Positions 1 to 64,000 of a stretch of DNA of 64,000 nt are shown here, piece by piece (position 1 is the stretch's first letter; each line of letters opens with the position of its first letter). Position numbers and translations under genes: made by a program. Below the pieces are notes generated by a model. That model had not been told where the DNA came from and did no database searches. It saw nothing but the letters and a program-made list of their open reading frames with translations. The stretch comes from Melioribacteraceae bacterium (GTDB taxonomy: Bacteria > Bacteroidota > Ignavibacteria > Ignavibacteriales > Melioribacteraceae), in contig JAIPBD010000020.1 of the NCBI GenBank assembly GCA_021739765.1, positions 1-64,000 of the forward strand, written 5' to 3'.

Positions 1-422
<422 letters not shown>

Positions 423-521
423 ATTAAATTTTATTAAAATCTTTTTTGCAACATCAGTCTCAATCAATCTTATTATTTTTGATTAACAGATTAAATCCTT
501 CGCTTTGCGTTGGTAAATTTT

Positions 522-638
<117 letters not shown>

Positions 639-646
639 TTTATTTT

Positions 647-680
647 AACCCTCATTCGTTTTTCGTCTGAGGGTTTTTTA
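647..680 (+). terminator. Intrinsic terminator of the rRNA operon
   Basis: An 8-bp stem, aaccctca (647-654) with tgagggtt (668-675), is followed by a T-run. It lies eight bases after the 5S gene. Confidence 0.88.
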
Positions 681-759
681 TTTTAAAACGATTATGTGTT
701 GTATATGAGAATGGTATTATTCAGAATGTTTAGTTGAAAGGCTCTCTAAATTGAATATT

Positions 760-2436
760 CTACTTTAGAATTTCTTTACCCCCAAGTTCAGAAATTACCG
801 CATTTACTAAACTAGAATTTTTAACATTCGCCGTTTTATCTTTTTGTTTAGAGGAGGAAACAATTGCCGTCTTTGAGCTCTCCATTTTTGTTGAATTTTC
901 ACCAATAAACTCTTTTGAAAAATTAAATTCAATTTTCCTTCCAAATATTTCCTTTGACTTTCTGCTCAAATCCTGAGTATGATGAATAATAAGATCTTTA
1001 TCCTCAGGGTGTTCCAATTCTATAAAAACTTCATTATCGGAAATTTGTACAGGTTTTGAATTGACTAAATTGTTCCCGATCATTTTTTCGGATTTTACCG
1101 CATCAATAAATTCTTTCCACTTATTAACCACGATGTCGAAATCCTGCCCGGCAGTTGGTTCCGGCGTTTTAAACGAGGACATTTCAATTTTTGGCTCTAA
1201 TTTTTTCGCATTAAGTGTAGTAGAATTGAATTTTTGTTCATTATTGGTAAATAAAGGTGCGGCTGGTTCATGCGTGAATGAAACACCTGGCGAACTAGTT
1301 TTTATACTGCCAACATGCAGATCATGCAATAGATCACTTATCGTGCTAGATTTTTCCAGTCCAATAAGATGAAACAGTGCAATTTCTAATTTCAATTTTT
1401 GGTCAACTGAATTACGTAAGCCCGATTGAAGGTTGCTTAGGAAGTTGAGAATTCGGATTACGTCTCCACTTGTGAAAAGAGATTTATATTTCATATATCG
1501 GCTTTTGTATACTTCTGCTGTTTCTATAAGGTTTGTACTTCCACCGATAATAATCGCAGCAATATTTCTGAAGTGTTCCACCAATCCATTCGCAAAATCA
1601 ATAAAATTCCATCCGTTTTCGTAAATGATTTGAGAAATTTCAAATGATTTATTGAAGTCCTTACTAAGAATAGCGTCCGAAATATCAAAATATGCATCTT
1701 CATCGATCAGATTTAACATCCGAGAAAGTTCTTTAACTTCTATTTTATTTCCACAAAAAGATGCCACTTGATCAAATAAACTTTGGGCATCACGTAGTGC
1801 TCCATCAGCTTTTTTTGCAATTAATGTTAGAGCTTGATCGTCTATGTCAATATTTTCTGATTCGGCAATACTTTTTAGTAATGTCTTGATTTCCTGTAAT
1901 TCAATTCTACGAAAGTCAAAACGTTGACATCTGGAAATAATGGTTAATGGTACTTTATGAATATCGGTGGTAGCAAAGATAAAAATTGTATGATCAGGAG
2001 GTTCCTCTAAAGTTTTTAGAAGGGCATTAAACGATTCGGTGGTTAACATATGAACTTCATCAATTATATATATTTTATAACTGCCATGAGTGGGCGCGTA
2101 TTTTACAGATTCACGTAATTGACGAATTTCTTCAATTCTTCTATTCGAAGCTCCATCAATTTCAATAATATCCAGACTTTGTGAACGTGAAAAGGAATTA
2201 CACATTTCACATTCTCCGCAGGGTTCACCTTTTTTTTGATTCGTACAGTTCAAAGATTTCGCCAAAATGCGAGCGGTTGTTGTTTTACCAACACCTCTAG
2301 GTCCGGCAAAGATATAGGCGTGGGCAATCCTATCATTCATTATCGCATTTTTAAGGGTTTGTGAAATGTGTTGTTGACCAACAACATCATCAAAAATCTG
2401 TGGTCGATACTTTCTAGCTGTAACTACATATGACAT
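760..2436 (-). CDS. dnaX: DNA polymerase III subunit gamma/tau
   Basis: This is the clamp-loader ATPase that places the sliding clamp on DNA during replication. The N-terminus MSYVVTARKYRP is typical of DnaX. Walker A GPRGVGKT lies at residues 45-52, a four-cysteine zinc site is formed by C64, C73, C76 and C79, and the Walker B-type DEVH is at 126-129, followed by a sensor region (IFATTDIHKVP). The 558 residues include domain III and a Ser/Lys/Thr-rich C-terminal part that differs between species and in which tau usually binds the polymerase. I see no obvious slippery A-run that would demand a programmed frameshift, so whether a short gamma form exists is unknown. The next gene downstream on this strand is the rRNA operon on the opposite strand. 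The methionine-sulfoxide reductase lies 27 bases upstream, probably in the same transcript. Confidence 0.97.
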   Translation of the reverse strand: MSYVVTARKYRPQIFDDVVGQQHISQTLKNAIMNDRIAHAYIFAGPRGVGKTTTARILAKSLNCTNQKKGEPCGECEMCNSFSRSQSLDIIEIDGASNRRIEEIRQLRESVKYAPTHGSYKIYIIDEVHMLTTESFNALLKTLEEPPDHTIFIFATTDIHKVPLTIISRCQRFDFRRIELQEIKTLLKSIAESENIDIDDQALTLIAKKADGALRDAQSLFDQVASFCGNKIEVKELSRMLNLIDEDAYFDISDAILSKDFNKSFEISQIIYENGWNFIDFANGLVEHFRNIAAIIIGGSTNLIETAEVYKSRYMKYKSLFTSGDVIRILNFLSNLQSGLRNSVDQKLKLEIALFHLIGLEKSSTISDLLHDLHVGSIKTSSPGVSFTHEPAAPLFTNNEQKFNSTTLNAKKLEPKIEMSSFKTPEPTAGQDFDIVVNKWKEFIDAVKSEKMIGNNLVNSKPVQISDNEVFIELEHPEDKDLIIHHTQDLSRKSKEIFGRKIEFNFSKEFIGENSTKMESSKTAIVSSSKQKDKTANVKNSSLVNAVISELGGKEILK

Positions 2437-2463
2437 AAGGTTTGCTCAATTCTAAATATATTC

Positions 2464-2967
2464 TTAAAAATGGAATGTAGATAAATTCAATTTTGAGTTC
2501 AATATTGCAACTAATTTTTCAAGAAACTTTTTATCCACCTCATCAAAAGCTGATTCGGTGTAGCTATCTAAATCTAATACGCCGAATAATTTATCTTTGA
2601 TCAGAACCGGTACAACAATTTCTGACCTGGAGCCATCGTCGCATGCAATATGACCGGGGAATTTATCAACATCCGGAACAATTATTGTTTCCTTCTTCTC
2701 GGCGGAAGTTCCGCATACGCCGCTTCCGATTTTAATCTCTGTGCATGCGACTTTACCTTGAAATGGACCGAGAAACAGAGAATCATCCTTTAATATGTAA
2801 AATCCTACCCAACTAACTTTTTGAAAGCTCTGCTTTAACAAAGCCGTAAAATTTGATAAGGAAGAAATTATTGGTTCTAATGGCGAAATTAAAGATTCCG
2901 TCTGGGTTAATAATAGTGAATATTTATCCTCATCCGTTTGTAAACTATTACTTGCGGCTTGCAGCAT
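2464..2967 (-). CDS. msrC: Free methionine-(R)-sulfoxide reductase, GAF domain
   Basis: This GAF-fold enzyme reduces free methionine-R-sulfoxide in the cytosol. The diagnostic run WVGFYIL, LGPFQGK, GVCGTSA and PGHIACDDGSRSE is present. It contains all three family cysteines, in ACTEI, GVCG and HIACD (C84/C94/C118 of the E. coli enzyme). The frame is open back to 3027, but that would overlap lon by 80 bases and add residues the family lacks. I chose the ATG at 2967, which overlaps lon by 20 bases and has a weak GGAAAAG upstream. It sits between lon and dnaX and is probably co-transcribed with them. The pairing of a protease with an oxidative repair enzyme suggests protein and metabolite quality control, which is inference. 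Confidence 0.88.
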   Translation of the reverse strand: MLQAASNSLQTDEDKYSLLLTQTESLISPLEPIISSLSNFTALLKQSFQKVSWVGFYILKDDSLFLGPFQGKVACTEIKIGSGVCGTSAEKKETIIVPDVDKFPGHIACDDGSRSEIVVPVLIKDKLFGVLDLDSYTESAFDEVDKKFLEKLVAILNSKLNLSTFHF

Positions 2968-5368
2968 TGCTTCTTTTCCGGGTTGTGTTCGAATTTGGCT
3001 TAAACAATATTGGAAGTGCTTCTTCAATAGTTTTTATCGGAATAATGTTCAAACCTTCCTTTACCGAATCTTTAATTTCGGTTAAATCTTTTTCATTATC
3101 AAAAGGAATTAAAATAGTATTAATTCCATTTCTTTTTGCCGCTAATAATTTTTCGTTAAGGCCACCGATCGGAAGAACTTTACCTCGCAAAGTAATCTCA
3201 CCTGTCATGGCAACATCATTACTTGCTTCTTTTCCGCTGAATGCGGAGTACATCGCCATCGTCATCGTAATTCCCGCAGACGGACCGTCTTTCGGAATAG
3301 CTCCTTCGGGTAAATGGATATGAACTTCTTTACCTTTGTGAAAATTAGCAGGCAGTTTTAAGATTTTTGCATTTGATCGGATGTAGCTTAGAGCCGCTTT
3401 TGCGGATTCCTGCATAACATCACCTAGTTGACCTGTAAGGGTTAGTTTTTCAGCACCGTTCATAATTGTTGCATCTACTGTCAGTAACTCACCTCCAACA
3501 GCCGTCCAAGCTAAACCGATTACACTGCCAATTTGAGGCGATTTGTCCGCAACGCTTTTTCTAAATTTTGGAACTCCGAGGAATTCTTCGATTTTTTTAT
3601 CATCTAATTTGAATGATTTTTTATTCTTCAAAACAGCTTTTGATTTATCAGCTATTATGGCACGTGCAGTTTTCCTGAAAACCCCGGCCACTTCACGCTC
3701 AAGGTTTCTTACACCGGCTTCTCGAGTATATTCCGAAATTAATTTTGTTAACGCGGAATCTTGAATTTGAATATCAAACTTATCCAATCCATGAGATTTT
3801 AATTGTTTTGGAATAATATGCCTTTTGGCAATTTCTACTTTTTCCGGTTCAAGGTATCCGGGAAGCTCAATAATTTCCATTCGATCTTGGAGAGGCAGCG
3901 GAATGTTATAACGAACATTCGCAGTAGTTATAAACATGACTTTTGAAAGGTCGTAATCGAGATCTAGATAATGATCATTAAAAGTATGATTCTGTTCCGG
4001 ATCCAAAACTTCCAGCATTGCTGATGAAGGATCACCACGGAAATCCATACTCATCTTATCAATCTCATCTAAAAGAATAACCGGATTAACAGTTTTTGCT
4101 TTTTTCATTGATTGAAGAATTTTTCCGGGCATCGATCCGATGTATGTCCTTCTATGTCCACGAATTTCAGCTTCATCACGCACACCACCAAGGCTAATTC
4201 TAACAAAATTTCGCCCAATAGCCCGCGCTATTGATTTTCCGAGAGAAGTTTTACCAACACCGGGAGGACCCACAAAACACAATATTTGACCACGCATATT
4301 TTTAACAAGATTTAATACCGCGATATGTTCAACGATTCTTTCCTTTGGTTTATCTAATCCGAAGTGGTCCTCGTCGAGAATAGTTCTAACATTATTAATA
4401 TCTAAATTATCTTTAGTTTTTTTGCTCCAGGGAACTTCAATCATCCAGTCAAGATAATTTCGGATTACGGTTGATTCAGGAGAACTCTGAGGAATCTTTT
4501 TGAGTTTATTTAATTCCTCAATGGCTTTCTCCTCAATATTCTTGGGCATTTTTGCTTGTTTAATTGAATCTCTTAATTTTTGGAATTCGGGACTGGCATC
4601 CTCATCTTCACCAAGTTCATCTTGAAGGATTCTTATCTGTTCTTGAATTATAAATTTTCTCTGCGATTTCGAAATGTTTTCGTGTACTTTACTTTCAATT
4701 TCTTTTTCTACCTTTAGAATATCGATCTCAGAGGTAAGAATTTTAATCAAGGTATAAATTTGTTCTTTTAAAGAGAACTCTTTAAGAATTGATTGTTTTG
4801 TTTCAATGGACTGACTAATATTCGCAGCGACGTAAAATACTTTACGATCAGGTTCTACTATGTTTTCGTAGGCGCTGATTGCTTCAGGCGGAATATTTTT
4901 ATTGGTCTTTACGTAGTTTTTAAATAATGCGGTCATTTGTCGAATTAAAGCATTCAATTCTCTCGGTTCCACAGTCTCGCTCAGTATAACTTCAATGTCA
5001 GCTTCGAAGAAATTGCCGTTATTGCTAAAACTATTAGCCTTTCCTTGAATTATTCCATCGACCAATATTTTCATCAAACCATTGGGGAGTTTTAGGATTT
5101 GAATGATTTTTGCGATTGTGCCTTCGTAAAAAATATCCTCCAATCCGGGTTCTTCTATATTTGACTTTTTTTGAGCGACAAGAAAAATATATTTTGAATT
5201 TTCGAGTGCAAAATTGGCGGCTCTGATTGACTGTTCTCGCCCGACCAATACCGGGAAAATCATATACGGAAAAATCACATTATCTCTTAACGGGAGTACA
5301 GGAAGTATTTTGGGAATATCATCAACTACTGAAACATCTAGTCCCGGTTTCTTATTAATTTCTTTCAT
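2948..5368 (-). CDS. lon: ATP-dependent protease La (Lon)
   Basis: Lon is a soluble AAA+ serine protease that degrades misfolded and regulatory proteins. The order is the N-terminal substrate-binding LON domain (VLPLRDNVIFPYM near residue 23), a coiled-coil linker, the AAA+ module with Walker A GPPGVGKT at 367-374 and ILLDEIDKM as Walker B, and the C-terminal protease domain. The catalytic dyad is Ser697 (DGPSAG) and Lys740 (GGLNEK), with the usual 43-residue spacing. The length of 806 residues is normal. The start matches the family. The 147-base gap to divergent suhB must hold both promoters; I could not pick convincing boxes. Confidence 0.98.
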   Translation of the reverse strand: MKEINKKPGLDVSVVDDIPKILPVLPLRDNVIFPYMIFPVLVGREQSIRAANFALENSKYIFLVAQKKSNIEEPGLEDIFYEGTIAKIIQILKLPNGLMKILVDGIIQGKANSFSNNGNFFEADIEVILSETVEPRELNALIRQMTALFKNYVKTNKNIPPEAISAYENIVEPDRKVFYVAANISQSIETKQSILKEFSLKEQIYTLIKILTSEIDILKVEKEIESKVHENISKSQRKFIIQEQIRILQDELGEDEDASPEFQKLRDSIKQAKMPKNIEEKAIEELNKLKKIPQSSPESTVIRNYLDWMIEVPWSKKTKDNLDINNVRTILDEDHFGLDKPKERIVEHIAVLNLVKNMRGQILCFVGPPGVGKTSLGKSIARAIGRNFVRISLGGVRDEAEIRGHRRTYIGSMPGKILQSMKKAKTVNPVILLDEIDKMSMDFRGDPSSAMLEVLDPEQNHTFNDHYLDLDYDLSKVMFITTANVRYNIPLPLQDRMEIIELPGYLEPEKVEIAKRHIIPKQLKSHGLDKFDIQIQDSALTKLISEYTREAGVRNLEREVAGVFRKTARAIIADKSKAVLKNKKSFKLDDKKIEEFLGVPKFRKSVADKSPQIGSVIGLAWTAVGGELLTVDATIMNGAEKLTLTGQLGDVMQESAKAALSYIRSNAKILKLPANFHKGKEVHIHLPEGAIPKDGPSAGITMTMAMYSAFSGKEASNDVAMTGEITLRGKVLPIGGLNEKLLAAKRNGINTILIPFDNEKDLTEIKDSVKEGLNIIPIKTIEEALPILFKPNSNTTRKRSNAASRK

Positions 5369-5515
5369 ATCTCTCTAATTATTATTTATTAAACTTATCA
5401 AAATATCAAAATCATACCGCTCTTACAAGGCAGAGAATTTTACAGGTTTTTACAATTCGTTCGTTCCGAAGCTTATAACAAAATGGTATGTTGCGAATAA
5501 AACAAAAAGGAAATT

Positions 5516-6283
5516 ATGATTCAGCAAGTTAAACAAATAGCACTTGAAGCGGGGGAAATAATTAGAGATGGATTCGGAAAAAATATTTCATTTGAATACA
5601 AAACAAATGAATCGAATTTAGTAACAGAAATTGATAAAAAAGCCGAAGCCGCAATTATAAATTTTATCAAAAAAGAATTTCCAGATCATTCAATTCTCGC
5701 CGAAGAAAGTGGTGCGGAACAAAAAGAATCGGAATTTACCTGGGTTATCGATCCACTGGATGGAACAACAAATTTTGCTCATGGATTACCGATTTTTTCT
5801 GTCTCAATCGGAATTGAAAGGGGAGGCGAAACAATTTATGGTGTCGTTTATGATGTTATGCGAGATGTCTGTTATTCCGCAGAAAAGGGAAAGGGTGCTT
5901 TTGCAAATGATAGAAAAATTACGGTAAATGATAACGATAATCTAAATCATAGTTTACTGGTTACCGGTTTTCCGTACAATATTTCAGAAAATCCTTCGGG
6001 GGCTTTTGAAAAATTTGTTTCATTCCTTAAAGTTGCCAGAGGTGTAAGAAGATTAGGATCTGCCGCTATTGATTTCTGTTACGTTGCGGAAGGCGCTTTT
6101 GATGGATTCTGGGAAGTTTCACTAAATCCTTGGGATGTTTCCGCGGGGATATTAATTGTAAGGGAAGCAGGAGGAATGGTAACTGATTTTTCAATGAAAG
6201 AGATTAATTCTTCTTCGATTCAATTTTTAGCATCGAATGGAAAAATACATAAATCCATGGTTGAAATCCTCCAGCAGAGTTGA
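5516..6283 (+). CDS. suhB: Inositol-1-monophosphatase family protein
   Basis: This Mg-dependent, Li-sensitive-type phosphatase hydrolyses inositol-1-phosphate or related sugar phosphates. It carries the metal-binding motifs EEsg (ILAEESG), DPLDGTTNF and WDVSAGILIVREAGG. Its length of 255 residues is typical. The E. coli homologue SuhB also binds ribosomal antitermination complexes; whether that holds here is unknown. An ATG start at 5516 is preceded by aaaggaaatt. It leads a plus-strand run with cmk and rpsA, but 120-140 bases separate it from cmk, so a shared transcript is uncertain. Confidence 0.93.
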   Translation: MIQQVKQIALEAGEIIRDGFGKNISFEYKTNESNLVTEIDKKAEAAIINFIKKEFPDHSILAEESGAEQKESEFTWVIDPLDGTTNFAHGLPIFSVSIGIERGGETIYGVVYDVMRDVCYSAEKGKGAFANDRKITVNDNDNLNHSLLVTGFPYNISENPSGAFEKFVSFLKVARGVRRLGSAAIDFCYVAEGAFDGFWEVSLNPWDVSAGILIVREAGGMVTDFSMKEINSSSIQFLASNGKIHKSMVEILQQS

Positions 6284-6420
6284 GAGCCGAAAACAACTTA
6301 TCTTCTAACTTGTTCGATGGTAGGTTCATCTCGATAAGTTCTTATGAATTAATAACTTATGCGCTTTTTTCAATATTTATTTATTGTAAATAAATTTAGA
6401 TAATGTTATCTTTCAAGTCT

Positions 6421-7107
6421 ATGTCAAATTTTAAAATAATCGCGATTGATGGTCCATCCGGCTCCGGAAAAAGTACAATAGCAAAAAAAATAGCTGAGAG
6501 ATATGGCTATTTATATGTTGATACCGGTGCAATGTATAGGGCTGTCACTTATGAGATTCTCAAAAAAAATGTTATTAACGACATAGAAAAAATGATAAGC
6601 TTAGTCGCTGATCTTGATGTAGAACTGAAATTTGAAAACGGCTTAACAAGAGTTTTTGTTAATAGAGAAGAAGTCACCGATGCCATACGTTCTTCAAGGG
6701 TTACTGAAAGAGTCAGTGAAGTAAGTGCGATCTCAGAAATACGCGAAAAACTTGTTGATCTCCAGCGCGGCTACGCTAATCAGCAAGGATTAGTTTTAGA
6801 AGGAAGAGATATTACAACCGTTGTTTTCCCCAATGCCGATCTCAAAATTTTCCTAACTGCTTCTATTGATGAAAGGGCAAGCAGAAGACTTTTAGAGCTT
6901 TTAGCCAAAGAGGAAGATGTTGATTTCGAATTTGTAAAAAAGAGTTTGATTGAAAGAGACAGAAAGGATAGCACACGAGAAATAAGTCCGCTGAAAAAAG
7001 CCGGGGATGCCATTGAAGTTGATACAACAAATCTTTCTATTGAAGGCGTTGTTGATAAAATTAGTCTATTAATAGAATCAAATATAGAAAATTTAAAACC
7101 ATCTTAA
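6421..7107 (+). CDS. cmk: Cytidylate kinase
   Basis: The enzyme transfers phosphate from ATP to CMP or dCMP in pyrimidine salvage. Walker A GPSGSGKST is near the N-terminus, followed by DTGAMYRA, the family signature EGRDITTVVFPNA and the lid arginines ERDRKDSTRE. I start at 6421 (MSNFKIIAIDGPSG), because the family begins a few residues before IAIDGP. An in-frame ATG at 6403 would add six residues, and neither has a clear ribosome-binding site. The cmk-rpsA order is conserved in many bacteria, which agrees with the S1 gene 86 bases downstream. Confidence 0.95.
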   Translation: MSNFKIIAIDGPSGSGKSTIAKKIAERYGYLYVDTGAMYRAVTYEILKKNVINDIEKMISLVADLDVELKFENGLTRVFVNREEVTDAIRSSRVTERVSEVSAISEIREKLVDLQRGYANQQGLVLEGRDITTVVFPNADLKIFLTASIDERASRRLLELLAKEEDVDFEFVKKSLIERDRKDSTREISPLKKAGDAIEVDTTNLSIEGVVDKISLLIESNIENLKPS

Positions 7108-7193
7108 ATTATAATGTTAAACTAAAAAATGCGTTTGAAAATCTTGTGATGGTTGAGATTATTAAGCGTTGTATTTTTCATTTAGGAGGATAA

Positions 7194-9347
7194 ATGTCCG
7201 AATTGGAAAAAGAAGAACTCCAAGTAGAACAAAAAACAAAACGAATGGACAAAACTAAATTCTTTAATTCTGAAGATTATTCAGAACAAGAATTGATGGA
7301 GTTCGAAAAACTTTACAATGAGTCATTTAGCGATATCAGAGAAGGCGAAATTATTCAGGGTAAAATTGTTCACATCGGAAGCGATAGTGTCGTTCTTGAT
7401 GTAGGTTTCAAATCTGACGGTACAGTACCAAAATCAGATTTTGATTCAACGGAAGAGCTTACAATTGGTCAGGAAGTTGACATCGTTATTGAAAGTGTTG
7501 AAGACGAAGACGGAAATCTTGTACTTAGTAAGAAAAGAGCAGACTTCTTAAAAATATGGGCTCAAATTATTGATGCGTACGATAACGAAAAAGTTCTTTC
7601 AGGTAGAATTCTTAAAAGAATTAAAGGCGGTATGGTTGTTGATCTTATCGGAATTGAAGCGTTCTTACCAGGTTCACAAATTGATATTCGCCCGGTAAGG
7701 GATTTTGACGCTTTTGTCGGTCAAAAAATGGATTTCAAAATTGTTAAGATTAATATCCCTACAGAAAACGTTGTCGTTTCTCACAAAGTATTAATCGAAG
7801 AAACAATTTCTGATCAAAGAAAAGAAATTCTTGACGGTCTTGAAAAAGGTCAAATTCTTGAAGGTATTGTTAAAGCGATTACCGATTTCGGTGTATTCGT
7901 TGATCTTGGTGGTGTTGACGGACTTGTTCATATCACGGATCTTAGCTGGGGAAGAATTAACCATCCGAGTGAAGTTGTTAAACTTGATGAGAAAATCAAA
8001 GTTGTTGTTACTGATTTCGACAAAGAGAGAAAACGTATTTCGCTTAGTCTGAAACAATTAATGCCGCATCCTTGGGAAAGTATTGATACCAAGTATAATG
8101 TAGGTGATAAAGTTGCAGGTAGAGTTGTTTCATTGACAGATTATGGCGCGTTCATCGAAATCGAAAAAGGAATTGAAGGATTAATACATATTTCTGAAAT
8201 GAGCTGGACTCAGCATATCAGTCATCCATCACAATTTGTCTCAATGGGACAAGTGATCGAGGCTGTTATATTAAGTCTTGACAAAAATGAAAAGAAAATT
8301 TCTCTTGGTATGAAGCAATTGACTCCTGATCCTTGGGAAGAGCTGATGAAAAAATATCCTGTCGGCTCAAAACACATGGGAACGGCAAGAAATTTAACCA
8401 ACTTTGGTGTATTTGTTGAACTCGAACCAGGTATCGACGGATTAGTTCACATTTCAGATTTGAGTTGGACGAAGAAAATTCGTCATCCCGGCGAAGTTGT
8501 GAAAAAAGGTGAAAAGCTCGAAGTAACCGTACTTGGAGTCGACACTGATCAAAGAAAAATCTCTTTGGGACATAAACAAATTAATGACAATCCTTGGGAT
8601 ACTTTCGAGAAATCCTACAAACTTGGCACCATTACCGAAGGCAAAGTTGTTAGAGTAATTGAGAAAGGATTGATCGTTCAGTTGCCGCTTGAAGTTGACG
8701 GATTTGTTCCATCAACTCAACTTTCAACTTCACGAATCAAAAATCTTTCTTTCTGTTTTCCAACAGAATCGGAATTGGAATTGAAAGTGGTTGAATTCGA
8801 CAAAGAGAGCAAAAAAATTGTTCTTTCGGCGATCGCTGCTTTGAAGGAAAAATCTGATGAAGATATTCTTGCATACATTAGTGCTTTCAAATTAGAAAAA
8901 GTTGGCGTCGAAGATATTAAAACCGCTGATGTCGGTAAATTCGATTCGTCCGTTTTTAATGAATTCATCAAGGAAAAAGAATCTAGAGTAATTACTCAAG
9001 CGTCTGATTTGAAGAAAATTGATGAAAAAGAAGAAGCGGAAGAAAAACCTGCTCCAAAACCAAAACCTGCTGAAAAAGTAGAGGCTAAGGTTGAAGAAAA
9101 AGATGAAGAAAAGGTTGAAGCTGCTGAAGCAGAACCTGTTAAAGAAAAAGAAGTTGAAAAAGCTGCCGAAGTTGCTGAAGAAGAACCTGTCGAAGTAGAA
9201 ACTGAAACTGAAGCAGAAGCTGAAACTGAAGCAGAAGCTGAAACTGAAGAAAAAAAAACAGATGATGTAGTTGAAGAAACTCCTGAAGAGAAATCAAAGG
9301 ACGAAACTGAAACTACTGATGAGAAGAAATCTTCAGAAGATAAGTAA
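7194..9347 (+). CDS. rpsA: 30S ribosomal protein S1 with acidic C-terminal tail
   Basis: S1 binds mRNA and delivers it to the 30S subunit. Several tandem S1/OB-fold repeats are visible, each with the pattern G..v.g.V......G.fV.l. and ending in R..LSLKQL.PHPWE or close variants (near residues 280, 365 and 450). A strong Shine-Dalgarno sequence AGGAGGA stands at 7184-7190 before ATG 7194. After residue about 600 the protein becomes a long Glu/Lys/Ala/Thr/Val-rich tail with an ETEAEA-type repeat, giving 717 residues against about 560 in E. coli. Such tails occur in S1 of the Bacteroidota-Chlorobi group. A strong terminator follows. Confidence 0.97.
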   Translation: MSELEKEELQVEQKTKRMDKTKFFNSEDYSEQELMEFEKLYNESFSDIREGEIIQGKIVHIGSDSVVLDVGFKSDGTVPKSDFDSTEELTIGQEVDIVIESVEDEDGNLVLSKKRADFLKIWAQIIDAYDNEKVLSGRILKRIKGGMVVDLIGIEAFLPGSQIDIRPVRDFDAFVGQKMDFKIVKINIPTENVVVSHKVLIEETISDQRKEILDGLEKGQILEGIVKAITDFGVFVDLGGVDGLVHITDLSWGRINHPSEVVKLDEKIKVVVTDFDKERKRISLSLKQLMPHPWESIDTKYNVGDKVAGRVVSLTDYGAFIEIEKGIEGLIHISEMSWTQHISHPSQFVSMGQVIEAVILSLDKNEKKISLGMKQLTPDPWEELMKKYPVGSKHMGTARNLTNFGVFVELEPGIDGLVHISDLSWTKKIRHPGEVVKKGEKLEVTVLGVDTDQRKISLGHKQINDNPWDTFEKSYKLGTITEGKVVRVIEKGLIVQLPLEVDGFVPSTQLSTSRIKNLSFCFPTESELELKVVEFDKESKKIVLSAIAALKEKSDEDILAYISAFKLEKVGVEDIKTADVGKFDSSVFNEFIKEKESRVITQASDLKKIDEKEEAEEKPAPKPKPAEKVEAKVEEKDEEKVEAAEAEPVKEKEVEKAAEVAEEEPVEVETETEAEAETEAEAETEEKKTDDVVEETPEEKSKDETETTDEKKSSEDK

Positions 9348-9366
9348 TTAGCAGTTACTCTTTGTT

Positions 9367-9420
9367 GGGCTGTATTTATTCAGAATATTCTTTAGTTTTG
9401 AATTTATACAGCCCTTTTTT
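9367..9420 (+). terminator. Intrinsic terminator after rpsA
   Basis: A perfect 9-bp stem, gggctgtat (9367-9375) with atacagccc (9406-9414), is followed by six T. It lies 20 bases after the rpsA stop. Confidence 0.9.
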
Positions 9421-9448
9421 ATTTGCCAAAATTAAGTGAGGAATTACA

Positions 9449-10774
9449 TTGCCAAAAGTTGCTTTCTATACATTAGGGTGCAAACTTAATTTTTCGGAGA
9501 CTTCGTCGGTAGGCGAGCAATTTTTAAATTCCGGATTTGATTTAGTGGAGTTTGATAAAAATGCAGATGTTTATGTGGTTAATACATGCACCGTTACCGA
9601 AAATGCCGAAAAAGATTGTCGCAATATAGTTCGCAAGGCGTTAAGACAAAATCCTAATGCATACATTGCTGTTACCGGATGTTATGCTCAACTAAGACCT
9701 GAAGAAATTTCCAAAATTGAAGGTGTTGATGCTGTTTTCGGAAGCAATGAAAAGTTTGATATAATCAATATAGCAGGCGATTTTCAAAAGCAGGATTTAT
9801 CATGCATTCATGTATCACCAACCGAAGAATTAAACTCATTTCATTCTGCGCATTCCACTGAGGCGGATAGTAGAACCCGCGCGTTTTTTAAAGTGCAGGA
9901 TGGCTGCGATTATAAATGTTCTTTTTGTACAATTCCACTCGCTCGCGGGAAAAGTCGAAGTCTTGAAATCGATAAGACCGTTACTCAATTCAAAGGGTTG
10001 TTAGATCAAGGTTATAAAGAGATTATCCTTACAGGTGTTAACGTTGGTGATTATGGAAAAAGTTTTGGAACAGATTTTTATCAATTACTTGTTAACCTTC
10101 TCAAAATTGAAGGTGAATTTCGATTAAGAATCAGTTCAATTGAACCAAATCTTTTGACAGATGAAATTATTGAACTCGTGAAAAATGATCCGCGATTATG
10201 TAATCATTTTCATATACCGCTTCAGAGCGGAAGTTCAAAAATTTTACAACTTATGCGGCGACGTTATAAAACAAATGATTACAAAGATTTGGTATCAAAA
10301 GCGGTTGAAAGAATTCGTGATCTTGGAATCGGTGTGGATGTGATTGTCGGATTTCCGGGAGAAACCGAAGATGATTTTATGGAAACGTATAATTTTATTA
10401 AAGATTTACCAATAATGTATTTACATGTGTTTACGTATTCGGAAAGGCCTGATACTGATGCGATTTCTTATCCCGCTACGGTTGATATTCGGGAAAGAAA
10501 AAGACGTAATAATATGTTAAGAATTTTGAGTGAGAAAAAAAGAAGTGTTTTTAATAAATTAATGGTGGGAAAAGAACTTGATGTTTTATTCGAAAGTGAA
10601 GAAAAAGATGGTTTGATTTTTGGATTCGCTTCAAATTATGTAAGGGTTCAAGTCCCATTTGATGCTGACTTAATCAATCAATTTGTAAAAGTGAAAATAA
10701 AGGGGGCAAACGGGAAAATTTGTACTGCTGAAGTTATCAAAAACACTAATCTATCAACTAACATAGCGGTATAA
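9449..10774 (+). CDS. mtaB: tRNA (N6-threonylcarbamoyladenosine-C2) methylthiotransferase
   Basis: This radical-SAM enzyme adds a methylthio group to t6A37 of ANN-decoding tRNAs. The N-terminal UPF0004 domain carries three cysteines (GCKLN, NTCTVT, TGCYAQ) for the auxiliary cluster. The radical-SAM motif CDYKCSFCTIP follows, and a C-terminal TRAM-like domain ends the protein. GCKLN and CTIPLARGKSRS point to MtaB rather than RimO or MiaB. The start is TTG at 9449 with TGAGGA at 9437-9442. It begins a tight plus-strand operon with truA, a second tRNA-modification gene. Confidence 0.95.
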   Translation: MPKVAFYTLGCKLNFSETSSVGEQFLNSGFDLVEFDKNADVYVVNTCTVTENAEKDCRNIVRKALRQNPNAYIAVTGCYAQLRPEEISKIEGVDAVFGSNEKFDIINIAGDFQKQDLSCIHVSPTEELNSFHSAHSTEADSRTRAFFKVQDGCDYKCSFCTIPLARGKSRSLEIDKTVTQFKGLLDQGYKEIILTGVNVGDYGKSFGTDFYQLLVNLLKIEGEFRLRISSIEPNLLTDEIIELVKNDPRLCNHFHIPLQSGSSKILQLMRRRYKTNDYKDLVSKAVERIRDLGIGVDVIVGFPGETEDDFMETYNFIKDLPIMYLHVFTYSERPDTDAISYPATVDIRERKRRNNMLRILSEKKRSVFNKLMVGKELDVLFESEEKDGLIFGFASNYVRVQVPFDADLINQFVKVKIKGANGKICTAEVIKNTNLSTNIAV

Positions 10775-10776
10775 AA

Positions 10777-11508
10777 ATGAAGAGTATTTTTGTCTCTCTC
10801 CTTATTCTTGCTTTTTCAGTTTCAATGTTCGCGCAAGAATTAATCACATCCCACAATATTTTAGATACGCGGCTTTCGATCCAGTTGGAAGAACATTCCG
10901 AAAACGTTGAAATCATCCCAAGTTTTGAAAAGAAAAGTGTCGGATTAGCACTGTTATATTCTTTTTTACTGCCCGGAATGGGCGAACTTTATGCCGGAGA
11001 TTATTCATTTGGTAAATATTTAACCATTGCCGACGGTGTTTTTTGGGGAACCGTGGCCGGGTTAAATCTTTACGAAAATTGGCAGCGTGATAATTATAAA
11101 TCTTTTGCCAAATCGAATGCCGGTGTAAATCCCGAGGGAAAAGATGAAATTTATTTTGCAAATGTTGGAGCTTATTTGAACATCGGGCAATATAATCGGG
11201 AGTTAGAACTTGCTCGTGAGTTTAACGATTTGTATGATGAGAATACGCACTATTGGTATTGGCAGTCAAATGGTGAAAGACGCGAATATCGTGAAATGTG
11301 GTTATCGAGTGAATCAGCTTCAAATAATATTCGTTTTGCTGTTGGGGCTTTGGTTCTGAACCGGGTTGTTAGTATGATAAATTCAGCACGGCTGGTGAAC
11401 AAGCATAACAACAGGGAAGAAAAAACCACTTTAAATATTTCATTCGATTATCAAAACAGAATTAATTTACCTAATCAATTTAAAGTTAATTTTCACTCAG
11501 CATTTTAG
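10777..11508 (+). CDS. Putative exported or membrane protein, DUF5683-like
   Basis: An N-terminal signal peptide (about residues 1-19, ending SMFAQ) leads into a conserved hydrophobic segment VGLALLYSFLLPGMGELYAG and a second hydrophobic stretch (TIADGVFWGTVAGL). The PGMGELYAGDY pattern resembles small membrane proteins of the DUF5683/TM2 kind that are common in Bacteroidota and Ignavibacteria. No enzymatic motif is visible, so the function is unknown. It starts two bases after the mtaB stop and ends 13 bases before truA, so it is translated from the same operon. Confidence 0.75.
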   Translation: MKSIFVSLLILAFSVSMFAQELITSHNILDTRLSIQLEEHSENVEIIPSFEKKSVGLALLYSFLLPGMGELYAGDYSFGKYLTIADGVFWGTVAGLNLYENWQRDNYKSFAKSNAGVNPEGKDEIYFANVGAYLNIGQYNRELELAREFNDLYDENTHYWYWQSNGERREYREMWLSSESASNNIRFAVGALVLNRVVSMINSARLVNKHNNREEKTTLNISFDYQNRINLPNQFKVNFHSAF

Positions 11509-11521
11509 GCAGGTTTAACCA

Positions 11522-12256
11522 TTGCCGAATTACAAACTTCTGATCGAATACGATGGCACTGATTTTGCTGGTTGGCAGGAACAACCAGATGCTCCAACGA
11601 TACAGAGCGAAATAAAATCAGCCATCCAAAAAATAACGCAACAAAAAATTAATTTGATCGGCTCCGGAAGAACAGATAGTGGCGTTCATGCAAAGGGTCA
11701 AGTTGCTAATTTTAGAATAGACAGAAAACTGGATACCTACCGATTTCCGCATGCGGTAAATTCATTGATCCCTCCTTCAATCTCAATCAGATCTTTCGAA
11801 GAAGTTGAACAAGATTTTCACGCAAGGTTTGATGCAAAAAAAAGAACTTATCTTTATATCTTTTCGAGGAAGAAATCTGCATTTTATAACAGATATAGTT
11901 TCCTGAATAAAGAAGTATTTGATATGAATATTAATAACTTGAGAGATGTTAGCGGACTATTTGTCGGGAAACATGATTTCACTTCATTTTCAAAAAAGAA
12001 TACTGAAGTAAATAATAAAATATGTGCGATTGAAAAAATTCGGTGGATCCCGAGGAGTGATAGGATTTACTTTTTTATTTCAGCCGACAGATATTTACAT
12101 GGAATGGTTCGTACAATAATTGGGACGTTATTAAAGAGTATTAAAGAATCCGATTCGAAGAATTATATTCATAAAATATTTGAATTAAAAGATAGAAATG
12201 TAGCCGGAGAATCTGTTCCTTCAAACGGTTTGTTTTTATATAAGGTGGAGTATTAG
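11522..12256 (+). CDS. truA: tRNA pseudouridine(38-40) synthase
   Basis: TruA isomerises uridines 38-40 in the anticodon stem-loop of tRNAs. The conserved N-terminus YDGTDFAGWQ is followed by GSGRTDSGVHAKGQVA, which contains the catalytic aspartate (RTDSGVHA). SADRYLHGMVRTIIGTL is the C-terminal signature. The length of 244 residues is normal. The start is TTG at 11522, preceded by the weak ggcagg. It lies in the mtaB operon. Confidence 0.96.
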   Translation: MPNYKLLIEYDGTDFAGWQEQPDAPTIQSEIKSAIQKITQQKINLIGSGRTDSGVHAKGQVANFRIDRKLDTYRFPHAVNSLIPPSISIRSFEEVEQDFHARFDAKKRTYLYIFSRKKSAFYNRYSFLNKEVFDMNINNLRDVSGLFVGKHDFTSFSKKNTEVNNKICAIEKIRWIPRSDRIYFFISADRYLHGMVRTIIGTLLKSIKESDSKNYIHKIFELKDRNVAGESVPSNGLFLYKVEY

Positions 12257-12258
12257 AA

Positions 12259-13014
12259 ATGATCGACATAACTAATAAAGTGGTTCTGATTACCGGTGGT
12301 TCGCGTGGAATTGGTGCCGCCTGTGTAAAACTGTTTTCTAAAGCTGGTGCCGACGTTGCATTTACATTTAAAAGTAATGTTGAAGCAGCAGAATTGTTGA
12401 TGAAAGAAATCAAACCAGGCTCGAAAGTGAAGTATTATCGTGTGAATTTGCAAAATGAAGCCGATATCACGAAAAAGGTTGAACGAATCGTAAATGATTT
12501 TGGCCGGATCGATATTCTTGTAAATAACGCAGGAATTTGGAATGACGGACAATTGGATAAAATGACCTACGAACATTGGCGCGAAACTCTCCAAATAAAT
12601 TTGGACGGGACTTTTTTGATTTCAAAAGCGGTTGTGCCATTTATGAAAAAGAAAACTTTCGGAAGAATTATTAATGTTTCATCTACAGCCGCCCAAAGGG
12701 GAGAATCCAAACATTCGCATTACGCGGCCTCAAAGGGAGCAATCAACTCATTTACCAAATCGTTAGCGGTTGAACTGGCTGATGATAATATCACCGTTAA
12801 TGCGGTCGCGCCCGGCTGGGTGGATACGGATATGTGCACAGCAGTTTTTAAGGATATTTCATATCGAGCAAAAATAGAAAGTGATATTCCGGTTGGAAGA
12901 GTCGCCACCGCCGATGATATTGCCGGACCAATTCTATTCCTTGCATCTGATTTGGCGCGACATATAAACGGGGAAATTCTTAACGTTAACGGCGGAAGTG
13001 TACTCTGTGGTTGA
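12259..13014 (+). CDS. SDR-family oxidoreductase (FabG-like)
   Basis: This is a classical short-chain dehydrogenase/reductase. The cofactor motif GGSRGIGAA is near residue 12, NNAG follows, and the catalytic residues appear as a serine in NVSSTAAQRG and the YAASK pair (Y-x3-K). The C-terminus ILNVNGGSVLCG fits FabG-type 3-oxoacyl reductases, but the substrate cannot be named. It starts two bases after the truA stop. Its neighbours (an SRPBCC lipid-binding-type protein and an enoyl-CoA hydratase) make a role with acyl-CoA or fatty-acyl substrates plausible. Confidence 0.88.
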   Translation: MIDITNKVVLITGGSRGIGAACVKLFSKAGADVAFTFKSNVEAAELLMKEIKPGSKVKYYRVNLQNEADITKKVERIVNDFGRIDILVNNAGIWNDGQLDKMTYEHWRETLQINLDGTFLISKAVVPFMKKKTFGRIINVSSTAAQRGESKHSHYAASKGAINSFTKSLAVELADDNITVNAVAPGWVDTDMCTAVFKDISYRAKIESDIPVGRVATADDIAGPILFLASDLARHINGEILNVNGGSVLCG

Positions 13015-13017
13015 CAG

Positions 13018-13473
13018 ATGAAAAAATACTTGTTTCAAAAATTTATGGAAATTAATGCTCCGCAAAATGAAGTTTTTGAATTCCATCGGGACACAAACAA
13101 TCTGCCAATAATATCTCCGCCATTTCCCAAAGCTCAAATATTATCAATGAGCGAACTACCACTTATCCGGGGTTCCGAAATAGTTATCCAATTAAACTTT
13201 TTGTTATTTCGCCTAGTTTGGGAAATCACAATAAGTGAGTTTGAAATACCTTCCGTGATTTCAGATTTTCAGAAAAGAGGTCTTTTTGAATATTGGCATC
13301 ATTATCATATATTTGAACCGACTGAACATGGTGTAAAAATGATTGACAAAGTAGAATTTACACCTCCACTTGGGATCTTAGGTCGAATTGTAAACCCGCT
13401 GATATTTTTGCAATTGGAACTGATGTTCAGATACCGTCACCGAAAAACAAAAGAGTATTTTGAGTCAAAATGA
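13018..13473 (+). CDS. SRPBCC (START-like) ligand-binding protein
   Basis: The 151-residue sequence starts with FMEINAPQNEVFEFHRD, the usual opening of polyketide-cyclase/START-like folds. It continues with a W-E-I-TISEFE strand, FQKRGLFEYWHHYH and DKVEFTPPLG, and ends with an amphipathic helix (FRYRHRKTKEYF). This is the pattern of SRPBCC proteins sometimes annotated as cell-division inhibitors. They bind hydrophobic ligands; the ligand here is unknown. It overlaps the next gene by four bases (ATGA), so the two are translationally coupled. Confidence 0.8.
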   Translation: MKKYLFQKFMEINAPQNEVFEFHRDTNNLPIISPPFPKAQILSMSELPLIRGSEIVIQLNFLLFRLVWEITISEFEIPSVISDFQKRGLFEYWHHYHIFEPTEHGVKMIDKVEFTPPLGILGRIVNPLIFLQLELMFRYRHRKTKEYFESK

Positions 13474-13931
13474 AAGAAATTGCCGAATTTCATCCTATTA
13501 CTGTTCATTTTCCGATTGTTTTGTTAATAACTTATGTTGTTTTCGAAAACCTGGGTGTCTGGCTAAAGAAAGAATCCCTATCTGAAACTGCATTGTACTT
13601 TTTGATTGCCGGAATTTTATCGACAATTTTTGCTCTCCTTACGGGTAACCAGGCGGCGGAAGTTGCAATTCAGCTTGCTGAAAAAGGTGCAAATATTCCG
13701 CAGGAATTAATTGAAGAACATGAAACTTTTGCAACCATCACGATGTGGTTTTATTTAGCTTTGGGTATCGCTAGAATTTATTTTGTGATAAAAAAGAAAT
13801 TAACAGATAAGCTCAAAATAATAATCGCAATTCTCGGAATTATTGGAATATTATTTATATATGAAACCGGCGAACATGGCGGAAAATTAGTTTACAAGTT
13901 TGGTGTAGGAACAGAATTAATTGAGAAATAA
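13470..13931 (+). CDS. DUF2231-type integral membrane protein
   Basis: Four hydrophobic segments are visible in 153 residues. The opening EFHPITVHFPIVLL is the hallmark of the DUF2231 family, whose conserved His-Pro and HFP are thought to bind heme or metal. A later EEHETFATITMWFY segment also fits. No function is established for the family. It overlaps the SRPBCC gene by four bases and the following outer-membrane gene by eleven. Confidence 0.8.
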   Translation: MKEIAEFHPITVHFPIVLLITYVVFENLGVWLKKESLSETALYFLIAGILSTIFALLTGNQAAEVAIQLAEKGANIPQELIEEHETFATITMWFYLALGIARIYFVIKKKLTDKLKIIIAILGIIGILFIYETGEHGGKLVYKFGVGTELIEK

Positions 13932-14523
13932 ATCTAAAAAATACTTCCTGATTTTACTCTTTGCCGCGGCCTCATTCAGTAATGCGCAAACTCTGCAATT
14001 TGGGACGGCGAAGGGATTATTTATGTCAGTTGCAATCGGACCGAAAATTCCGGTTTTTTCACTTGCAACAAATCATAATTTGGGAATTGGATTTGATTTC
14101 GGGCTATCTTACACGGATAATAAATGGCTCCCGGTATTTCTATACTCGCGAATCGGATTCCAGCATTTCCCAGGAGCGGTTGAAACTTATAAAACAACGG
14201 ATTATTCGGCCATCGCGAGCAACTTGATTTATCTTTCCCCGGGCGTGCGGTTTTATTTGCCCCCTTTAATAGAAAATGTCGCGATTGTGATGCCGGTAAT
14301 TGATGTCGGATTGACTTTCGCATTTATGGAAAGGGCGCATCGATTTAAATTATCCAGCATAAGATCGAGTTACACGGAAGAAGTGGGCTACACCGGATTT
14401 CATATCGGGGGTGGAGTTTCTATGTTTTTATTAGACGTGGTTGGGTATTATCATTTTATTAGAAACAACCAATCACTTTCATTTGATGTTCGAATTCGCA
14501 TTCCTATTTATATGATATTTTAA
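13921..14523 (+). CDS. Putative outer-membrane beta-barrel protein
   Basis: A TTG at 13921 opens a frame with a basic N-terminus, a hydrophobic core and a likely signal cleavage after FSNAQ (about residue 22). The rest alternates polar and hydrophobic residues as in small beta-barrels (FGLSYTDNKWLPVF, GVSMFLLDVVGYYHF) and ends in DVRIRIPIYMIF, an aromatic-terminated strand. I do not recognise a named family. The start overlaps the DUF2231 gene by 11 bases, so translation is probably coupled. Confidence 0.6.
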   Translation: MRNKSKKYFLILLFAAASFSNAQTLQFGTAKGLFMSVAIGPKIPVFSLATNHNLGIGFDFGLSYTDNKWLPVFLYSRIGFQHFPGAVETYKTTDYSAIASNLIYLSPGVRFYLPPLIENVAIVMPVIDVGLTFAFMERAHRFKLSSIRSSYTEEVGYTGFHIGGGVSMFLLDVVGYYHFIRNNQSLSFDVRIRIPIYMIF

Positions 14524-14535
14524 TCGGAGGTGAAA

Positions 14536-15318
14536 ATGGATTACAATAATCTAATAGTTGCGGTTGAAAATCGTATCGCGATTATTACTATCAATCGACC
14601 GGAAAAATTAAATGCTTTAAACCATGAGACTTTTTCAGAACTGAGCGAAGTAATAACCAATCTAAAAAACGACAAAAATGTTTATGTTATAATTCTTACA
14701 GGAGTTGGAGGCAAAGCATTTGTTGCCGGAGCTGATATCGTTGAGCTTCATAAAAATAACGCAGCTCAAGGAAAAGAATTTTCGGAATTTGGACAAGCAG
14801 TTTTCAACCAAATTGAAAATGTCGGCAAACCGGTCATTGCTGCGGTTAACGGATTTGCACTCGGTGGCGGCTGTGAATTAGCTTTGGCTTGTCATATAAG
14901 ATTGGCATCCGAAAATGCGAAATTTGGTCAGCCGGAAGTGAATCTCGGCATAATTCCGGGGTATGGCGGTACACAAAGATTAACTAAATTAGTTGGTACG
15001 GGGAAAGCTTTTGAATTTATTCTTACCGGAAATCTTTACTCAGCCGAAGAAGCGATGAAAATTGGATTAGTGAACTCAGTTTTTCCACCCGAAGAGCTGT
15101 TGGAAAAAGCTAAAGAAATGGCAAATACTATAGCTTCAAAAGGTCAGTATGCGGTGCGTGCGTCGATCGAAGCTATATTAAAATCGCGGGAGATAAATAC
15201 TTACGATGGACTTTCGTATGAATCGAATTTGTTTGGACTTTGTTGTGACACAGATGATTTTAAAGAAGGAACCAAAGCTTTTTTAGAAAAGAGGAAGCCA
15301 AATTTCGACAATAGCTAA
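14536..15318 (+). CDS. Enoyl-CoA hydratase/isomerase (crotonase family)
   Basis: The protein probably hydrates trans-2-enoyl-CoA. The oxyanion-hole segments are AFVAGADIVEL and NGFALGGGCELALACH, and the catalytic glutamates lie in GGCELA and FGQPEVNLGIIPGYGGTQRL, both retained as in true hydratases. The length of 260 residues is normal. A strong cggagg at 14525-14530 sits five bases before ATG 14536, which I take as the start; an in-frame GTG at 14530 overlaps that site and is less likely. It ends the mtaB-truA gene run. Confidence 0.92.
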   Translation: MDYNNLIVAVENRIAIITINRPEKLNALNHETFSELSEVITNLKNDKNVYVIILTGVGGKAFVAGADIVELHKNNAAQGKEFSEFGQAVFNQIENVGKPVIAAVNGFALGGGCELALACHIRLASENAKFGQPEVNLGIIPGYGGTQRLTKLVGTGKAFEFILTGNLYSAEEAMKIGLVNSVFPPEELLEKAKEMANTIASKGQYAVRASIEAILKSREINTYDGLSYESNLFGLCCDTDDFKEGTKAFLEKRKPNFDNS

Positions 15319-15351
15319 TTTTAACCAGCTTTTACGTTCAATATTATCGTT

Positions 15352-16329
15352 ATGAAAGAAAAATCAATTTTTGCTCTTGCGGCTGTTGTCTTTATTTTGC
15401 TTATCCTAAATGCTTTTGTTCGAAATGAACCGATTCAATCATTAGAATCCAAACCAAAAATACCTACACGATTAGAAATTGATTCTCTTTTTGAGAATTC
15501 GCTGGAAAAATTTTCAATTGAAAAAAACTGGTACGAACGAATACCGATTAAAAACAAAAACTACGATTCATTACTCTATGTTTATCGCGTAAATGTGCCT
15601 GCTGATCTTCCCCTAATTTATCTTTATTCCAATTTATATTCAGAGTATAGTAAGTTCGATATCACTGCCGAATCAAGGGAAAGAAAACAAAATCGTGAGA
15701 GCGATTTTCGGATAACTTTGAAAGATAATTTGATGTTTCAAGCATTTTTTAAAATTGATCCGAAGTTAAAGAGAGAGAAGGGTAAGATAAAAATACTTAT
15801 TAAAAGTGATGACCTTTCGATGGAACGAAGGAGGGAGCTGCTCAATTATCCGCTCGCGTTAAGCTTTGTGGTAACACCTTCAATTTCAAATGTGATTATT
15901 GCCGATTCAATTTCACGGAAGGGAAACGGAGTTCTACTTTTGTTAAATGATGAAATTGGAGACTCCAAATACAATTTGACTGTTGATTATTCCAAAGTGA
16001 GACTCAAACAATCTGTTATTCAAATTGATAAAGATTTCTCTTCGGCGAATCTTGCCATAGTTGATGTAAAAAGTGAGCTGTATAATTCAGCTGTTTTTAA
16101 TTACGTGGTGAGTGAATTGTCTAAAATCGGGTTCGAAATTATTTATTCGTCACAAATTGTGGATTTATCGAAAAAAGAATCAAAGGAGATTCGTTCAAAG
16201 TTTACGTTCCATCTTCTTCAAAGCAATGAGAATGAGATAACATATTTCCTGACAGACGATTTATCGCTAAAAAATCTCGAGAAGGATCTGGTCGAAGCTG
16301 AAATGATGGGTTATCAAATTCTTAGATAA
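15352..16329 (+). CDS. Membrane-anchored protein, possible degenerate divergent polysaccharide deacetylase
   Basis: One N-terminal transmembrane helix (about residues 6-22) anchors a 300-residue extracytoplasmic part. The segment YPLALSFVVTPSISNVII, followed by ADSISRKGNGVLLLLND, resembles the divergent polysaccharide deacetylase (YibQ-like) pattern, in which a beta strand ends in a proline and a later strand reads hEvLlHlPM. Here the family histidine and PM are replaced by GNGVLLLLND, so activity is doubtful. This assignment is a weak inference from pattern alone. The 3' end overlaps the convergent M16 gene by eight bases. Confidence 0.5.
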   Translation: MKEKSIFALAAVVFILLILNAFVRNEPIQSLESKPKIPTRLEIDSLFENSLEKFSIEKNWYERIPIKNKNYDSLLYVYRVNVPADLPLIYLYSNLYSEYSKFDITAESRERKQNRESDFRITLKDNLMFQAFFKIDPKLKREKGKIKILIKSDDLSMERRRELLNYPLALSFVVTPSISNVIIADSISRKGNGVLLLLNDEIGDSKYNLTVDYSKVRLKQSVIQIDKDFSSANLAIVDVKSELYNSAVFNYVVSELSKIGFEIIYSSQIVDLSKKESKEIRSKFTFHLLQSNENEITYFLTDDLSLKNLEKDLVEAEMMGYQILR

Positions 16330-17680
16330 CAGCGCCTTCAACTTCAAAATCAATTGTTGTAAAACCTTCGAAATCACTCAATTGTTTCTTAATTTCTTCA
16401 ACGTTTCCCGCTAAAACAATAGTTAAATTATCATTATTTATTCTTTCAGCCGCCGCTTTTAGCGCACTTGTTTTGTTAACATCACTCAACATATCTTCGT
16501 AATTATGGAGATAATCCAGCTCCCTGTCCGACACTATTAAACTCGTTAAAATAGAAACGATTTTGGAATATGTCTCAAACTGTGAAGGAAATCTTTTTCG
16601 CAAATATGATTTTGCGAAATTTAATTCTTCGGTTGAAACACCATTTTTTATATCTCGCAGTTCAAAGAGAATTTCCTTTAGCGCCGCACTGGTGTTCTGC
16701 GAATCAACCGTGGTGGAGACTAAAAACATCCCATTAATTTTATTATAACTAAATGAAGAGTTCGCCCCGTAGGTAAATCCATTTACCTCACGCAAATTAT
16801 GATTTATCCGGCTGGAAAATTGTCCACCCAATATTGTATTTAAAACGAGTTTGCTGAAGTAATCATTGTCATGGCGACTATTGGTTAAATGACCGACACG
16901 AATCTCCGTCTGTTGCGCATCCTTTTTTTCAATCAAAAAGATTCGATTTTTACTTTCGGAATTAAATTTAATTTCTAGTTCTTTAGTTTGGGCGGCAAGA
17001 TTATTAGGAAAATACTTGACTAAAATTCTTTCAAGTTCGGATTTAGAAATATCACCGACAGCGGAAATTCCATAGATATTTGTGAAAATAAAATCGTTAT
17101 AAAAACTCTTAACATCATCAAGAGTGATTGATTCCAAAGTATTTCTTAATCCGAAAGATGGAAAAGAATAAGGTGAATCTTCAAAAATAAGTTTCTGGAA
17201 TGAGGAATCGGCCAAATAATCCGCATTGTCTTTAAATTGAAGTACTTTTGTCAGAACATTATTCTTTTCTCTATTAAAATCCTCATTGCTAAATAATGGC
17301 TCATTAATTATTAGGGATAATAAAGCAACAGTTTTCTCAAAATTTTCTTTAAGTGACAATATTGAGAATAAGATAGAGTCATTATCAACTGTGATATTGA
17401 AGGTCGAGCCGAGAAGTTCAAATTGATCCGAAAGTTCGAGCGAATTAAATTCCCCAGCTCCTTCATCAATAAGCGAAGATGTTAAATGCGCTAATCCTTT
17501 TTTACCCAATGGATCGTTGTTACTTCCTGCTTTTATGATCAAATTCAATTTAACAATCGGCAGATCATCTCTTGATACAAAGTATGATTTAACATCGGTG
17601 GTCAATCCCAGTTGATCTATTTTGGGGAGAGCAAACGATAATTCGGGAGTTTCAATCGGTTTTACTGAACGGTCAATCAT
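16322..17680 (-). CDS. M16-family peptidase-like protein, probably inactive partner
   Basis: The 452-residue protein has the two-domain pitrilysin/MPP fold: an N-terminal M16 domain and a C-terminal domain (RVGHLTNSRHDNDYF ... LGGQFSSRINHNLRE ... FTYGANS). The zinc motif HxxEH is replaced by HLTSS (residues near 66-70), so it should not bind zinc or cut peptides. It overlaps the preceding active paralogue by four bases. Such active/inactive pairs work as heterodimers in mitochondrial MPP and in several bacteria. It probably helps form the peptide chamber. Confidence 0.88.
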   Translation of the reverse strand: MIDRSVKPIETPELSFALPKIDQLGLTTDVKSYFVSRDDLPIVKLNLIIKAGSNNDPLGKKGLAHLTSSLIDEGAGEFNSLELSDQFELLGSTFNITVDNDSILFSILSLKENFEKTVALLSLIINEPLFSNEDFNREKNNVLTKVLQFKDNADYLADSSFQKLIFEDSPYSFPSFGLRNTLESITLDDVKSFYNDFIFTNIYGISAVGDISKSELERILVKYFPNNLAAQTKELEIKFNSESKNRIFLIEKKDAQQTEIRVGHLTNSRHDNDYFSKLVLNTILGGQFSSRINHNLREVNGFTYGANSSFSYNKINGMFLVSTTVDSQNTSAALKEILFELRDIKNGVSTEELNFAKSYLRKRFPSQFETYSKIVSILTSLIVSDRELDYLHNYEDMLSDVNKTSALKAAAERINNDNLTIVLAGNVEEIKKQLSDFEGFTTIDFEVEGAVI

Positions 17681-18951
17681 ACTTTTTCATTCCTCGGAAT
17701 TATTTGTAATTCAGCATAGTTTTTCTTCAGATATTTTGCGGCAACAACTTTTATATCGTTTTGTGTTAATTGTTCATATCTGTTTACATCAAATGCAAAA
17801 CTATTAGGTTCGTTTAGGTTACAGTTGTAGTTATTTAATTGATCAGCCAAAGTTGAAATATTTTGGAGGGAATAAATGTAGTTCGATTTAATACTGTTTT
17901 TGGCTCTGACTAATTCAGATTCACTTATTCCTTCGTTTTTGATCTTTTCAATTTCAGCAAAAATCTCTTTTTTGAGATCTTCAATCGTATTGCCGGGTTT
18001 TACCGTGGATGCAATTATAAATGATCCTGCAAATTGGCCGGAATACTGAAAACAACTCGCATCAAGAGAAGTTTGAAGATCAAAAACTAACCTTTTGTTT
18101 AATCGTGAATTTTTTTGTCCCCCAAGAACATCCGAAAGAACATCTAATGCTGCATCTTCCTTCCCGTAAAGTTTATCGGAAACCCATGCAAGGTATAGTC
18201 TTTCAAGCTGAATATTATCTTCAAGAACTTCTGTGGATTCCCGATCTCGCACAACCGGCACAGAATTGACTTTCGGAACAACAACATTATTAGAGATTGA
18301 CGCAAAATATTCGTTGATAAGAATTTTCGCGTTATCTGTTTCAAAATTACCCGCGACGCAAAGACTCGCGTTAGAAGGGGAATAGTAAGTCCGAAAAAAT
18401 TCCTTTATATCATCGAGCCGGAAATTTTGAATATCTTCCATCCACCCAATTGTAGGCCAACTATATGGATGACCATCGCCGAACAACTGCCCGAATAATT
18501 TCTCCCACGCCAATCCGTAAGGTTGATTGTCGTATCTCTGTCTTCGCTCATTCGAAACAACTTCAATTTGATTTGTCAGTTTTTCCTGAGTTAAAGCCGG
18601 AAGTAAAAATCCCATTCTGTCGGATTCCAACCATAATGCCAATTCAAGATTATTTGTCGGTAAGGATTCATAATAATTAGTACGATCAAAACTTGTTGAT
18701 CCGTTTAAAGAACCGCCGGCTTCCTGGATATATTTAAAATGCATCTCTTTCTCAACATTTTGTGATCCTTGAAACATCATGTGTTCGAATAAATGCGCGA
18801 ACCCGGTTTTCCCTTTTCGTTCATTCGCCGAACCCACTTTGTACCAAAGGTTCACCGCAACAGACGGAATTTTTTTGTTTTGATGCAGAATTACATCCAA
18901 TCCATTCGGAAGTGTATATTTTTCATATTCGATATTCAGAAACTTGGACAT
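17677..18951 (-). CDS. M16-family zinc metallopeptidase (active)
   Basis: The zinc site HLFEHMMFQGS (HxxEH) near residue 50 and the downstream glutamate in EVVSNERRQRYDNQPYG are intact, so this is the catalytic member of the pair. The C-terminal M16 domain follows (LYLAWVSDKLYGKED, DVLGGQKNSRLNKRL). The length of 424 residues is typical of the PqqL/MPP-beta-like class. No signal peptide is evident, which suggests a cytoplasmic or unconventional location. It is the first gene of a two-gene transcript with the inactive paralogue. Confidence 0.93.
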   Translation of the reverse strand: MSKFLNIEYEKYTLPNGLDVILHQNKKIPSVAVNLWYKVGSANERKGKTGFAHLFEHMMFQGSQNVEKEMHFKYIQEAGGSLNGSTSFDRTNYYESLPTNNLELALWLESDRMGFLLPALTQEKLTNQIEVVSNERRQRYDNQPYGLAWEKLFGQLFGDGHPYSWPTIGWMEDIQNFRLDDIKEFFRTYYSPSNASLCVAGNFETDNAKILINEYFASISNNVVVPKVNSVPVVRDRESTEVLEDNIQLERLYLAWVSDKLYGKEDAALDVLSDVLGGQKNSRLNKRLVFDLQTSLDASCFQYSGQFAGSFIIASTVKPGNTIEDLKKEIFAEIEKIKNEGISESELVRAKNSIKSNYIYSLQNISTLADQLNNYNCNLNEPNSFAFDVNRYEQLTQNDIKVVAAKYLKKNYAELQIIPRNEKV

Positions 18952-19085
18952 CGATTCCTCAAATTAAATTTTGTTTGAAATAGAAATTATTTTTTCGAAG
19001 ACGTAATAATACAATAAGAATGCAGAGTATCCAAAACAAGTTCAATTTGGATTGGTATATCAAAAACTAAAGGTGAACTAAAAAA

Positions 19086-20294
19086 CTATTTTAGAACGAA
19101 CTTTATTCTTTCTCGACTTCCATCGACTTTTTCGGCTTCAGGGATGTTATAAATGGCGCAGAGTAACGGATAAATATCGATGTTGCGAACCGAACCGATT
19201 TTTAGTCCGTTTTTAAAAGAGGGACCACTTGCCAGAAAAATTGCATGCATATCCAAATTATAATTTGCGAATCCGTGATTGCCACCACTTGAATATTTCG
19301 TATAACTTTTTAATCGTTTGTCGGTGGTAATACTCCAACCTAAATCCGCGACTATCAAAATGGGCAAAATTAGGGGATTTTTTGAATAATGAAAATTGTC
19401 GGGAACATCCTCTTTTAAATAAACTTTATAGTTTTTTTCATTCTGCTTCAATGCCTGATAAATTTTATCGACGCGGCCATTTGGTGAATCGATCATTGCG
19501 AAAGGTCCGTCTCCGGAAATTCTATATTCTAATTCTCCGATTGAATCATCAATATTAATAACTCTATCGTTCGAGACCTCAGTCATTCCATGATCCGAAA
19601 CAAAAATTAAATTTGTTTCATCAGTCAATCCAATATTGTTAATACCTTCAACCAGCATTCCTGCTAACGAATCAAGTCTCATAATAGCCTGATTGACTTC
19701 ATCTGAATTCGGACCATACCGATGTCCTTTATCGTCAGCTAATTCGAAGTATAATGTAATAAAATGAGGTCTTTCAACAAGTGGAAGCTGCAGCCAGTTT
19801 AAAACTCCCTCAATCCTTTTTTCATTTGGAGTTGATTCTACATAGTCTTTGAAATATGTAGGTCGTCGATCTTTATTTCTTAAATCGGATGCAGGCCAGA
19901 AATAACATGCGGTTTTAATTCCATTTTTATTTGCGGTTTCCCAAAAAAATTCTCCAGTGTACCAGTTTTCATCTTTTGTAACGGAAGTATCGCCTAATTT
20001 ATAAATCTCTCCGGTGGCACTGTTTTCAAAATAATTTGAAATGATTCCGTGATTTTCAGGGTACATTCCTGTAATTATTGATAAATGATTTGGAAATGTT
20101 TTCGATGGAAAACAAGGTTCCATTGAGATAGCTTTTACTCCCGATTCAGCTATTTTGTTTAAGTTTGGAGTAATTCCACGATTTAAGTAATCCCAGCGAA
20201 ATCCATCAAAACTTACTAGAATTGTATAAGTATTTTCCTGGGAAAAAAGTATTGCTGAATTAAGGAAAAGTAAGAGGATAGTAATTTTTTTCAT
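19086..20294 (-). CDS. Exported ectonucleotide pyrophosphatase/phosphodiesterase-family protein
   Basis: After a signal peptide (about residues 1-18) the alkaline-phosphatase-superfamily core begins with LVSFDGFRWDYL. The metal/nucleophile motif FPSKTFPNHLSIITGMYPENHGI carries the catalytic Thr in KTFPN. Further metal ligands are in YFELADDKGHRYGP, VSDHGMTE and GGNHGFANYNLDMHAIF. This is the set seen in NPP enzymes, which hydrolyse nucleotide pyrophosphates or phosphodiesters outside the cytoplasm. The length of 402 residues is typical for bacterial NPPs. The substrate is unknown. Confidence 0.9.
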   Translation of the reverse strand: MKKITILLLFLNSAILFSQENTYTILVSFDGFRWDYLNRGITPNLNKIAESGVKAISMEPCFPSKTFPNHLSIITGMYPENHGIISNYFENSATGEIYKLGDTSVTKDENWYTGEFFWETANKNGIKTACYFWPASDLRNKDRRPTYFKDYVESTPNEKRIEGVLNWLQLPLVERPHFITLYFELADDKGHRYGPNSDEVNQAIMRLDSLAGMLVEGINNIGLTDETNLIFVSDHGMTEVSNDRVINIDDSIGELEYRISGDGPFAMIDSPNGRVDKIYQALKQNEKNYKVYLKEDVPDNFHYSKNPLILPILIVADLGWSITTDKRLKSYTKYSSGGNHGFANYNLDMHAIFLASGPSFKNGLKIGSVRNIDIYPLLCAIYNIPEAEKVDGSRERIKFVLK

Positions 20295-20389
20295 AATTGA
20301 TTCAAGTATTTTTGTAAAAACACATTAATTCCACAAACAATAAACCCGCTGCTTATGTGATAATCTTCTTCATTTGTTCGATATGAACA

Positions 20390-20430
20390 AACCCGTAAAA
20401 CTTGCAAATGAAATGCAAATTTTACGGGTT
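20390..20430. repeat. Strong hairpin between the TonB receptor and NPP genes
   Basis: An 11-bp perfect inverted repeat, aacccgtaaaa (20390-20400) with ttttacgggtt (20420-20430), encloses a second small stem ttgca/tgcaa. No clear T-run follows on either strand, so it is either a weak terminator or an RNA element in the leader of the minus-strand NPP gene. Confidence 0.6.
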
Positions 20431-20463
20431 CTTCATTCTAATTCCATTTCTCTGTAACGTCTT

Positions 20464-20497
20464 AAAATAAAAAAGGTCGCCCAAATTGAGCGACCTT
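20464..20497 (-). terminator. Intrinsic terminator of the TonB-dependent receptor gene
   Basis: Read on the minus strand, an 8-bp stem (aaggtcgc, 20473-20480, with gcgacctt, 20490-20497) is followed by six T. It lies 20 bases after the receptor stop. Confidence 0.87.
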
Positions 20498-20517
20498 AAA
20501 AGAATAATAATTATTTC

Positions 20518-23214
20518 TTAGAAAGTTACAGAAAGTCCGACATTGAATGTCATTGGTAAACCAAGATAAATTTCCGCGTCATCAGCTGAGTGAGTTCTTC
20601 CATTTGCTGAATATGCGTTAAAGCTGGAATTATCGACAGCATCCTGAACATACAATTCATCAAGCAAGTTGAAAACGTGTCCGAATAATTGGAAGTTCGC
20701 GCCTTGCAATTGCAATGGAAGATCGTATGTCATGTGCAAATCAACGATGGAATATGAAGGAGTTAACCAACTTTGAGTTCTATCAGTTGCATCAGTTCTT
20801 GACAACGGATCAAAATCAGCATAATGATCAGCATAATATCTGAATATACCGGAGAATGTTAATCCTTTGATCGGGAATACTGAAGCGATAATAGCAAAAG
20901 AAGTTTGCGGTTGGTCACCAACTTTCAAGTCTTTTATGTAATAGTTGAAGTCAGTATAATTGATTCCACCACCTGAATAATCTGTATAACGTCCTGCAAC
21001 GTCATCAGTATATTGCCAGTTGCCGAATGAAGCGGATGCATCTAAACGAACCATTTTAATTGGTTGTAAAGCTAATTCTACTTCAACACCGGTGTGAGTT
21101 TGATCCATACCGCTTAAGAAAATAAGACCTTCTGTACCATCTGAGTTAGTTACGTTTCTGGAATTCGCTCTGTCTGTCCAGATTGTATAATAATAGTTAG
21201 CTTTTAAATGAAGTTTACCTTCCCAGCCTCTGTAACCGACACCGGCTTCAATATGAGTGAATTTTTCATTCTCAGGATTATCAGCTTTTGTTCCGTCGCC
21301 ATCATTAATTACATTATCAAAGATAGGCACTTGTTCAACATAACCGGCATTAGCAAAAAGTGTAAAAGCATCAGATAAACGATAGCTTGCTCCACCTTTA
21401 ACTTGGAAACCGTTAATCCAATCTGATTCTGTGAATAATTCATTTCCTGAACCGTCATCAGCAAAATGGTCTGTAAATGAATATTTAATTGTTGACAGTC
21501 CAACGGTGGCATAAGCAGTTAATGCACTTTGTGTGTATTCCGCTTGTGCATAACCACCAAACCAATCAACTGTGTTGGTATTGAAATAGTTAAATTTGTC
21601 GCCAAGTTTTCTATACTTTTGTCCTTCATTCCAAAAATCAGAATGATCAACATAGTAGTATTGACCACCAAGTAAATCTCGAACTTCATAATAATGTTCG
21701 ATTTCCGCTGTTCTCCAATCGATACCAAATGAAGTTTTTAAGTTATCAGATACTTTGTAATAAGCTTTCGAAATCAAACCAACAGTCCATTGGTTATTTC
21801 TGCTGTTTCTTAAAACACCTCTGGAAGCACCATTATTTGCAATATTTCGTGCAATTGTGCCGTTCCAATCAGGAGTTCTTGAAAAACCGGAATAATCCCA
21901 TGCTAAGGAACCGTGAGTTCCGGTTCCACCACCCATACCACCTGAGTAGTAAAGTGTTGAATATAAACTCAAATTATTAGTTAGAGTTGAGTACCAGTTA
22001 AGATTCATAATCGGTTTGTGGAAGAAGTTTTCTCTTTCGTTGATAAAATCCGATGCATATCTATCTGTTCTTGTAGCTGAAGTACTTGTCCAAAGGTTAC
22101 TGTTCCATGCAACATCGCTTTTGTATGATGGATCTACAGGTCCCCAAGTTTGGTTAAAATTTGTCCCTTGCTCAGGAATTGCGTCTAAAACTGCTTGATC
22201 ATAACCAAGTTCCTTTGCAAATTCATGACTGTAAACAGCCGCGTTTTGTTTGTAAAGATTTTGACCATGTGTTTGAGGAGCACCGAGAGCATAAAATTCA
22301 ATTCGGTTTTTCTTGTTGATGTTGTATGAATAACCTAAATAATATGCCCAAGCGTCAGTCCAAGTTTTATCAATAACACCATCGCCGAGTTTTCTTACGA
22401 TAGTTGCGCTCAATGCCCATGTGTTATCAACTAAACCGGTATTAACACTTGCTGAAGATTTTAAGAAGTTTCCGCTTCCGAATTCTTGTTTTACTTTTAT
22501 TCCGGGATTTAATGCCGCCGGATCAGTAACAATATTCATTGTACCACCAATAGAAGGAGTTGCCAAGTTAATTGCACTCAAACCTCTTTGGACCTGAATG
22601 GAAGATGTAGCGTCACCAACTCCATCCCAGTTTGACCAATAAACCCATCCGTTTTCCATATCATTAATGGGTACACCGTTAATCATAATCGCGACGTTTC
22701 TTTGGTTAAAACCGCGAACATTTACTCTTGCGTCACCGGCACCACCACCACTTGGTGTTGCATATACACTCGGAGTAATGTTCAAAGCCAACGGAATGTC
22801 TTGAGAACCAAGAACTAATTCCATTTGTTCTTTATCAACGTTGGTAAATGCGACAGGTGTCTCTCTCTCTTTAGCACGATCAGCAAGAACTTCAACCGAA
22901 AGTGAAAATTGAGTTTCATCCAAATCGAAATTGAGTTCGGTGTTTTGGAAAACACTTACTTCGGTTTCTTGAGTTTGGAATCCGATATAAGAACATACAA
23001 TCTTATATGTTCCTCCATCCAACTTTATAGAATAGTTACCATTGGCATCTGTTGGTGCTCCAACATAACTACCTTTGATATAAACATTTGCACCAATTAA
23101 TGCTTCTCCGTTAGTCGAACTTGTTACTTTACCGGAAAGAGTGTATTGTTGTGCAAAAATGGTACCCGCAATAAATAGTATTGCAAGTGTCGAAAAGATG
23201 TTCCATCTTCTCAT
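20518..23214 (-). CDS. TonB-dependent outer-membrane receptor
   Basis: The signal peptide (about residues 1-21, ending IFAQQ) is followed by a carboxypeptidase-like regulatory domain (YTLSGKVTSSTNGEALIGANV, residues 24-105). The plug domain comes next (VNVRGFNQRNVAIMINGVPI), then a beta-barrel of about 650 residues ending in FNVGLSVTF with the terminal phenylalanine. No SusD partner lies next to it. The substrate (siderophore, vitamin or oligosaccharide) cannot be told. A terminator follows, and the 218-base gap to divergent kdsC must carry its promoter. Confidence 0.93.
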   Translation of the reverse strand: MRRWNIFSTLAILFIAGTIFAQQYTLSGKVTSSTNGEALIGANVYIKGSYVGAPTDANGNYSIKLDGGTYKIVCSYIGFQTQETEVSVFQNTELNFDLDETQFSLSVEVLADRAKERETPVAFTNVDKEQMELVLGSQDIPLALNITPSVYATPSGGGAGDARVNVRGFNQRNVAIMINGVPINDMENGWVYWSNWDGVGDATSSIQVQRGLSAINLATPSIGGTMNIVTDPAALNPGIKVKQEFGSGNFLKSSASVNTGLVDNTWALSATIVRKLGDGVIDKTWTDAWAYYLGYSYNINKKNRIEFYALGAPQTHGQNLYKQNAAVYSHEFAKELGYDQAVLDAIPEQGTNFNQTWGPVDPSYKSDVAWNSNLWTSTSATRTDRYASDFINERENFFHKPIMNLNWYSTLTNNLSLYSTLYYSGGMGGGTGTHGSLAWDYSGFSRTPDWNGTIARNIANNGASRGVLRNSRNNQWTVGLISKAYYKVSDNLKTSFGIDWRTAEIEHYYEVRDLLGGQYYYVDHSDFWNEGQKYRKLGDKFNYFNTNTVDWFGGYAQAEYTQSALTAYATVGLSTIKYSFTDHFADDGSGNELFTESDWINGFQVKGGASYRLSDAFTLFANAGYVEQVPIFDNVINDGDGTKADNPENEKFTHIEAGVGYRGWEGKLHLKANYYYTIWTDRANSRNVTNSDGTEGLIFLSGMDQTHTGVEVELALQPIKMVRLDASASFGNWQYTDDVAGRYTDYSGGGINYTDFNYYIKDLKVGDQPQTSFAIIASVFPIKGLTFSGIFRYYADHYADFDPLSRTDATDRTQSWLTPSYSIVDLHMTYDLPLQLQGANFQLFGHVFNLLDELYVQDAVDNSSFNAYSANGRTHSADDAEIYLGLPMTFNVGLSVTF

Positions 23215-23432
23215 GTGCAGCCCTCACGTTTTTTGTTGAATAATTAGTTTATTATAACAAACAATATTAGGAATATGCTTTATCTCACGCCACTAATATA
23301 CAGGAGTTTAATATAAATTTAACATTTGATATCAAAGTCTCATTTTACTATTTTTGCACTCCCTTTTGAGATAATCTCCACTAACAATCTTAAATAATTC
23401 TTTGTTTTACTTTCACTTTACCAGGCTTTTTA

Positions 23433-23948
23433 ATGATCAATATTGATGAAAAATTATACACAAAATTAACGCAAATCAAATTGCTTATTTCCGATGTGGA
23501 CGGCGTTCTTACTGATGGAAGCCTTTATTATACTGCTGATGGACTTAAAGCAAAAAATTTCTTTGTTAAAGATGGAATGGGAACAGTTCTGCTTCGGAAA
23601 AATGGTATTATCAATGGAATAATTTCTTCCGATAAATCGGATATTATCCAAGTCCGCGCACAAAGATTAAAAATGGATTTTGCATATGTGGGAACTTGGG
23701 AAAAGAAAAAATGTGCGGAAGAATTGTGCGCGAAATACAATCTGGATTTTACTAATCTTGCCTTTATTGGTGATGATGTAAACGACATTGAATTACTCGA
23801 TGCGGTTGGGTTTTCAATGGCTCCATCCGATGCGGTTCCGATTATTCTTGAGCGAGTAGATTATATATCGAAATTTCCCGGTGGTAGAGGCGCTTACCGT
23901 GAACTTGTTGATATGATTTTAACCGCGCAGAATCGCCCCAATTATTAA
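23433..23948 (+). CDS. kdsC: 3-deoxy-D-manno-octulosonate 8-phosphate phosphatase-like HAD hydrolase
   Basis: This small C0-type HAD phosphatase probably removes the phosphate from KDO-8-phosphate on the route to lipopolysaccharide. The nucleophile motif is ISDVDGVLTDG (D-x-D) near residue 20, and motif IV is FIGDDVNDIELL. FFVKDGMG and the terminal PGGRGAYRELVD are KdsC features. The length of 171 residues is normal. The alternative is the related phosphatase domain of sialic-acid pathways. It stands alone on its strand; the other kds genes are outside the window. Confidence 0.88.
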   Translation: MINIDEKLYTKLTQIKLLISDVDGVLTDGSLYYTADGLKAKNFFVKDGMGTVLLRKNGIINGIISSDKSDIIQVRAQRLKMDFAYVGTWEKKKCAEELCAKYNLDFTNLAFIGDDVNDIELLDAVGFSMAPSDAVPIILERVDYISKFPGGRGAYRELVDMILTAQNRPNY

Positions 23949-24082
23949 TTCAAAATAGTTCTACATGACAATTTAAGTGCCGTTTACGGAATCACCGCTC
24001 AAAACTTATTTTACAAGCATTTTTTGACTTACGAGAAATTCTCTGTTTCCCATCTTACCTTTTTCTTCTCAATTTCCAAGAC

Positions 24083-24124
24083 TGTCACGGTCATGGCACC
24101 ACATTAGGAATAATAACCGTGACA
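24083..24124. repeat. 9-bp inverted repeat
   Basis: tgtcacggt (24083-24091) is the exact reverse complement of accgtgaca (24116-24124), with a 24-base loop. No T-run follows. It may be an operator or a recombination scar. Confidence 0.55.
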
Positions 24125-24380
24125 CAACCCCTAGAACTTAACATAATGCAAAAAACAATTCTTATACCAAGCTTTTCACGCGACCTCAATATTAAATGTA
24201 ATTACTGTGAAGGTAGTGGCTACAATGGTTTTTTGCTTTGCTTGAATACTTTTATAGTTCGATAACGATTGCGATAATGACAACGATAATGAATAGTTTT
24301 TAGAACTGCGAAGAACTTTACAAGCTATGATAACCCGGAAAATTCTCTCTTGCTTTTTACTCCCAAACACACGAATTTAA

Positions 24381-24400
24381 TAGTGAACAAGTGATCACTT
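24381..24400. promoter_or_regulatory. Candidate operator, copy A (AGTG-N10-CACT)
   Basis: The site tagtgaacaagtgatcactt has dyad arms AGTG (24382-24385) and CACT (24396-24399). The same arrangement lies at the same distance before the DnaE-like gene at 26602. GAAC-containing dyads are the usual form of LexA boxes in several phyla, so an SOS operator is a reasonable guess, but the true LexA box of this lineage is not known to me. Confidence 0.45.
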
Positions 24401-24409
24401 TAATTGAAA

Positions 24410-24487
24410 ATGAACGAACCGATTTTCGACTTAAAAACATACAAATTACCTCAAGATCGCGGAAAAGGAAAAAGGATACTTATCTAA
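24410..24487 (+). pseudogene. Relic of the 5' end of the DnaE-like gene
   Basis: A 25-codon frame, beginning MNEPIFDLKTYKLPQDRGK, ends in a stop. It aligns codon by codon with the first residues of the protein at 26602 (MTKPFFELTTYKLPQDRGK), and the upstream bases with the operator align too. It is therefore a duplicated promoter plus gene start whose remainder has been lost. Confidence 0.7.
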
Positions 24488-24692
24488 AATTGGTTTGAGT
24501 TTTTTTAAAAAAGATCATAATCAAGATTCATGAAGGGCAGTTGGTCTGGCTACCCTTAATAAACAGTTGATGCTATTGATTTGTTAGCGAAGTAAAACCA
24601 TCTTTTTGATTTTTTTGAAACTCTTGGTGATTATTGCGAAATAATAAATATTGGTTTCTAAAATTGTGGCTGGTGTTATTAGTGTTGTAATG

Positions 24693-24745
24693 TTGTCAAG
24701 GCATCAAGTTCTAAAAAGATTTCTAAGGCCTTTACAGCCTTGGAA
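24693..24745. repeat. 53-bp direct repeat, copy 1
   Basis: It is identical over 53 bases to 25030-25082, beginning ttgtcaaggcatcaag and ending acagccttggaa. An aaggc/gcctt stem lies inside it. Confidence 0.85.
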
Positions 24746-24848
24746 ATGACAAAAGGAAAAAGTACTCGTCATCCCGAACTCGTTTTGGGATCTTCTTGAA
24801 GAACTCGTTGAAATTGAGAAGTTAAGATGCTGAACATGCCTATCGAGC

Positions 24849-24969
24849 GTGTTGCATAACTAATTGTTAGTAGAAATTACAGTTGACTGAGCTTGTCGAA
24901 GTCAAAATAATCCTCGATTCAGTGCATTTCGACAAGCTCAATGCACGGAATTTTTGAGTTCTGCAACAC
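24849..24969. mobile_element. MITE-like palindromic element
   Basis: Imperfect terminal inverted repeats of 13 bases, gtgttgcataact (24849-24861) and agttctgcaacac (24957-24969), match at 12 of 13 positions. Inside lies a perfect 13-bp inverted repeat, tgagcttgtcgaa (24888-24900) with ttcgacaagctca (24928-24940). There is no coding capacity and no clear target duplication. The ends resemble those of some DDE-transposon remnants. Confidence 0.5.
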
Positions 24970-25029
24970 TCACTCTGGTCAGACTAAATTAAATTAGCGT
25001 TTTTTTGTTGGTCTTCATCATGCAGTATT

Positions 25030-25082
25030 TTGTCAAGGCATCAAGTTCTAAAAAGATTTCTAAGGCCTTTACAGCCTTGGAA
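25030..25082. repeat. 53-bp direct repeat, copy 2
   Basis: This is an exact copy of 24693-24745, located 21 bases beyond the stop of the T9SS cargo gene (read on the minus strand). The two copies bracket 284 bases that contain the MITE-like element. Confidence 0.85.
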
Positions 25083-25103
25083 TTATTCTCCACATAAATA
25101 CTC

Positions 25104-26048
25104 CTATTTCAATAAAATTATTTTAGTAGCTAGTATTTTCTCTGCGATGTGCGCAACTAAGAGATAGGTTCCGGATGCCAAATCTTGTGGAGTAAAACTG
25201 ATTGTGTGACGACCTTCCGTTAAAAACTTCTCCGTAATAACTTTTAATTTTTCTCCAGTGATAGAATAAACTGCCAATTCAATTTTACCATCTTGTTCTA
25301 GCACCAGTGAAATTGTAGTTGTTAAATTGAATGGATTTGGGTGAACTTTAAGGTTTACGTCAGCATTTTCATCAATTTCAGCATGATCATTATTAACACC
25401 TACAATTGTTCCGTATTTTTGCTTACCGATAATACATCCAAGAAGATTATAATTTCCTTTATGCCATACCAACTCCCATGTTTTCCCAATACCTTTAGAG
25501 ATTCCAACTCCACCGGTACCCTGAAGACCTATAGGAGTATAGAGTGTGTCTCTTCTTTCCACCCATACATTTTGGAAGTATTTTGTGTTATAATATTCAT
25601 TAAGTTCAGCGATGTAGGCTCTCCAATTTGTGCGGAAGAGCCGGCCAATATAAGTAGTATCATTCAAGCTACATAATTTCCAAATTGTTGTGTCGGGTAA
25701 ATCGGCGAAATCTAGAAGCAGTATCTCATTCGGCCAACACTCCTCTAAATAGCTCGGTTGATACTCGAAGAGTTTATCTCCCTCTTCTCTGTAATAAAGA
25801 AAATACTCGGCAAAACTATCTGACCAACTACGATGGAGGATTTTGTAAGTCAAGGAATCAATTGTTGTGTCACCAACTACCTCCTCGAACTTGTAGAAAA
25901 TTTCACCATGATTGGGAGAAAATGTGTCTGTGTTGTACGCCCAGTAAATCCAGCGGTTACCTACATCAAGGGGGTACCACCGTTCCGGATCAGTTTGAGA
26001 GAATAAGGTTGAGCTGCACAAAAAAACAAGCAAAAAAACATATTTCAT
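25104..26048 (-). CDS. Secreted protein with type IX secretion sorting domain
   Basis: A signal peptide (about residues 1-18, ending TLFSQ) is followed by a roughly 200-residue body opening with RWYPLDVGNRWIYWAY, a start common in secreted proteins of this group. The last 80 residues form a T9SS type A C-terminal domain: VHPNPFNLTTTISLVL, then YSITGEKLKVI, then LASGTYLLVA and a basic end. Type IX cargo is carried across the outer membrane and the domain is usually cleaved. The function of the body is unknown. It stands alone among repeats, between relics of other genes. Confidence 0.85.
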   Translation of the reverse strand: MKYVFLLVFLCSSTLFSQTDPERWYPLDVGNRWIYWAYNTDTFSPNHGEIFYKFEEVVGDTTIDSLTYKILHRSWSDSFAEYFLYYREEGDKLFEYQPSYLEECWPNEILLLDFADLPDTTIWKLCSLNDTTYIGRLFRTNWRAYIAELNEYYNTKYFQNVWVERRDTLYTPIGLQGTGGVGISKGIGKTWELVWHKGNYNLLGCIIGKQKYGTIVGVNNDHAEIDENADVNLKVHPNPFNLTTTISLVLEQDGKIELAVYSITGEKLKVITEKFLTEGRHTISFTPQDLASGTYLLVAHIAEKILATKIILLK

Positions 26049-26601
26049 TTTTACTCCAGGCTAATCGCCACTATTAAGTATATTGCTTTGCGGATAATAC
26101 CTATCCAATTAAAAAGTCCTCGCGAGACTGTAATTTGGTGCGGCTTGCTCAACAATTTAAAAGTCGGTGTTATCCGCTTAATAAAAATCTTTGTTTTTCA
26201 TAACCCCTCCCTCATGCACTAAAATGTTAAGTAAAATCGAATAGGCATATTAATATACTTTACACTGTTGACAATCAAAAGATTAACATGTCTATTTACA
26301 AAATATAGTCTCTATAGTTAAAAGTCAATCAATATCTTTTTTGATAAAACAATTTAGAATATTATAATATCGACAATAAGTCTTATTTCACATAACAAAC
26401 CGCAATGTTGAAAAACATGGCCTTGTTCGAACCGGAATAAGGTTCTCTAAAAGCCTGACTTATTGCAATAAAACGAATAGGCTGATGATTTTTCTCAATG
26501 ACAGACCTGGGATAAATTTTCTTCGGTGATATCTCTCCCTTGTTTTTCGATGGAAAATAAACGAAATTATAGTGAACAAACGAACACTATAATTTTGCAA
26601 A
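26049..26601. other. Non-coding stretch upstream of the DnaE-like gene
   Basis: There is no intact gene in these 550 bases. A GAACC/GGTTC dyad occurs at about 26430-26446, and a possible operator (26569-26590) stands at its right end. AT-rich sequence fills the rest and I see nothing else. Confidence 0.5.
26569..26590. promoter_or_regulatory. Candidate operator, copy B (ATAGTG-N10-CACTAT)
   Basis: The perfect dyad arms ATAGTG (26569-26574) and CACTAT (26585-26590) enclose aacaaacgaa, with GAAC twice in direct orientation. It lies 12 bases before the start codon at 26602, where a repressor would block transcription or initiation. It matches copy A at 24381. Confidence 0.5.
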
Positions 26602-28272
26602 ATGACCAAGCCATTTTTTGAATTAACTACATACAAACTTCCTCAAGATCGTGGAAAAACAGCCCGAATTTCACCGGTTCGTCGCGATTTGCCCCGGAAT
26701 ACAGCTAACGTACGTTTCGATGTTTACGATTACGAAACAATGTTTAACGATGAGGGGACGAAAAAAATAATCCGTGAAGGGAACACAATCGGTTGTTTTT
26801 ATATTGAGTCACCCGGAATGCGTTCGCTTCTCAAAAAATTGGATTGCGACACATTTGAAATGCTTACCGCAGCCAGCTCGGTTATTCGTCCCGGAGTTGC
26901 CGAAAGCGGAATGATGCAGGAGTTTATTGAGCGGCACAAAAACCCAACGCGCAGAAAATATCTCGTTCCCGAAATGGAAAAATATCTCGGCGAAACTTAC
27001 GGTGTTATGATTTACCAGGAAGATGTAATAAAAGTAGCTCATCACATCGCCGGATTAACTTTGGAAGAAGCCGATTTACTTCGCCGTGCAATGAGCGGTA
27101 AAATGAGATCGCACTCGGCAATGAAACAAATCGGCGAACGATTTTTTTCTTCGTGCGAAGAAAAGGGATTAACAAAACCAATCGCGAAGGAACTTTGGCG
27201 GCAGATTGAATCGTTTGCCGGATATGCTTTCTGCAAAGCTCACAGCGCTTCGTTTGCTTTGCTTTCGTTTCAAGTCGCTTATCTCAAAGTTCACTTTCCC
27301 GCCGAATTTATGGCGAGCGTTCTCAGTAACAGAGGCGGTTATTATTCGGCGGCGGTTTATGTTCAGGAAGCAAAACGACTCGGTTTAAAAGTACGACTCC
27401 CGTCAATAAATTCCGGTATTTACGAATACATAGGCGAAGGGAGGGAAATTATAATCGGTTTCCTGGCCGTGAAAGGGCTCTCGCATAAGTCGGTTGAAAA
27501 GATAGTACACGAGCGAGATGAAAACGGTAAATATGTTTCCCTCGCCGATTTTTTGATACGCACGAAACTTGGTCCCGAAGAAACAACTTTACTAATAAAA
27601 TGCGGCGCTATGGATTGCCTTAAACAAACCCGTCCGACATTAATGCGTTTACTTGATATATATTTAAAGCATCGCCATCTACTGGATGAAAGTTATAACG
27701 ACCTTTTCGTTGCGGATACTTTTGATCTTGAGAATAAAGTATTAACCAAGAAACAATACAGCATCGAAGAAATTTGTTCGATAGAATTCCGGACCTTTGG
27801 TTATATGGTTACCCGGCATCCGTTGCACTTTTTCCCCGAAGCGGTTAATTCGGATAAAGTTATTAAAGCTGTTGATATGCAAAAACACGACGGCAGAAAA
27901 GTGTTGATGGTTGGCTGGTTTATGACTTCCAAACGGATCAAAACTAAAAAAGGGGATATAATGAAATTCCTTTCACTCGAAGATTTAACCGGAACATTCG
28001 AAGCGGTGATTTTCCCACGAGTATATCAGAAGTACGCGGAGCTTACTTTATCGATGGGCCCATATTTAGTTGAAGGAAAGGTTGATTATAAAGGAGGCAG
28101 TAATATAGTCGTTGAAAGAATGAAAGTACTTTCCGCCAAAGAGATAAAATCAATCGATCAAAAAGACAGCTCGGAAAACAATTACTTCGGAGATGTGGAG
28201 AAAATAAGCGAAGAAGAATTTTACATCGTTAAATCGCTTGATAAAGAAAAACTGAAAAGGGCTTATTTATAA
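26602..28272 (+). CDS. C-terminal half of a DNA polymerase III alpha (DnaE)-like protein, lacking PHP and palm domains
   Basis: From about residue 45 the sequence is clearly DnaE: REGNTIGCFYIESPGMRSLL and RPGVAESGMMQEFI, then YGVMIYQEDVIKVAH, EEADLLRRAMSGK, FAGYAFCKAHSASFALLSFQ and YLKVHFPAEFMASVLSN. HhH and OB-fold regions follow (FLSLEDLTGTFEAVIFP). These are the fingers and C-terminal parts. The PHP domain and the palm with the catalytic aspartates are absent: a full protein has about 1000 residues or more, this one 556. The first 30 residues are not DnaE-like. The coding frame is intact and not decayed, so it may be expressed, but it cannot polymerise DNA by itself. Related full-length proteins are SOS-induced error-prone DnaE2 in other lineages. 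Confidence 0.85.
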   Translation: MTKPFFELTTYKLPQDRGKTARISPVRRDLPRNTANVRFDVYDYETMFNDEGTKKIIREGNTIGCFYIESPGMRSLLKKLDCDTFEMLTAASSVIRPGVAESGMMQEFIERHKNPTRRKYLVPEMEKYLGETYGVMIYQEDVIKVAHHIAGLTLEEADLLRRAMSGKMRSHSAMKQIGERFFSSCEEKGLTKPIAKELWRQIESFAGYAFCKAHSASFALLSFQVAYLKVHFPAEFMASVLSNRGGYYSAAVYVQEAKRLGLKVRLPSINSGIYEYIGEGREIIIGFLAVKGLSHKSVEKIVHERDENGKYVSLADFLIRTKLGPEETTLLIKCGAMDCLKQTRPTLMRLLDIYLKHRHLLDESYNDLFVADTFDLENKVLTKKQYSIEEICSIEFRTFGYMVTRHPLHFFPEAVNSDKVIKAVDMQKHDGRKVLMVGWFMTSKRIKTKKGDIMKFLSLEDLTGTFEAVIFPRVYQKYAELTLSMGPYLVEGKVDYKGGSNIVVERMKVLSAKEIKSIDQKDSSENNYFGDVEKISEEEFYIVKSLDKEKLKRAYL

Positions 28273-28315
28273 AAACCATGATGAAAATATTAGTATCAAT
28301 AGTATCGTTATAAAG

Positions 28316-28387
28316 TTAATTGATAGTCGAGCCGATATAAAATCGTTCGTTTTTCTTGCTTTGAAGAATGTAGGTGAAGAAATGCAT
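28316..28387 (-). pseudogene. Truncated third copy of the GIY-YIG gene
   Basis: Reading the minus strand from the ATG at 28387, a 23-residue peptide, MHFFTYILQSKKNERFYIGS plus TIN, stops at 28316. It parallels the start of the two intact GIY-YIG genes upstream (MLFFTYILRSKKSDRFYIGS). The remainder is lost. Confidence 0.75.
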
Positions 28388-28419
28388 TTTTGAACTTTCT
28401 AGAAAGTTGTCGGGACACG

Positions 28420-28671
28420 CTATGTTGCACTGCTAATCAAATTTAGAATAAATTTTCTGCTTTTCATTTTTTTGATTTTCATCTCAAATTGAGTGGCCTC
28501 AATTTTGGAATCGAATTCTTTTGAATAAACTAATTCCCATGGTTTACCGGAACGAGTAGATTGGGTTTGTCCGGCATTGTGTTCATTAACTCTTCGTTCG
28601 AGGTTGTTTGTTGAGCCAATGTAAAACCTATCGCTCTTTTTGCTTCTTATGATGTAAGTAAAAAACAGCAT
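28420..28671 (-). CDS. GIY-YIG nuclease-family protein, copy 1
   Basis: This 83-residue single-domain protein of the UPF0213 type starts MLFFTYIIRSKKSDRFYIGS, with the two motif halves TYI and YIGST-NNLERRVNEHNAG. The active-site tyrosines, the Arg of ERRV and a downstream glutamate (YSKEFDSKIEATQFE) are kept. Such proteins are small nucleases of unclear role. It is nearly identical to the gene at 28747-28998, from which it is separated by a tRNA-Pro relic. This points to recent tandem duplication. Confidence 0.88.
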   Translation of the reverse strand: MLFFTYIIRSKKSDRFYIGSTNNLERRVNEHNAGQTQSTRSGKPWELVYSKEFDSKIEATQFEMKIKKMKSRKFILNLISSAT

Positions 28672-28697
28672 AAATGAAGAATAGATAGATGAATAGT

Positions 28698-28760
28698 CGG
28701 GGTGATAGGATTTGAACCTACGGCCTTCCCGACGCGTCGGGACACGCTATGTTGCACCGC
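28698..28760 (-). pseudogene. tRNA-Pro relic between the two GIY-YIG genes
   Basis: The 3' portion (T arm, acceptor strand and flank, about 28698-28726) is identical to the intact tRNA-Pro at 29024-29097. The anticodon arm is replaced by a perfect 12-bp palindrome, ccgacgcgtcgg (28730-28741), and only traces of the D arm remain. It cannot fold as a working tRNA. Confidence 0.75.
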
Positions 28761-28998
28761 TAATCAAATTTAGAATAAATTTTCTGCTTTTCATTTTTTT
28801 GATTTTCATCTCAAATTGAGTGGCCTCAATTTTGGAATCGAATTCTTTTGAATAAACTAATTCCCATGGTTTACCGGAACGAGTAGAATGGGTTTGTCCG
28901 GCATTGTGTTCATTAACTCTTCGTTCGAGGTTGTTTGTTGAGCCAATGTAAAACCTATCGCTCTTTTTGCTTCTTAGGATGTAAGTAAAAAACAGCAT
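28747..28998 (-). CDS. GIY-YIG nuclease-family protein, copy 2
   Basis: This is another 83-residue protein with the same motifs as copy 1, differing by only a few residues (TYIL for TYII, TQTHST for TQTQST, ISGAT for ISSAT at the end). The frame runs open to 29142, but that extension merely translates the antisense-free tRNA-Pro gene (GVAQSGSVLRSGRRGRRF), so I start at ATG 28998. It begins 26 bases past the tRNA 3' end, exactly as copy 1 follows the tRNA relic, so tRNA plus gene is the duplicated unit. Confidence 0.88.
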   Translation of the reverse strand: MLFFTYILRSKKSDRFYIGSTNNLERRVNEHNAGQTHSTRSGKPWELVYSKEFDSKIEATQFEMKIKKMKSRKFILNLISGAT

Positions 28999-29023
28999 AA
29001 ATGAAGAATAGATAGATGAATAG

Positions 29024-29097
29024 TCGGGGTGATAGGATTTGAACCTACGGCCTCTTCGTCCCGAACGAAGCACGCTACCGGACTGCGCCACACCCCG
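29024..29097 (-). tRNA. tRNA-Pro (anticodon CGG)
   Basis: The 74 bases on the minus strand fold as a cloverleaf. The acceptor is CGGGGTG with CACCCCG, the anticodon stem CTTCG with CGAAG encloses loop TTCGGGA (anticodon CGG), the T arm holds GGTTCAAAT, and the discriminator is A. The CCA end is not encoded. It is the intact member of the tandem tRNA/GIY-YIG array. Confidence 0.93.
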
Positions 29098-29121
29098 AAA
29101 AAACAAAAAACAAAAAAAACA

Positions 29122-29203
29122 ACGGTTCAGCATCGAAACCAACGACCTTCCCGATTACGACCGGGATACGCGAACAGGCTGTGCTGTACCCCAATTTACA
29201 ACG
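29122..29203 (-). pseudogene. tRNA-like relic upstream of tRNA-Pro
   Basis: The minus strand shows a D-arm-like AGCACAGCCTGTTCGCG, an anticodon-arm-like segment with TCGTAA (Thr-CGT-like) between CCCG and CGGG, and a GGTCGTTGGTTTCGA T-arm start. The final segment GCTGAACC does not pair with the GGGGTAC acceptor. It therefore appears to be a tRNA whose 3' end was replaced, or a chimera. Conservative reading: non-functional remnant. Confidence 0.4.
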
Positions 29204-29401
29204 ACAAAATATAGGAAAAAAGCTTTAAAAAAGTGTAAAATTGAATTGGTTTACCCAAAGTATGCTAAGTCATTGTTATAAAATAATTTAGAAAAGTTTA
29301 CCTCATATGTTGATTGTTATATCTTTTTTCCTTAAAATCGTTGTGACAAAAAAGCTTAATGCACAAAATACTTAAATGAGGAAATTAACATAGAGGCGAA
29401 A

Positions 29402-30526
29402 ATGAAAAAGATTCTGATGATCTTTTCACTCATAACACTGCTGTTCCTACCGCAGGAAATAAGATCCCAAGCTTACGAAACAAGTTGGACGCTTAATTTT
29501 GGGGCTACTTACCCCAGAATGATTAGTACTAACGCAGAACCGGATTTTTTGAATTATGGAGTTTATGCCGGAATTCAAAAGAATTTTAGCGAATCAGTCG
29601 GTTTTCGATGGACCGGACGATACTTACAAACATTTAACAGTATCGGAGGCTCGACACGAGATATTACGATCATGATTGGTCAAGCGAACCTCATTTATAA
29701 ATTTGCCCCGTATGATCAAATAACACCTTATTTGCAGATCGGTGGTGGAGGATTCTTATCAACTGTTACGAATGTAGATGCCGGAAGACCCAATGATGCA
29801 ATCTTAGATTTTTTCCTTGATTTAGGTGCCGGAATGGAATTCAAGTTATGGCCGCGATTCTCATTTAACGCGGAGGTCTCGTTTCAGTCTGGTCAAAGCC
29901 AGTACATGGATGGAAGCCCCGGAACAGGTTTGGGTGGAATTTTAGGTCAGAATGCGGATACTTGGGCTACATTGGATGTAGGCTGGGTTTGGTATTTTTC
30001 TACAGGGGATTCTGCAATGCCTGCTAACGTAATGTATGCCGGAATTAGGGACGCGGAAATACCCGATCCGGTTGATTATGACAGAATTGAACAGATTGTT
30101 AAAGATAACGTACCAAGAGAAGTAATTAAAGAAGTAGTTGTTCCTGTCGAAAAAGAAAGTGATGCGTCATCAAGAATGAGTTCTGATGATAACTGGGTTT
30201 TGGTTGGATTAAATTATGACTTTGGAAGTGCGAGATTAAGTCAAGAAGCATATCCGATTCTATTCCATGCCGCATTAGTTATGCTCAAAAATCCCGATAT
30301 GAAAGTTGAAATACAAGGTCACACGGACAATATTGGTTCGGAAAAGTACAATCAGAAACTTTCGTTGGATAGAGCAAAGGCCGTTAAGAACTATTTAATA
30401 GCCCGAGGCGTTGATGCTCGGAGAATGCAAGTTGTCGGTTATGGCTCAAAATTCCCGATTGCAGATAATAAAACAGCAGTTGGCAGATCAATGAATCGAA
30501 GAATTGAATTTAAAACTCTCAATTAA
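29402..30526 (+). CDS. OmpA-family outer-membrane protein
   Basis: A signal peptide (about residues 1-22, ending EIRSQ) leads into an eight-strand-type barrel (TSWTLNFGATYPRM to WYFSTGDS, about 25-205). A linker with KEVVVPVEKE follows, then a C-terminal OmpA peptidoglycan-binding domain from about residue 265: NYDFGSARLSQEAYPIL, EIQGHTDNIGSEKYNQKLS and DRAKAVKNYLIARGV, with the conserved Asp and Arg pair (NRRIEF at the end). It should tie the outer membrane to the cell wall. It is monocistronic, in front of the pyr operon leader. Confidence 0.94.
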   Translation: MKKILMIFSLITLLFLPQEIRSQAYETSWTLNFGATYPRMISTNAEPDFLNYGVYAGIQKNFSESVGFRWTGRYLQTFNSIGGSTRDITIMIGQANLIYKFAPYDQITPYLQIGGGGFLSTVTNVDAGRPNDAILDFFLDLGAGMEFKLWPRFSFNAEVSFQSGQSQYMDGSPGTGLGGILGQNADTWATLDVGWVWYFSTGDSAMPANVMYAGIRDAEIPDPVDYDRIEQIVKDNVPREVIKEVVVPVEKESDASSRMSSDDNWVLVGLNYDFGSARLSQEAYPILFHAALVMLKNPDMKVEIQGHTDNIGSEKYNQKLSLDRAKAVKNYLIARGVDARRMQVVGYGSKFPIADNKTAVGRSMNRRIEFKTLN

Positions 30527-30602
30527 TTTAAAATGTGTGAGAAAAAATTTGTGATTTGAAATCAGATGACATAACTTTGGTGTAAATATTTCCTTTAACT
30601 TT

Positions 30603-30623
30603 ATCCGGAGAGATAATAAGGAT
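30603..30623 (+). promoter_or_regulatory. Candidate PyrR-binding loop in the pyr leader RNA
   Basis: atccggagagataataaggat has a short ATCC/GGAT stem and the loop motif CCGGAGAG, which resembles the PyrR recognition sequence (tcc-n-gagag ... gga) described in Bacillus. It lies 29 bases before the terminator and next to pyrR itself, as expected for autoregulated attenuation. Motif recognition is by eye only. Confidence 0.5.
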
Positions 30624-30660
30624 GCTTAAATTTACAAACAAAATTTTGGAGAACCTCTAA
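30622..30660 (+). CDS. 12-codon leader peptide in the pyr attenuator
   Basis: The frame reads MLKFTNKILENL and then stops. GGAGAGA at 30607-30613 is a ribosome-binding candidate eight bases upstream. The stop codon falls inside the 5' arm of the pyr terminator (30652-30664), so a translating ribosome would interfere with folding. It may also be a chance frame. Confidence 0.4.
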   Translation: MLKFTNKILENL

Positions 30661-30685
30661 GACCTTTGGTCTTAGAGGTTTTTTT
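30652..30685 (+). terminator. pyr operon attenuator/terminator
   Basis: A perfect 13-bp stem, aacctctaagacc (30652-30664) with ggtcttagaggtt (30668-30680), has a TTT loop and is followed by TTTTT. It ends five bases before the pyrR ATG. The only ribosome-binding candidate of pyrR, agagg (30674-30678), is buried in the 3' arm, so the hairpin could block both transcription and translation. Confidence 0.9.
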
Positions 30686-30690
30686 ATGCC

Positions 30691-31239
30691 ATGAAAGTAA
30701 AAGCAGAATTAATGAACGAAAATGACGTTCAAAGAACTATCACAAGACTATCCCACGAAATTATTGAACGAAACAAAGGTTGCGATAATATAGTTTTGAT
30801 CGGGATGAAAACACGCGGGGAATTCCTCGCTAATCGAATCCATAAAAAAATTAAAGAAATTGACGGAACCGAAACACCCCTCGGAAGTTTGGATGTTACA
30901 CTTTACCGAGATGATTTTAGAACCCGCCTCAAACAACCCGAAATTGGCGTTACCGAAATCACGTTTGATATTAATGAAAAGGATATAATTCTTATTGATG
31001 ATGTTCTTTATACCGGACGTACAGTCCGAGGAGCATTGGACGCATTAATGGATCTTGGCCGCCCGAGTACGATTCAGCTTTGTATACTTTTGGATCGTGG
31101 ACATCGGGAACTGCCGATTCGGGCAGATTTTGTTGGAAAAAACGTTCCTACTTCAATAAACGAAGAAGTTAAAGTAAAAATGAATGAAGTTGACGGCGAA
31201 GATGCCGTTTATCTAATAGATATTTCAGACGATAACTAA
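30691..31239 (+). CDS. pyrR: Bifunctional pyr operon regulator / uracil phosphoribosyltransferase
   Basis: PyrR binds UMP and pyr leader RNA and can also make UMP from uracil and PRPP. The PRPP loop IILIDDVLYTGRTVR lies at about residues 90-104. KAELMNENDVQRTITRLSHE, IGMKTRGEFLA and ILLDRGHRELPIRADFVGKN match the family over its whole 182 residues. It is the first gene of pyrR-pyrB-pyrC, placed directly behind the attenuator it probably controls, with 12 bases to pyrB. Confidence 0.95.
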   Translation: MKVKAELMNENDVQRTITRLSHEIIERNKGCDNIVLIGMKTRGEFLANRIHKKIKEIDGTETPLGSLDVTLYRDDFRTRLKQPEIGVTEITFDINEKDIILIDDVLYTGRTVRGALDALMDLGRPSTIQLCILLDRGHRELPIRADFVGKNVPTSINEEVKVKMNEVDGEDAVYLIDISDDN

Positions 31240-31251
31240 AGAGTGTAATTT

Positions 31252-32172
31252 ATGTCATTATCAAGCAGGCATTTACTAGGTTTATACAATGTACCAAAAG
31301 AAGATATTCAATTAATTTTGGATACGGCTGTTACTTTTAGAGAAGTGATGGAAAGACCAATTAAAAAGGTACCGACACTTCAAGGTAAAACTATTGTAAA
31401 TCTTTTCTTTGAAAATTCAACACGAACTCGAATTTCTTTCGAGCTCGCTCAGAAAAGACTTTCAGCGGATACCGTGAATTTTTCAACATCAACAAGCAGT
31501 ACGAAAAAGGGTGAAACTTTTAAAGATACCGTAAAAAACATCGAAGCGATGAAAGTTGATATGATTGTCGTTAGGCATCAATCAGCCGGAGTGCCTAAGT
31601 TTTTGACCCAATTCTCCGACGCAAATATTATTAACGCGGGGGATGGACAACATGAGCATCCGACACAAGCATTGCTGGATATGTATTCAATCCGAGAAAA
31701 ATTAGGGAAGTTAGCCGGATTAAAAGTTTGTATAGTTGGCGATATCGCTCATAGCAGAGTCGCCAGATCAAACATTTATGGATTAAAAGCCATGGGTGCC
31801 GAAGTCTCGGTTTGTGGTCCGACAACTATGATTCCAAGAGGAATCGAAAACATGGGTGTAAAAATTTACAATCGCATCGATGACGCTATCAAAAACAGCG
31901 ATGTTCTTAACGTTCTCAGAATTCAACTCGAACGTAAGGCTGGGACTTCAATTCCTTCTCTGAGAGAATATCATAATTTCTTCGGAGTTACGGAAGAGAG
32001 GTTGGCAAAGAAAGAAGGGGAAATCTTAATTCTGCATCCGGGACCCATCAACCGAGGGGTCGAAATTTCAAGTGAAGTGGCAGACGGACCGAACCAGGTG
32101 ATCTTGAATCAAGTTGCGAACGGTGTTGCTATCAGAATGGCTGTTTTATATTTATTAGGAACTCAGAACTAG
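31252..32172 (+). CDS. pyrB: Aspartate carbamoyltransferase catalytic subunit
   Basis: The enzyme joins carbamoyl phosphate to aspartate, the committed step of pyrimidine synthesis. The carbamoyl-phosphate site FFENSTRTR lies at about residues 53-61, then STKKGET with the lysine from the neighbouring subunit, and HPTQALLD. The length of 306 residues is standard. The second gene of the operon, it is followed by pyrC after seven bases. No pyrI regulatory chain is seen, consistent with control through PyrR. Confidence 0.97.
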   Translation: MSLSSRHLLGLYNVPKEDIQLILDTAVTFREVMERPIKKVPTLQGKTIVNLFFENSTRTRISFELAQKRLSADTVNFSTSTSSTKKGETFKDTVKNIEAMKVDMIVVRHQSAGVPKFLTQFSDANIINAGDGQHEHPTQALLDMYSIREKLGKLAGLKVCIVGDIAHSRVARSNIYGLKAMGAEVSVCGPTTMIPRGIENMGVKIYNRIDDAIKNSDVLNVLRIQLERKAGTSIPSLREYHNFFGVTEERLAKKEGEILILHPGPINRGVEISSEVADGPNQVILNQVANGVAIRMAVLYLLGTQN

Positions 32173-32179
32173 AGGAAAA

Positions 32180-33469
32180 ATGAAAATATTATTAAAAAAT
32201 GTATCGTTATTAAATCCTGACCAAAAATTGGATAAAAAAGCGGACTTGCTGATCGAGAATGGAAAAATATCTGAAATTGGGTCGATAGAGTTAGATGAAA
32301 AAGATGGGAAAGTATTTGATTTGGAAGGGAATTATTGTGTGCCCGGTCTTTTTGATATGCACGTCCATCTGAGGGAGCCCGGTCGTGAGGATGAAGAGAC
32401 AATCGAAACGGGAAGTAACTCGGCGGCTGCAGGCGGATTTACCGGAATAGCATGTATGCCCAATACCGATCCCGCTATCGATTCCGCTGAAATTGTCAGA
32501 TATATTATTGAGAAGGCGAGTCATCATCTTGTTGATGTTTATCCCATTGGAGCAGTCTCCAATGAAAGGAAGGGCGAAACATTAGCTCCGCTTCTTGAAC
32601 TTAGCAAAGCCGGTGCTGTAGCATTTTCCGATGATGGAGTCGCCGTTAAAACTTCTGATCTTTTAAGAAGCGCTCTGGAATATCTTAAAATGGTCGATGC
32701 ACCTTTAATTGAACATTGCGAGGATGAAGCTCTTGCGGATGGTGTTATGAACGAAGGTGCGGTTTCTACTGAATTGGGTGTTCCAGGCTTACCATCTGTA
32801 TCCGAAGATTTAATCGTAATGCGCGATGTGCTAATGGCAGAATATGTAGGTGGAAAAGTTCATATCGCTCACATCAGTACAAAAAATTCTGTGGAAATTG
32901 TTCGAAGCGCAAAATTAAAAGGAATTAAAGTAACGGCGGAAGTAACACCGCATCATTTCACATTAGTCGATGAATCCCTTCGTTCATACGATACAAATCT
33001 AAGGATGAATCCACCTCTTAGAACTCAAGAAGATGTTGATGCCATGATTGAGGGCTTAAAGGATGGCGCAATCGATGTAATTGCCAGCGATCATGCACCT
33101 CATTCTTTAGAGGAAAAAGAATATGAATTTATTTACGCACCAAATGGAATTCTCGGTTTAGAAACACAACTTGGAATTACCTTAAGCGAACTCTACCACA
33201 AGAAGCATCTTAGTCTTGCCGAAATTGTTGATAAATTATCTGTTAATCCGAGAAAAATTCTGGGATTACCGGTTCCTCAAATTAAAGTGGGTGAAATTGC
33301 AAATCTTACCGTTTTTAATCCGGATGAAATTTGGACTGTTGATGTGAAAAAATTCTTGTCAAAATCTAAAAATACTCCTTTCGATAAAAAATTATTGACC
33401 GGAAAACCAACACTTACGATAAATAACGGACAGATGTTTTCTCAAGGTAAATTCGAATCAATTGTATAA
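32180..33469 (+). CDS. pyrC: Dihydroorotase (type I)
   Basis: The zinc amidohydrolase cyclises carbamoyl aspartate to dihydroorotate. Metal-binding motifs HVHLREPG (near residue 60), IEHCED, HIAHIST, TPHHF and IASDHAPHS are all present. The 429-residue length and the DMHVHLREPGREDEETIETG segment mark the long type I class. It is the last of the three pyr genes here. The remaining steps (carA/B, pyrD, pyrE, pyrF) are elsewhere. Confidence 0.96.
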   Translation: MKILLKNVSLLNPDQKLDKKADLLIENGKISEIGSIELDEKDGKVFDLEGNYCVPGLFDMHVHLREPGREDEETIETGSNSAAAGGFTGIACMPNTDPAIDSAEIVRYIIEKASHHLVDVYPIGAVSNERKGETLAPLLELSKAGAVAFSDDGVAVKTSDLLRSALEYLKMVDAPLIEHCEDEALADGVMNEGAVSTELGVPGLPSVSEDLIVMRDVLMAEYVGGKVHIAHISTKNSVEIVRSAKLKGIKVTAEVTPHHFTLVDESLRSYDTNLRMNPPLRTQEDVDAMIEGLKDGAIDVIASDHAPHSLEEKEYEFIYAPNGILGLETQLGITLSELYHKKHLSLAEIVDKLSVNPRKILGLPVPQIKVGEIANLTVFNPDEIWTVDVKKFLSKSKNTPFDKKLLTGKPTLTINNGQMFSQGKFESIV

Positions 33470-33479
33470 TAAAATAGAC

Positions 33480-33517
33480 ACACTGTCGAAATCTTAATTC
33501 AAACATTTCGGCAGTGT
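33480..33517 (+). terminator. Hairpin after pyrC, possible terminator
   Basis: acactgtcgaaat (33480-33492) pairs with atttcggcagtgt (33505-33517) over 13 positions with one G-T. The sequence after it is only moderately T-rich, so termination is likely but weak. Confidence 0.6.
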
Positions 33518-33606
33518 AGCTGTTTCCTTCCATTTTAATCATTTTTGGAACATTTCGGTTTGGCATTCTACTTGATTTATTAATTGCAGATCAAATGGAG
33601 GATGTC

Positions 33607-34443
33607 ATGAAAAACATAATATCAAAATTAACAGTAATCATAAGCGTTTTATTATTAGCAACCGCTTGTGATGAGGATAGTTATTACTATTACGATAACG
33701 ATCCACCTTCACCACCAACCAATATCATTTCGATTACGGGAGATAACCGTGTAGATTTAGCATGGGATCATAGTCGAGAATCTGATGTTGCCGGATATAA
33801 TGTTTACTTTAGTTTCGATTTTAATGGAACATATGAATTGATAGGACACACCGAAGATAATTATTTTATCGATTTTGGTGCACAAAACGGAGAAACTTAT
33901 TATTACGCGGTTACATCTTATGATTTCAACAGCAATGAAAGCGAATTGAGTTATGATGTAGTTTACGATACGCCAAGACCCGAAGGATTTAATCAGGCAA
34001 TATTCGATTTTAGAAGATATCCAAACACATCTGGTTATTCGTTTGATGATTATATAGTGGTTTCTTTCGATGATATTGAAACTGATTTTTTCTTTGAAAA
34101 CTATGACGGCGTATTTTATTTGAATGTTTGGGATGATACTGATATCCAAGATGTCGGCTCAACACAAGATATATACGATGTCACCGTAGCTCCGGTAAGC
34201 GGATACGTTCCTTTAATTGAAGGGGACAATGTAAAATACGTCGAAGCCATTCCCGGACACACATACGTCGTGTGGACGTGGGACAACCACTTCGCTAAAA
34301 TCAGAATAGCTAGAATCACAAGCGAAAGAGTTGTATTTGATTGGGCATATCAGTTGATTGAGGGTGAAATAGAATTAAAACGAAGCGTAAAGAATGAAAA
34401 TCGACCGTTTGATAGTAAGAGTGTAAACATCAATTCAAGATGA
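33607..34443 (+). CDS. Lipoprotein with fibronectin type III domain
   Basis: A lipoprotein signal ends in the lipobox LLATAC, with the lipidated Cys at about residue 21. A fibronectin type III domain follows (PPSPPTNIISITGDNRVDLAW ... ETYYYAVTSYDFNSNESELS, about 32-118), then a 150-residue region rich in aromatic and acidic residues that I do not recognise. The start is ATG 33607: tggagg directly upstream is the ribosome-binding site, and the in-frame ATG at 33595 overlaps it. The protein probably sits on the outer membrane. Confidence 0.8.
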   Translation: MKNIISKLTVIISVLLLATACDEDSYYYYDNDPPSPPTNIISITGDNRVDLAWDHSRESDVAGYNVYFSFDFNGTYELIGHTEDNYFIDFGAQNGETYYYAVTSYDFNSNESELSYDVVYDTPRPEGFNQAIFDFRRYPNTSGYSFDDYIVVSFDDIETDFFFENYDGVFYLNVWDDTDIQDVGSTQDIYDVTVAPVSGYVPLIEGDNVKYVEAIPGHTYVVWTWDNHFAKIRIARITSERVVFDWAYQLIEGEIELKRSVKNENRPFDSKSVNINSR

Positions 34444-34465
34444 TGTTTATTGTCCCTCAGTTCAC

Positions 34466-34496
34466 AAAAGCATACCTATAAAGGGTATGCTTTTTT
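34466..34496 (+). terminator. Intrinsic terminator after the lipoprotein gene
   Basis: aaaagcatacc (34466-34476) pairs with ggtatgctttt (34484-34494), with TTTTTT running on. It lies 22 bases after the stop. Confidence 0.88.
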
Positions 34497-34536
34497 ATTA
34501 TTATATAACTATTTTGAATGAAATTATTAAAAACAA

Positions 34537-34965
34537 ATGACGAATAAACTCCACATAATTGCCGTTTTCATACTTGTTCTGATTGGATCGATTAATATCC
34601 GGGGCCAGAACAAATTGAATGAAAATGCGATTGAACTTGTATTTGTTAGTATTGATGAAGGATTTTCTTCAGGAAATGTCAATCATTTTTCGTCCTCGCT
34701 TAGCGGTAAAATTTATATTAATCTGAAAAATTATTACAGAGGATATTTTAGCGGCGGGCAGCTTTACACAATTTTCGATGAGTTTTTTGAGCTTTACATT
34801 CCAATCGAATTTGAATATGACAAAGTCTCTTTTGAATCCGAGACACCATTTGCTACCGGAGTATTTAAGTTTATCCACAACGGTAAACGTGAAGAATCCA
34901 ACTTCTTTATTTCATTAAACAAAGAGGGTGGTTCCTGGTCAATATCTCAAGTAACTATACATTAA
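34537..34965 (+). CDS. Exported DUF4783-like protein
   Basis: A signal peptide (about residues 1-23, ending INIRGQ) precedes a compact alpha/beta domain of about 115 residues with SIDEGFSSGNVNHFSSSLSG and LYTIFDEFFELYIPIEFEYD. It matches the plan of the small periplasmic DUF4783 proteins of Bacteroidota (NTF2-like). The function is unknown. It starts seven bases before the sensor kinase gene, so a sensory or accessory role for the kinase is possible. Confidence 0.65.
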   Translation: MTNKLHIIAVFILVLIGSINIRGQNKLNENAIELVFVSIDEGFSSGNVNHFSSSLSGKIYINLKNYYRGYFSGGQLYTIFDEFFELYIPIEFEYDKVSFESETPFATGVFKFIHNGKREESNFFISLNKEGGSWSISQVTIH

Positions 34966-34971
34966 CTTCCA

Positions 34972-37900
34972 ATGGCCTCCATCAATAAAAATCACTTTCT
35001 ATTTAAACTAATCTTTGTGCTAATACTGCTCTTCATCATAAGTGGAATTTTAGAGCCGTTTTATGTGAATATCGAATCAGATGAATGGCGGGAAAAAGTT
35101 CACGAGTTGTCGGAGTCAAATAAAAATCATATTCTTAGCAGATATAGTTCTCGTGAAAATGGATTATTAGAACTTAATTTTGAAATTAAAAAAGAACTTG
35201 AATCAAATTTAAACGGAATTCAAAAATTTTTATCGTCACTACCTGATGACTTTGAAGTTATAATTACTGACCAAAATGCAAATCCAATTTACTGGACGAA
35301 CAATTTTGCGACAATTCTTGATTCAAAACCATATCCGCTTTCTCCAAGCTTCGTTGAAAATGATCTAACTACAGTTTTGCAGATTTACGATACACAATTG
35401 ATTGACGGGAAATCATACCAAATCTTCATATCCGAAATTTTCGAAAAAAAATATCAACTGAATAGTGAATATTTTAGAGCGGTTAGCTTTGAGGACCAAC
35501 TAGAGGAGCACCTTAAAACAGAAATAGCTATTTCTTATGGTAAGAGTGAAATACTAAGTGCAGATGGAAGGGAATCAAGTTTTGAAATTGTTAATACTGC
35601 CGGGAAATCTATCGCGGTTGTTACTCAGAGCAAAATTACCCAAGACCTGTATATCAAATCAACGAAAGATTTCTTTTCCAATATTCAGCGCGTTATTGTG
35701 CTGCTGATCTTAATAAGTATTGCCTCGATTCTTTTGATTTTGCTTAGTAAATCAAAATCGCGATACATCAAATACTCTGGCATTTTAATTTTGGCGATAT
35801 CTCTAAGGTATCTGCTTTTAGTACTGAAAATTCCGTCGGATTTAATTTCGGGGGGGATAAACGACCCTCAATATTTTTCATCCATATTTGGAAGCGGAAT
35901 AGCCAGTTCACCCCTTGAGTTTACAATATCAATTATCTTTTTAGCTATAATAATTAAAAGTATTACAAAAATTATAGAATCCACGCAGTTGGTTCAATTT
36001 CGGAATAGATTTTTGGCGATTCTGTTAACAGTTATATCGATCGCAATTTATTTTTTACTGCTACGAGGATTTGGGTCAGTAATTAGAAGTACGATTTTCG
36101 ATTCTTCGATTGTCTATTTCCGCGATTACATTATTATTCCGGAGCCACCGATATTGCTGATGCATTTCAATCTTCTGTTTTTGGGCTTCTGGGCGGTCTA
36201 TTTTGCCACGAAAATATTGTGGTTTATCCACGATTTGCTCAGTTTGAACTATGCCATTAAATCTAAGACAACTCTGCTTGTTACTATATTTATAGGCGTT
36301 CAATTAATCGGATACTGGTTCGATTATCTCCAGCCTTATCCGCAAAGCAATTTTTTCGCTCGGGCGGTTTTTATCACCGTTAGTGTTTTTGCACTTTATT
36401 TGATAAAAATTCAAAAATGGAGCAGGTACTCGATTTACTCATTTTTAACTTTGGGCGGATCAGTTACATCTATTTCGTTGCTAATATTTTTTAACGGAAT
36501 GTTCGAAAAGGATTCTCTAAACGCGACCGCGCATGAATTGATCAGACCAAGCATAAATTGGATGGAATACAATGTGAATGAATCGATGCAAACATTTCTA
36601 TCATCCGAAATCTTATATCAATTGTATTCAGGGGCGAAAACAAACAAGAAAGCGGCTGTCCTGGAAATGTGGTCTGAATCATCATTGCAAAAGGAATCAC
36701 TCGAAAGTGAAATAAAATTATTCGATCAAGATTTAAATCAAATTGCCGAGTTTACTATTGGATTCGATACCGATCTAAGCTTTGTGCCATCCGGTGAAGC
36801 TTTTTCTGAAACTGAATTATTAATTGTTAAAGACACTAGAATTAATGATAATAAACAAGTGATAAGAGGATTGGCTCCGGTGATTTTAAATAATAAAAAT
36901 GTGGGATTTTTGGTGATATCTGTTGTTTATGATAAAGAAAGCCTGCTGCTTTCAAGCGTTCCCACATTTTTAATGAGAGAAAATCCTTTTATAAATTCAG
37001 TAATCAATCTTTCTAATCTTAGTGTAATGGAATTGAAATCCGGATACCAAAAATTTACATTCGGCGATTTAAATATTAATGATGAATTGTTATCCCAAAT
37101 CAAAAAGATTGAATATAACTCTCTGAATGAATATTTAGATGAGATAAACCACCTTGATAAGTCATACGTTGTCTTTTCGAAACAAATTGAAGAGGCAGAC
37201 GGAAATCGAAAATTTTTCATTTTTTTGGAAGAGAAAAGTGCGATACTGGCTTTATTCGATTTTTTTAAAGTATTCTTTATTCATTCGATACTGTTTATTA
37301 TCTGTTCATTCATATTACTTATTTACATGTATTATAATAAACAAATAAAGATTCGCACCTTAAAGAATAAATTGCTGTTTTATTTTTTGCTGGTTTCAGT
37401 TATTCCAATGATTGTATTGGCGTATTATTTTAGGCAACTAACAGATGAACGTAATTACGAAGCACTAAACTACAAATTAAAAAAACGCGCAATTTCAGTT
37501 GAGGATTTCGTAAACAATAACTTTGATGAAATCCCGGCAGGAATGGAAAGGCTACTCGAGAAATCAAGAAGTGATTTAGATGTTGAATTTAATCTTTATT
37601 CCGGCATAGATTTAATTTATTCAACGCAACCTTTTTATTATGAATCAACGCTTTTCCCAAACAATTTAAATCCGTTCGCGTACGATAAATTAGTACGAAA
37701 AGGTTTTGCGGAAGCGATTGTGATCGAAAAATTCGAATCCTTTCAGATGCAAGCTTATTACACTCGAATAAATTTGTTAAGTGACAGTTATATAATTCGT
37801 GTGGGATTGGATTTTAATAATATAACTTTACCTATGTCCGGAGCTGACCTGGACGTTTTTCTATTTGGCATTTATTCCCTGGCGGTTTTATTAATTATTT

Positions 37901-38751
37901 TATTGAGTACTATAGTGTCTAATCAAATATCCCATCCGATACACAGGCTAACTTCAGTATCAAAAGCGGTTGCGGCCGGAGATTTTAATGCGGTGGTAAA
38001 AGGAAATTATTCGGGCGAGGTCGGTGAACTTGTAGCAAAGTTTAATTCAATGATAAAAGAGCTCAAACAAAGCCATTCTCAAATAGCGGAATTTGAGAGG
38101 GAGCAGGCTTGGAAAGAGATGGCGAAACAAGTGGCACATGAAATAAAAAATCCGCTTACTCCCATGAAATTATCGGTGCAGCAATTAGAAGCTGCGTACA
38201 ATGATAATTCACCTAAATTTGATTCTTACTTCAAGAAAGTAACAAAAACATTAATCAATCAAATTGATATTCTTAAAAATATTGCTTCAGAATTTTCCAA
38301 TTTTGCTCGAATGCCGAATTTGAAAATAGAGTCATTCGACTTGGTACCAATTGTATCGCAATCAGTAAATCTATTTGAAGATGAGGATGTTAATTTAATA
38401 TTTGAGGAACATGGCAATTACCTAATAAATGCTGATAAAGAGCAGCTTTCTCGGTCAATTATAAATCTGATCAGAAATTCGATTCAAGCCGAAGCCACTT
38501 CGATTGAATTGAATATTTTGCCAGAAGATGAATACATAATTCTTCTTATTTCCGACGATGGAAAGGGAATCCCAAATGAGATTATCGATAAAATCTTCCT
38601 TGAGGATTTTACAACCAAAAAGAAAGGAATGGGGATAGGGCTTTCAATAGCTAAACGATTTATGGAAAGTATTGGCGGCAAAATTGAAATCGGTTCCACA
38701 TCGGAATCCGGTACACAGATGAAAATGTATTTTAGAAAACCACATGAATAA
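34972..38751 (+). CDS. Very large membrane sensor histidine kinase
   Basis: This protein of 1259 residues has a first transmembrane helix near residues 8-28, an extracytoplasmic domain (about 30-235), and roughly eight transmembrane segments between 236 and 515. A second extracytoplasmic domain (about 520-760) is followed by two helices near 765 and 805, a third outer domain (about 825-955), a helix at about 960-985 and HAMP. HisKA carries His1056 in VAHEIKNPLTP, and HATPase_c follows (NLIRNSIQAEA, DDGKGIPNEI, GMGIGLSIAKRFME). The kinase core resembles NtrY. No response regulator lies beside it. The gene overlaps the helicase-nuclease gene by eight bases. Confidence 0.88.
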   Translation: MASINKNHFLFKLIFVLILLFIISGILEPFYVNIESDEWREKVHELSESNKNHILSRYSSRENGLLELNFEIKKELESNLNGIQKFLSSLPDDFEVIITDQNANPIYWTNNFATILDSKPYPLSPSFVENDLTTVLQIYDTQLIDGKSYQIFISEIFEKKYQLNSEYFRAVSFEDQLEEHLKTEIAISYGKSEILSADGRESSFEIVNTAGKSIAVVTQSKITQDLYIKSTKDFFSNIQRVIVLLILISIASILLILLSKSKSRYIKYSGILILAISLRYLLLVLKIPSDLISGGINDPQYFSSIFGSGIASSPLEFTISIIFLAIIIKSITKIIESTQLVQFRNRFLAILLTVISIAIYFLLLRGFGSVIRSTIFDSSIVYFRDYIIIPEPPILLMHFNLLFLGFWAVYFATKILWFIHDLLSLNYAIKSKTTLLVTIFIGVQLIGYWFDYLQPYPQSNFFARAVFITVSVFALYLIKIQKWSRYSIYSFLTLGGSVTSISLLIFFNGMFEKDSLNATAHELIRPSINWMEYNVNESMQTFLSSEILYQLYSGAKTNKKAAVLEMWSESSLQKESLESEIKLFDQDLNQIAEFTIGFDTDLSFVPSGEAFSETELLIVKDTRINDNKQVIRGLAPVILNNKNVGFLVISVVYDKESLLLSSVPTFLMRENPFINSVINLSNLSVMELKSGYQKFTFGDLNINDELLSQIKKIEYNSLNEYLDEINHLDKSYVVFSKQIEEADGNRKFFIFLEEKSAILALFDFFKVFFIHSILFIICSFILLIYMYYNKQIKIRTLKNKLLFYFLLVSVIPMIVLAYYFRQLTDERNYEALNYKLKKRAISVEDFVNNNFDEIPAGMERLLEKSRSDLDVEFNLYSGIDLIYSTQPFYYESTLFPNNLNPFAYDKLVRKGFAEAIVIEKFESFQMQAYYTRINLLSDSYIIRVGLDFNNITLPMSGADLDVFLFGIYSLAVLLIILLSTIVSNQISHPIHRLTSVSKAVAAGDFNAVVKGNYSGEVGELVAKFNSMIKELKQSHSQIAEFEREQAWKEMAKQVAHEIKNPLTPMKLSVQQLEAAYNDNSPKFDSYFKKVTKTLINQIDILKNIASEFSNFARMPNLKIESFDLVPIVSQSVNLFEDEDVNLIFEEHGNYLINADKEQLSRSIINLIRNSIQAEATSIELNILPEDEYIILLISDDGKGIPNEIIDKIFLEDFTTKKKGMGIGLSIAKRFMESIGGKIEIGSTSESGTQMKMYFRKPHE

Positions 38752-41700
38752 ACTAACCGACCATCAGCTAAAAGCTTTAAACTTTAGAAAACACATTTCC
38801 CTTACCGCGAACGCCGGGTCAGGAAAAACTTTTGTTTTCTCCGAGCGATATTTGCAAATTGGAATTGAAACCGATACACCACTTTCGAAGATTGCCGCGA
38901 TAACATTTACAGACAAAGCCGCTGCTGAACTGAGAATAAAAATTGAAAAGAAATTATTAGAGAAGATCAAGGATTCAAATATAAAATATAAAGGCAAACT
39001 GAATTACCTGCGAAGACAATTAGTTTCCGCGAAGATCTCTACCATTCATTCGTTTTGTATCGAAGTGTTGCGCGAATATTCAGCGTACGCTGAAATTGAT
39101 GCCAACTTTATTCCGATTGATCAGCGAACTTCCGAAGAACTGATCGAATTGAGTATCGAGGATTTTTTGAAATCCGCCGAATCGGATAATGTGCGTTTTG
39201 AAAAATTGGCGACGATTTCAAGATTGCTGGGTTCCAAAAATTTCCTAATTACCGAAATCAGACAATTGCTTAATAAGAGGGAAGTATTTTTCAGACTAAA
39301 AAACATTTATTCGGAAGAAAAAGAAGCGGTTATTGAAAATCTTAAAAATCATTTTGAGAGCGTAACTAACAGATTGTTCGGGGAATTTTTCGAATCTGTC
39401 ATCAATTCTATTTCAAAAATAAATCAACATGTTCTTGCTGAATTACAGGGCAATGAACTTGCACAGTTAGTAAACGACCATGTTGCGAGATACGCGAATA
39501 ATGAAAAGAATGAGATTAAATTACTTAAAATAGCTGCCGTAATTAACTTAATTACGGTTGAGAAGGGTACTATAAAGGTTCAGAAATATCTTTCAAAGAA
39601 GATAGATCAGAATCTTGAAGTTGAAAAAGAAACGATAAATGAGTTTGTACAACTATGGAAAAAAATTAAGTTTGATGAAAATTCAACTCCGGTTTGGGAA
39701 ATGCTATTTTCGCTCGGAAAAGATTTCTTTGACATTATCGAATCTGTCAATTCCATTTATGAGAAGCGAAAATGCCAAAATTCATTTATTGATTTCGACG
39801 ATATCCTTTTGATGACACAGAAAGTCTTGGAATCGGCCGAGGTTCAAACCGCATTATCGAAAAAGTATGACTTTGTAATGATTGACGAATATCAGGACAC
39901 GAATGAACTTCAGTACAAAATATTTATGCCAATTCTCAATAATCTTGAGAATGGAAATTTGTTTGTTGTCGGGGATGATAAACAGTCAATTTACAGATTC
40001 CGAAATGCTGAAATAGAGGTATTTGATAAAACAAAATCCGATATCGGAAGTAAAACTCCGGATGGTGAAACCCTTGAACTTCCTCATACATTTAGGTTAA
40101 CAGAAAATCTAACCTTTTTTTCGAACTACTTGTTTAAGAATCTTTTTGCGGATGCCGATTCATTTTTTAACGAAGTGCAACATAAAGAAATGATTTGCGC
40201 CGGAGAAAAATCATCAAAAGGTCAAGTGGAATTTCTCATTTCGGATAAGAACGGTGAAGTTTCACTTCCTTCGCTGGTCGCCTCAAAAATTATTGAGCTT
40301 AAAAAAAACGATATTATTGATTTTAAAAATGTCGCGATATTGTTTAGGACACGATCTGACTTTAAGCTAATAGAAGAAGAATTTATCAATCGTTCAATAC
40401 CTTACACAATAATTGGCGGTAAGGGATTCTACCAGCAGCAATTGATCTATGATCTGTATAATTATTTAGCGTTCCTTCTTAATAAAGAAAATGATACCGC
40501 ACTCGTCGGAATTTTGCGCTCACCATTTTTTGTAATTTCAGATATTCAACTTTTTGAGATATCACATGCGTCCGGAAATTCATTCTGGGAGAAACTATTA
40601 GTATACAATGAAAATAATAAAACTAAAGAAATAGAATCTGTGATTAATGTTTTAGGACAACATGAACGATTGTCAGCTTCGGGCTCGATTTCAAATTTAC
40701 TTTCGGCAATATTTATAGATACATGTTATTACGCAGTTGCTTCGGAAAGAAAGGATGCAAAACAGCATGTCGCAAATATCGAAAAACTGCAAAAAATTGC
40801 AGTTAATTATTCTCAAAAAGCGTTTGCTACTCTTTATGATTTTATCGGATATTTGAAATCCGCGCTTAATACAATCGAGGATGAAGGACACGCTACCCCA
40901 GATTTGGATAAAAGTGCTGTACAACTTATGACAATCCATCAATCGAAGGGTTTGGAGTTTGACACAGTATTCATATTTAACGCGAACAATTCCCTAAGGA
41001 ATACTAATCTCAACGAAAAATCGATCGCGATTGATAAAACGTTTGGTGTTCTGACCAAAATTCCACTAAATAATTATTTTGAAAAATATAAAACGCCCCC
41101 AATTTTAGGACTTTATAATTATGTGAATTTCAGGAAAGAATTTGCTGAATTTAAAAGGTTACTATACGTTGCGGTAACACGAGCTAAGTCAAATTTATTT
41201 GTTTCCGCCACATTGAATAAAAATGCGCCAAGCGAAAATTCGTTTATGGATTTGATAATGAAAGGATTGAACAGAGGAGTATCTCAAGACTTTATAGAAT
41301 TGCATGGAAAAATTCAACAAATGTCAGTTGAAAATTCCGTACCCGTTGAAATCGAAAAAGAGATCAATTTAAATATCCCTGTCACTCGTGAAATAATCAC
41401 CGATGAAAAGTTTACAGAAGAGAGCAATATTGAAACCAATATTATCTCTAAAATAAATGTTGAAAAATTGGTTGATACCGAAAAGAATGAATTTATCTCC
41501 GCGACAAAAATAGCGGTTTATTCACAATGCCCAATCAAATATCACCTAATTTATGATCTGGGATATGGGAAGTTGCAGAATTTGCTTAAAGTTAATGAGC
41601 ATGAATTTGAATATTCAGAAAATGAAGATCGGATAGAATCCGAAAAGGGTGATCTCAATAAATTCGCTAATTTTAAAGGCTCCGTGGTTCATGCGCTATT

Positions 41701-42280
41701 GGATAAAAATACTAAAGCCGAATTCATAAAAGAAGAAGCGGAGAATTTATTGATAAATCGTCATGGATTAAAAACGGAAAACGCATTAATTATTGCTGAT
41801 CAAATTCATGAACTAATAAACAATTATTATAATTCAAATTCGTATAACGAGATAAACTCATTCTCAAATTACCGGAATGAGTTCGAAATTTATAGGAAAC
41901 TTGGCGATATTTATCTCTATGGAATAGTTGATAAATTATTAATCGAGGAAAACCTAATAACAATAGTTGATTATAAGACGGATAAATTGAAAGGTGAATC
42001 TCCTGCAATCAAAGCAGAGAATTATAAAAATCAGCTAACATTTTATTCATTTGTGCTCTCCAGTTTATTTCCAAAATCCGATTTTAGAGCCAGGTTAATA
42101 TTTCTTGAAAAACCGGACGATCCGGTTGATTTCCTCTTAAGTAAAACAGATATTAAAAGTTTTGAAAATGATCTTAAGTCAGCAGTTGAGAATATTCGTA
42201 AATCAAAGTATTTACCTAATCTAAATCATTGTAAGAGCTGTTTCTTTTTTGAGAATAATTCATGCGTTTATCCTTCATAA
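38744..42280 (+). CDS. UvrD/AddA-type helicase-nuclease with predicted Fe-S cluster
   Basis: The 1178-residue protein is a superfamily 1 helicase joined to a RecB-like nuclease. Walker A ANAGSGKTFVFSERYL is near residue 22, motif Ia AAITFTDKAAAELR, motif II MIDEYQDTNELQ, and motifs IV-VI include QLMTIHQSKGLEFDTVF and RLLYVAVTRAKSNLF. The C-terminal PD-(D/E)xK nuclease has GIVDKLL and IVDYKTDK. Cysteines in YSQCPIKYHL and in HCKSCFFFENNSC fit an iron-staple cluster like that of AddB or Cas4. It should process DNA double-strand breaks for RecA. No AddB or RecC-like partner is in the window. Confidence 0.88.
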   Translation: MNKLTDHQLKALNFRKHISLTANAGSGKTFVFSERYLQIGIETDTPLSKIAAITFTDKAAAELRIKIEKKLLEKIKDSNIKYKGKLNYLRRQLVSAKISTIHSFCIEVLREYSAYAEIDANFIPIDQRTSEELIELSIEDFLKSAESDNVRFEKLATISRLLGSKNFLITEIRQLLNKREVFFRLKNIYSEEKEAVIENLKNHFESVTNRLFGEFFESVINSISKINQHVLAELQGNELAQLVNDHVARYANNEKNEIKLLKIAAVINLITVEKGTIKVQKYLSKKIDQNLEVEKETINEFVQLWKKIKFDENSTPVWEMLFSLGKDFFDIIESVNSIYEKRKCQNSFIDFDDILLMTQKVLESAEVQTALSKKYDFVMIDEYQDTNELQYKIFMPILNNLENGNLFVVGDDKQSIYRFRNAEIEVFDKTKSDIGSKTPDGETLELPHTFRLTENLTFFSNYLFKNLFADADSFFNEVQHKEMICAGEKSSKGQVEFLISDKNGEVSLPSLVASKIIELKKNDIIDFKNVAILFRTRSDFKLIEEEFINRSIPYTIIGGKGFYQQQLIYDLYNYLAFLLNKENDTALVGILRSPFFVISDIQLFEISHASGNSFWEKLLVYNENNKTKEIESVINVLGQHERLSASGSISNLLSAIFIDTCYYAVASERKDAKQHVANIEKLQKIAVNYSQKAFATLYDFIGYLKSALNTIEDEGHATPDLDKSAVQLMTIHQSKGLEFDTVFIFNANNSLRNTNLNEKSIAIDKTFGVLTKIPLNNYFEKYKTPPILGLYNYVNFRKEFAEFKRLLYVAVTRAKSNLFVSATLNKNAPSENSFMDLIMKGLNRGVSQDFIELHGKIQQMSVENSVPVEIEKEINLNIPVTREIITDEKFTEESNIETNIISKINVEKLVDTEKNEFISATKIAVYSQCPIKYHLIYDLGYGKLQNLLKVNEHEFEYSENEDRIESEKGDLNKFANFKGSVVHALLDKNTKAEFIKEEAENLLINRHGLKTENALIIADQIHELINNYYNSNSYNEINSFSNYRNEFEIYRKLGDIYLYGIVDKLLIEENLITIVDYKTDKLKGESPAIKAENYKNQLTFYSFVLSSLFPKSDFRARLIFLEKPDDPVDFLLSKTDIKSFENDLKSAVENIRKSKYLPNLNHCKSCFFFENNSCVYPS

Positions 42281-43350
42281 GAATTAAACTTCTAATTATA
42301 ACAATTCCAATATTTGCTTTAGTTGGTTGCAGCGGTGCCTTTAAAACAAATAAAGAACCGCCCAAAATTGACTATTCCTTAGTCAATCAAGCATATTTTG
42401 AATATCCGCAAGATTTACTCGTTCCTGAGATTACATCGAAAAAGATAGATTCGTTTAAGGAGGCTTTGACCGGTAAAAAAATATTTATCGATCCCGGTCA
42501 CGGTGGAGCCGATCGCAGGAATAAAAGCAGAAATGGGGCTTTGGTTGAGGCAGATGTCAATCTTCGTGTCGCGATATTTTTAAAAGAATTTTGCGAAAGT
42601 GCCGGAGCCCAAGTTAAACTTTCTCGCGAAGTCGATTCAACCGTTGAGCTTTTAACAAGACCGATTCTTGCCGAGGAATTTGGTGCTGACATCTTTATAA
42701 GTGTTCATCACAATGCCAGTCCTGACCCTACGGATTTTTGGACGAATTTTACATCGACATATTATCACGCGAAACCAGGCAGTTACAAGTATGAACCTTT
42801 CGCTCACGAACTTGCTCGGTTTGTTCAACGTGATCTTGCTTATGCAATGATGAATTCCGGTGGACTCGGTTCATTTGACGGAACTTACTCGGATTACAGA
42901 ATTTATCCCGGCGATGGATTTGCGGTGCTCCGAGAATCGAAAATACCCTCGATTTTAATCGAATGTTCGTTCCATACTAATAGAATGGAAGAGATTCGTT
43001 TGGCATCCGGGGAGTTCAACAGAATACAAGCGTGGGGGATATTTAAAGGTATCGGCAAATTCTTCTCGGTTAACAGACCCATAATATCCTTAGTTAAAGA
43101 TGAAAGTAAGTTGGTTAATGGAACTCTGAATCTTGGTTTTCAGATTGAAAGTACGGAGGAAATCGATCCATTCTCAATAAAGACATTTTTCGATAGTACG
43201 TTTGTAAACCATGAATTTAATCAATCCAACTCAATAATCACTTTCTCGGTTTCGGATATCGAAAAGGGTGAACATGTTATTAAAGTTCAATGTGCGAATA
43301 AATCCGGGAATTCTTCTGAACCATTCGAGAAAAAAATATTGACAAATTAG
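42262..43350 (+). CDS. N-acetylmuramoyl-L-alanine amidase, lipoprotein (Amidase_3)
   Basis: It cuts the amide bond between MurNAc and the stem peptide during wall remodelling. An N-terminal lipobox (IFALVGCSG, Cys near residue 23) suggests a membrane-tethered enzyme. The zinc residues are in IDPGHGGAD, ALVEADVN and SVHHNASP, and the catalytic glutamate is in ILIECSFHTN. The amidase domain covers about residues 70-270; the last 90 residues form an extra domain that may bind the wall. It overlaps the helicase-nuclease gene by 19 bases, which suggests coupled translation. Confidence 0.93.
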   Translation: MRLSFIRIKLLIITIPIFALVGCSGAFKTNKEPPKIDYSLVNQAYFEYPQDLLVPEITSKKIDSFKEALTGKKIFIDPGHGGADRRNKSRNGALVEADVNLRVAIFLKEFCESAGAQVKLSREVDSTVELLTRPILAEEFGADIFISVHHNASPDPTDFWTNFTSTYYHAKPGSYKYEPFAHELARFVQRDLAYAMMNSGGLGSFDGTYSDYRIYPGDGFAVLRESKIPSILIECSFHTNRMEEIRLASGEFNRIQAWGIFKGIGKFFSVNRPIISLVKDESKLVNGTLNLGFQIESTEEIDPFSIKTFFDSTFVNHEFNQSNSIITFSVSDIEKGEHVIKVQCANKSGNSSEPFEKKILTN

Positions 43351-43435
43351 CGAAACTTATTAATGTAGATTTGAAGTTATTTGAATCAATTTTTGTAGAT
43401 TGCATGGCGTTTTTTTATGATGAATAATATGGAAA

Positions 43436-45262
43436 ATGAATATGTTTTTTAATCAGAATGAAGCACAAACCGGTCTTCCGATAAGAGATGAAATCGATGA
43501 AAAGTATAAATGGAATTTAAAAGAAATTTATAAAAATGAAGATTTGTGGGAAGATGATTTTCGCTGGCTGAAAGCTTCCGTCTCTGAGTATAAAAAATAT
43601 GAAGGACTTTTTACTTCCTCACCTGAAAAACTGATTGAATTCTTTAAATTTGATGAAGTGGTCGGTATCAAATTTAGTATGTTGATCCATTACGCTTTTA
43701 TGGTCAAAGACCAGGATCTCGCGGTTAGTAAATACCAATCGATGTACGACCGCGCCATGACACTCTCTTCCGAATTAGATTCTGCCGGTTCTTTTATGAG
43801 ACCGGAAATATTAGAATTATCGGATGAAGTTATTGCTCGATATTTTGCTGAAAATGAAAACCTCGGCAAATATCGACATTTATTTGACAATATTCTTAGA
43901 AGCAAAAACCACAGCCGTTCGAAAGAAGTTGAGGAGTTGCTCGCTGAAGTCGGTCGGATTGATGATACACCATATAATACTTTTAGTTTTTTTAATAATG
44001 CTGATATTGAGTTCCCTACGGTTGAAGATGAGAAAGGAACATTAAGTAAACTTTCTCATGGCAGGTATTCTTCGGCTTTGTTTAACCAGAACAGAGATTA
44101 TCGTGAAAGGGTTTATAAGAATTTTTATAAGCCATACATCCAAAACAAAAATATGCTGGCGTCGCTATTCAATGGTAATATTAAAACTAAGACGTTTCAT
44201 GCGAAAGCTCGAAAATACAACTCAACCAGAGAAGCTGCTTTGGACACAAATAATATCCCGATAAGTGTTTACGACAATCTGATTTCATCAATTAATAAGA
44301 ATCTTACTCCGTTGCACCGATGGTTAAATGTAAAGAAAAAAGTACTTAATTTAGACGAGTTTCATCCATACGATTCTTATGTTTCATTATTTCCGGAAAT
44401 CCAAAAAAAATATACGTACGAAGAGGGCCGGGAAATAGTAATCGAATCGTTAAAACCACTGGGTGACGAATATCTTTCATTTTTGAATAAAGCTTTTAAC
44501 GAACGCTGGATTGATGTTCATGAAACGAAAGGGAAAAGGAGCGGTGCGTACTCATCAGGTACTATTTATACAAAGCATCCTTTCGTGTTACTAAATTGGA
44601 ATGATCAATTAAATGATGTTTTCACACTCGCGCACGAGATGGGACATAACATGCATTCCTATCTCACCGGAATGACTCAACCATATATTTATTCAAATTA
44701 TACTATTTTTGTCGCTGAGGTTGCTTCGACTGTAAACGAGGCGTTATTGCTCGATTTTTTAATTCGGAATGCAAAATCTGAAGATGAAAAATTATTTTTG
44801 TTCGAAAAATATCTTCTTAATGTTCAAACAACATTTTACAGACAAACCCGATTTGCGGAATATGAGCAACTTACTCACAGCCTTGTTGAAAAAGGTGAAG
44901 CTCTAACGGCAGAATCTTTAACAAAGTATTTCTCCGATATGTATCAAAAATATTGGGGTGAAAAAATGGTGGTTGATGAAGAAGAGGGATACAGTTGGGC
45001 GCGTGTTCCCCATTTTTATTATAATTTTTATGTTTATCAATATGCCACGGGATTTTCAGCCGCCGAAGCTCTCTCAATGCAAATATTAAATGATGGTGAA
45101 ACTTCAATTGAAAAATATTTGAATTTTCTTAAATCCGGCAGCTCAGATTATTCAATCAATTTACTAAGGAAAGCCGGAGTTGATATGGATAAACCTGAAC
45201 CGGTTAACGCTGTAATCGATAAAGCAAATAAAATATTAGATCAACTTGAATCTATCTTGTAA
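43436..45262 (+). CDS. pepF: Oligoendopeptidase F (M3 family)
   Basis: A cytosolic zinc metallopeptidase that degrades oligopeptides. The zinc motif is LAHEMGHNMHSYL (HExxH) at about residue 400, with the third ligand in EVASTVNEALL. RSGAYSSGTIYTKHPFVLLNW and the late PHFYYNFYVYQYATG region are PepF hallmarks. The length of 608 residues is normal. ATG 43436 or 43442 could start it; the family tolerates either. It lies between the amidase and an IMPDH-like gene. Confidence 0.95.
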   Translation: MNMFFNQNEAQTGLPIRDEIDEKYKWNLKEIYKNEDLWEDDFRWLKASVSEYKKYEGLFTSSPEKLIEFFKFDEVVGIKFSMLIHYAFMVKDQDLAVSKYQSMYDRAMTLSSELDSAGSFMRPEILELSDEVIARYFAENENLGKYRHLFDNILRSKNHSRSKEVEELLAEVGRIDDTPYNTFSFFNNADIEFPTVEDEKGTLSKLSHGRYSSALFNQNRDYRERVYKNFYKPYIQNKNMLASLFNGNIKTKTFHAKARKYNSTREAALDTNNIPISVYDNLISSINKNLTPLHRWLNVKKKVLNLDEFHPYDSYVSLFPEIQKKYTYEEGREIVIESLKPLGDEYLSFLNKAFNERWIDVHETKGKRSGAYSSGTIYTKHPFVLLNWNDQLNDVFTLAHEMGHNMHSYLTGMTQPYIYSNYTIFVAEVASTVNEALLLDFLIRNAKSEDEKLFLFEKYLLNVQTTFYRQTRFAEYEQLTHSLVEKGEALTAESLTKYFSDMYQKYWGEKMVVDEEEGYSWARVPHFYYNFYVYQYATGFSAAEALSMQILNDGETSIEKYLNFLKSGSSDYSINLLRKAGVDMDKPEPVNAVIDKANKILDQLESIL

Positions 45263-45279
45263 TTAATTTAGAGGAATAA

Positions 45280-46293
45280 ATGCAAATTTACACCCGCAAA
45301 AAACTTAACAGTTTCGAACTTAGTTTAACTTATGATGATATTAGTCTTGTCCCCACAGAAGTTTCTGAAATTAAATCAAGAACTCAAAACAGAACAGCAG
45401 CAGAATTTTTGGGCGAGAAAATTAATTTGCCGGTTTTATCGAGTCCGATGGATTCTGTAACTGGAATAGAAATGGCAGATAAACTCGGAAAATTAGGCTG
45501 CATCGGAATCGTTAACAGATTCGATTCATCCTTAAAGCAGCTTACAGGCTCAGAAAAATATGAAAATATTCGCGCGGTTTCAATTGGTCTTAACGCTGAT
45601 GATGAATTAATTGAAAAATTAGTCGAAGGAAAATATATCATTTGTATTGATACCGCCAACGCGAATAACAAAACTGTTCTGAATAAGTGCGAGGATATAA
45701 AACGTAAACATGATGTTAGAATTATTTTAGGAAATGTTGCGCAAGGCGATTCCTTGAAACGGTTGGTAGACGCCGGAGCCGATGCCGTGAGGATAGGAAT
45801 AGGCGGAGGAAGTGTTTGTTCAACATCAATTCAAACAGGAATTGGTTTGGGCCAGGTTTCTTCACTTCTCGATTGTTATTTCAGCAAAGAAAAATATAAT
45901 CTCGATATCGAGTTAATCGCGGATGGTGGAATCAAGAATCCCGGTGATGTTTCAAAAGCGATTGCGTTGGGAGCGGATGTCGTGATGCTTGGCAGAATGC
46001 TTGCCGGTACCAAGGAAGCACCGGGCGAAGTAATTAAATACAATGATCAGCTTTGGAAAAAATACCGCGGATCAGCTTCATTCGGTGTTAAGATGAAAAA
46101 CGAATTTATCGAAGGTGAAGAGACAATGATTCCGTATAAAGGAACTGTTGAGAATGTTATTAACGCAATTTCCGACGGTTTGAGATCGGCAATGAGTTAT
46201 ATGAATTGTTTAACTTTAAATCAGCTTCGTGAAAAAGATAAATTTGTTATTTTAAGTTATAGTTCGTTTCAAGAACGGTTACCCAAAAAGTAA
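45280..46293 (+). CDS. IMP dehydrogenase / GMP reductase family protein without CBS domains
   Basis: A TIM-barrel enzyme of purine nucleotide interconversion. [10 protein letters not shown] opens the barrel as in IMPDH. The catalytic loop is [16 protein letters not shown] with the active cysteine, [20 protein letters not shown] binds phosphate, and YRGSASFGV and [21 protein letters not shown] end the protein. It has 337 residues and no CBS pair, so it is either a GMP reductase or a CBS-less IMPDH paralogue. The sequence alone does not decide; the SVCST and YRGSAS variants differ from both canonical types. Confidence 0.85.
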
Positions 46294-46656
46294 TTATTCT
46301 CGATTGACTCTTTCGATCGAAAATGCCGGGATGCAAAATGAAAGATATTCACATTCGGTATCAAAAGGATTTGAATATCTTACACGCGTCCCTTTTTTAA
46401 CAAGTATCGACTCATTTGCCTTTAGAAAGATTTCTTCGCCATCAATCTCAAACTTTTTCTTGCCTCGAATTAAATATGTTATTTCATCGAATTCAGGAGT
46501 TTGAAATGGCTCTTCCCAACCGGGCGGGGCAATCATGTGCGCAATGCTATAATCACCACTTTTAATGCTGGCTTCGCCAAAATGCTCTTCAATCAACTTC
46601 CCATCATTTGTCGGAACAATAAACGGATTTTTTTGATAATTGTATTTTTCAGCCAT
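46294..46656 (-). CDS. Small cupin-domain protein
   Basis: This 120-residue single cupin has an EFDEITYLIRGKKKFEIDGEE core followed by FLKANESILVKKGTRVRYSNP, the two usual cupin motifs. The histidine ligands of typical metal cupins are largely absent from motif 1, so metal binding is uncertain. It overlaps the copA stop by one base and is probably the third gene of copZ-copA-cupin, which suggests a link to copper, perhaps sensing or storage. That link is inference. Confidence 0.8.
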   Translation of the reverse strand: MAEKYNYQKNPFIVPTNDGKLIEEHFGEASIKSGDYSIAHMIAPPGWEEPFQTPEFDEITYLIRGKKKFEIDGEEIFLKANESILVKKGTRVRYSNPFDTECEYLSFCIPAFSIERVNRE

Positions 46657-48845
46657 TATAATTTTTTCATCCTTATTCTAAGTGAATTACTCACAACAGA
46701 AACCGAAGAAAATGCCATGGCTAACGCCGCAAACATCGGATTAAGCAGTCCAAAAGCCGCGAGTGGAATTCCCAGAGTATTATAAATAAATGCCCAGAAC
46801 AGATTCTGCTTTATTGCCGTAACCGTAATTTTTGAAAGCTTAATTGCCTTCGTAACATCCATAGGGTCGTTTTTTATCAATATTATTTGAGCTGAATTGA
46901 TCGCGACATCTGTCCCGGAACCGATCGCAATTCCTACATTTGCAGTTGCGAGAGCGGGTGAGTCATTAATTCCGTCACCAACCATGGCTACAATTCTCCC
47001 TTCATTTTGAAGGTTGAGAACTTTCTCAGATTTTTGTGTTGGCAACACCTCAGCAAGATAATTTGTGAATCCGGTCTCTTCTGCAACTCGTTTTGTAATA
47101 GTTTCCGAATCACCGGAAATTAAATAGGTTTTGATATTTAGCTTCTCTAAAGTTGAAATTGCTAATTTTGATGATAATTTAACCTCATCCGAGATAATAA
47201 AATATCCCGCGAAATTATTATTAATTCCCACCAAAAGTAATTTATGTTCTTCCTCAAGTTTTACTGCTTCATTTGGTACTTCAACTCCATTTTCAGCTAA
47301 TAGTAATGTGTTACCAACGATCACGTTATATTCATCTATTTTACCTTCAATTCCTTTTCCCGCCTCAGCTCGAAAATCTATAGTTTCAAGAAAATCGATA
47401 TTATTCTTTTTGCAATAATTCACAATCGATTTCGCGAGAGGATGTTCCGAATTATTTTCGAGGCTTCCTACAATTTGAAGGAATAAGTTGCTCTCCATTC
47501 CGATAGTTCTTACTTCAACCACATTTGGTTTGCCCTCGGTGATAGTTCCGGTTTTATCAAAAATAACAGTATCAACTTTTGAGAGTTGTTCAAGGCTCTC
47601 GCCGTTTTTGATTAATATACTGTTGGAAGCGCCCAATCCCGTGCCAACCATTATTGCGGTTGGTGTTGCTAAACCTAATGCACAAGGACAGGCGATAATT
47701 AATACAGCGACAAAATTGTTGAGCGCTACCGGAAGTTCAGCCCCGGAAATAAACCATCCTAATCCGGTTACAATCGCTATGATGATTACACCGGGTGTAA
47801 ATATTGAGGCAACTTTATCCGCAAAAAGCTGCACCGGCGCTTTCGAGCCCTGAGCCTCTTCAACAATTTTTATGATTTGTCCCAGCACAGAATTATCACC
47901 GATTTGATGAACTACAAATTGAAAAGTTCCAAATTTATTTATAGTTCCTTCATAAACTTTACTATCCAAAGATTTTTCAACAGGAATGCTTTCGCCTGTT
48001 ATCATGGATTCATCAAGAGTAGAATTACCCCTTGTGATTATTCCGTCTGCCGGAAGTTTATCTCCCGGGCGCACCAATACTGTATCGCCAATCTTCAAAT
48101 CTTCTATCGGAATTTCTTCCTCAATTCCATTTTGAAGGATGCGTGTTGTTTTTGGTTTCAGTTCCAGCAAATTTTTAATTGCTCTTCCGGTCTTACCTTT
48201 TGCTCTTTCTTCAAATAATCTTCCAAGCAAGATTAAAGTCACAATAACACCGGCAGTTTCAAAATAAACGGCTGGATTGTTCACATCTTCTGATAATAAT
48301 TGAGGAAATAAAGTATTGACTACGCTGAATAAATATGCCGAACCGGTTCCGACCGCAATTAGCGAATTCATTTCTGCCGTGAACATCTTTAGATTTTTCC
48401 AAAAAATTACGAAAAATCTTTTCGCGGGTAAAAATATAATCGGTGTAGTTAGAATGAGTAATACTTTATTGGTATCAATTTTGTCAAGCGGCCAAATGTT
48501 CCGGAATGCTTCAAAATCCCATGCCATAGAAATAATAAATACAGGGATCGTAAAAATTAATGCAATTAAAAAGTCAGTTCTTAGATTTGAATCATCCTCC
48601 TCCGATTGATCACTTTCATGCGAAACGGTTTTTTCTTCCTGGATTAATTTGTATCCGTATCGATCCAATTTATCAGCTAATTCTTCTACTTTTTGGGGAC
48701 TTCCGTCAGAATGAAAACTTATTTTCTCAGTCGCCAAATTGACGGCAATATTCTCCAATCCTTCAATCTTTTGAGCTGCTTTTTCCACTCTCGCAACACA
48801 GCTGGCACAAGTCATGCCCTCAACTTTGTAAGATTGTAAACTCAT
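46656..48845 (-). CDS. copA: Copper-exporting P1B-type ATPase
   Basis: It pumps Cu(I) out of the cytosol. One N-terminal heavy-metal domain with GMTCASC (residues 9-15) is followed by transmembrane helices. The actuator domain has TGES, the ion-binding CPCALGLATPTAI motif marks Cu(I) transport, the phosphorylated DKTGTITEGKP follows, then HP (SEHPLAKSI) and MVGDGINDSPALATA. The 729 residues match CopA with a single metal domain. It overlaps copZ by four bases and the cupin gene by one, giving a compact operon. Confidence 0.96.
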   Translation of the reverse strand: MSLQSYKVEGMTCASCVARVEKAAQKIEGLENIAVNLATEKISFHSDGSPQKVEELADKLDRYGYKLIQEEKTVSHESDQSEEDDSNLRTDFLIALIFTIPVFIISMAWDFEAFRNIWPLDKIDTNKVLLILTTPIIFLPAKRFFVIFWKNLKMFTAEMNSLIAVGTGSAYLFSVVNTLFPQLLSEDVNNPAVYFETAGVIVTLILLGRLFEERAKGKTGRAIKNLLELKPKTTRILQNGIEEEIPIEDLKIGDTVLVRPGDKLPADGIITRGNSTLDESMITGESIPVEKSLDSKVYEGTINKFGTFQFVVHQIGDNSVLGQIIKIVEEAQGSKAPVQLFADKVASIFTPGVIIIAIVTGLGWFISGAELPVALNNFVAVLIIACPCALGLATPTAIMVGTGLGASNSILIKNGESLEQLSKVDTVIFDKTGTITEGKPNVVEVRTIGMESNLFLQIVGSLENNSEHPLAKSIVNYCKKNNIDFLETIDFRAEAGKGIEGKIDEYNVIVGNTLLLAENGVEVPNEAVKLEEEHKLLLVGINNNFAGYFIISDEVKLSSKLAISTLEKLNIKTYLISGDSETITKRVAEETGFTNYLAEVLPTQKSEKVLNLQNEGRIVAMVGDGINDSPALATANVGIAIGSGTDVAINSAQIILIKNDPMDVTKAIKLSKITVTAIKQNLFWAFIYNTLGIPLAAFGLLNPMFAALAMAFSSVSVVSNSLRIRMKKL

Positions 48846-49048
48846 TTATCCCTTTGCGGTTTGTAACCGGCTTCCTCAATAGCGTTATAAATTTTTTCAA
48901 GCGAATCTTTTGATTCTTCAGAATCTATAATTACCTGACCAATCTTTACTGTCGCTGTGGTTACACCGATATCCTCAAGTTCCACTTCAACAGCTTTTAC
49001 GCAATGATTGCAAGTCATCCCATTTACATTTATTACTTTTTCGCTCAT
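48842..49048 (-). CDS. copZ: Copper chaperone, HMA domain
   Basis: This 68-residue ferredoxin-like metallochaperone has the Cu(I) motif GMTCNHC at about residues 10-16, and the rest follows the HMA fold (VKAVEVELEDIGVTTATVKIG ... IYNAIEEAGYKP). It hands copper to CopA, whose gene overlaps it by four bases. It is the first gene of the copper operon. I see no copper operator by eye. Confidence 0.94.
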   Translation of the reverse strand: MSEKVINVNGMTCNHCVKAVEVELEDIGVTTATVKIGQVIIDSEESKDSLEKIYNAIEEAGYKPQRDK

Positions 49049-49069
49049 TATTTCTCCTCACTTCTATTT

Positions 49070-49098
49070 TAAAATAAAAAACCCTCAATAAGAGGGTT
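49070..49098 (-). terminator. Intrinsic terminator after the SR-like gene
   Basis: On the minus strand, aaccctc and gagggtt (49080-49086 and 49092-49098) form a 7-bp stem followed by TTTTTTATTTT. It separates the SR-like gene from copZ. Confidence 0.85.
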
Positions 49099-49132
49099 AA
49101 AATTAACTAAAAGCTGATTCACTTTTTAGTAT

Positions 49133-49849
49133 TTAGCGAAAATCATCATCATCATAATTTTTGGAATAATCCTCGTCTTCATCAAGTTTATTTCGTCTGA
49201 GGGTGGAAGGATTACGACTAGTTTTTACTTTTGGATACTTAAATTCATGATCGTCTGATTTATCTTCGTTGGTCAGCTTATTTAAAATTTGAATTCGCGA
49301 ACTTCGGCTCGGAAGTCGTTTACGTTTTTGAGTCGAATCACTTTTTGAGGAACCGGAGGATGGTTTCTGTTTATCTCTGGCAGAATCTCTTTCACGATCC
49401 CGATCACGCTCTTTATCTCTTTCACGATCACGATCTCTTGCTCTATCTCTCTCTCGATCACTGCTACTTCTATTCCTCGAACTTTCTCTATCTCTATCTC
49501 TTTCCCTATCTCTTGAGCTGCTTTGGCGGTCGCTGCTTCGTCTTCCGTATTCTCGATCCTGACGGTCTTTCGACGAAGAACTGCTCGATTTTTCTGATCT
49601 GGACGAAGAAGAGGAACTTTTCGATGAACTACTTTTTCCACCGGTGCTTTTATCACCAATTTTATCAATTGTGCCGATCTTGCGGTTATCTTTGAGATTC
49701 ATGTTAATAGAATCCCCACCTTTGTGAATAGTCTTCGAGGCGCCTGTCTTCATTCTACGTTTATAAAGAATGAAAGAAATCGTTAAAGCAACAACCGCAA
49801 AGATTGAAAACCATAACAAACTCGTCCATATAAGTGGTATTATTTCCAT
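49133..49849 (-). CDS. Single-helix membrane protein with Arg/Ser/Asp/Glu (SR-like) low-complexity domain
   Basis: One N-terminal transmembrane helix (about residues 8-28, IWTSLLWFSIFAVVALTISF) is followed by KRRMK and so points the rest into the cytosol. Residues about 70-165 are almost only S, R, D, E and K: a serine run mixed with K/R, then RDRE/RDRD-type alternating-charge repeats. This resembles eukaryotic SR-family and U1-70K tails. A basic KRKRLPSRSSR patch and an acidic DEDEDYSKNYDDDDF tail close it. No enzymatic motif is seen. Its neighbour at 49958 has the same N-terminal plan without the repeat. The function is unknown; RNA or ribosome binding at the membrane is only a guess. Confidence 0.75.
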   Translation of the reverse strand: MEIIPLIWTSLLWFSIFAVVALTISFILYKRRMKTGASKTIHKGGDSINMNLKDNRKIGTIDKIGDKSTGGKSSSSKSSSSSSRSEKSSSSSSKDRQDREYGRRSSDRQSSSRDRERDRDRESSRNRSSSDRERDRARDRDRERDKERDRDRERDSARDKQKPSSGSSKSDSTQKRKRLPSRSSRIQILNKLTNEDKSDDHEFKYPKVKTSRNPSTLRRNKLDEDEDYSKNYDDDDFR

Positions 49850-49903
49850 AACTCATCTAATATATATAAAAAATATTAAGCCAACAATTTAACATTAAAT
49901 CGG

Positions 49904-49941
49904 ACAAAAAAAATCCCGATAAAAATAATTTATCGGGATTT
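49904..49941 (-). terminator. Intrinsic terminator of the 49958-50392 gene
   Basis: A 13-bp stem, aaatcccgataaa (49911-49923) with tttatcgggattt (49929-49941), gives TTTTTTT on the minus strand. It lies between the paralogous membrane genes, so each has its own terminator. Confidence 0.88.
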
Positions 49942-49957
49942 AACAACTGCATTTTTA

Positions 49958-50392
49958 TTAATCATCTAAATAAAAATCAAAAACATTATCATCTGTTATC
50001 GTGGTTCGCCCCATATAACTCTTTCGAAAATTTTTCTTTTCATCTAACCAATGTTCATCAGTTTTATAAACATTGTACCGTTTTACGGTTCTATCAATAG
50101 AAAACATTTTGGATTCTGATTCATTAATCTCCTGATAATGGATTTTCGGTCGAATGAATGTCTCAGCTTTATGCGTCTTCGGTCTGGTATCTTTTTGTTG
50201 GTAGCCATGTATATAATTATTCCTGATCGAATTACTCTTACTGATTAAATCCATTTGAGTAGGATTCGCGTGAACCACTTGTGGATCATTTTTCATTTTC
50301 ATTTTATACGACACATATGAAATAATTAGCGTAACAATCGCCAGGAGAGAGAATAATCCTAAACTCATTAATATGATTGGCTGTACGTCCAT
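49958..50392 (-). CDS. Single-helix membrane protein, N-terminal paralogue of the SR-like protein
   Basis: The first 60 residues (a transmembrane helix at about 8-29, then YKMKMKNDPQVVHANPTQMDL) parallel those of the protein encoded at 49133-49849 (YKRRMKTGASKTIHKGGDSINM). The rest (about 80 residues, Lys/Arg/Asp-rich, ending TDEHWLDEKKNFRK and DNVFDFYLDD) has no known domain. The pair arose by duplication, and one acquired a long repeat tail. I do not recognise a function. Confidence 0.65.
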   Translation of the reverse strand: MDVQPIILMSLGLFSLLAIVTLIISYVSYKMKMKNDPQVVHANPTQMDLISKSNSIRNNYIHGYQQKDTRPKTHKAETFIRPKIHYQEINESESKMFSIDRTVKRYNVYKTDEHWLDEKKNFRKSYMGRTTITDDNVFDFYLDD

Positions 50393-50646
50393 AGTTTCCT
50401 CAAAAATTTATTTCCATTAATAAAACAATCTTTGTGCCAAACAAAAAAGTTGTTCCTTTATGGAAAAAATAACCTTTTGTCTTATATTGCCGGCTACGGA
50501 ATGAGAATTAATCTCATATTGATACACACACTGAAAAATATAATTTTCTTTAAATTTTTGGAATTCGTTTCTTTTGATATTTCTGCGTAAAATATTATAT
50601 TGCAAGGCTTTACGGGAAGTTGTTTAATGAAATTGAGGATTTCTTA

Positions 50647-50949
50647 ATGACCAAGGCGGATATTGTTGAGAAGGTTGCTGATGGAACCGGATTGACGAAG
50701 CTCGAAACAGAAGCGATTATAGAAGGTTTTTTGAATACTGTAATAAGTTCGTTAAGAGACGGTAATGGTATTGAAATCCGAGGTTTTGGAAGTTACAAAG
50801 TGAAAAAGAAAAATGCGCGTTATGCACGTAATCCTCGAACCGGTGAAAAGGTTTTTGTTGATGAACATTTTGTGCCGGTATTTAAATTTTCCAAGGATTT
50901 TAAGAGTGCTGTGGATAGAGGGATGAAAGATTCAGATGGGAAGAATTAG
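50647..50949 (+). CDS. HU/IHF-family DNA-binding protein
   Basis: This 100-residue nucleoid protein bends DNA. It has MTKADIVEKVADGTGLTK, then IEIRGFGSYKVKKKNARYARNPRTGE, the beta-arm with the conserved proline (RNPRTG), and a short extra tail. I start at ATG 50647, nine codons inside the longer open frame, because it matches the family start and TTGAGGA (50633-50639) stands just before it. It is followed after 12 bases by the zinc-ribbon/TPR gene. Confidence 0.93.
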   Translation: MTKADIVEKVADGTGLTKLETEAIIEGFLNTVISSLRDGNGIEIRGFGSYKVKKKNARYARNPRTGEKVFVDEHFVPVFKFSKDFKSAVDRGMKDSDGKN

Positions 50950-50961
50950 GAGTTACTATTG

Positions 50962-51687
50962 ATGAATAAAATAGTTTATTGCAATCATTGCGGAGCTGAA
51001 AATTCAGAACATGCAAAGTTTTGTTCAGAATGTGGAAAGAAAATTGAAAGAGTGCAAGTAAAAGGGAAACGTAAATCCGGAACTGCTGCAGATTCTGCCG
51101 CTAAATCTAATCAGAATAAATCTATTTCAACCAGTAACGTATTATTATATGTATATGGACTTCTAATTATCGGAATAGTCTATCTATTCGCTATCGGTTT
51201 ATTCGATTCTATTGAACCCGATTCATCCGCTGCCGGACAAGGAAACGTTAGCGGTGATCCACACAGTGGAATAAATATGAATAGTTTCCAGAAAATTAGC
51301 GATCTGGAACAAAGAGTGGCTGCAAATCCATCAGACCATACAAGTATTTTAGAGCTGGCTCATCTTTTGAATGATTCGGGATTGTATGAAAAAGCAATTC
51401 AACGATATAAAGAATATTTGGCAACTCATCCCGATAACACAGATGTATTGGTGGATATGGGGGTTTGTTATTTTAGCCTGGCAGATTACAAAAATGCGAC
51501 CACTGCGATGCAAAAAGCAATTAGTATAAATCCAAAGCATCAAATTGGGCATTTTAATTTAGGAATTGTAAGTTTTGCACAGAATAAAACCGCTGAAGCA
51601 ATAAATTGGTGGGAAAAAGCTATAGCTTTAAATCCTGGAACCGATATTGCAGCGAAAGCAAAAGAATTAATTGATCAAAACAAATAA
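50962..51687 (+). CDS. Zinc-ribbon and TPR membrane protein
   Basis: An N-terminal zinc ribbon (YCNHCGAENSEHAKFCSECG, about residues 6-25) is followed by a basic linker and one transmembrane helix (about 55-75, VLLYVYGLLIIGIVYLFAI). After the linker come about three TPR repeats (ANPSDHTSILELAHLLNDSG, YKEYLATHPDNTDVLVDMGV, ISINPKHQIGHFNLGIVSFA). The TPRs should face outside and bind protein partners. ATG 50962 is used with AGGAG upstream; a TTG just before it is less likely. No specific partner is known. Confidence 0.85.
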   Translation: MNKIVYCNHCGAENSEHAKFCSECGKKIERVQVKGKRKSGTAADSAAKSNQNKSISTSNVLLYVYGLLIIGIVYLFAIGLFDSIEPDSSAAGQGNVSGDPHSGINMNSFQKISDLEQRVAANPSDHTSILELAHLLNDSGLYEKAIQRYKEYLATHPDNTDVLVDMGVCYFSLADYKNATTAMQKAISINPKHQIGHFNLGIVSFAQNKTAEAINWWEKAIALNPGTDIAAKAKELIDQNK

Positions 51688-51700
51688 GTAGGAGGTATTT

Positions 51701-51796
51701 ATGCCTTGCGGACGTAAAAGAAAACGCCATAAAATGGCCACTCACAAAAGAAAGAAAAGATTACGCAAAAACAGACATAAGAAAAAAGGTAAATAG
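51701..51796 (+). CDS. AURKAIP1/COX24-domain small basic protein (bS22-like)
   Basis: This 31-residue peptide (MPCGRKRKRHKMATHKRKKR, then LRKNRHKKKGK) is almost entirely Lys/Arg/His. It carries the KMxTHKRKKRLRK pattern of the AURKAIP1/COX24 family, whose members include tiny ribosomal proteins such as bS22 of mycobacteria. A strong ggagg (51691-51695) precedes the ATG. It lies 13 bases after the TPR gene and 17 bases before tRNA-Thr. Too small for most gene finders, but the ribosome-binding site and family pattern make it real. Confidence 0.9.
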   Translation: MPCGRKRKRHKMATHKRKKRLRKNRHKKKGK

Positions 51797-51813
51797 TTTC
51801 TTATAAGTTTTAG

Positions 51814-51886
51814 GCTGCCCTAGCTCAGATGGTAGAGCAATTCACTCGTAATGAATAGGTCGTCGGTTCGATTCCGATGGGCAGCT
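51814..51886 (+). tRNA. tRNA-Thr (anticodon CGT)
   Basis: The 73 bases fold as a cloverleaf. The acceptor is GCTGCCC with GGGCAGC, the anticodon stem ATTCA with TGAAT encloses CTCGTAA (anticodon CGT), the T arm contains GGTTCGATTCC, and the discriminator is T. CCA is not encoded. It is probably co-transcribed with the HU-TPR-bS22-like genes. Confidence 0.95.
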
Positions 51887-52090
51887 CGAGAACTTAGGAT
51901 TTTCGACTAAAATCCCCACCTTTCAAACTTCATTCTCTTCAGAAATTAAAACAGACCACACTCTGATGATGTTCCTGCCTGTAAAAGTCAAAATAAATTA
52001 TATTTATAGTAGAACTACGTAGTCCGTTTTAAGAATTATTTATTATATTTTAGTAAATGATGAACTTAAAAGACTTTGAATTCTATTTGT

Positions 52091-52165
52091 GAACTAAGTC
52101 CACCGGAACAACAAATTCGTGCAAACATAGACGATTTACTCGTCCACATCAGCTGGATTGAATAA
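52091..52165 (+). pseudogene. Relic: start region of an HsdR-like type I restriction subunit
   Basis: The frame reads ELSPPEQQIRANIDDLLVHI, then SWIE and a stop. The SPPEQQIRxNIDDLL pattern is the N-terminus of EcoEI-type HsdR proteins (PEQxARxxIDxLLxxxGW). No start codon fits it well and it is cut after 24 codons. Confidence 0.55.
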
Positions 52166-52179
52166 ATTGTAAGCAACAT

Positions 52180-52305
52180 GAATCTAGGGACATCGCGCTG
52201 TATTTGTGTTCGTTAGATTCAAATTGGGAGCTAATTACCGATAAAATAGCAGCGGGTTTGGGATTAGCATTGAGTAAAATTAATAGTATAATTAAAAAAA
52301 TTTAG
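52180..52305 (+). pseudogene. Relic: C-terminus of a REP-associated (RAYT-type) transposase
   Basis: The 41-codon fragment ESRDIALYLCSLDSNWELIT ... LALSKINSIIKKI ends in a stop. It follows the C-terminal pattern of REP-associated transposases (SRDIAIYLC ... IG ... SAVSKxxxRxE). The catalytic HUH part is absent. Confidence 0.5.
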
Positions 52306-52426
52306 GAAATAAAAAAATGTTAAATTCACATATAACAATTAAAATTTCCTTCTTTTCGAAAAACAAAATAAGATTAAATCGGTAACTGCATATTTAAATT
52401 TATAGAAGGAGTGGGAGTACAGAATA

Positions 52427-52660
52427 ATGAATACAATAAAAGTTTATAAGATCATTAAGGATGACAAAGTTGTTTTTAAGGGGATATTGCGAGAAGCTGT
52501 TAAATTTTTCAAAGAAATTGGATTTTCAAAAAGTGAGACCCAACTTCGAGTCGGAATTTCAACCAGGTGCAATATGAAGGACAGAACATTTCAGGGTTAT
52601 GTGATAGAGAGTGATGAAATGATTCCTTTTAAGGGTAGTACTAAGTCGAAAGTGCAATAG
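52427..52660 (+). CDS. Small hypothetical protein
   Basis: This 77-residue frame has a plausible ribosome-binding site (gaaggag at 52405-52411, somewhat far, and a second weak site nearer the ATG). The body, VYKIIKDDKVVFKGILREAV ... SETQLRVGISTRC ... DRTFQGYVIESDE, is balanced and not low complexity. I recognise no family. It may be an accessory gene caught between relics, or a chance frame. Confidence 0.45.
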   Translation: MNTIKVYKIIKDDKVVFKGILREAVKFFKEIGFSKSETQLRVGISTRCNMKDRTFQGYVIESDEMIPFKGSTKSKVQ

Positions 52661-52797
52661 TTTATTAATAGAGATCGAAACAGGTAAAAGAGTAACAAAT
52701 GATCGGTTGTGAGTTCAGATCTCACAATCGTTAATTGCAAAACATTTATCTTTCAAGGGATCTCAGCTGTTTCTGTGCTGAGGGAAGTTTATACTGA

Positions 52798-52995
52798 AAC
52801 CACGTAGAAGCCAAAAAAATCGAAACTTTTACTTCTGACAAATACATTGATGGACAAAATGATGAATTGGAGCAGGTCAAACATTACGCCTATCCAGATT
52901 TTTTTAAACTAAAATCGGCAGAGTTATTGAATTCCGATAACAGTTGCAAACTGTTCAGATTCTTTGTGCGCGATTCTAAATCGATTAACGGCTGA
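52798..52995 (+). pseudogene. Relic: HsdR-like nuclease fragment
   Basis: A 65-codon open frame without a start begins NHVEAKKIETFTSD and contains VEAKK, which resembles the catalytic (D/E)xK part of HsdR (VIEAKK), then DELEQVKHYA. Together with the start fragment at 52091 it suggests one decayed restriction gene spread over 900 bases. Confidence 0.45.
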
Positions 52996-53032
52996 GACTT
53001 TTCCCATATCTCAAAATCTTAAAACGAACCAT

Positions 53033-53848
53033 TTATTTCGAATAGAGAGTATCCGCCTTTTGAGCAGAAGTAACAATTCCTTTTATCAAAGATGAACTGA
53101 AACCCGAGTGTTCCATTTGATTTAATCCGGCAATCGTACAACCTTGAGGAGTAGTAACTTTATCGACTTCACGTTCAGGATGATTGCCACCTTCGATAAT
53201 CATAGCAGCGGCTCCTTTGGCTGTTTGTGCGGCCATAAAAAGAGCATCTTCCGCATGAAACCCAATTTCAATTCCACCTTGTGAAGCAGCGCGAATAGCT
53301 CGCATAAAAAACGCGATTCCGCATGCGCAGAGTGCGGTAGCCGGAACCATCAAATCTTCATGTATGACAACAGTCTTTCCAAGTTTATCGAAAATCTCAA
53401 CGGCAAGCTTAAGCTCGTTTTTATTCTCCGGGTTTGCGCTTATGCATGTCATCGATTCCTGAATTGCTATTGCGGTATTGGGCATAACTCTTATGACGGG
53501 TGTATCGTTTCCAATTTTGGATCTCATTTGATCGATCGTTGCACCGGAAACTACAGACATAACAATATGTTTTAGTGGATCTAAATTCTCTTTTATTTGA
53601 AATAATATCTCATCCAATTGTTGCGGAGTAACGGCAATGATAATTATTCCCGCATTTTTAACGGCTTCCACATTATCCGAAGTAGTTTTGAAACCCCTTT
53701 CACTAAATTTATCGAGAGATTTCCCATTTCTTTTTGTAAGATAGACTGAATCCGGTTTAATCTCGCCCGATGCGACAAGTCCGTTAGCAATTGAGCCGCC
53801 GATATTTCCACATCCTATAATTGCAATATTTTTTGTAACTCCGTTCAA
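53033..53848 (-). CDS. proC: Pyrroline-5-carboxylate reductase
   Basis: The last step of proline synthesis: reduction of pyrroline-5-carboxylate with NAD(P)H. The dinucleotide fold opens with IAIIGCGNIGGSIANGLVASG, then IIAVTPQQL and VIRVMPNTAIAI. The C-terminal signature PQGCTIAGLNQMEHSGFSS is intact. The length of 271 residues is normal. It is the last gene of the met/thr run, 13 bases after thrC. Confidence 0.96.
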   Translation of the reverse strand: MNGVTKNIAIIGCGNIGGSIANGLVASGEIKPDSVYLTKRNGKSLDKFSERGFKTTSDNVEAVKNAGIIIIAVTPQQLDEILFQIKENLDPLKHIVMSVVSGATIDQMRSKIGNDTPVIRVMPNTAIAIQESMTCISANPENKNELKLAVEIFDKLGKTVVIHEDLMVPATALCACGIAFFMRAIRAASQGGIEIGFHAEDALFMAAQTAKGAAAMIIEGGNHPEREVDKVTTPQGCTIAGLNQMEHSGFSSSLIKGIVTSAQKADTLYSK

Positions 53849-53861
53849 TTTATCCTCCGAA

Positions 53862-55163
53862 TTAACTACAAATTAAATATTCTTTAAACACAGAATATTT
53901 ATTTGATAATTGTGTTGAAATTTTTTCTTTGCTAAAACTTTCTCTTAAAGTCGGATGAAGTTCCAACTTTTTGTTAACGGCTTGTTCAACAACATCAAGA
54001 AATTTTGAATGGTGCGCGGTTTCAAGTAAAATTTTAGCTGTATTTAAACTCGAATTATTGCTAAACTTTTCCATAGCGAGGTAACCTACCGAACCATGCG
54101 GATCTAGTATGTAATTATGTTTCTCGTAAATTCTTTTAATATTTGATAAAGTATCCGGATCAGAATGAGATGATGATTTTATTTCACACCTCATTTTTTC
54201 AATATCGTTTTGATATAATCGCTTAATTCTGTCCAAGTTACTCGGCGTTCCTACATCCATCGCATTTGAAAATGTCTTAATTGATTCTCTTGGAGCATAT
54301 CGTCCGCTGTTAATAAATTCGGTAAAAACGGAATTTGAATTAGTGGCCGAAATAAAATATTCGATTGGTAAACCCATTTTTTTCGCAAATAAACCTGCGG
54401 TAAGATTTCCTAAATTTCCCGAAGGAACACAGAATACAGCTTTTTCGAACTTGGGAGGGAGTTGCTTAAAGGCTTCAAAATAATAGAATGATTGCGGTAG
54501 CAGTCTTGAAATGTTAATCGAATTTGCGGATGAAAGATTTAATTTTTCCGTCAGTTCAGAATCGACAAAAGCCTCTTTCACGATTCTCTGACAATCATCA
54601 AAAGTACCGTTTATTTCAAGAGCGGTAATATTCCCACCCATCGTGGTAAGTTGTTTTTCTTGAGATTCGCTTACTTTCCCACTTGGATATAAAATGTAAA
54701 CGTTGATTCCTTCCGCATTATAAAATCCGTTTGCGACCGCGCTTCCCGTATCCCCTGAAGTAGCGACTAAAATATTCAATTCGTCTTTTGAATCCTTTAC
54801 AAAATGGCTCATTGTGCGAGCCATAAATCTGGCTCCAAAATCTTTAAAAGCTAATGTTGGTCCGTGAAACAGCTCAAGAATAAAAGTGGAGTCGGAAAGT
54901 TTATGAATTGGCGCGGGAAAATTTATTGATGACTTTATGATATCAGATAGATCTGAATTATTTATTTCTTCATCAACAAATCCTTTTGCAATCTCGAAAG
55001 CAATTTCCTCAAACAAATAATTCTTTAGGTTTTTAATGAAATCTTTTTGCAGAGGCGGAATTAATTCCGGCATATACAGTCCGCCATCCGGAGCTAATCC
55101 ATGTACAACAGCTTCCTTAAAAGTAAATTTGGCTTTTACATTATTTGTGCTGTAATAATTCAT
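53862..55163 (-). CDS. thrC: Threonine synthase
   Basis: A PLP enzyme converting O-phosphohomoserine to threonine. The PLP lysine lies in GPTLAFKDFGARFMA near residue 107, LVATSGDTGSAVANGF binds the cofactor phosphate, and VPSGNLGNLTAGL follows. The N-terminus MNYYSTNNVKAKFTFKEAVVHGLAPDGGLY is typical of the long bacterial form. It overlaps thrB by one base (TAATG type), so the two are translationally coupled. Confidence 0.97.
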   Translation of the reverse strand: MNYYSTNNVKAKFTFKEAVVHGLAPDGGLYMPELIPPLQKDFIKNLKNYLFEEIAFEIAKGFVDEEINNSDLSDIIKSSINFPAPIHKLSDSTFILELFHGPTLAFKDFGARFMARTMSHFVKDSKDELNILVATSGDTGSAVANGFYNAEGINVYILYPSGKVSESQEKQLTTMGGNITALEINGTFDDCQRIVKEAFVDSELTEKLNLSSANSINISRLLPQSFYYFEAFKQLPPKFEKAVFCVPSGNLGNLTAGLFAKKMGLPIEYFISATNSNSVFTEFINSGRYAPRESIKTFSNAMDVGTPSNLDRIKRLYQNDIEKMRCEIKSSSHSDPDTLSNIKRIYEKHNYILDPHGSVGYLAMEKFSNNSSLNTAKILLETAHHSKFLDVVEQAVNKKLELHPTLRESFSKEKISTQLSNKYSVFKEYLICS

Positions 55164-56098
55164 TAATCCAAAACCTTCGGTCCTACTTTATTGATTTTTG
55201 AAACATAAGTTTGTCCTTCCACCCCAAAATCAGAAATAGTCTTTTTCATATTTACTGCAATTTCAACGGCATTATTTTTTGATAAACTAAAAGCAAAAAT
55301 AGAAGGACCGGAGCCTGTTATATTGCAATTTAAAGCGCCGGAAGCTAGAGCGGATTTTCTCACTTCTTCGTAAAAAGGGAGTAGTTTAGCGCGTCTAGGT
55401 TCAGCGATGGAATCGATTAAAGACCTGGAAATGAGATTAAAATCGTTTTGCATTAATCCTGTAACCAATCCTGCGGAGTTTCCGGCTTGTTCCACCGCAG
55501 TTTTAATTGAAACTGACTTGGGAAGAATTTTCCTTGCTTCACTTGTTTTGATCTCAATTGCGGGATAGATAATAGAACAAAAAAGATTTGAAGGGGTGTC
55601 GATTTTAATTACATCGATTGGATTATAACCCCTGATCAGAACAAATCCGCCGTAAAGCGCGGGTGCGACATTATCTGCATGAATTGCATTGCTCGCGATA
55701 CTCTCGCCCTGAACCGCGAAATCGAGCAATTCTTTTTTCTTCAATCTTAAGTTCAAAAGTTTGTTCAATGCAAATACGCCGGCAACTGCACTTGCGGCGC
55801 TTGAACCAAGTCCGCTTCCTATTCCCATCTTTTTATTTATTTGGACATTGTATCCGCCCGGAAGTCCGTAGAAATCGATCATTGATTTCATCGCAAAAGT
55901 TGTAGTATTCTTCAAAATTTCGAAAGGAAGTTTACCATTGTCACCCGTAATGTTTGTAATTACCAAATCGTTGGAGTCAGATTTAGTAACCGTAACTTCA
56001 TCTCCCGGTTCATTTAAGGCAAATCCCATAATGTCGAATCCTGGTCCCACATTTGAAACAGAAGCCGGCGCGAATACTTTAATTGAATTTGAACTCAT
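55163..56098 (-). CDS. thrB: Homoserine kinase
   Basis: A GHMP-fold kinase phosphorylating homoserine. VFAPASVSNVGPGFDIMGFAL opens it, the ATP motif MGIGSGLGSSAASAVAG follows, and NITGSGPSIFAFS near the end is the third GHMP motif. The length of 311 residues is normal. It overlaps asd by four bases and thrC by one base. Confidence 0.96.
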   Translation of the reverse strand: MSSNSIKVFAPASVSNVGPGFDIMGFALNEPGDEVTVTKSDSNDLVITNITGDNGKLPFEILKNTTTFAMKSMIDFYGLPGGYNVQINKKMGIGSGLGSSAASAVAGVFALNKLLNLRLKKKELLDFAVQGESIASNAIHADNVAPALYGGFVLIRGYNPIDVIKIDTPSNLFCSIIYPAIEIKTSEARKILPKSVSIKTAVEQAGNSAGLVTGLMQNDFNLISRSLIDSIAEPRRAKLLPFYEEVRKSALASGALNCNITGSGPSIFAFSLSKNNAVEIAVNMKKTISDFGVEGQTYVSKINKVGPKVLD

Positions 56099-57144
56099 AA
56101 AATTCCATCCAAATAATTTTGCGCTTTCAGAAGTTCGGCAATAAGAATTGTTCCTCCGGCAGCCCCTCTAATTGTATTATGCGAGAGTACTACGAATTTG
56201 AAATCAAATAAAGAATCTTCTCTTAATCGACCGACCGAAACTGACATACCATTGCCAAGATTTCTATGTATTCTTGGCTGGGGATATTGATCTTCTTCAA
56301 AATATAAAATAGGATTTTTCGGTGCCGAAGGTAAATTCAATTCTTGAGGAAGAGACGTAAAATTGCTAAAAGCAGATTTTACTTCTTCCAGCGTGGTCTT
56401 CGTCTTTAATGAAACTTGCACGCATTCCAGATGTCCATCCAAAACATGAACTCTATTACATTGTGCACTCAATTTAATTTTAGCATTAATTATTTCATTA
56501 TCATGATAATCGCCCAATATTTTTAAAGGTTCGCTCTCCATTTTTGCTTCTTCACCACCAATAAAAGGAACCACATTATCGAGCATATCCATACTTGGAA
56601 TTCCGGGATAACCACCACCGGAAATTGCTTGCATGGTAACGACATTTACTTTCTCCAATCCAAATGAATCTGCCAAAGGCTTTAGCGCTAAAACCAATCC
56701 GATAGTTGAGCAATTTGGATTTGTAATTATAGCTCCTTTCCAATTTTGCTTTTTGATTAATGGGAGATGATCATGATTTGCTTCCGGAATAATGAGAGGA
56801 ACATCTTTATCAAAACGGTGATTCCGGGCGTTAGAAATTACAAAGTAACCTTCCTTCGCGAAATTTTCTTCGATTTCTCCGGCAACCGACGCATCCATCC
56901 CGGAAAAAATTATTTTGGATTCAAAGTTTGGGTTGCATTTTTTAACAATTAAACTTCCGATTCTTTCATCGAGCGGAGTGGACATATTCCAATTCGTAGC
57001 TTCAGAATACTTTTTACCGGCGGAACGATCGGAAGCTCCAAGTTCAGTTATTTCAAACCAAGGATGATTTGTTAACAGTTCGATGAATTTTTGTCCCACA
57101 CTTCCGGTTGCGCCGAGAATCCCGACTGAAATTTTATTCTCCAT
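56095..57144 (-). CDS. asd: Aspartate-semialdehyde dehydrogenase
   Basis: It reduces aspartyl phosphate to the semialdehyde for threonine, methionine and lysine. VGILGATGSVGQKFIELL binds NADP, the active-site cysteine is in ITNPNCSTIGLVLAL, and AISGGGYPGIPSMDML follows. HVLDGHLECVQV holds the catalytic histidine region. The 349-residue sequence has the longer archaeal/yeast-like form. It starts three bases after thrA. Confidence 0.95.
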   Translation of the reverse strand: MENKISVGILGATGSVGQKFIELLTNHPWFEITELGASDRSAGKKYSEATNWNMSTPLDERIGSLIVKKCNPNFESKIIFSGMDASVAGEIEENFAKEGYFVISNARNHRFDKDVPLIIPEANHDHLPLIKKQNWKGAIITNPNCSTIGLVLALKPLADSFGLEKVNVVTMQAISGGGYPGIPSMDMLDNVVPFIGGEEAKMESEPLKILGDYHDNEIINAKIKLSAQCNRVHVLDGHLECVQVSLKTKTTLEEVKSAFSNFTSLPQELNLPSAPKNPILYFEEDQYPQPRIHRNLGNGMSVSVGRLREDSLFDFKFVVLSHNTIRGAAGGTILIAELLKAQNYLDGIL

Positions 57145-57147
57145 TTT

Positions 57148-59604
57148 TTATCCCAAATAATTAGAAATTCTTAAAATATCTACTAGTACTCCAAAGGCGG
57201 TGTTAATCGGTCCGGCTCCGGGTCCCTTTATTACAAGGGGTTTATCATTAAAGTTTTTTGTTGTGAAGGCGACTATATTATCGCTTCCTTCCAAATTGTA
57301 AAACGGATGTCTGCTGTCGATTTCCTGAATTCCAACTTCGGCTTTTCCTTTTTCAAATTTAGCGATGTAACAAAGTTTTTTATTTTCGGTAATCACTTCT
57401 TTAATTCTTTTGCTAAACTTCTCATCTTCCGATTCTAAAATTTCAAAATATTCATCAATCGATGCTGCTTTTTTTGCCTTAGCAGAAACGAGACTTTCAA
57501 CTTTTACATCTTTCATTTCGAATGGATATTTAGACTCTCTGATAAGAATCAAAAGTTTTCGGGCGACATCCAGTCCGCTTAAATCGTCTCTCGGGTCCGG
57601 CTCAGTAAAACCGGCTTTTTTGGCTTCTTTAACAATATCAGAAAATTTTGAATCAATTTTAATCGAATTAAAAATGTAACTCAAAGTTCCGGAAAAGACT
57701 CCTTCAATTTTGAAAATTTCATCCCCATTTTGAACAAGATCTTTTAATGTGTTAATGATTGGAAGAGCCGCTCCGACGTTTGTCCCGTATCGAAATTGAA
57801 CTTGGTGTTTTTTTGATGTTTGGGAAAGATCGTAAAAGTCTTTATATCGGCTGGAATTAGCAATTTTGTTTGGAGTTACAATAGAGATACTCGATTCAAG
57901 AATATTTTTGTAAAAGGGAATAAATATTCGCGAAGCTGTTGAATCAATAAAGATTGAATTGGGTAGATTCAAAGCTTTCATTTTTTGGATGAACAGTTGC
58001 GTGTCAGATAAGTTTTCGGAATTCTCAAGCTGATCTTTCCATGTTGAAATTTCAAATCCATCACTATCCAAAAACATTTTACTGCTGTTTATGACACCTA
58101 CCAATTTTAATTCCGCATGAGCTTCTCTCGAAATAAACTCTTTTCTATCTTCTATTAAATTTAAAAGTTCCCTTCCAACCATCCCCGGCCCGGCAATAAA
58201 CAGATTGATAACTTTCTTTTTCGCAAGGAAGATTGAATCATGCAGCACGTTTAGGGCTTTTGGTAAACATGCTTTATCGATAACGAGGGAAATATTCAGT
58301 TCGGATGATCCTTGTGCAATTGCGTGTAAATTAATTCCATTTTTTCCAAGAGCTTGGAATACCATCCCCGAAATTCCCGGAGTCTGTTTCATATCTTCAC
58401 CAACAACAGCAATTATCGAGAGGTTATCTTCAACTACAACTTTGCTGATGTTCCCGCTTTTTATTTCAGTTCCAAATTCTGTTTCGATAGCTTCCTTCGC
58501 TACGCTGCCTACGGAAGGATGCACAGCAAAACAGATGCTGTGCTCTGAGGACGCTTGAGAAATTAGAATAATATTTATATTTTTCTCGGCAAGCGATTTA
58601 AATAATTTTGCAGCTACACCTGTAACACCAATCATTCCGCTGCCCTGAACTCTCACCAACGAAACATTGTCAATGGATGAAATACCTTTAATATTGAACG
58701 GAACTGATTTTTCTCGTTCAACAATTACAGTTCCGGGAAAAGAAGGATTGAATGTATTTTTAATTCTGATTTTTATTTTCTTTTTTAGTGCCGGCTGCAT
58801 TGTCGGGGGATAAATTACTTTAGCACCAAAGTGTGATAACTCCATTGCCTCTTCGTAAGTAACTGCTTTGAGGGAAAATGAATTTTTTACTTTCCTGGGA
58901 TCGGCAGTTAAGATGCCGTCAACGTCAGTCCAAATTTGAATTTCGCTTGCATTTAGAGCGGCACCAAATATTGAAGCGGTATAATCTGACCCCCCCCGAC
59001 CCAGAGTTGTGATTACACCATCCTTTGTCGACCCTATAAATCCGGTAATAATTTGAGTACGATTATGTTTTTTAAAATAATCTGAAATGTTTTTGTTAGT
59101 TAAAGTGTAATTGACAGAAGCGTTTCCAAAATTATCATCGGTTTTTACAAGTTCACTTGCTTGTAAATATTCTGTTTTGATTCCACGATTCTGCATCGTA
59201 CTTGTAATTATTGTGCAGGAAAGTCTTTCACCAAATGATTGAATAAAATCAAGTGTGCGTGGAGTTAATTCCCTAAGAAGAAATACTCCATGATAAATTT
59301 CTCCCAATGATAAAAATAAATCATCAACTTCTTTTAGAAGTTCTTTCGAATCGGGTTTACCATTTAGATCGGTAATAATGTCGTAATGCAGCTTTATGAG
59401 TGTTTCAAGCTCATCCCTATATCGGATTTCCTTATTCAAAGCTAAATTGCTAATTTCTATCAATTTATCCGTTACAGTTTGAAATGCTGAAAAAATAATC
59501 GCAATTTTTTCTTTTTTATTCAATTCTTGTTGAATAATCATAACAACGCTATTAATTCTTTCAGCATTTCCAACGCTGGAGCCGCCAAATTTTAGTACTT
59601 TCAT
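57148..59604 (-). CDS. thrA: Bifunctional aspartokinase / homoserine dehydrogenase I
   Basis: The first and third steps of the threonine/methionine branch are fused in one 818-residue chain. Order: kinase domain with VLKFGGSSVGNAERI and TTLGRGGSDYTASIFG (1-290), two ACT domains (about 310-460) that bind the feedback amino acid, and homoserine dehydrogenase (470-818) with LFIAGPGMVGRELL, a GTNVGAALPIINTLK loop and FTEPDPRDDLSGLDVARKLLIL. It sits between metX and asd. Feedback by threonine is typical for this fusion class. Confidence 0.97.
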   Translation of the reverse strand: MKVLKFGGSSVGNAERINSVVMIIQQELNKKEKIAIIFSAFQTVTDKLIEISNLALNKEIRYRDELETLIKLHYDIITDLNGKPDSKELLKEVDDLFLSLGEIYHGVFLLRELTPRTLDFIQSFGERLSCTIITSTMQNRGIKTEYLQASELVKTDDNFGNASVNYTLTNKNISDYFKKHNRTQIITGFIGSTKDGVITTLGRGGSDYTASIFGAALNASEIQIWTDVDGILTADPRKVKNSFSLKAVTYEEAMELSHFGAKVIYPPTMQPALKKKIKIRIKNTFNPSFPGTVIVEREKSVPFNIKGISSIDNVSLVRVQGSGMIGVTGVAAKLFKSLAEKNINIILISQASSEHSICFAVHPSVGSVAKEAIETEFGTEIKSGNISKVVVEDNLSIIAVVGEDMKQTPGISGMVFQALGKNGINLHAIAQGSSELNISLVIDKACLPKALNVLHDSIFLAKKKVINLFIAGPGMVGRELLNLIEDRKEFISREAHAELKLVGVINSSKMFLDSDGFEISTWKDQLENSENLSDTQLFIQKMKALNLPNSIFIDSTASRIFIPFYKNILESSISIVTPNKIANSSRYKDFYDLSQTSKKHQVQFRYGTNVGAALPIINTLKDLVQNGDEIFKIEGVFSGTLSYIFNSIKIDSKFSDIVKEAKKAGFTEPDPRDDLSGLDVARKLLILIRESKYPFEMKDVKVESLVSAKAKKAASIDEYFEILESEDEKFSKRIKEVITENKKLCYIAKFEKGKAEVGIQEIDSRHPFYNLEGSDNIVAFTTKNFNDKPLVIKGPGAGPINTAFGVLVDILRISNYLG

Positions 59605-59641
59605 TTTAATTCTATTTTTAGTTAGTAAACTTCAATAAGTA

Positions 59642-60799
59642 TTAATTTATAAAATCATAAATCATTGCTGTTAATTGATCAAACTCAATCAAGAATGCAT
59701 CGTGTCCGTGAATCGATTCGATCTCTTTATAAATTGAGTCAGGTATCATATTAAGAAATTCCTTTTGCTCTGATGGAGGATAGAGGATGTCGGTTGAGAT
59801 ACCGATTCCCAATGTTGGAATTTTTATTGATCCTAGGACTCCTTCAAGTTCACCCCTTCCCCGGGTGATATCATGTGTGTCAAGAGTATTTGTGATTGAG
59901 ATATAACTATTAGCGTCGAATCTATTTACTAATTTCTGACCTTGATAATCCAAATAACTTTCAATATCATATTTACTACGTTTAAGAAATTCATCATAAA
60001 ATTTTGAAATATTTCTTCCAAATCGTTCTCCAAAAGAGGGAAAACTCCTATAACTGATCATCGCTAATCTTCTGGCAACTGCAAGCCCGTTTTCAGGTTG
60101 AGAAGAATACCTCCCTTTATTCCATATCGGATCAGCTTTTATGGCTTCCCGTCCTGTGTGATTGAACGAGATTGCCCATGGTGAATGTTTAACCGCTGTG
60201 GCAATGGGGATAATTGATTGAATAATTTCCGGATACATTATGGCCCATTCTAACACTTGCATTCCACCGAGTGAACCACCTGCCGCTGTAACTATTTTTT
60301 TTATTCCGAGTTTATCGATTAAAACCTTTTGTAATTCAACCATATCCCTAACCGTAACATGCGGGAAATCAGAGGCATACGAATCTTGTGAATCATTCTT
60401 AAAAGAAGTCGGCCCGGTTGTACCATAACAACTTCCTAAAATATTGGTGCAGACTACAAAGTACTTTTCGGTATCAAAAACTTTTCCGGGTCCGATTAGA
60501 GGATCCCACCAACCGGGAGAATTTGAAAACATTTTGGAGTAAGATTTCAAAAGATCAAATTTGGAATATGGATCAGACTCCTCCTTTTCAAGTACTCCCG
60601 CAGCATGTGCGTTTCCGGAGAGCGCATGGCAAATCAGAATGACGTTCGTTCCATCCGAATTGAGCTCGCCATAACTTTGGTAAGCGATATTGACATTACG
60701 AAGTTCTTCACCATTCTCTAGCTTGAATGATCGGAGATCGTAATTAATCTTAACGATCTCCGTTTTTGCCATCAATTTGTTTTCTGATTTATTAAGCAT
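59642..60799 (-). CDS. metX: Homoserine O-acetyltransferase
   Basis: An alpha/beta-hydrolase acyltransferase that acetylates homoserine at the start of methionine synthesis. The nucleophile serine is in AAGGSLGGMQVLEW near residue 155; LICHALSGNAHAAG and FVVCTNILGSCYGTTGP are family motifs. The catalytic Asp and His are in GISTDILYPP and IHGHDAFLIE. Some members use succinyl-CoA; the sequence alone does not settle it. It follows metY after 48 bases. Confidence 0.94.
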   Translation of the reverse strand: MLNKSENKLMAKTEIVKINYDLRSFKLENGEELRNVNIAYQSYGELNSDGTNVILICHALSGNAHAAGVLEKEESDPYSKFDLLKSYSKMFSNSPGWWDPLIGPGKVFDTEKYFVVCTNILGSCYGTTGPTSFKNDSQDSYASDFPHVTVRDMVELQKVLIDKLGIKKIVTAAGGSLGGMQVLEWAIMYPEIIQSIIPIATAVKHSPWAISFNHTGREAIKADPIWNKGRYSSQPENGLAVARRLAMISYRSFPSFGERFGRNISKFYDEFLKRSKYDIESYLDYQGQKLVNRFDANSYISITNTLDTHDITRGRGELEGVLGSIKIPTLGIGISTDILYPPSEQKEFLNMIPDSIYKEIESIHGHDAFLIEFDQLTAMIYDFIN

Positions 60800-60847
60800 G
60801 TTTGCCGATTTTATTTTTACTCAATTCATAAATATATTGCTTCGCTT

Positions 60848-62173
<1,326 letters not shown>

Positions 62174-62188
62174 TTATTGTAACGAATA

Positions 62189-62226
62189 ATAAAAAAGCCT
62201 CTCAGGAAAGAATCCTGAAGAGGCTT
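62189..62226 (-). terminator. Expression-platform terminator of the SAM-I riboswitch
   Basis: On the minus strand aagcctcttcagga pairs with tcctgagaggctt, followed by TTTTTT. It lies between the SAM-I aptamer and metY (start 62158) and is the expected off-state structure. Confidence 0.88.
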
Positions 62227-62236
62227 GTAAAATCAT

Positions 62237-62360
62237 TCGCTCTTCCCTCATCTTTCCCAAATAATTAATATTTTTTGGGCAGGATTTAGCACCTTCCACT
62301 TAGTGGTGGTTGCTAAGGTTTCAACGGGCCTGTTCCCTCAACCTTTCTTAATAAGAGTAA
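62237..62360 (-). promoter_or_regulatory. SAM-I (S box) riboswitch aptamer
   Basis: Minus-strand RNA reads ctcttattaagaaaggttga, then gggaacaggcccgttgaaac, then cttagcaaccaccactaagt and ggaaggtgctaaatcctgcc, ending in a gggaaagatgag segment. These are the S-box landmarks: AAG-AGGTTGAGGGA, GGCCCGATGAAACC with one change (GTTG for GATG), GCAACC, GGTGCTAAATCC. It binds S-adenosylmethionine and turns off the met genes. End coordinates are approximate. Confidence 0.92.
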
Positions 62361-62382
62361 ATATTTATAAGAACATAAAACT

Positions 62383-62404
62383 TAGCCCTTCTGAAGAAGG
62401 GCTA
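62383..62404 (-). terminator. Hairpin after the Cys-rich leader, possible attenuator
   Basis: tagccctt (62383-62390) pairs with aagggcta (62397-62404) around a six-base loop. On the minus strand agtttt follows, a weak T-run. The loop and arm sequence ttctga (62389-62394) is complementary to tcagaa (62421-62426), directly after the leader stop codon, so an alternative fold competes with it. Confidence 0.6.
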
Positions 62405-62426
62405 TTAAAAATTTATCTTATCAGAA

Positions 62427-62522
62427 TTAGTTGCAACCCGGACAACAACACAAGCAATTGTTACACATGCACATGAAGTGAACTGATTTGAAAGCCGCTA
62501 TATTCTGATAAATAGTTTTCAT
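62427..62522 (-). CDS. 31-codon cysteine-rich leader peptide upstream of the met operon
   Basis: On the minus strand the ATG at 62522 opens MKTIYQNIAAFKSVHF, followed by MCMCNNCLCCCPGCN and a TAA stop. Seven of the last 14 residues are cysteine, three of them consecutive (TGT TGT TGT). Cys-rich upstream frames that make ribosomes stall when cysteinyl-tRNA is scarce are known in actinobacterial sulfur operons. Here the frame is followed by a hairpin with a competing fold, then by a SAM-I riboswitch and metY. A weak AGGTG lies 11 bases before the ATG. The alternative is a small metal-binding peptide. Confidence 0.65.
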   Translation of the reverse strand: MKTIYQNIAAFKSVHFMCMCNNCLCCCPGCN

Positions 62523-62570
62523 AATAATTGCACCTAACTTAGTCTTGGAATAATTTGTTGTCAAGCACAT

Positions 62571-62599
62571 TTTATAAGCTGATTGTAAAAAGTTGTCAC
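62571..62599 (-). promoter_or_regulatory. Predicted promoter of the met/thr operon leader
   Basis: On the minus strand GTGACA (-35, 62594-62599) and TATAAA (-10, 62571-62576) are separated by 17 bases. Transcription would start near 62564, about 40 bases before the Cys-rich leader ATG. Confidence 0.5.
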
Positions 62600-62614
62600 T
62601 TTTGAATAATAATC

Positions 62615-62643
62615 TTGATTCAAAAACCGTAGCTATCTAATTT
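62615..62643 (+). promoter_or_regulatory. Predicted promoter of the ilvD leader
   Basis: TTGATT (-35, 62615-62620) and TAATTT (-10, 62638-62643) are spaced 17 bases apart, just upstream of the Leu/Ile-rich leader. The match is moderate. Confidence 0.4.
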
Positions 62644-62655
62644 GCGCAGAAATTT

Positions 62656-62823
62656 ATGAGAGTTATGAAGATTCAAAACACAAATACACTTCAGGTAATT
62701 CAGGTTCTTTCCAATAATAGAACCAGAAAACTCTCCGTGGAAAATACAAACACTTCATTAGATTCAATGCTTCTCCTTGGTATTATACTTATTAGCCTCC
62801 TCGGAATTATTATTCTCGGTTAA
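62656..62823 (+). CDS. 55-codon branched-chain-rich leader peptide upstream of ilvD
   Basis: The frame starts MRVMKIQNTNTLQVIQVLSN and ends SMLLLGIILISLLGIIILG with a double stop (TAA TAA). Among its last 18 residues, 13 are Leu or Ile. Leader peptides packed with the regulated amino acids (such as the enterobacterial ilv leader) sit at the same place. A second in-frame ATG at 62665 may be the real start. It could alternatively be a tiny membrane peptide, since the end is a perfect hydrophobic helix. Confidence 0.6.
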   Translation: MRVMKIQNTNTLQVIQVLSNNRTRKLSVENTNTSLDSMLLLGIILISLLGIIILG

Positions 62824-62835
62824 TAACCGCGTCTC

Positions 62836-62883
62836 TCCCGATACATCAAATTTTAACAATATTGAATTCGGGATAGACCCGAA
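62836..62883 (+). promoter_or_regulatory. Pair of mutually exclusive hairpins before ilvD
   Basis: tcccga (62836-62841) can pair with tcggga (62868-62873), or ttcggg (62867-62872) can pair with cccgaa (62878-62883). Both use the same middle segment, as in an attenuator. No T-run follows, so control, if any, may work on translation (ribosome-binding site ggagga at 62916-62921). Confidence 0.4.
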
Positions 62884-62924
62884 AAGTAAAGTTTATATCT
62901 AAAGTTGAATGTTGGGAGGATATT

Positions 62925-64000
62925 TTGAGATCAGATTTAATCAAATCTGGATTTGATAAAGCGCCGCATCGTAGTTTACTAAAAGCTACAGGTGTAATAA
63001 AAAGTGACGACGACTTTAAAAAACCGTTTATCGGAGTTTGTAATTCTTACATCGATTTAATTCCGGGTCACGTCCATCTTCAAGAATTTGGCAAAGTTGT
63101 AAAAGAAGCTATCAGAAAAGCCGGTGGCATTCCTTTTGAATTTAATACAATTGGAGTTGATGACGGGATAGCAATGGGCCACATTGGGATGCGCTATTCG
63201 CTTGCCAGTAGGGAATTAATAGCAGATTCGGTGGAAACGGTTGTTGAAGCCCACAGACTTGATGGGATGATTTGTATCCCCAACTGCGATAAAATCGTTC
63301 CCGGAATGTTGATGGCGGCCGCAAGAATTAATATTCCAACAATTTTTATTTCAGGCGGACCGATGAAAGCCGGCCGAACTGATGATGGGAAAAAAAGTGA
63401 TTTGATCTCAGTTTTTGAAGCAGTCGGTCAATTCAAAAACGGTCAAATTGATGAGGCGAGATTAAAACATTTGGAAGATGTCAGTTGCCCAACCTGCGGT
63501 TCTTGTTCGGGAATGTTTACTGCTAATTCGATGAATTGTTTGATGGAAGCCATCGGTATTGCGCTTCCCGGGAACGGTTCTATTTTAGCAACTGATCCCA
63601 AGAGGCTTGAATTAGCCCAACAAGCAGCTCACCAATTAATTTATCTAATCGAAAATGATATTAAACCCTCTGAAATATTTACGAAAGAATCCTTCCAAAA
63701 TGCTTATGCCTTAGATATGGCAATGGGCGGAAGTACAAATACAATATTGCATTCATTGGCAATTGCAATAGAAGCCGGATTAGAATTCAATCTTCAAGAA
63801 TTAAATGAAATTTCAGCCAGAACGCCCTATATCTGTAAAGTTAGTCCTGCAACGCCAAATGTTCACATGGAAGATGTCGATAGAGCAGGTGGCATTTCAG
63901 CAATCTTGAATGAACTTAGCAAAAAGGAAGGTACACTCAATACTTTATGTCCTACCGTTACAGGTAAAACACTCGGCGAAAATATTGCAGGATCAGAAGT
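62925..64000 (+). CDS. ilvD: Dihydroxy-acid dehydratase (partial, N-terminal part)
   Basis: The frame starts TTG 62925 ([20 protein letters not shown]) after ggagga and runs to the window edge, so only about 358 residues are seen. IlvD makes 2-keto-isovalerate and 2-keto-methylvalerate in valine and isoleucine synthesis. It uses a 2Fe-2S cluster; the cysteines lie in [27 protein letters not shown] and [33 protein letters not shown] and [10 protein letters not shown] are family signatures. It probably leads an ilv operon to the right. Confidence 0.97.

Follow-up and report, generated by a model that had tools for sequence, protein, structure and literature searches.

A cysteine-rich leader frame in front of a SAM-I riboswitch: a candidate two-stage attenuator of a sulfhydrylase operon in Melioribacteraceae

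Architecture of the metY leader

The window (the whole stretch of 64,000 nucleotides analysed here, from contig JAIPBD010000020.1 of a Melioribacteraceae bacterium) carries a SAM-I riboswitch in front of metY, and a short frame rich in cysteine codons in front of that riboswitch. Is this frame a leader peptide that controls transcription in series with the riboswitch and, if so, which amino acid does it sense? All features of the locus described below lie on the minus strand.

The leader frame, MKTIYQNIAAFKSVHFMCMCNNCLCCCPGCN, has 31 codons (62522..62427, with the ATG at 62522 and the stop codon at 62429-62427) and was identified from the sequence, the list of open reading frames and the position-conserved frames of relatives. 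Seven of its codons specify Cys (codons 18, 20, 23, 25–27 and 30, including a run of three), and two internal codons specify Met. It is followed by a hairpin, TAGCCCTTC-TTCA-GAAGGGCTA (62404..62383), and then by AGTTTTATG; both folding and a terminator consensus scan indicate this structure. The SAM-I aptamer comes next (RF00162; 62357..62245; 88.0 bits, E = 1.5e-19, cut-off 44.4). An expression platform is present between aptamer and metY in the form of a U-tailed hairpin, recognised by eye at about 62226-62191, with a core stem from the consensus scan at 62219-62201 and a T-run. No Rfam riboswitch other than SAM-I exceeds its cut-off in the leader region; the other candidate sensor is the frame.

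The gene controlled by this leader would be metY, encoding an O-acetylhomoserine/O-acetylserine sulfhydrylase (62158..60848; TIGR01326, 694.6 bits, cut-off 495.1; also PF01053), whose best relatives carry the labels Ignavibacteriae, Chlorobiota or Bacteroidetes. Downstream lie a metX-like homoserine O-acetyltransferase gene (60799..59642; NF001209, 424.9 bits, cut-off 331; TIGR01392, 445.6 bits, under the cut-off of 500) and a frame at 59604..57148 that we take to encode a fused aspartokinase/homoserine dehydrogenase, possibly in the same operon as metY. The next gene upstream of the leader is divergent (a plus-strand frame from about 62925, presumably ilvD-like), which makes a separate promoter for the leader probable. 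Both the 31-codon frame with three consecutive Cys codons and the order of hairpin, aptamer, terminator and metY agree with what the original prediction had read from the sequence.

Conservation of the leader across the order

To be informative, conservation of so short a frame has to be compared with chance. RF00162 was located 78 times across 165 genomes of the order Ignavibacteriales, and all 77 sites that score above the cut-off were examined (the other scores 27 bits). Using limits that were chosen after the first examples were known, we searched for ATG frames with at least three Cys in eight residues that end 60–115 nt upstream of the aptamer. Such a frame is present at 26 of the 77 sites, whereas dinucleotide shuffles give 0.16 on average (maximum 1) and the antisense strand gives 0/77. 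Elsewhere in the phylum it was found at 1 of 70 sites among the matches listed (shuffles: mean 0.45, maximum 3); this sample consists of 30 loci returned and 40 fetched from the list of best matches.

A second definition was based on the hairpin, as CCCTT(2-24)AAGGG within 130 nt of the aptamer. This hairpin occurs together with a Cys/Met-rich ATG frame at 34 of the 77 sites, in 31 genomes and 20 genera, so that the frame and its hairpin are kept in relatives, as the original prediction had asked. We refer to the combination as the module, and to module sites of the order as tandem sites. Where several frames fitted at one site, the frame densest in Cys and Met was chosen, and shuffles were handled likewise. 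At 33 of the 34 module leaders the combined density was matched by no more than 5 of 100 shuffles; L051, with two Cys and no internal Met, fails this test. The same search returned 33/76 for the test stretch, 0/76, 0/74 and 0/71 for neighbouring control stretches, and 1/76 for antisense. Because the conservation is position-specific, chance is excluded.

In 33 of the 34 leaders, which belong to three families, residue 7 is Asn, with variable residues on either side (window 62504-62502). This speaks for a shared ancestry of the leaders and for the start codons chosen. When the peptide itself was searched against 98 genomes, including that of the window, 35 matched at E <= 10 and only the window was convincing, the best other match having an E value of 0.0067. 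Conservation of the leader is therefore visible by position, not by peptide similarity. Across the window's own genome, a Cys-codon pattern with a wider gap found the window leader as its sole place. A class-wide pattern scan matched 62 of 392 genomes, mostly at unrelated inverted repeats, and pointed to five further leaders within the set of sites already collected. The window-type order, leader then SAM-I, was also found in a contig labelled Balneolales (L078) and in genome G390 (L245).

We also observed a dispersed inverted repeat, CCCTTCTCTTA...AAGAGAAGGG then GTCCCTCTCTT...AAGAGAGGGA, in several copies per genome (G123, G611, G754, G603, G710 and others).

Coding signals were assessed in 17 aligned leaders. 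All 8 gaps inside the frame have a length divisible by three, compared to 4/53 after the frame, although these counts are not independent because the aligned sequences are related. Variable columns of the frame in these leaders show no enrichment at third positions (24, 23 and 22), and this codon-position pattern does not help the case for coding.

Position of the promoter candidate

The promoter candidate of the window consists of TTGAC (62564-62560) and TAAGTTAG (62541-62534), read from the sequence. It is located at -207 from the aptamer and is one mismatch off the pattern we applied, which we take to be the Bacteroidota-type consensus. The pattern proper has no match at the candidate, and its sole window match within 330 nt lies at -326. 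Likewise, a sigma-70 scan gave no site at the candidate, and 4 in the region compared to 3.0 in shuffles. A promoter candidate can be read before the frame, as proposed originally, but it is one base off the pattern and is not listed by the sigma-70 scan. From this candidate, transcription would start roughly 6–10 nt 5' of the leader ATG.

Among the 34 tandem sites, 25 have a pattern match 199–269 nt upstream of the aptamer and none has one within 150 nt, whereas 36 of 43 plain SAM-I sites (without the module) have a match within 100 nt. At eight module sites no match to the promoter pattern was found within 330 nt. A GTTCTT motif was noticed by eye shortly 5' of several aptamers (62374-62369 in the window), in tandem and plain sites alike.

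Terminator hairpin and competing pairings

The leader hairpin of the window has a 9-pair stem (-14.5 kcal/mol) and is listed as terminator-like by the terminator consensus scan, which gave 2 such sites in the region compared to a mean of 0.6 in shuffles. Its U-run (AGTTTTATG) is weak and begins later than in most relatives, where it stands directly behind the stem (not in L183). An intrinsic terminator after the leader frame is thus recognised by the scan in the window, with a weak U-run.

It had been proposed that TCAGAA just after the stop codon competes for TTCTGA inside the hairpin. Both hexamers exist, but their places are swapped: the one after the stop codon is TTCTGA (62426-62421), and the one in the hairpin is TCAGAA (62394-62389). 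A competing pairing is indeed conserved in most relatives, but its partners are the last part of the frame and the terminator's 5' arm, and the post-stop TTCTGA is not used. In the window, the candidate antiterminator strand A (GGGTTG, 62439..62434, within codons 28–30) pairs with strand B (TAGCCC, 62404-62399, in the 5' arm of the hairpin).

Pairing of A with B reached p <= 0.05 at 23 of 27 sites in a first test (26 sites of the order plus L245) and at 31 of 34 when a uniform stretch was used in a second test; the exceptions in the latter were the window, L041 and L044. The window pairing comprises 6 pairs, two of them G-U, with p = 0.040 for one choice of shuffled stretch and 0.126 for the other. 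L053, the most similar of 17 other aligned leaders (50% identical), has GGGCTG where the window has GGGTTG, a change that keeps the pair as G-U. For 17 aligned leaders of one family, the strands are GGAAGG and CCTTCC, and 97% of cells are paired. Since A:B hardly varies, covariation is uninformative on it. The covariation analysis suggested originally was run and the yield was thin: one double-change pair in the terminator, a level reached by 262 of 500 shuffles, and none in A:B.

We folded the window leader with a ribosome mask, assuming 12 nt beyond the A-site. With stalls at Cys 18, 20 and 23, A:B is the best structure available until the 3' arm has been transcribed. With the ribosome at the stop codon, or stalled at codons 25–27 or 30, A is covered and A:B is not the best structure. 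According to the same folding, the post-stop strand ATTCTGATAA (62427..62418, containing TTCTGA) is also able to pair with TTATCAGAAT inside the leader frame (62511-62502), as a 10-pair duplex of -11.2 kcal/mol.

Two pairings were considered as conserved alternatives and set aside. TTCTGA:TCAGAA is absent from L053 and was rejected as a conserved competing pair, and the stem of TTATCAGAAT with ATTCTGATAA was not found in L053 either. TTCTGA:TCAGAA could matter for later stalls, though L053 is without it.

Genes behind the tandems

A MetY match was found downstream of 29 of the 34 tandems. In one of these, L214, a Cys-rich leader and SAM-I precede a ThiS-like gene and then a MetY-like gene (38% identity), a pair that we take to recall carrier-dependent homocysteine synthesis. 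Four tandems (L044, L182, L201 and L215) stand before cysH-type reductase operons of sulfate assimilation. Three of these four operons have a DUF2061-type gene before, and all four have cysD-like frames after; the families were searched for L044, and the other three loci were assigned by similarity of translated frames. All four cysH-type leaders contain more Cys than Met. L141 ends too early to assign a downstream gene. The window's own genome has a single PF01507 match, which we presume to be cysD-like. No Cys/Met-rich short frame was found in the 900 bases before it, with the operon start lying beyond that stretch.

Cysteine or methionine as the probable control residue

The original prediction was that the leader senses cysteinyl-tRNA. 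Cys does dominate in the window copy, but leaders of the family carry Met too. Met density exceeds shuffles at 31 of the 34 leaders and Cys density at 28. Five leaders (L198, L052, L184, L185 and L060) have at most one Cys alongside three to five Met, and L198 has no Cys at all.

A further comparison comes from metY genes that have no SAM-I riboswitch. In a TIGR01326 search of 77 genomes of the window's family, 43 genomes gave a match above cut-off. No SAM-I was found for 14 of these, and 12 were examined: G116 was excluded because its metY begins at the contig end, and G048 may have an aptamer because its 252 bases upstream seem to hold the 3' part of one. Ten of the 12 genes have two leader-plus-hairpin units in a row (L289, L293, L312, L314 and L319–L324), and two have one (L303, L307). 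All 22 leaders contain more Met than Cys, the frames having been picked by Cys+Met density with no shuffle control of composition. A:B pairing reached p <= 0.05 in 21 of the 22. The Cys share of Cys plus Met is 0.15 in leaders without SAM-I, compared to 0.48 in nine metY leaders with SAM-I from the same family (Mann-Whitney p = 0.0025, relatedness ignored). This pattern would fit a division of labor: where SAM-I watches the Met/SAM branch, the leader would be free to watch Cys, and where SAM-I is missing, the leaders would watch Met. A genome of the window's family was found with the same leader as Stygiobacter electus (Ignavibacteriales); the leader of S. electus is single and Met-rich (L077).

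Proposed mechanism and alternative explanations

We propose that the window leader is a ribosome-mediated transcription attenuator in series with a SAM-I riboswitch, and we give this reading a probability of about 0.75. For the family as a whole, we consider the same two-stage reading more probable than for the window. In the first stage, RNA polymerase would start just upstream of the leader frame. If charged tRNA-Cys were low (in the family, Cys and Met), the ribosome would stall on the control codons, A would pair with B, the terminator would be blocked and transcription would continue. Under good supply, the ribosome would reach the stop codon and cover A, and the hairpin would terminate transcription. 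In the second stage, the SAM-I riboswitch with its own terminator would pass low-SAM transcripts only. With the two stages in series, metY, and probably metX too, would be fully transcribed only if both signal sulfur shortage. For the window leader we infer translation, stalling, termination, SAM binding and the AND logic from sequence. Sequence anatomy, conservation and position favor the idea of two devices in series, as does the competing pairing of most relatives; its restriction to low SAM plus Cys appears too narrow for the family, whose leaders probably read Met too.

An overlapping reading is that the leader senses sulfur amino acids generally, Met-tRNA as much as Cys-tRNA. The five Met-rich leaders, the Met density beyond shuffles at 31/34 leaders and the excess of Met in 22/22 leaders of SAM-I-less metY genes all point this way, but the window, with 7 Cys against 2 internal Met, and the four cysH-type leaders do not, and we regard general sensing as a tentative, if quite possible, account. 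It is unlikely that the leader stage is decaying in the lineage of the window, with the hairpin passed constitutively and SAM-I alone working. The weak U-run and weak A:B of the window would be expected of such decay, and L054, of the same genus as L053, may hold a decayed leader: the 330 nt before its aptamer have kept a distant promoter match with an altered hairpin, no CCCTT and no Cys-rich frame. However, the Cys run of the window is intact, the 9-pair stem is stable at -14.5 kcal/mol, and the difference between GGGTTG and the GGGCTG of L053 retains the pair as G-U.

Ribosomes on the frame might, without any hairpin switching, protect the RNA from Rho or from decay, as suggested for mycobacterial Cys leaders; Rho has been suggested for terminator-less actinobacterial cys leaders (PMC1262725, in the text available of it). 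In the order, however, the frame goes together with a hairpin, which has a U-tail in most copies, and with a complementary strand; protection from Rho or decay is an improbable explanation here. That the frame encodes a functional Cys-rich micro-protein (a metal, redox or modified peptide) is very improbable: its seven Cys and the Asn7 of 33/34 leaders could be taken to indicate one, but searches of Pfam and NCBIfam gave no match for the window frame, relatives have Met in place of Cys, and the position is fixed before the hairpin, SAM-I and sulfur genes.

Relation to known systems

The SAM-I riboswitch (S box, RF00162) of the window has the standard aptamer and terminator before metY, and differs in that a leader-peptide stage would precede the aptamer within one transcript. 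Attenuators of the trp, his and thr type consist of a short frame with control codons, an alternative strand near the stop codon and an intrinsic terminator. Each of these elements has a candidate counterpart in the window, which differs by its Cys/Met control codons, its three-strand scheme and the serial riboswitch. Tandem riboswitches that act as logic gates also place two RNA sensors serially on one transcript, but there both sensors are aptamers, whereas the window would combine one aptamer with one translated frame and does not belong to that class. To our knowledge, leader peptides with methionine as the control residue are hardly described.

Cysteine leader peptides have been proposed in actinobacteria, with Cys runs near the stop codon and upstream of sulfur genes, in the portions consulted of two papers (PMC1262725, PMC4633059); conserved terminator hairpins are missing there, as far as the excerpt of the former goes (PMC1262725), and the portions consulted name no riboswitch alongside these leaders. 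The window shares the Cys run near the stop but has a conserved hairpin and a riboswitch, and is not a member of this group as these excerpts define it. The uORFC-8-2 motif upstream of cysS in Rhodobacterales, for which ribosome-mediated attenuation has been proposed, has two conserved Cys codons and a U-tailed terminator (PMC8632094, excerpt). As described there, it is a single stage, before another gene and in another phylum than the window tandem. The SAM-II leader of metA in S. meliloti, which has two start codons as well as a terminator (PMC9373788, excerpt), likewise combines such elements with a SAM riboswitch on a Met gene. It differs in its riboswitch class, the excerpt mentions no Cys/Met control codons, and it is nearer to the reversed order described below. 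Closer to the window's phylum, excerpts report probable leader-peptide attenuation upstream of amino-acid operons for a flavobacterium (PMC9723704) and leader-like small frames for Bacteroides thetaiotaomicron (PMC7366714).

No description of a leader peptide in series with SAM-I was found in the literature searched, whose coverage is partial (few subscription journals). The earlier statement that no such tandem is described therefore stands for that literature, but the combination itself is common in these genomes, occurs also before cysH-type operons and has a counterpart in reversed order. We judge the leader-peptide attenuator serial with a riboswitch to be what is probably new here, each device of the kind being already known alone.

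Reversed order in other Bacteroidota

We built a covariance model from 24 aptamers and applied it to 80 metY loci from across public genomes, 48 of which were found to contain SAM-I. Cys frames were present at 29 metY loci. SAM-I lies before the frame in 23 of these, after it in one (L078) and is missing in five. A Cys-rich frame starts at most 60 nt 3' of the aptamer at 26 of the 48 SAM-I loci, compared to a mean of 0.2 (maximum 2) in mononucleotide shuffles, and the distance from the aptamer end to the ATG is mostly 6–10 nt. No frame directly behind the aptamer was found at the 77 sites of the order or at the 70 other sites. Hosts of the reversed order include Hymenobacter, Pedobacter, Pontibacter, Raineya and Thermonema. 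Loci of this kind before metY were noted at L073, L085, L088, L126, L131–L136 and others.

Three arrangements are thus seen: leader then SAM-I (also before cysH-type operons), leader then leader without SAM-I, and SAM-I then leader. We put it at even odds that, in Ignavibacteria and other bacteria of the Bacteroidota group, Cys/Met leaders and SAM-I are exchangeable serial parts of a modular sulfur control. If so, an aptamer and a translated frame would be interchangeable detectors for one pathway, and in the order SAM-I then leader, SAM would gate translation of the cysteine sensor. The window-type tandem would be a natural two-input gate, in which one sensor reads tRNA charging and the other a metabolite, both for the same sulfur genes, and would join the demands of protein synthesis and methylation. 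As related genomes swap one module for the other, both the exchange and the logic are directly testable.

The pairing of the sequences that flank the aptamer in the reversed order was investigated at 34 loci (25 with Cys-rich and 9 with Cys-poor frames; L128 and three Cys-poor loci were omitted). Flank pairing is stronger with a locus's own partner (mean -2.8) than with the partners of other loci (-1.6), a clear but modest difference, and it goes beyond -3 kcal/mol in 15/34 own pairings compared to 28% of foreign ones. Stronger pairing with the own partner is absent in the 77 sites of the order and the 70 other sites. At the 34 loci, the closing helix could continue up to a median of 1 nt short of the ATG and, in the reversed order, may thus reach the start codon, although the control with foreign partners tempers this.
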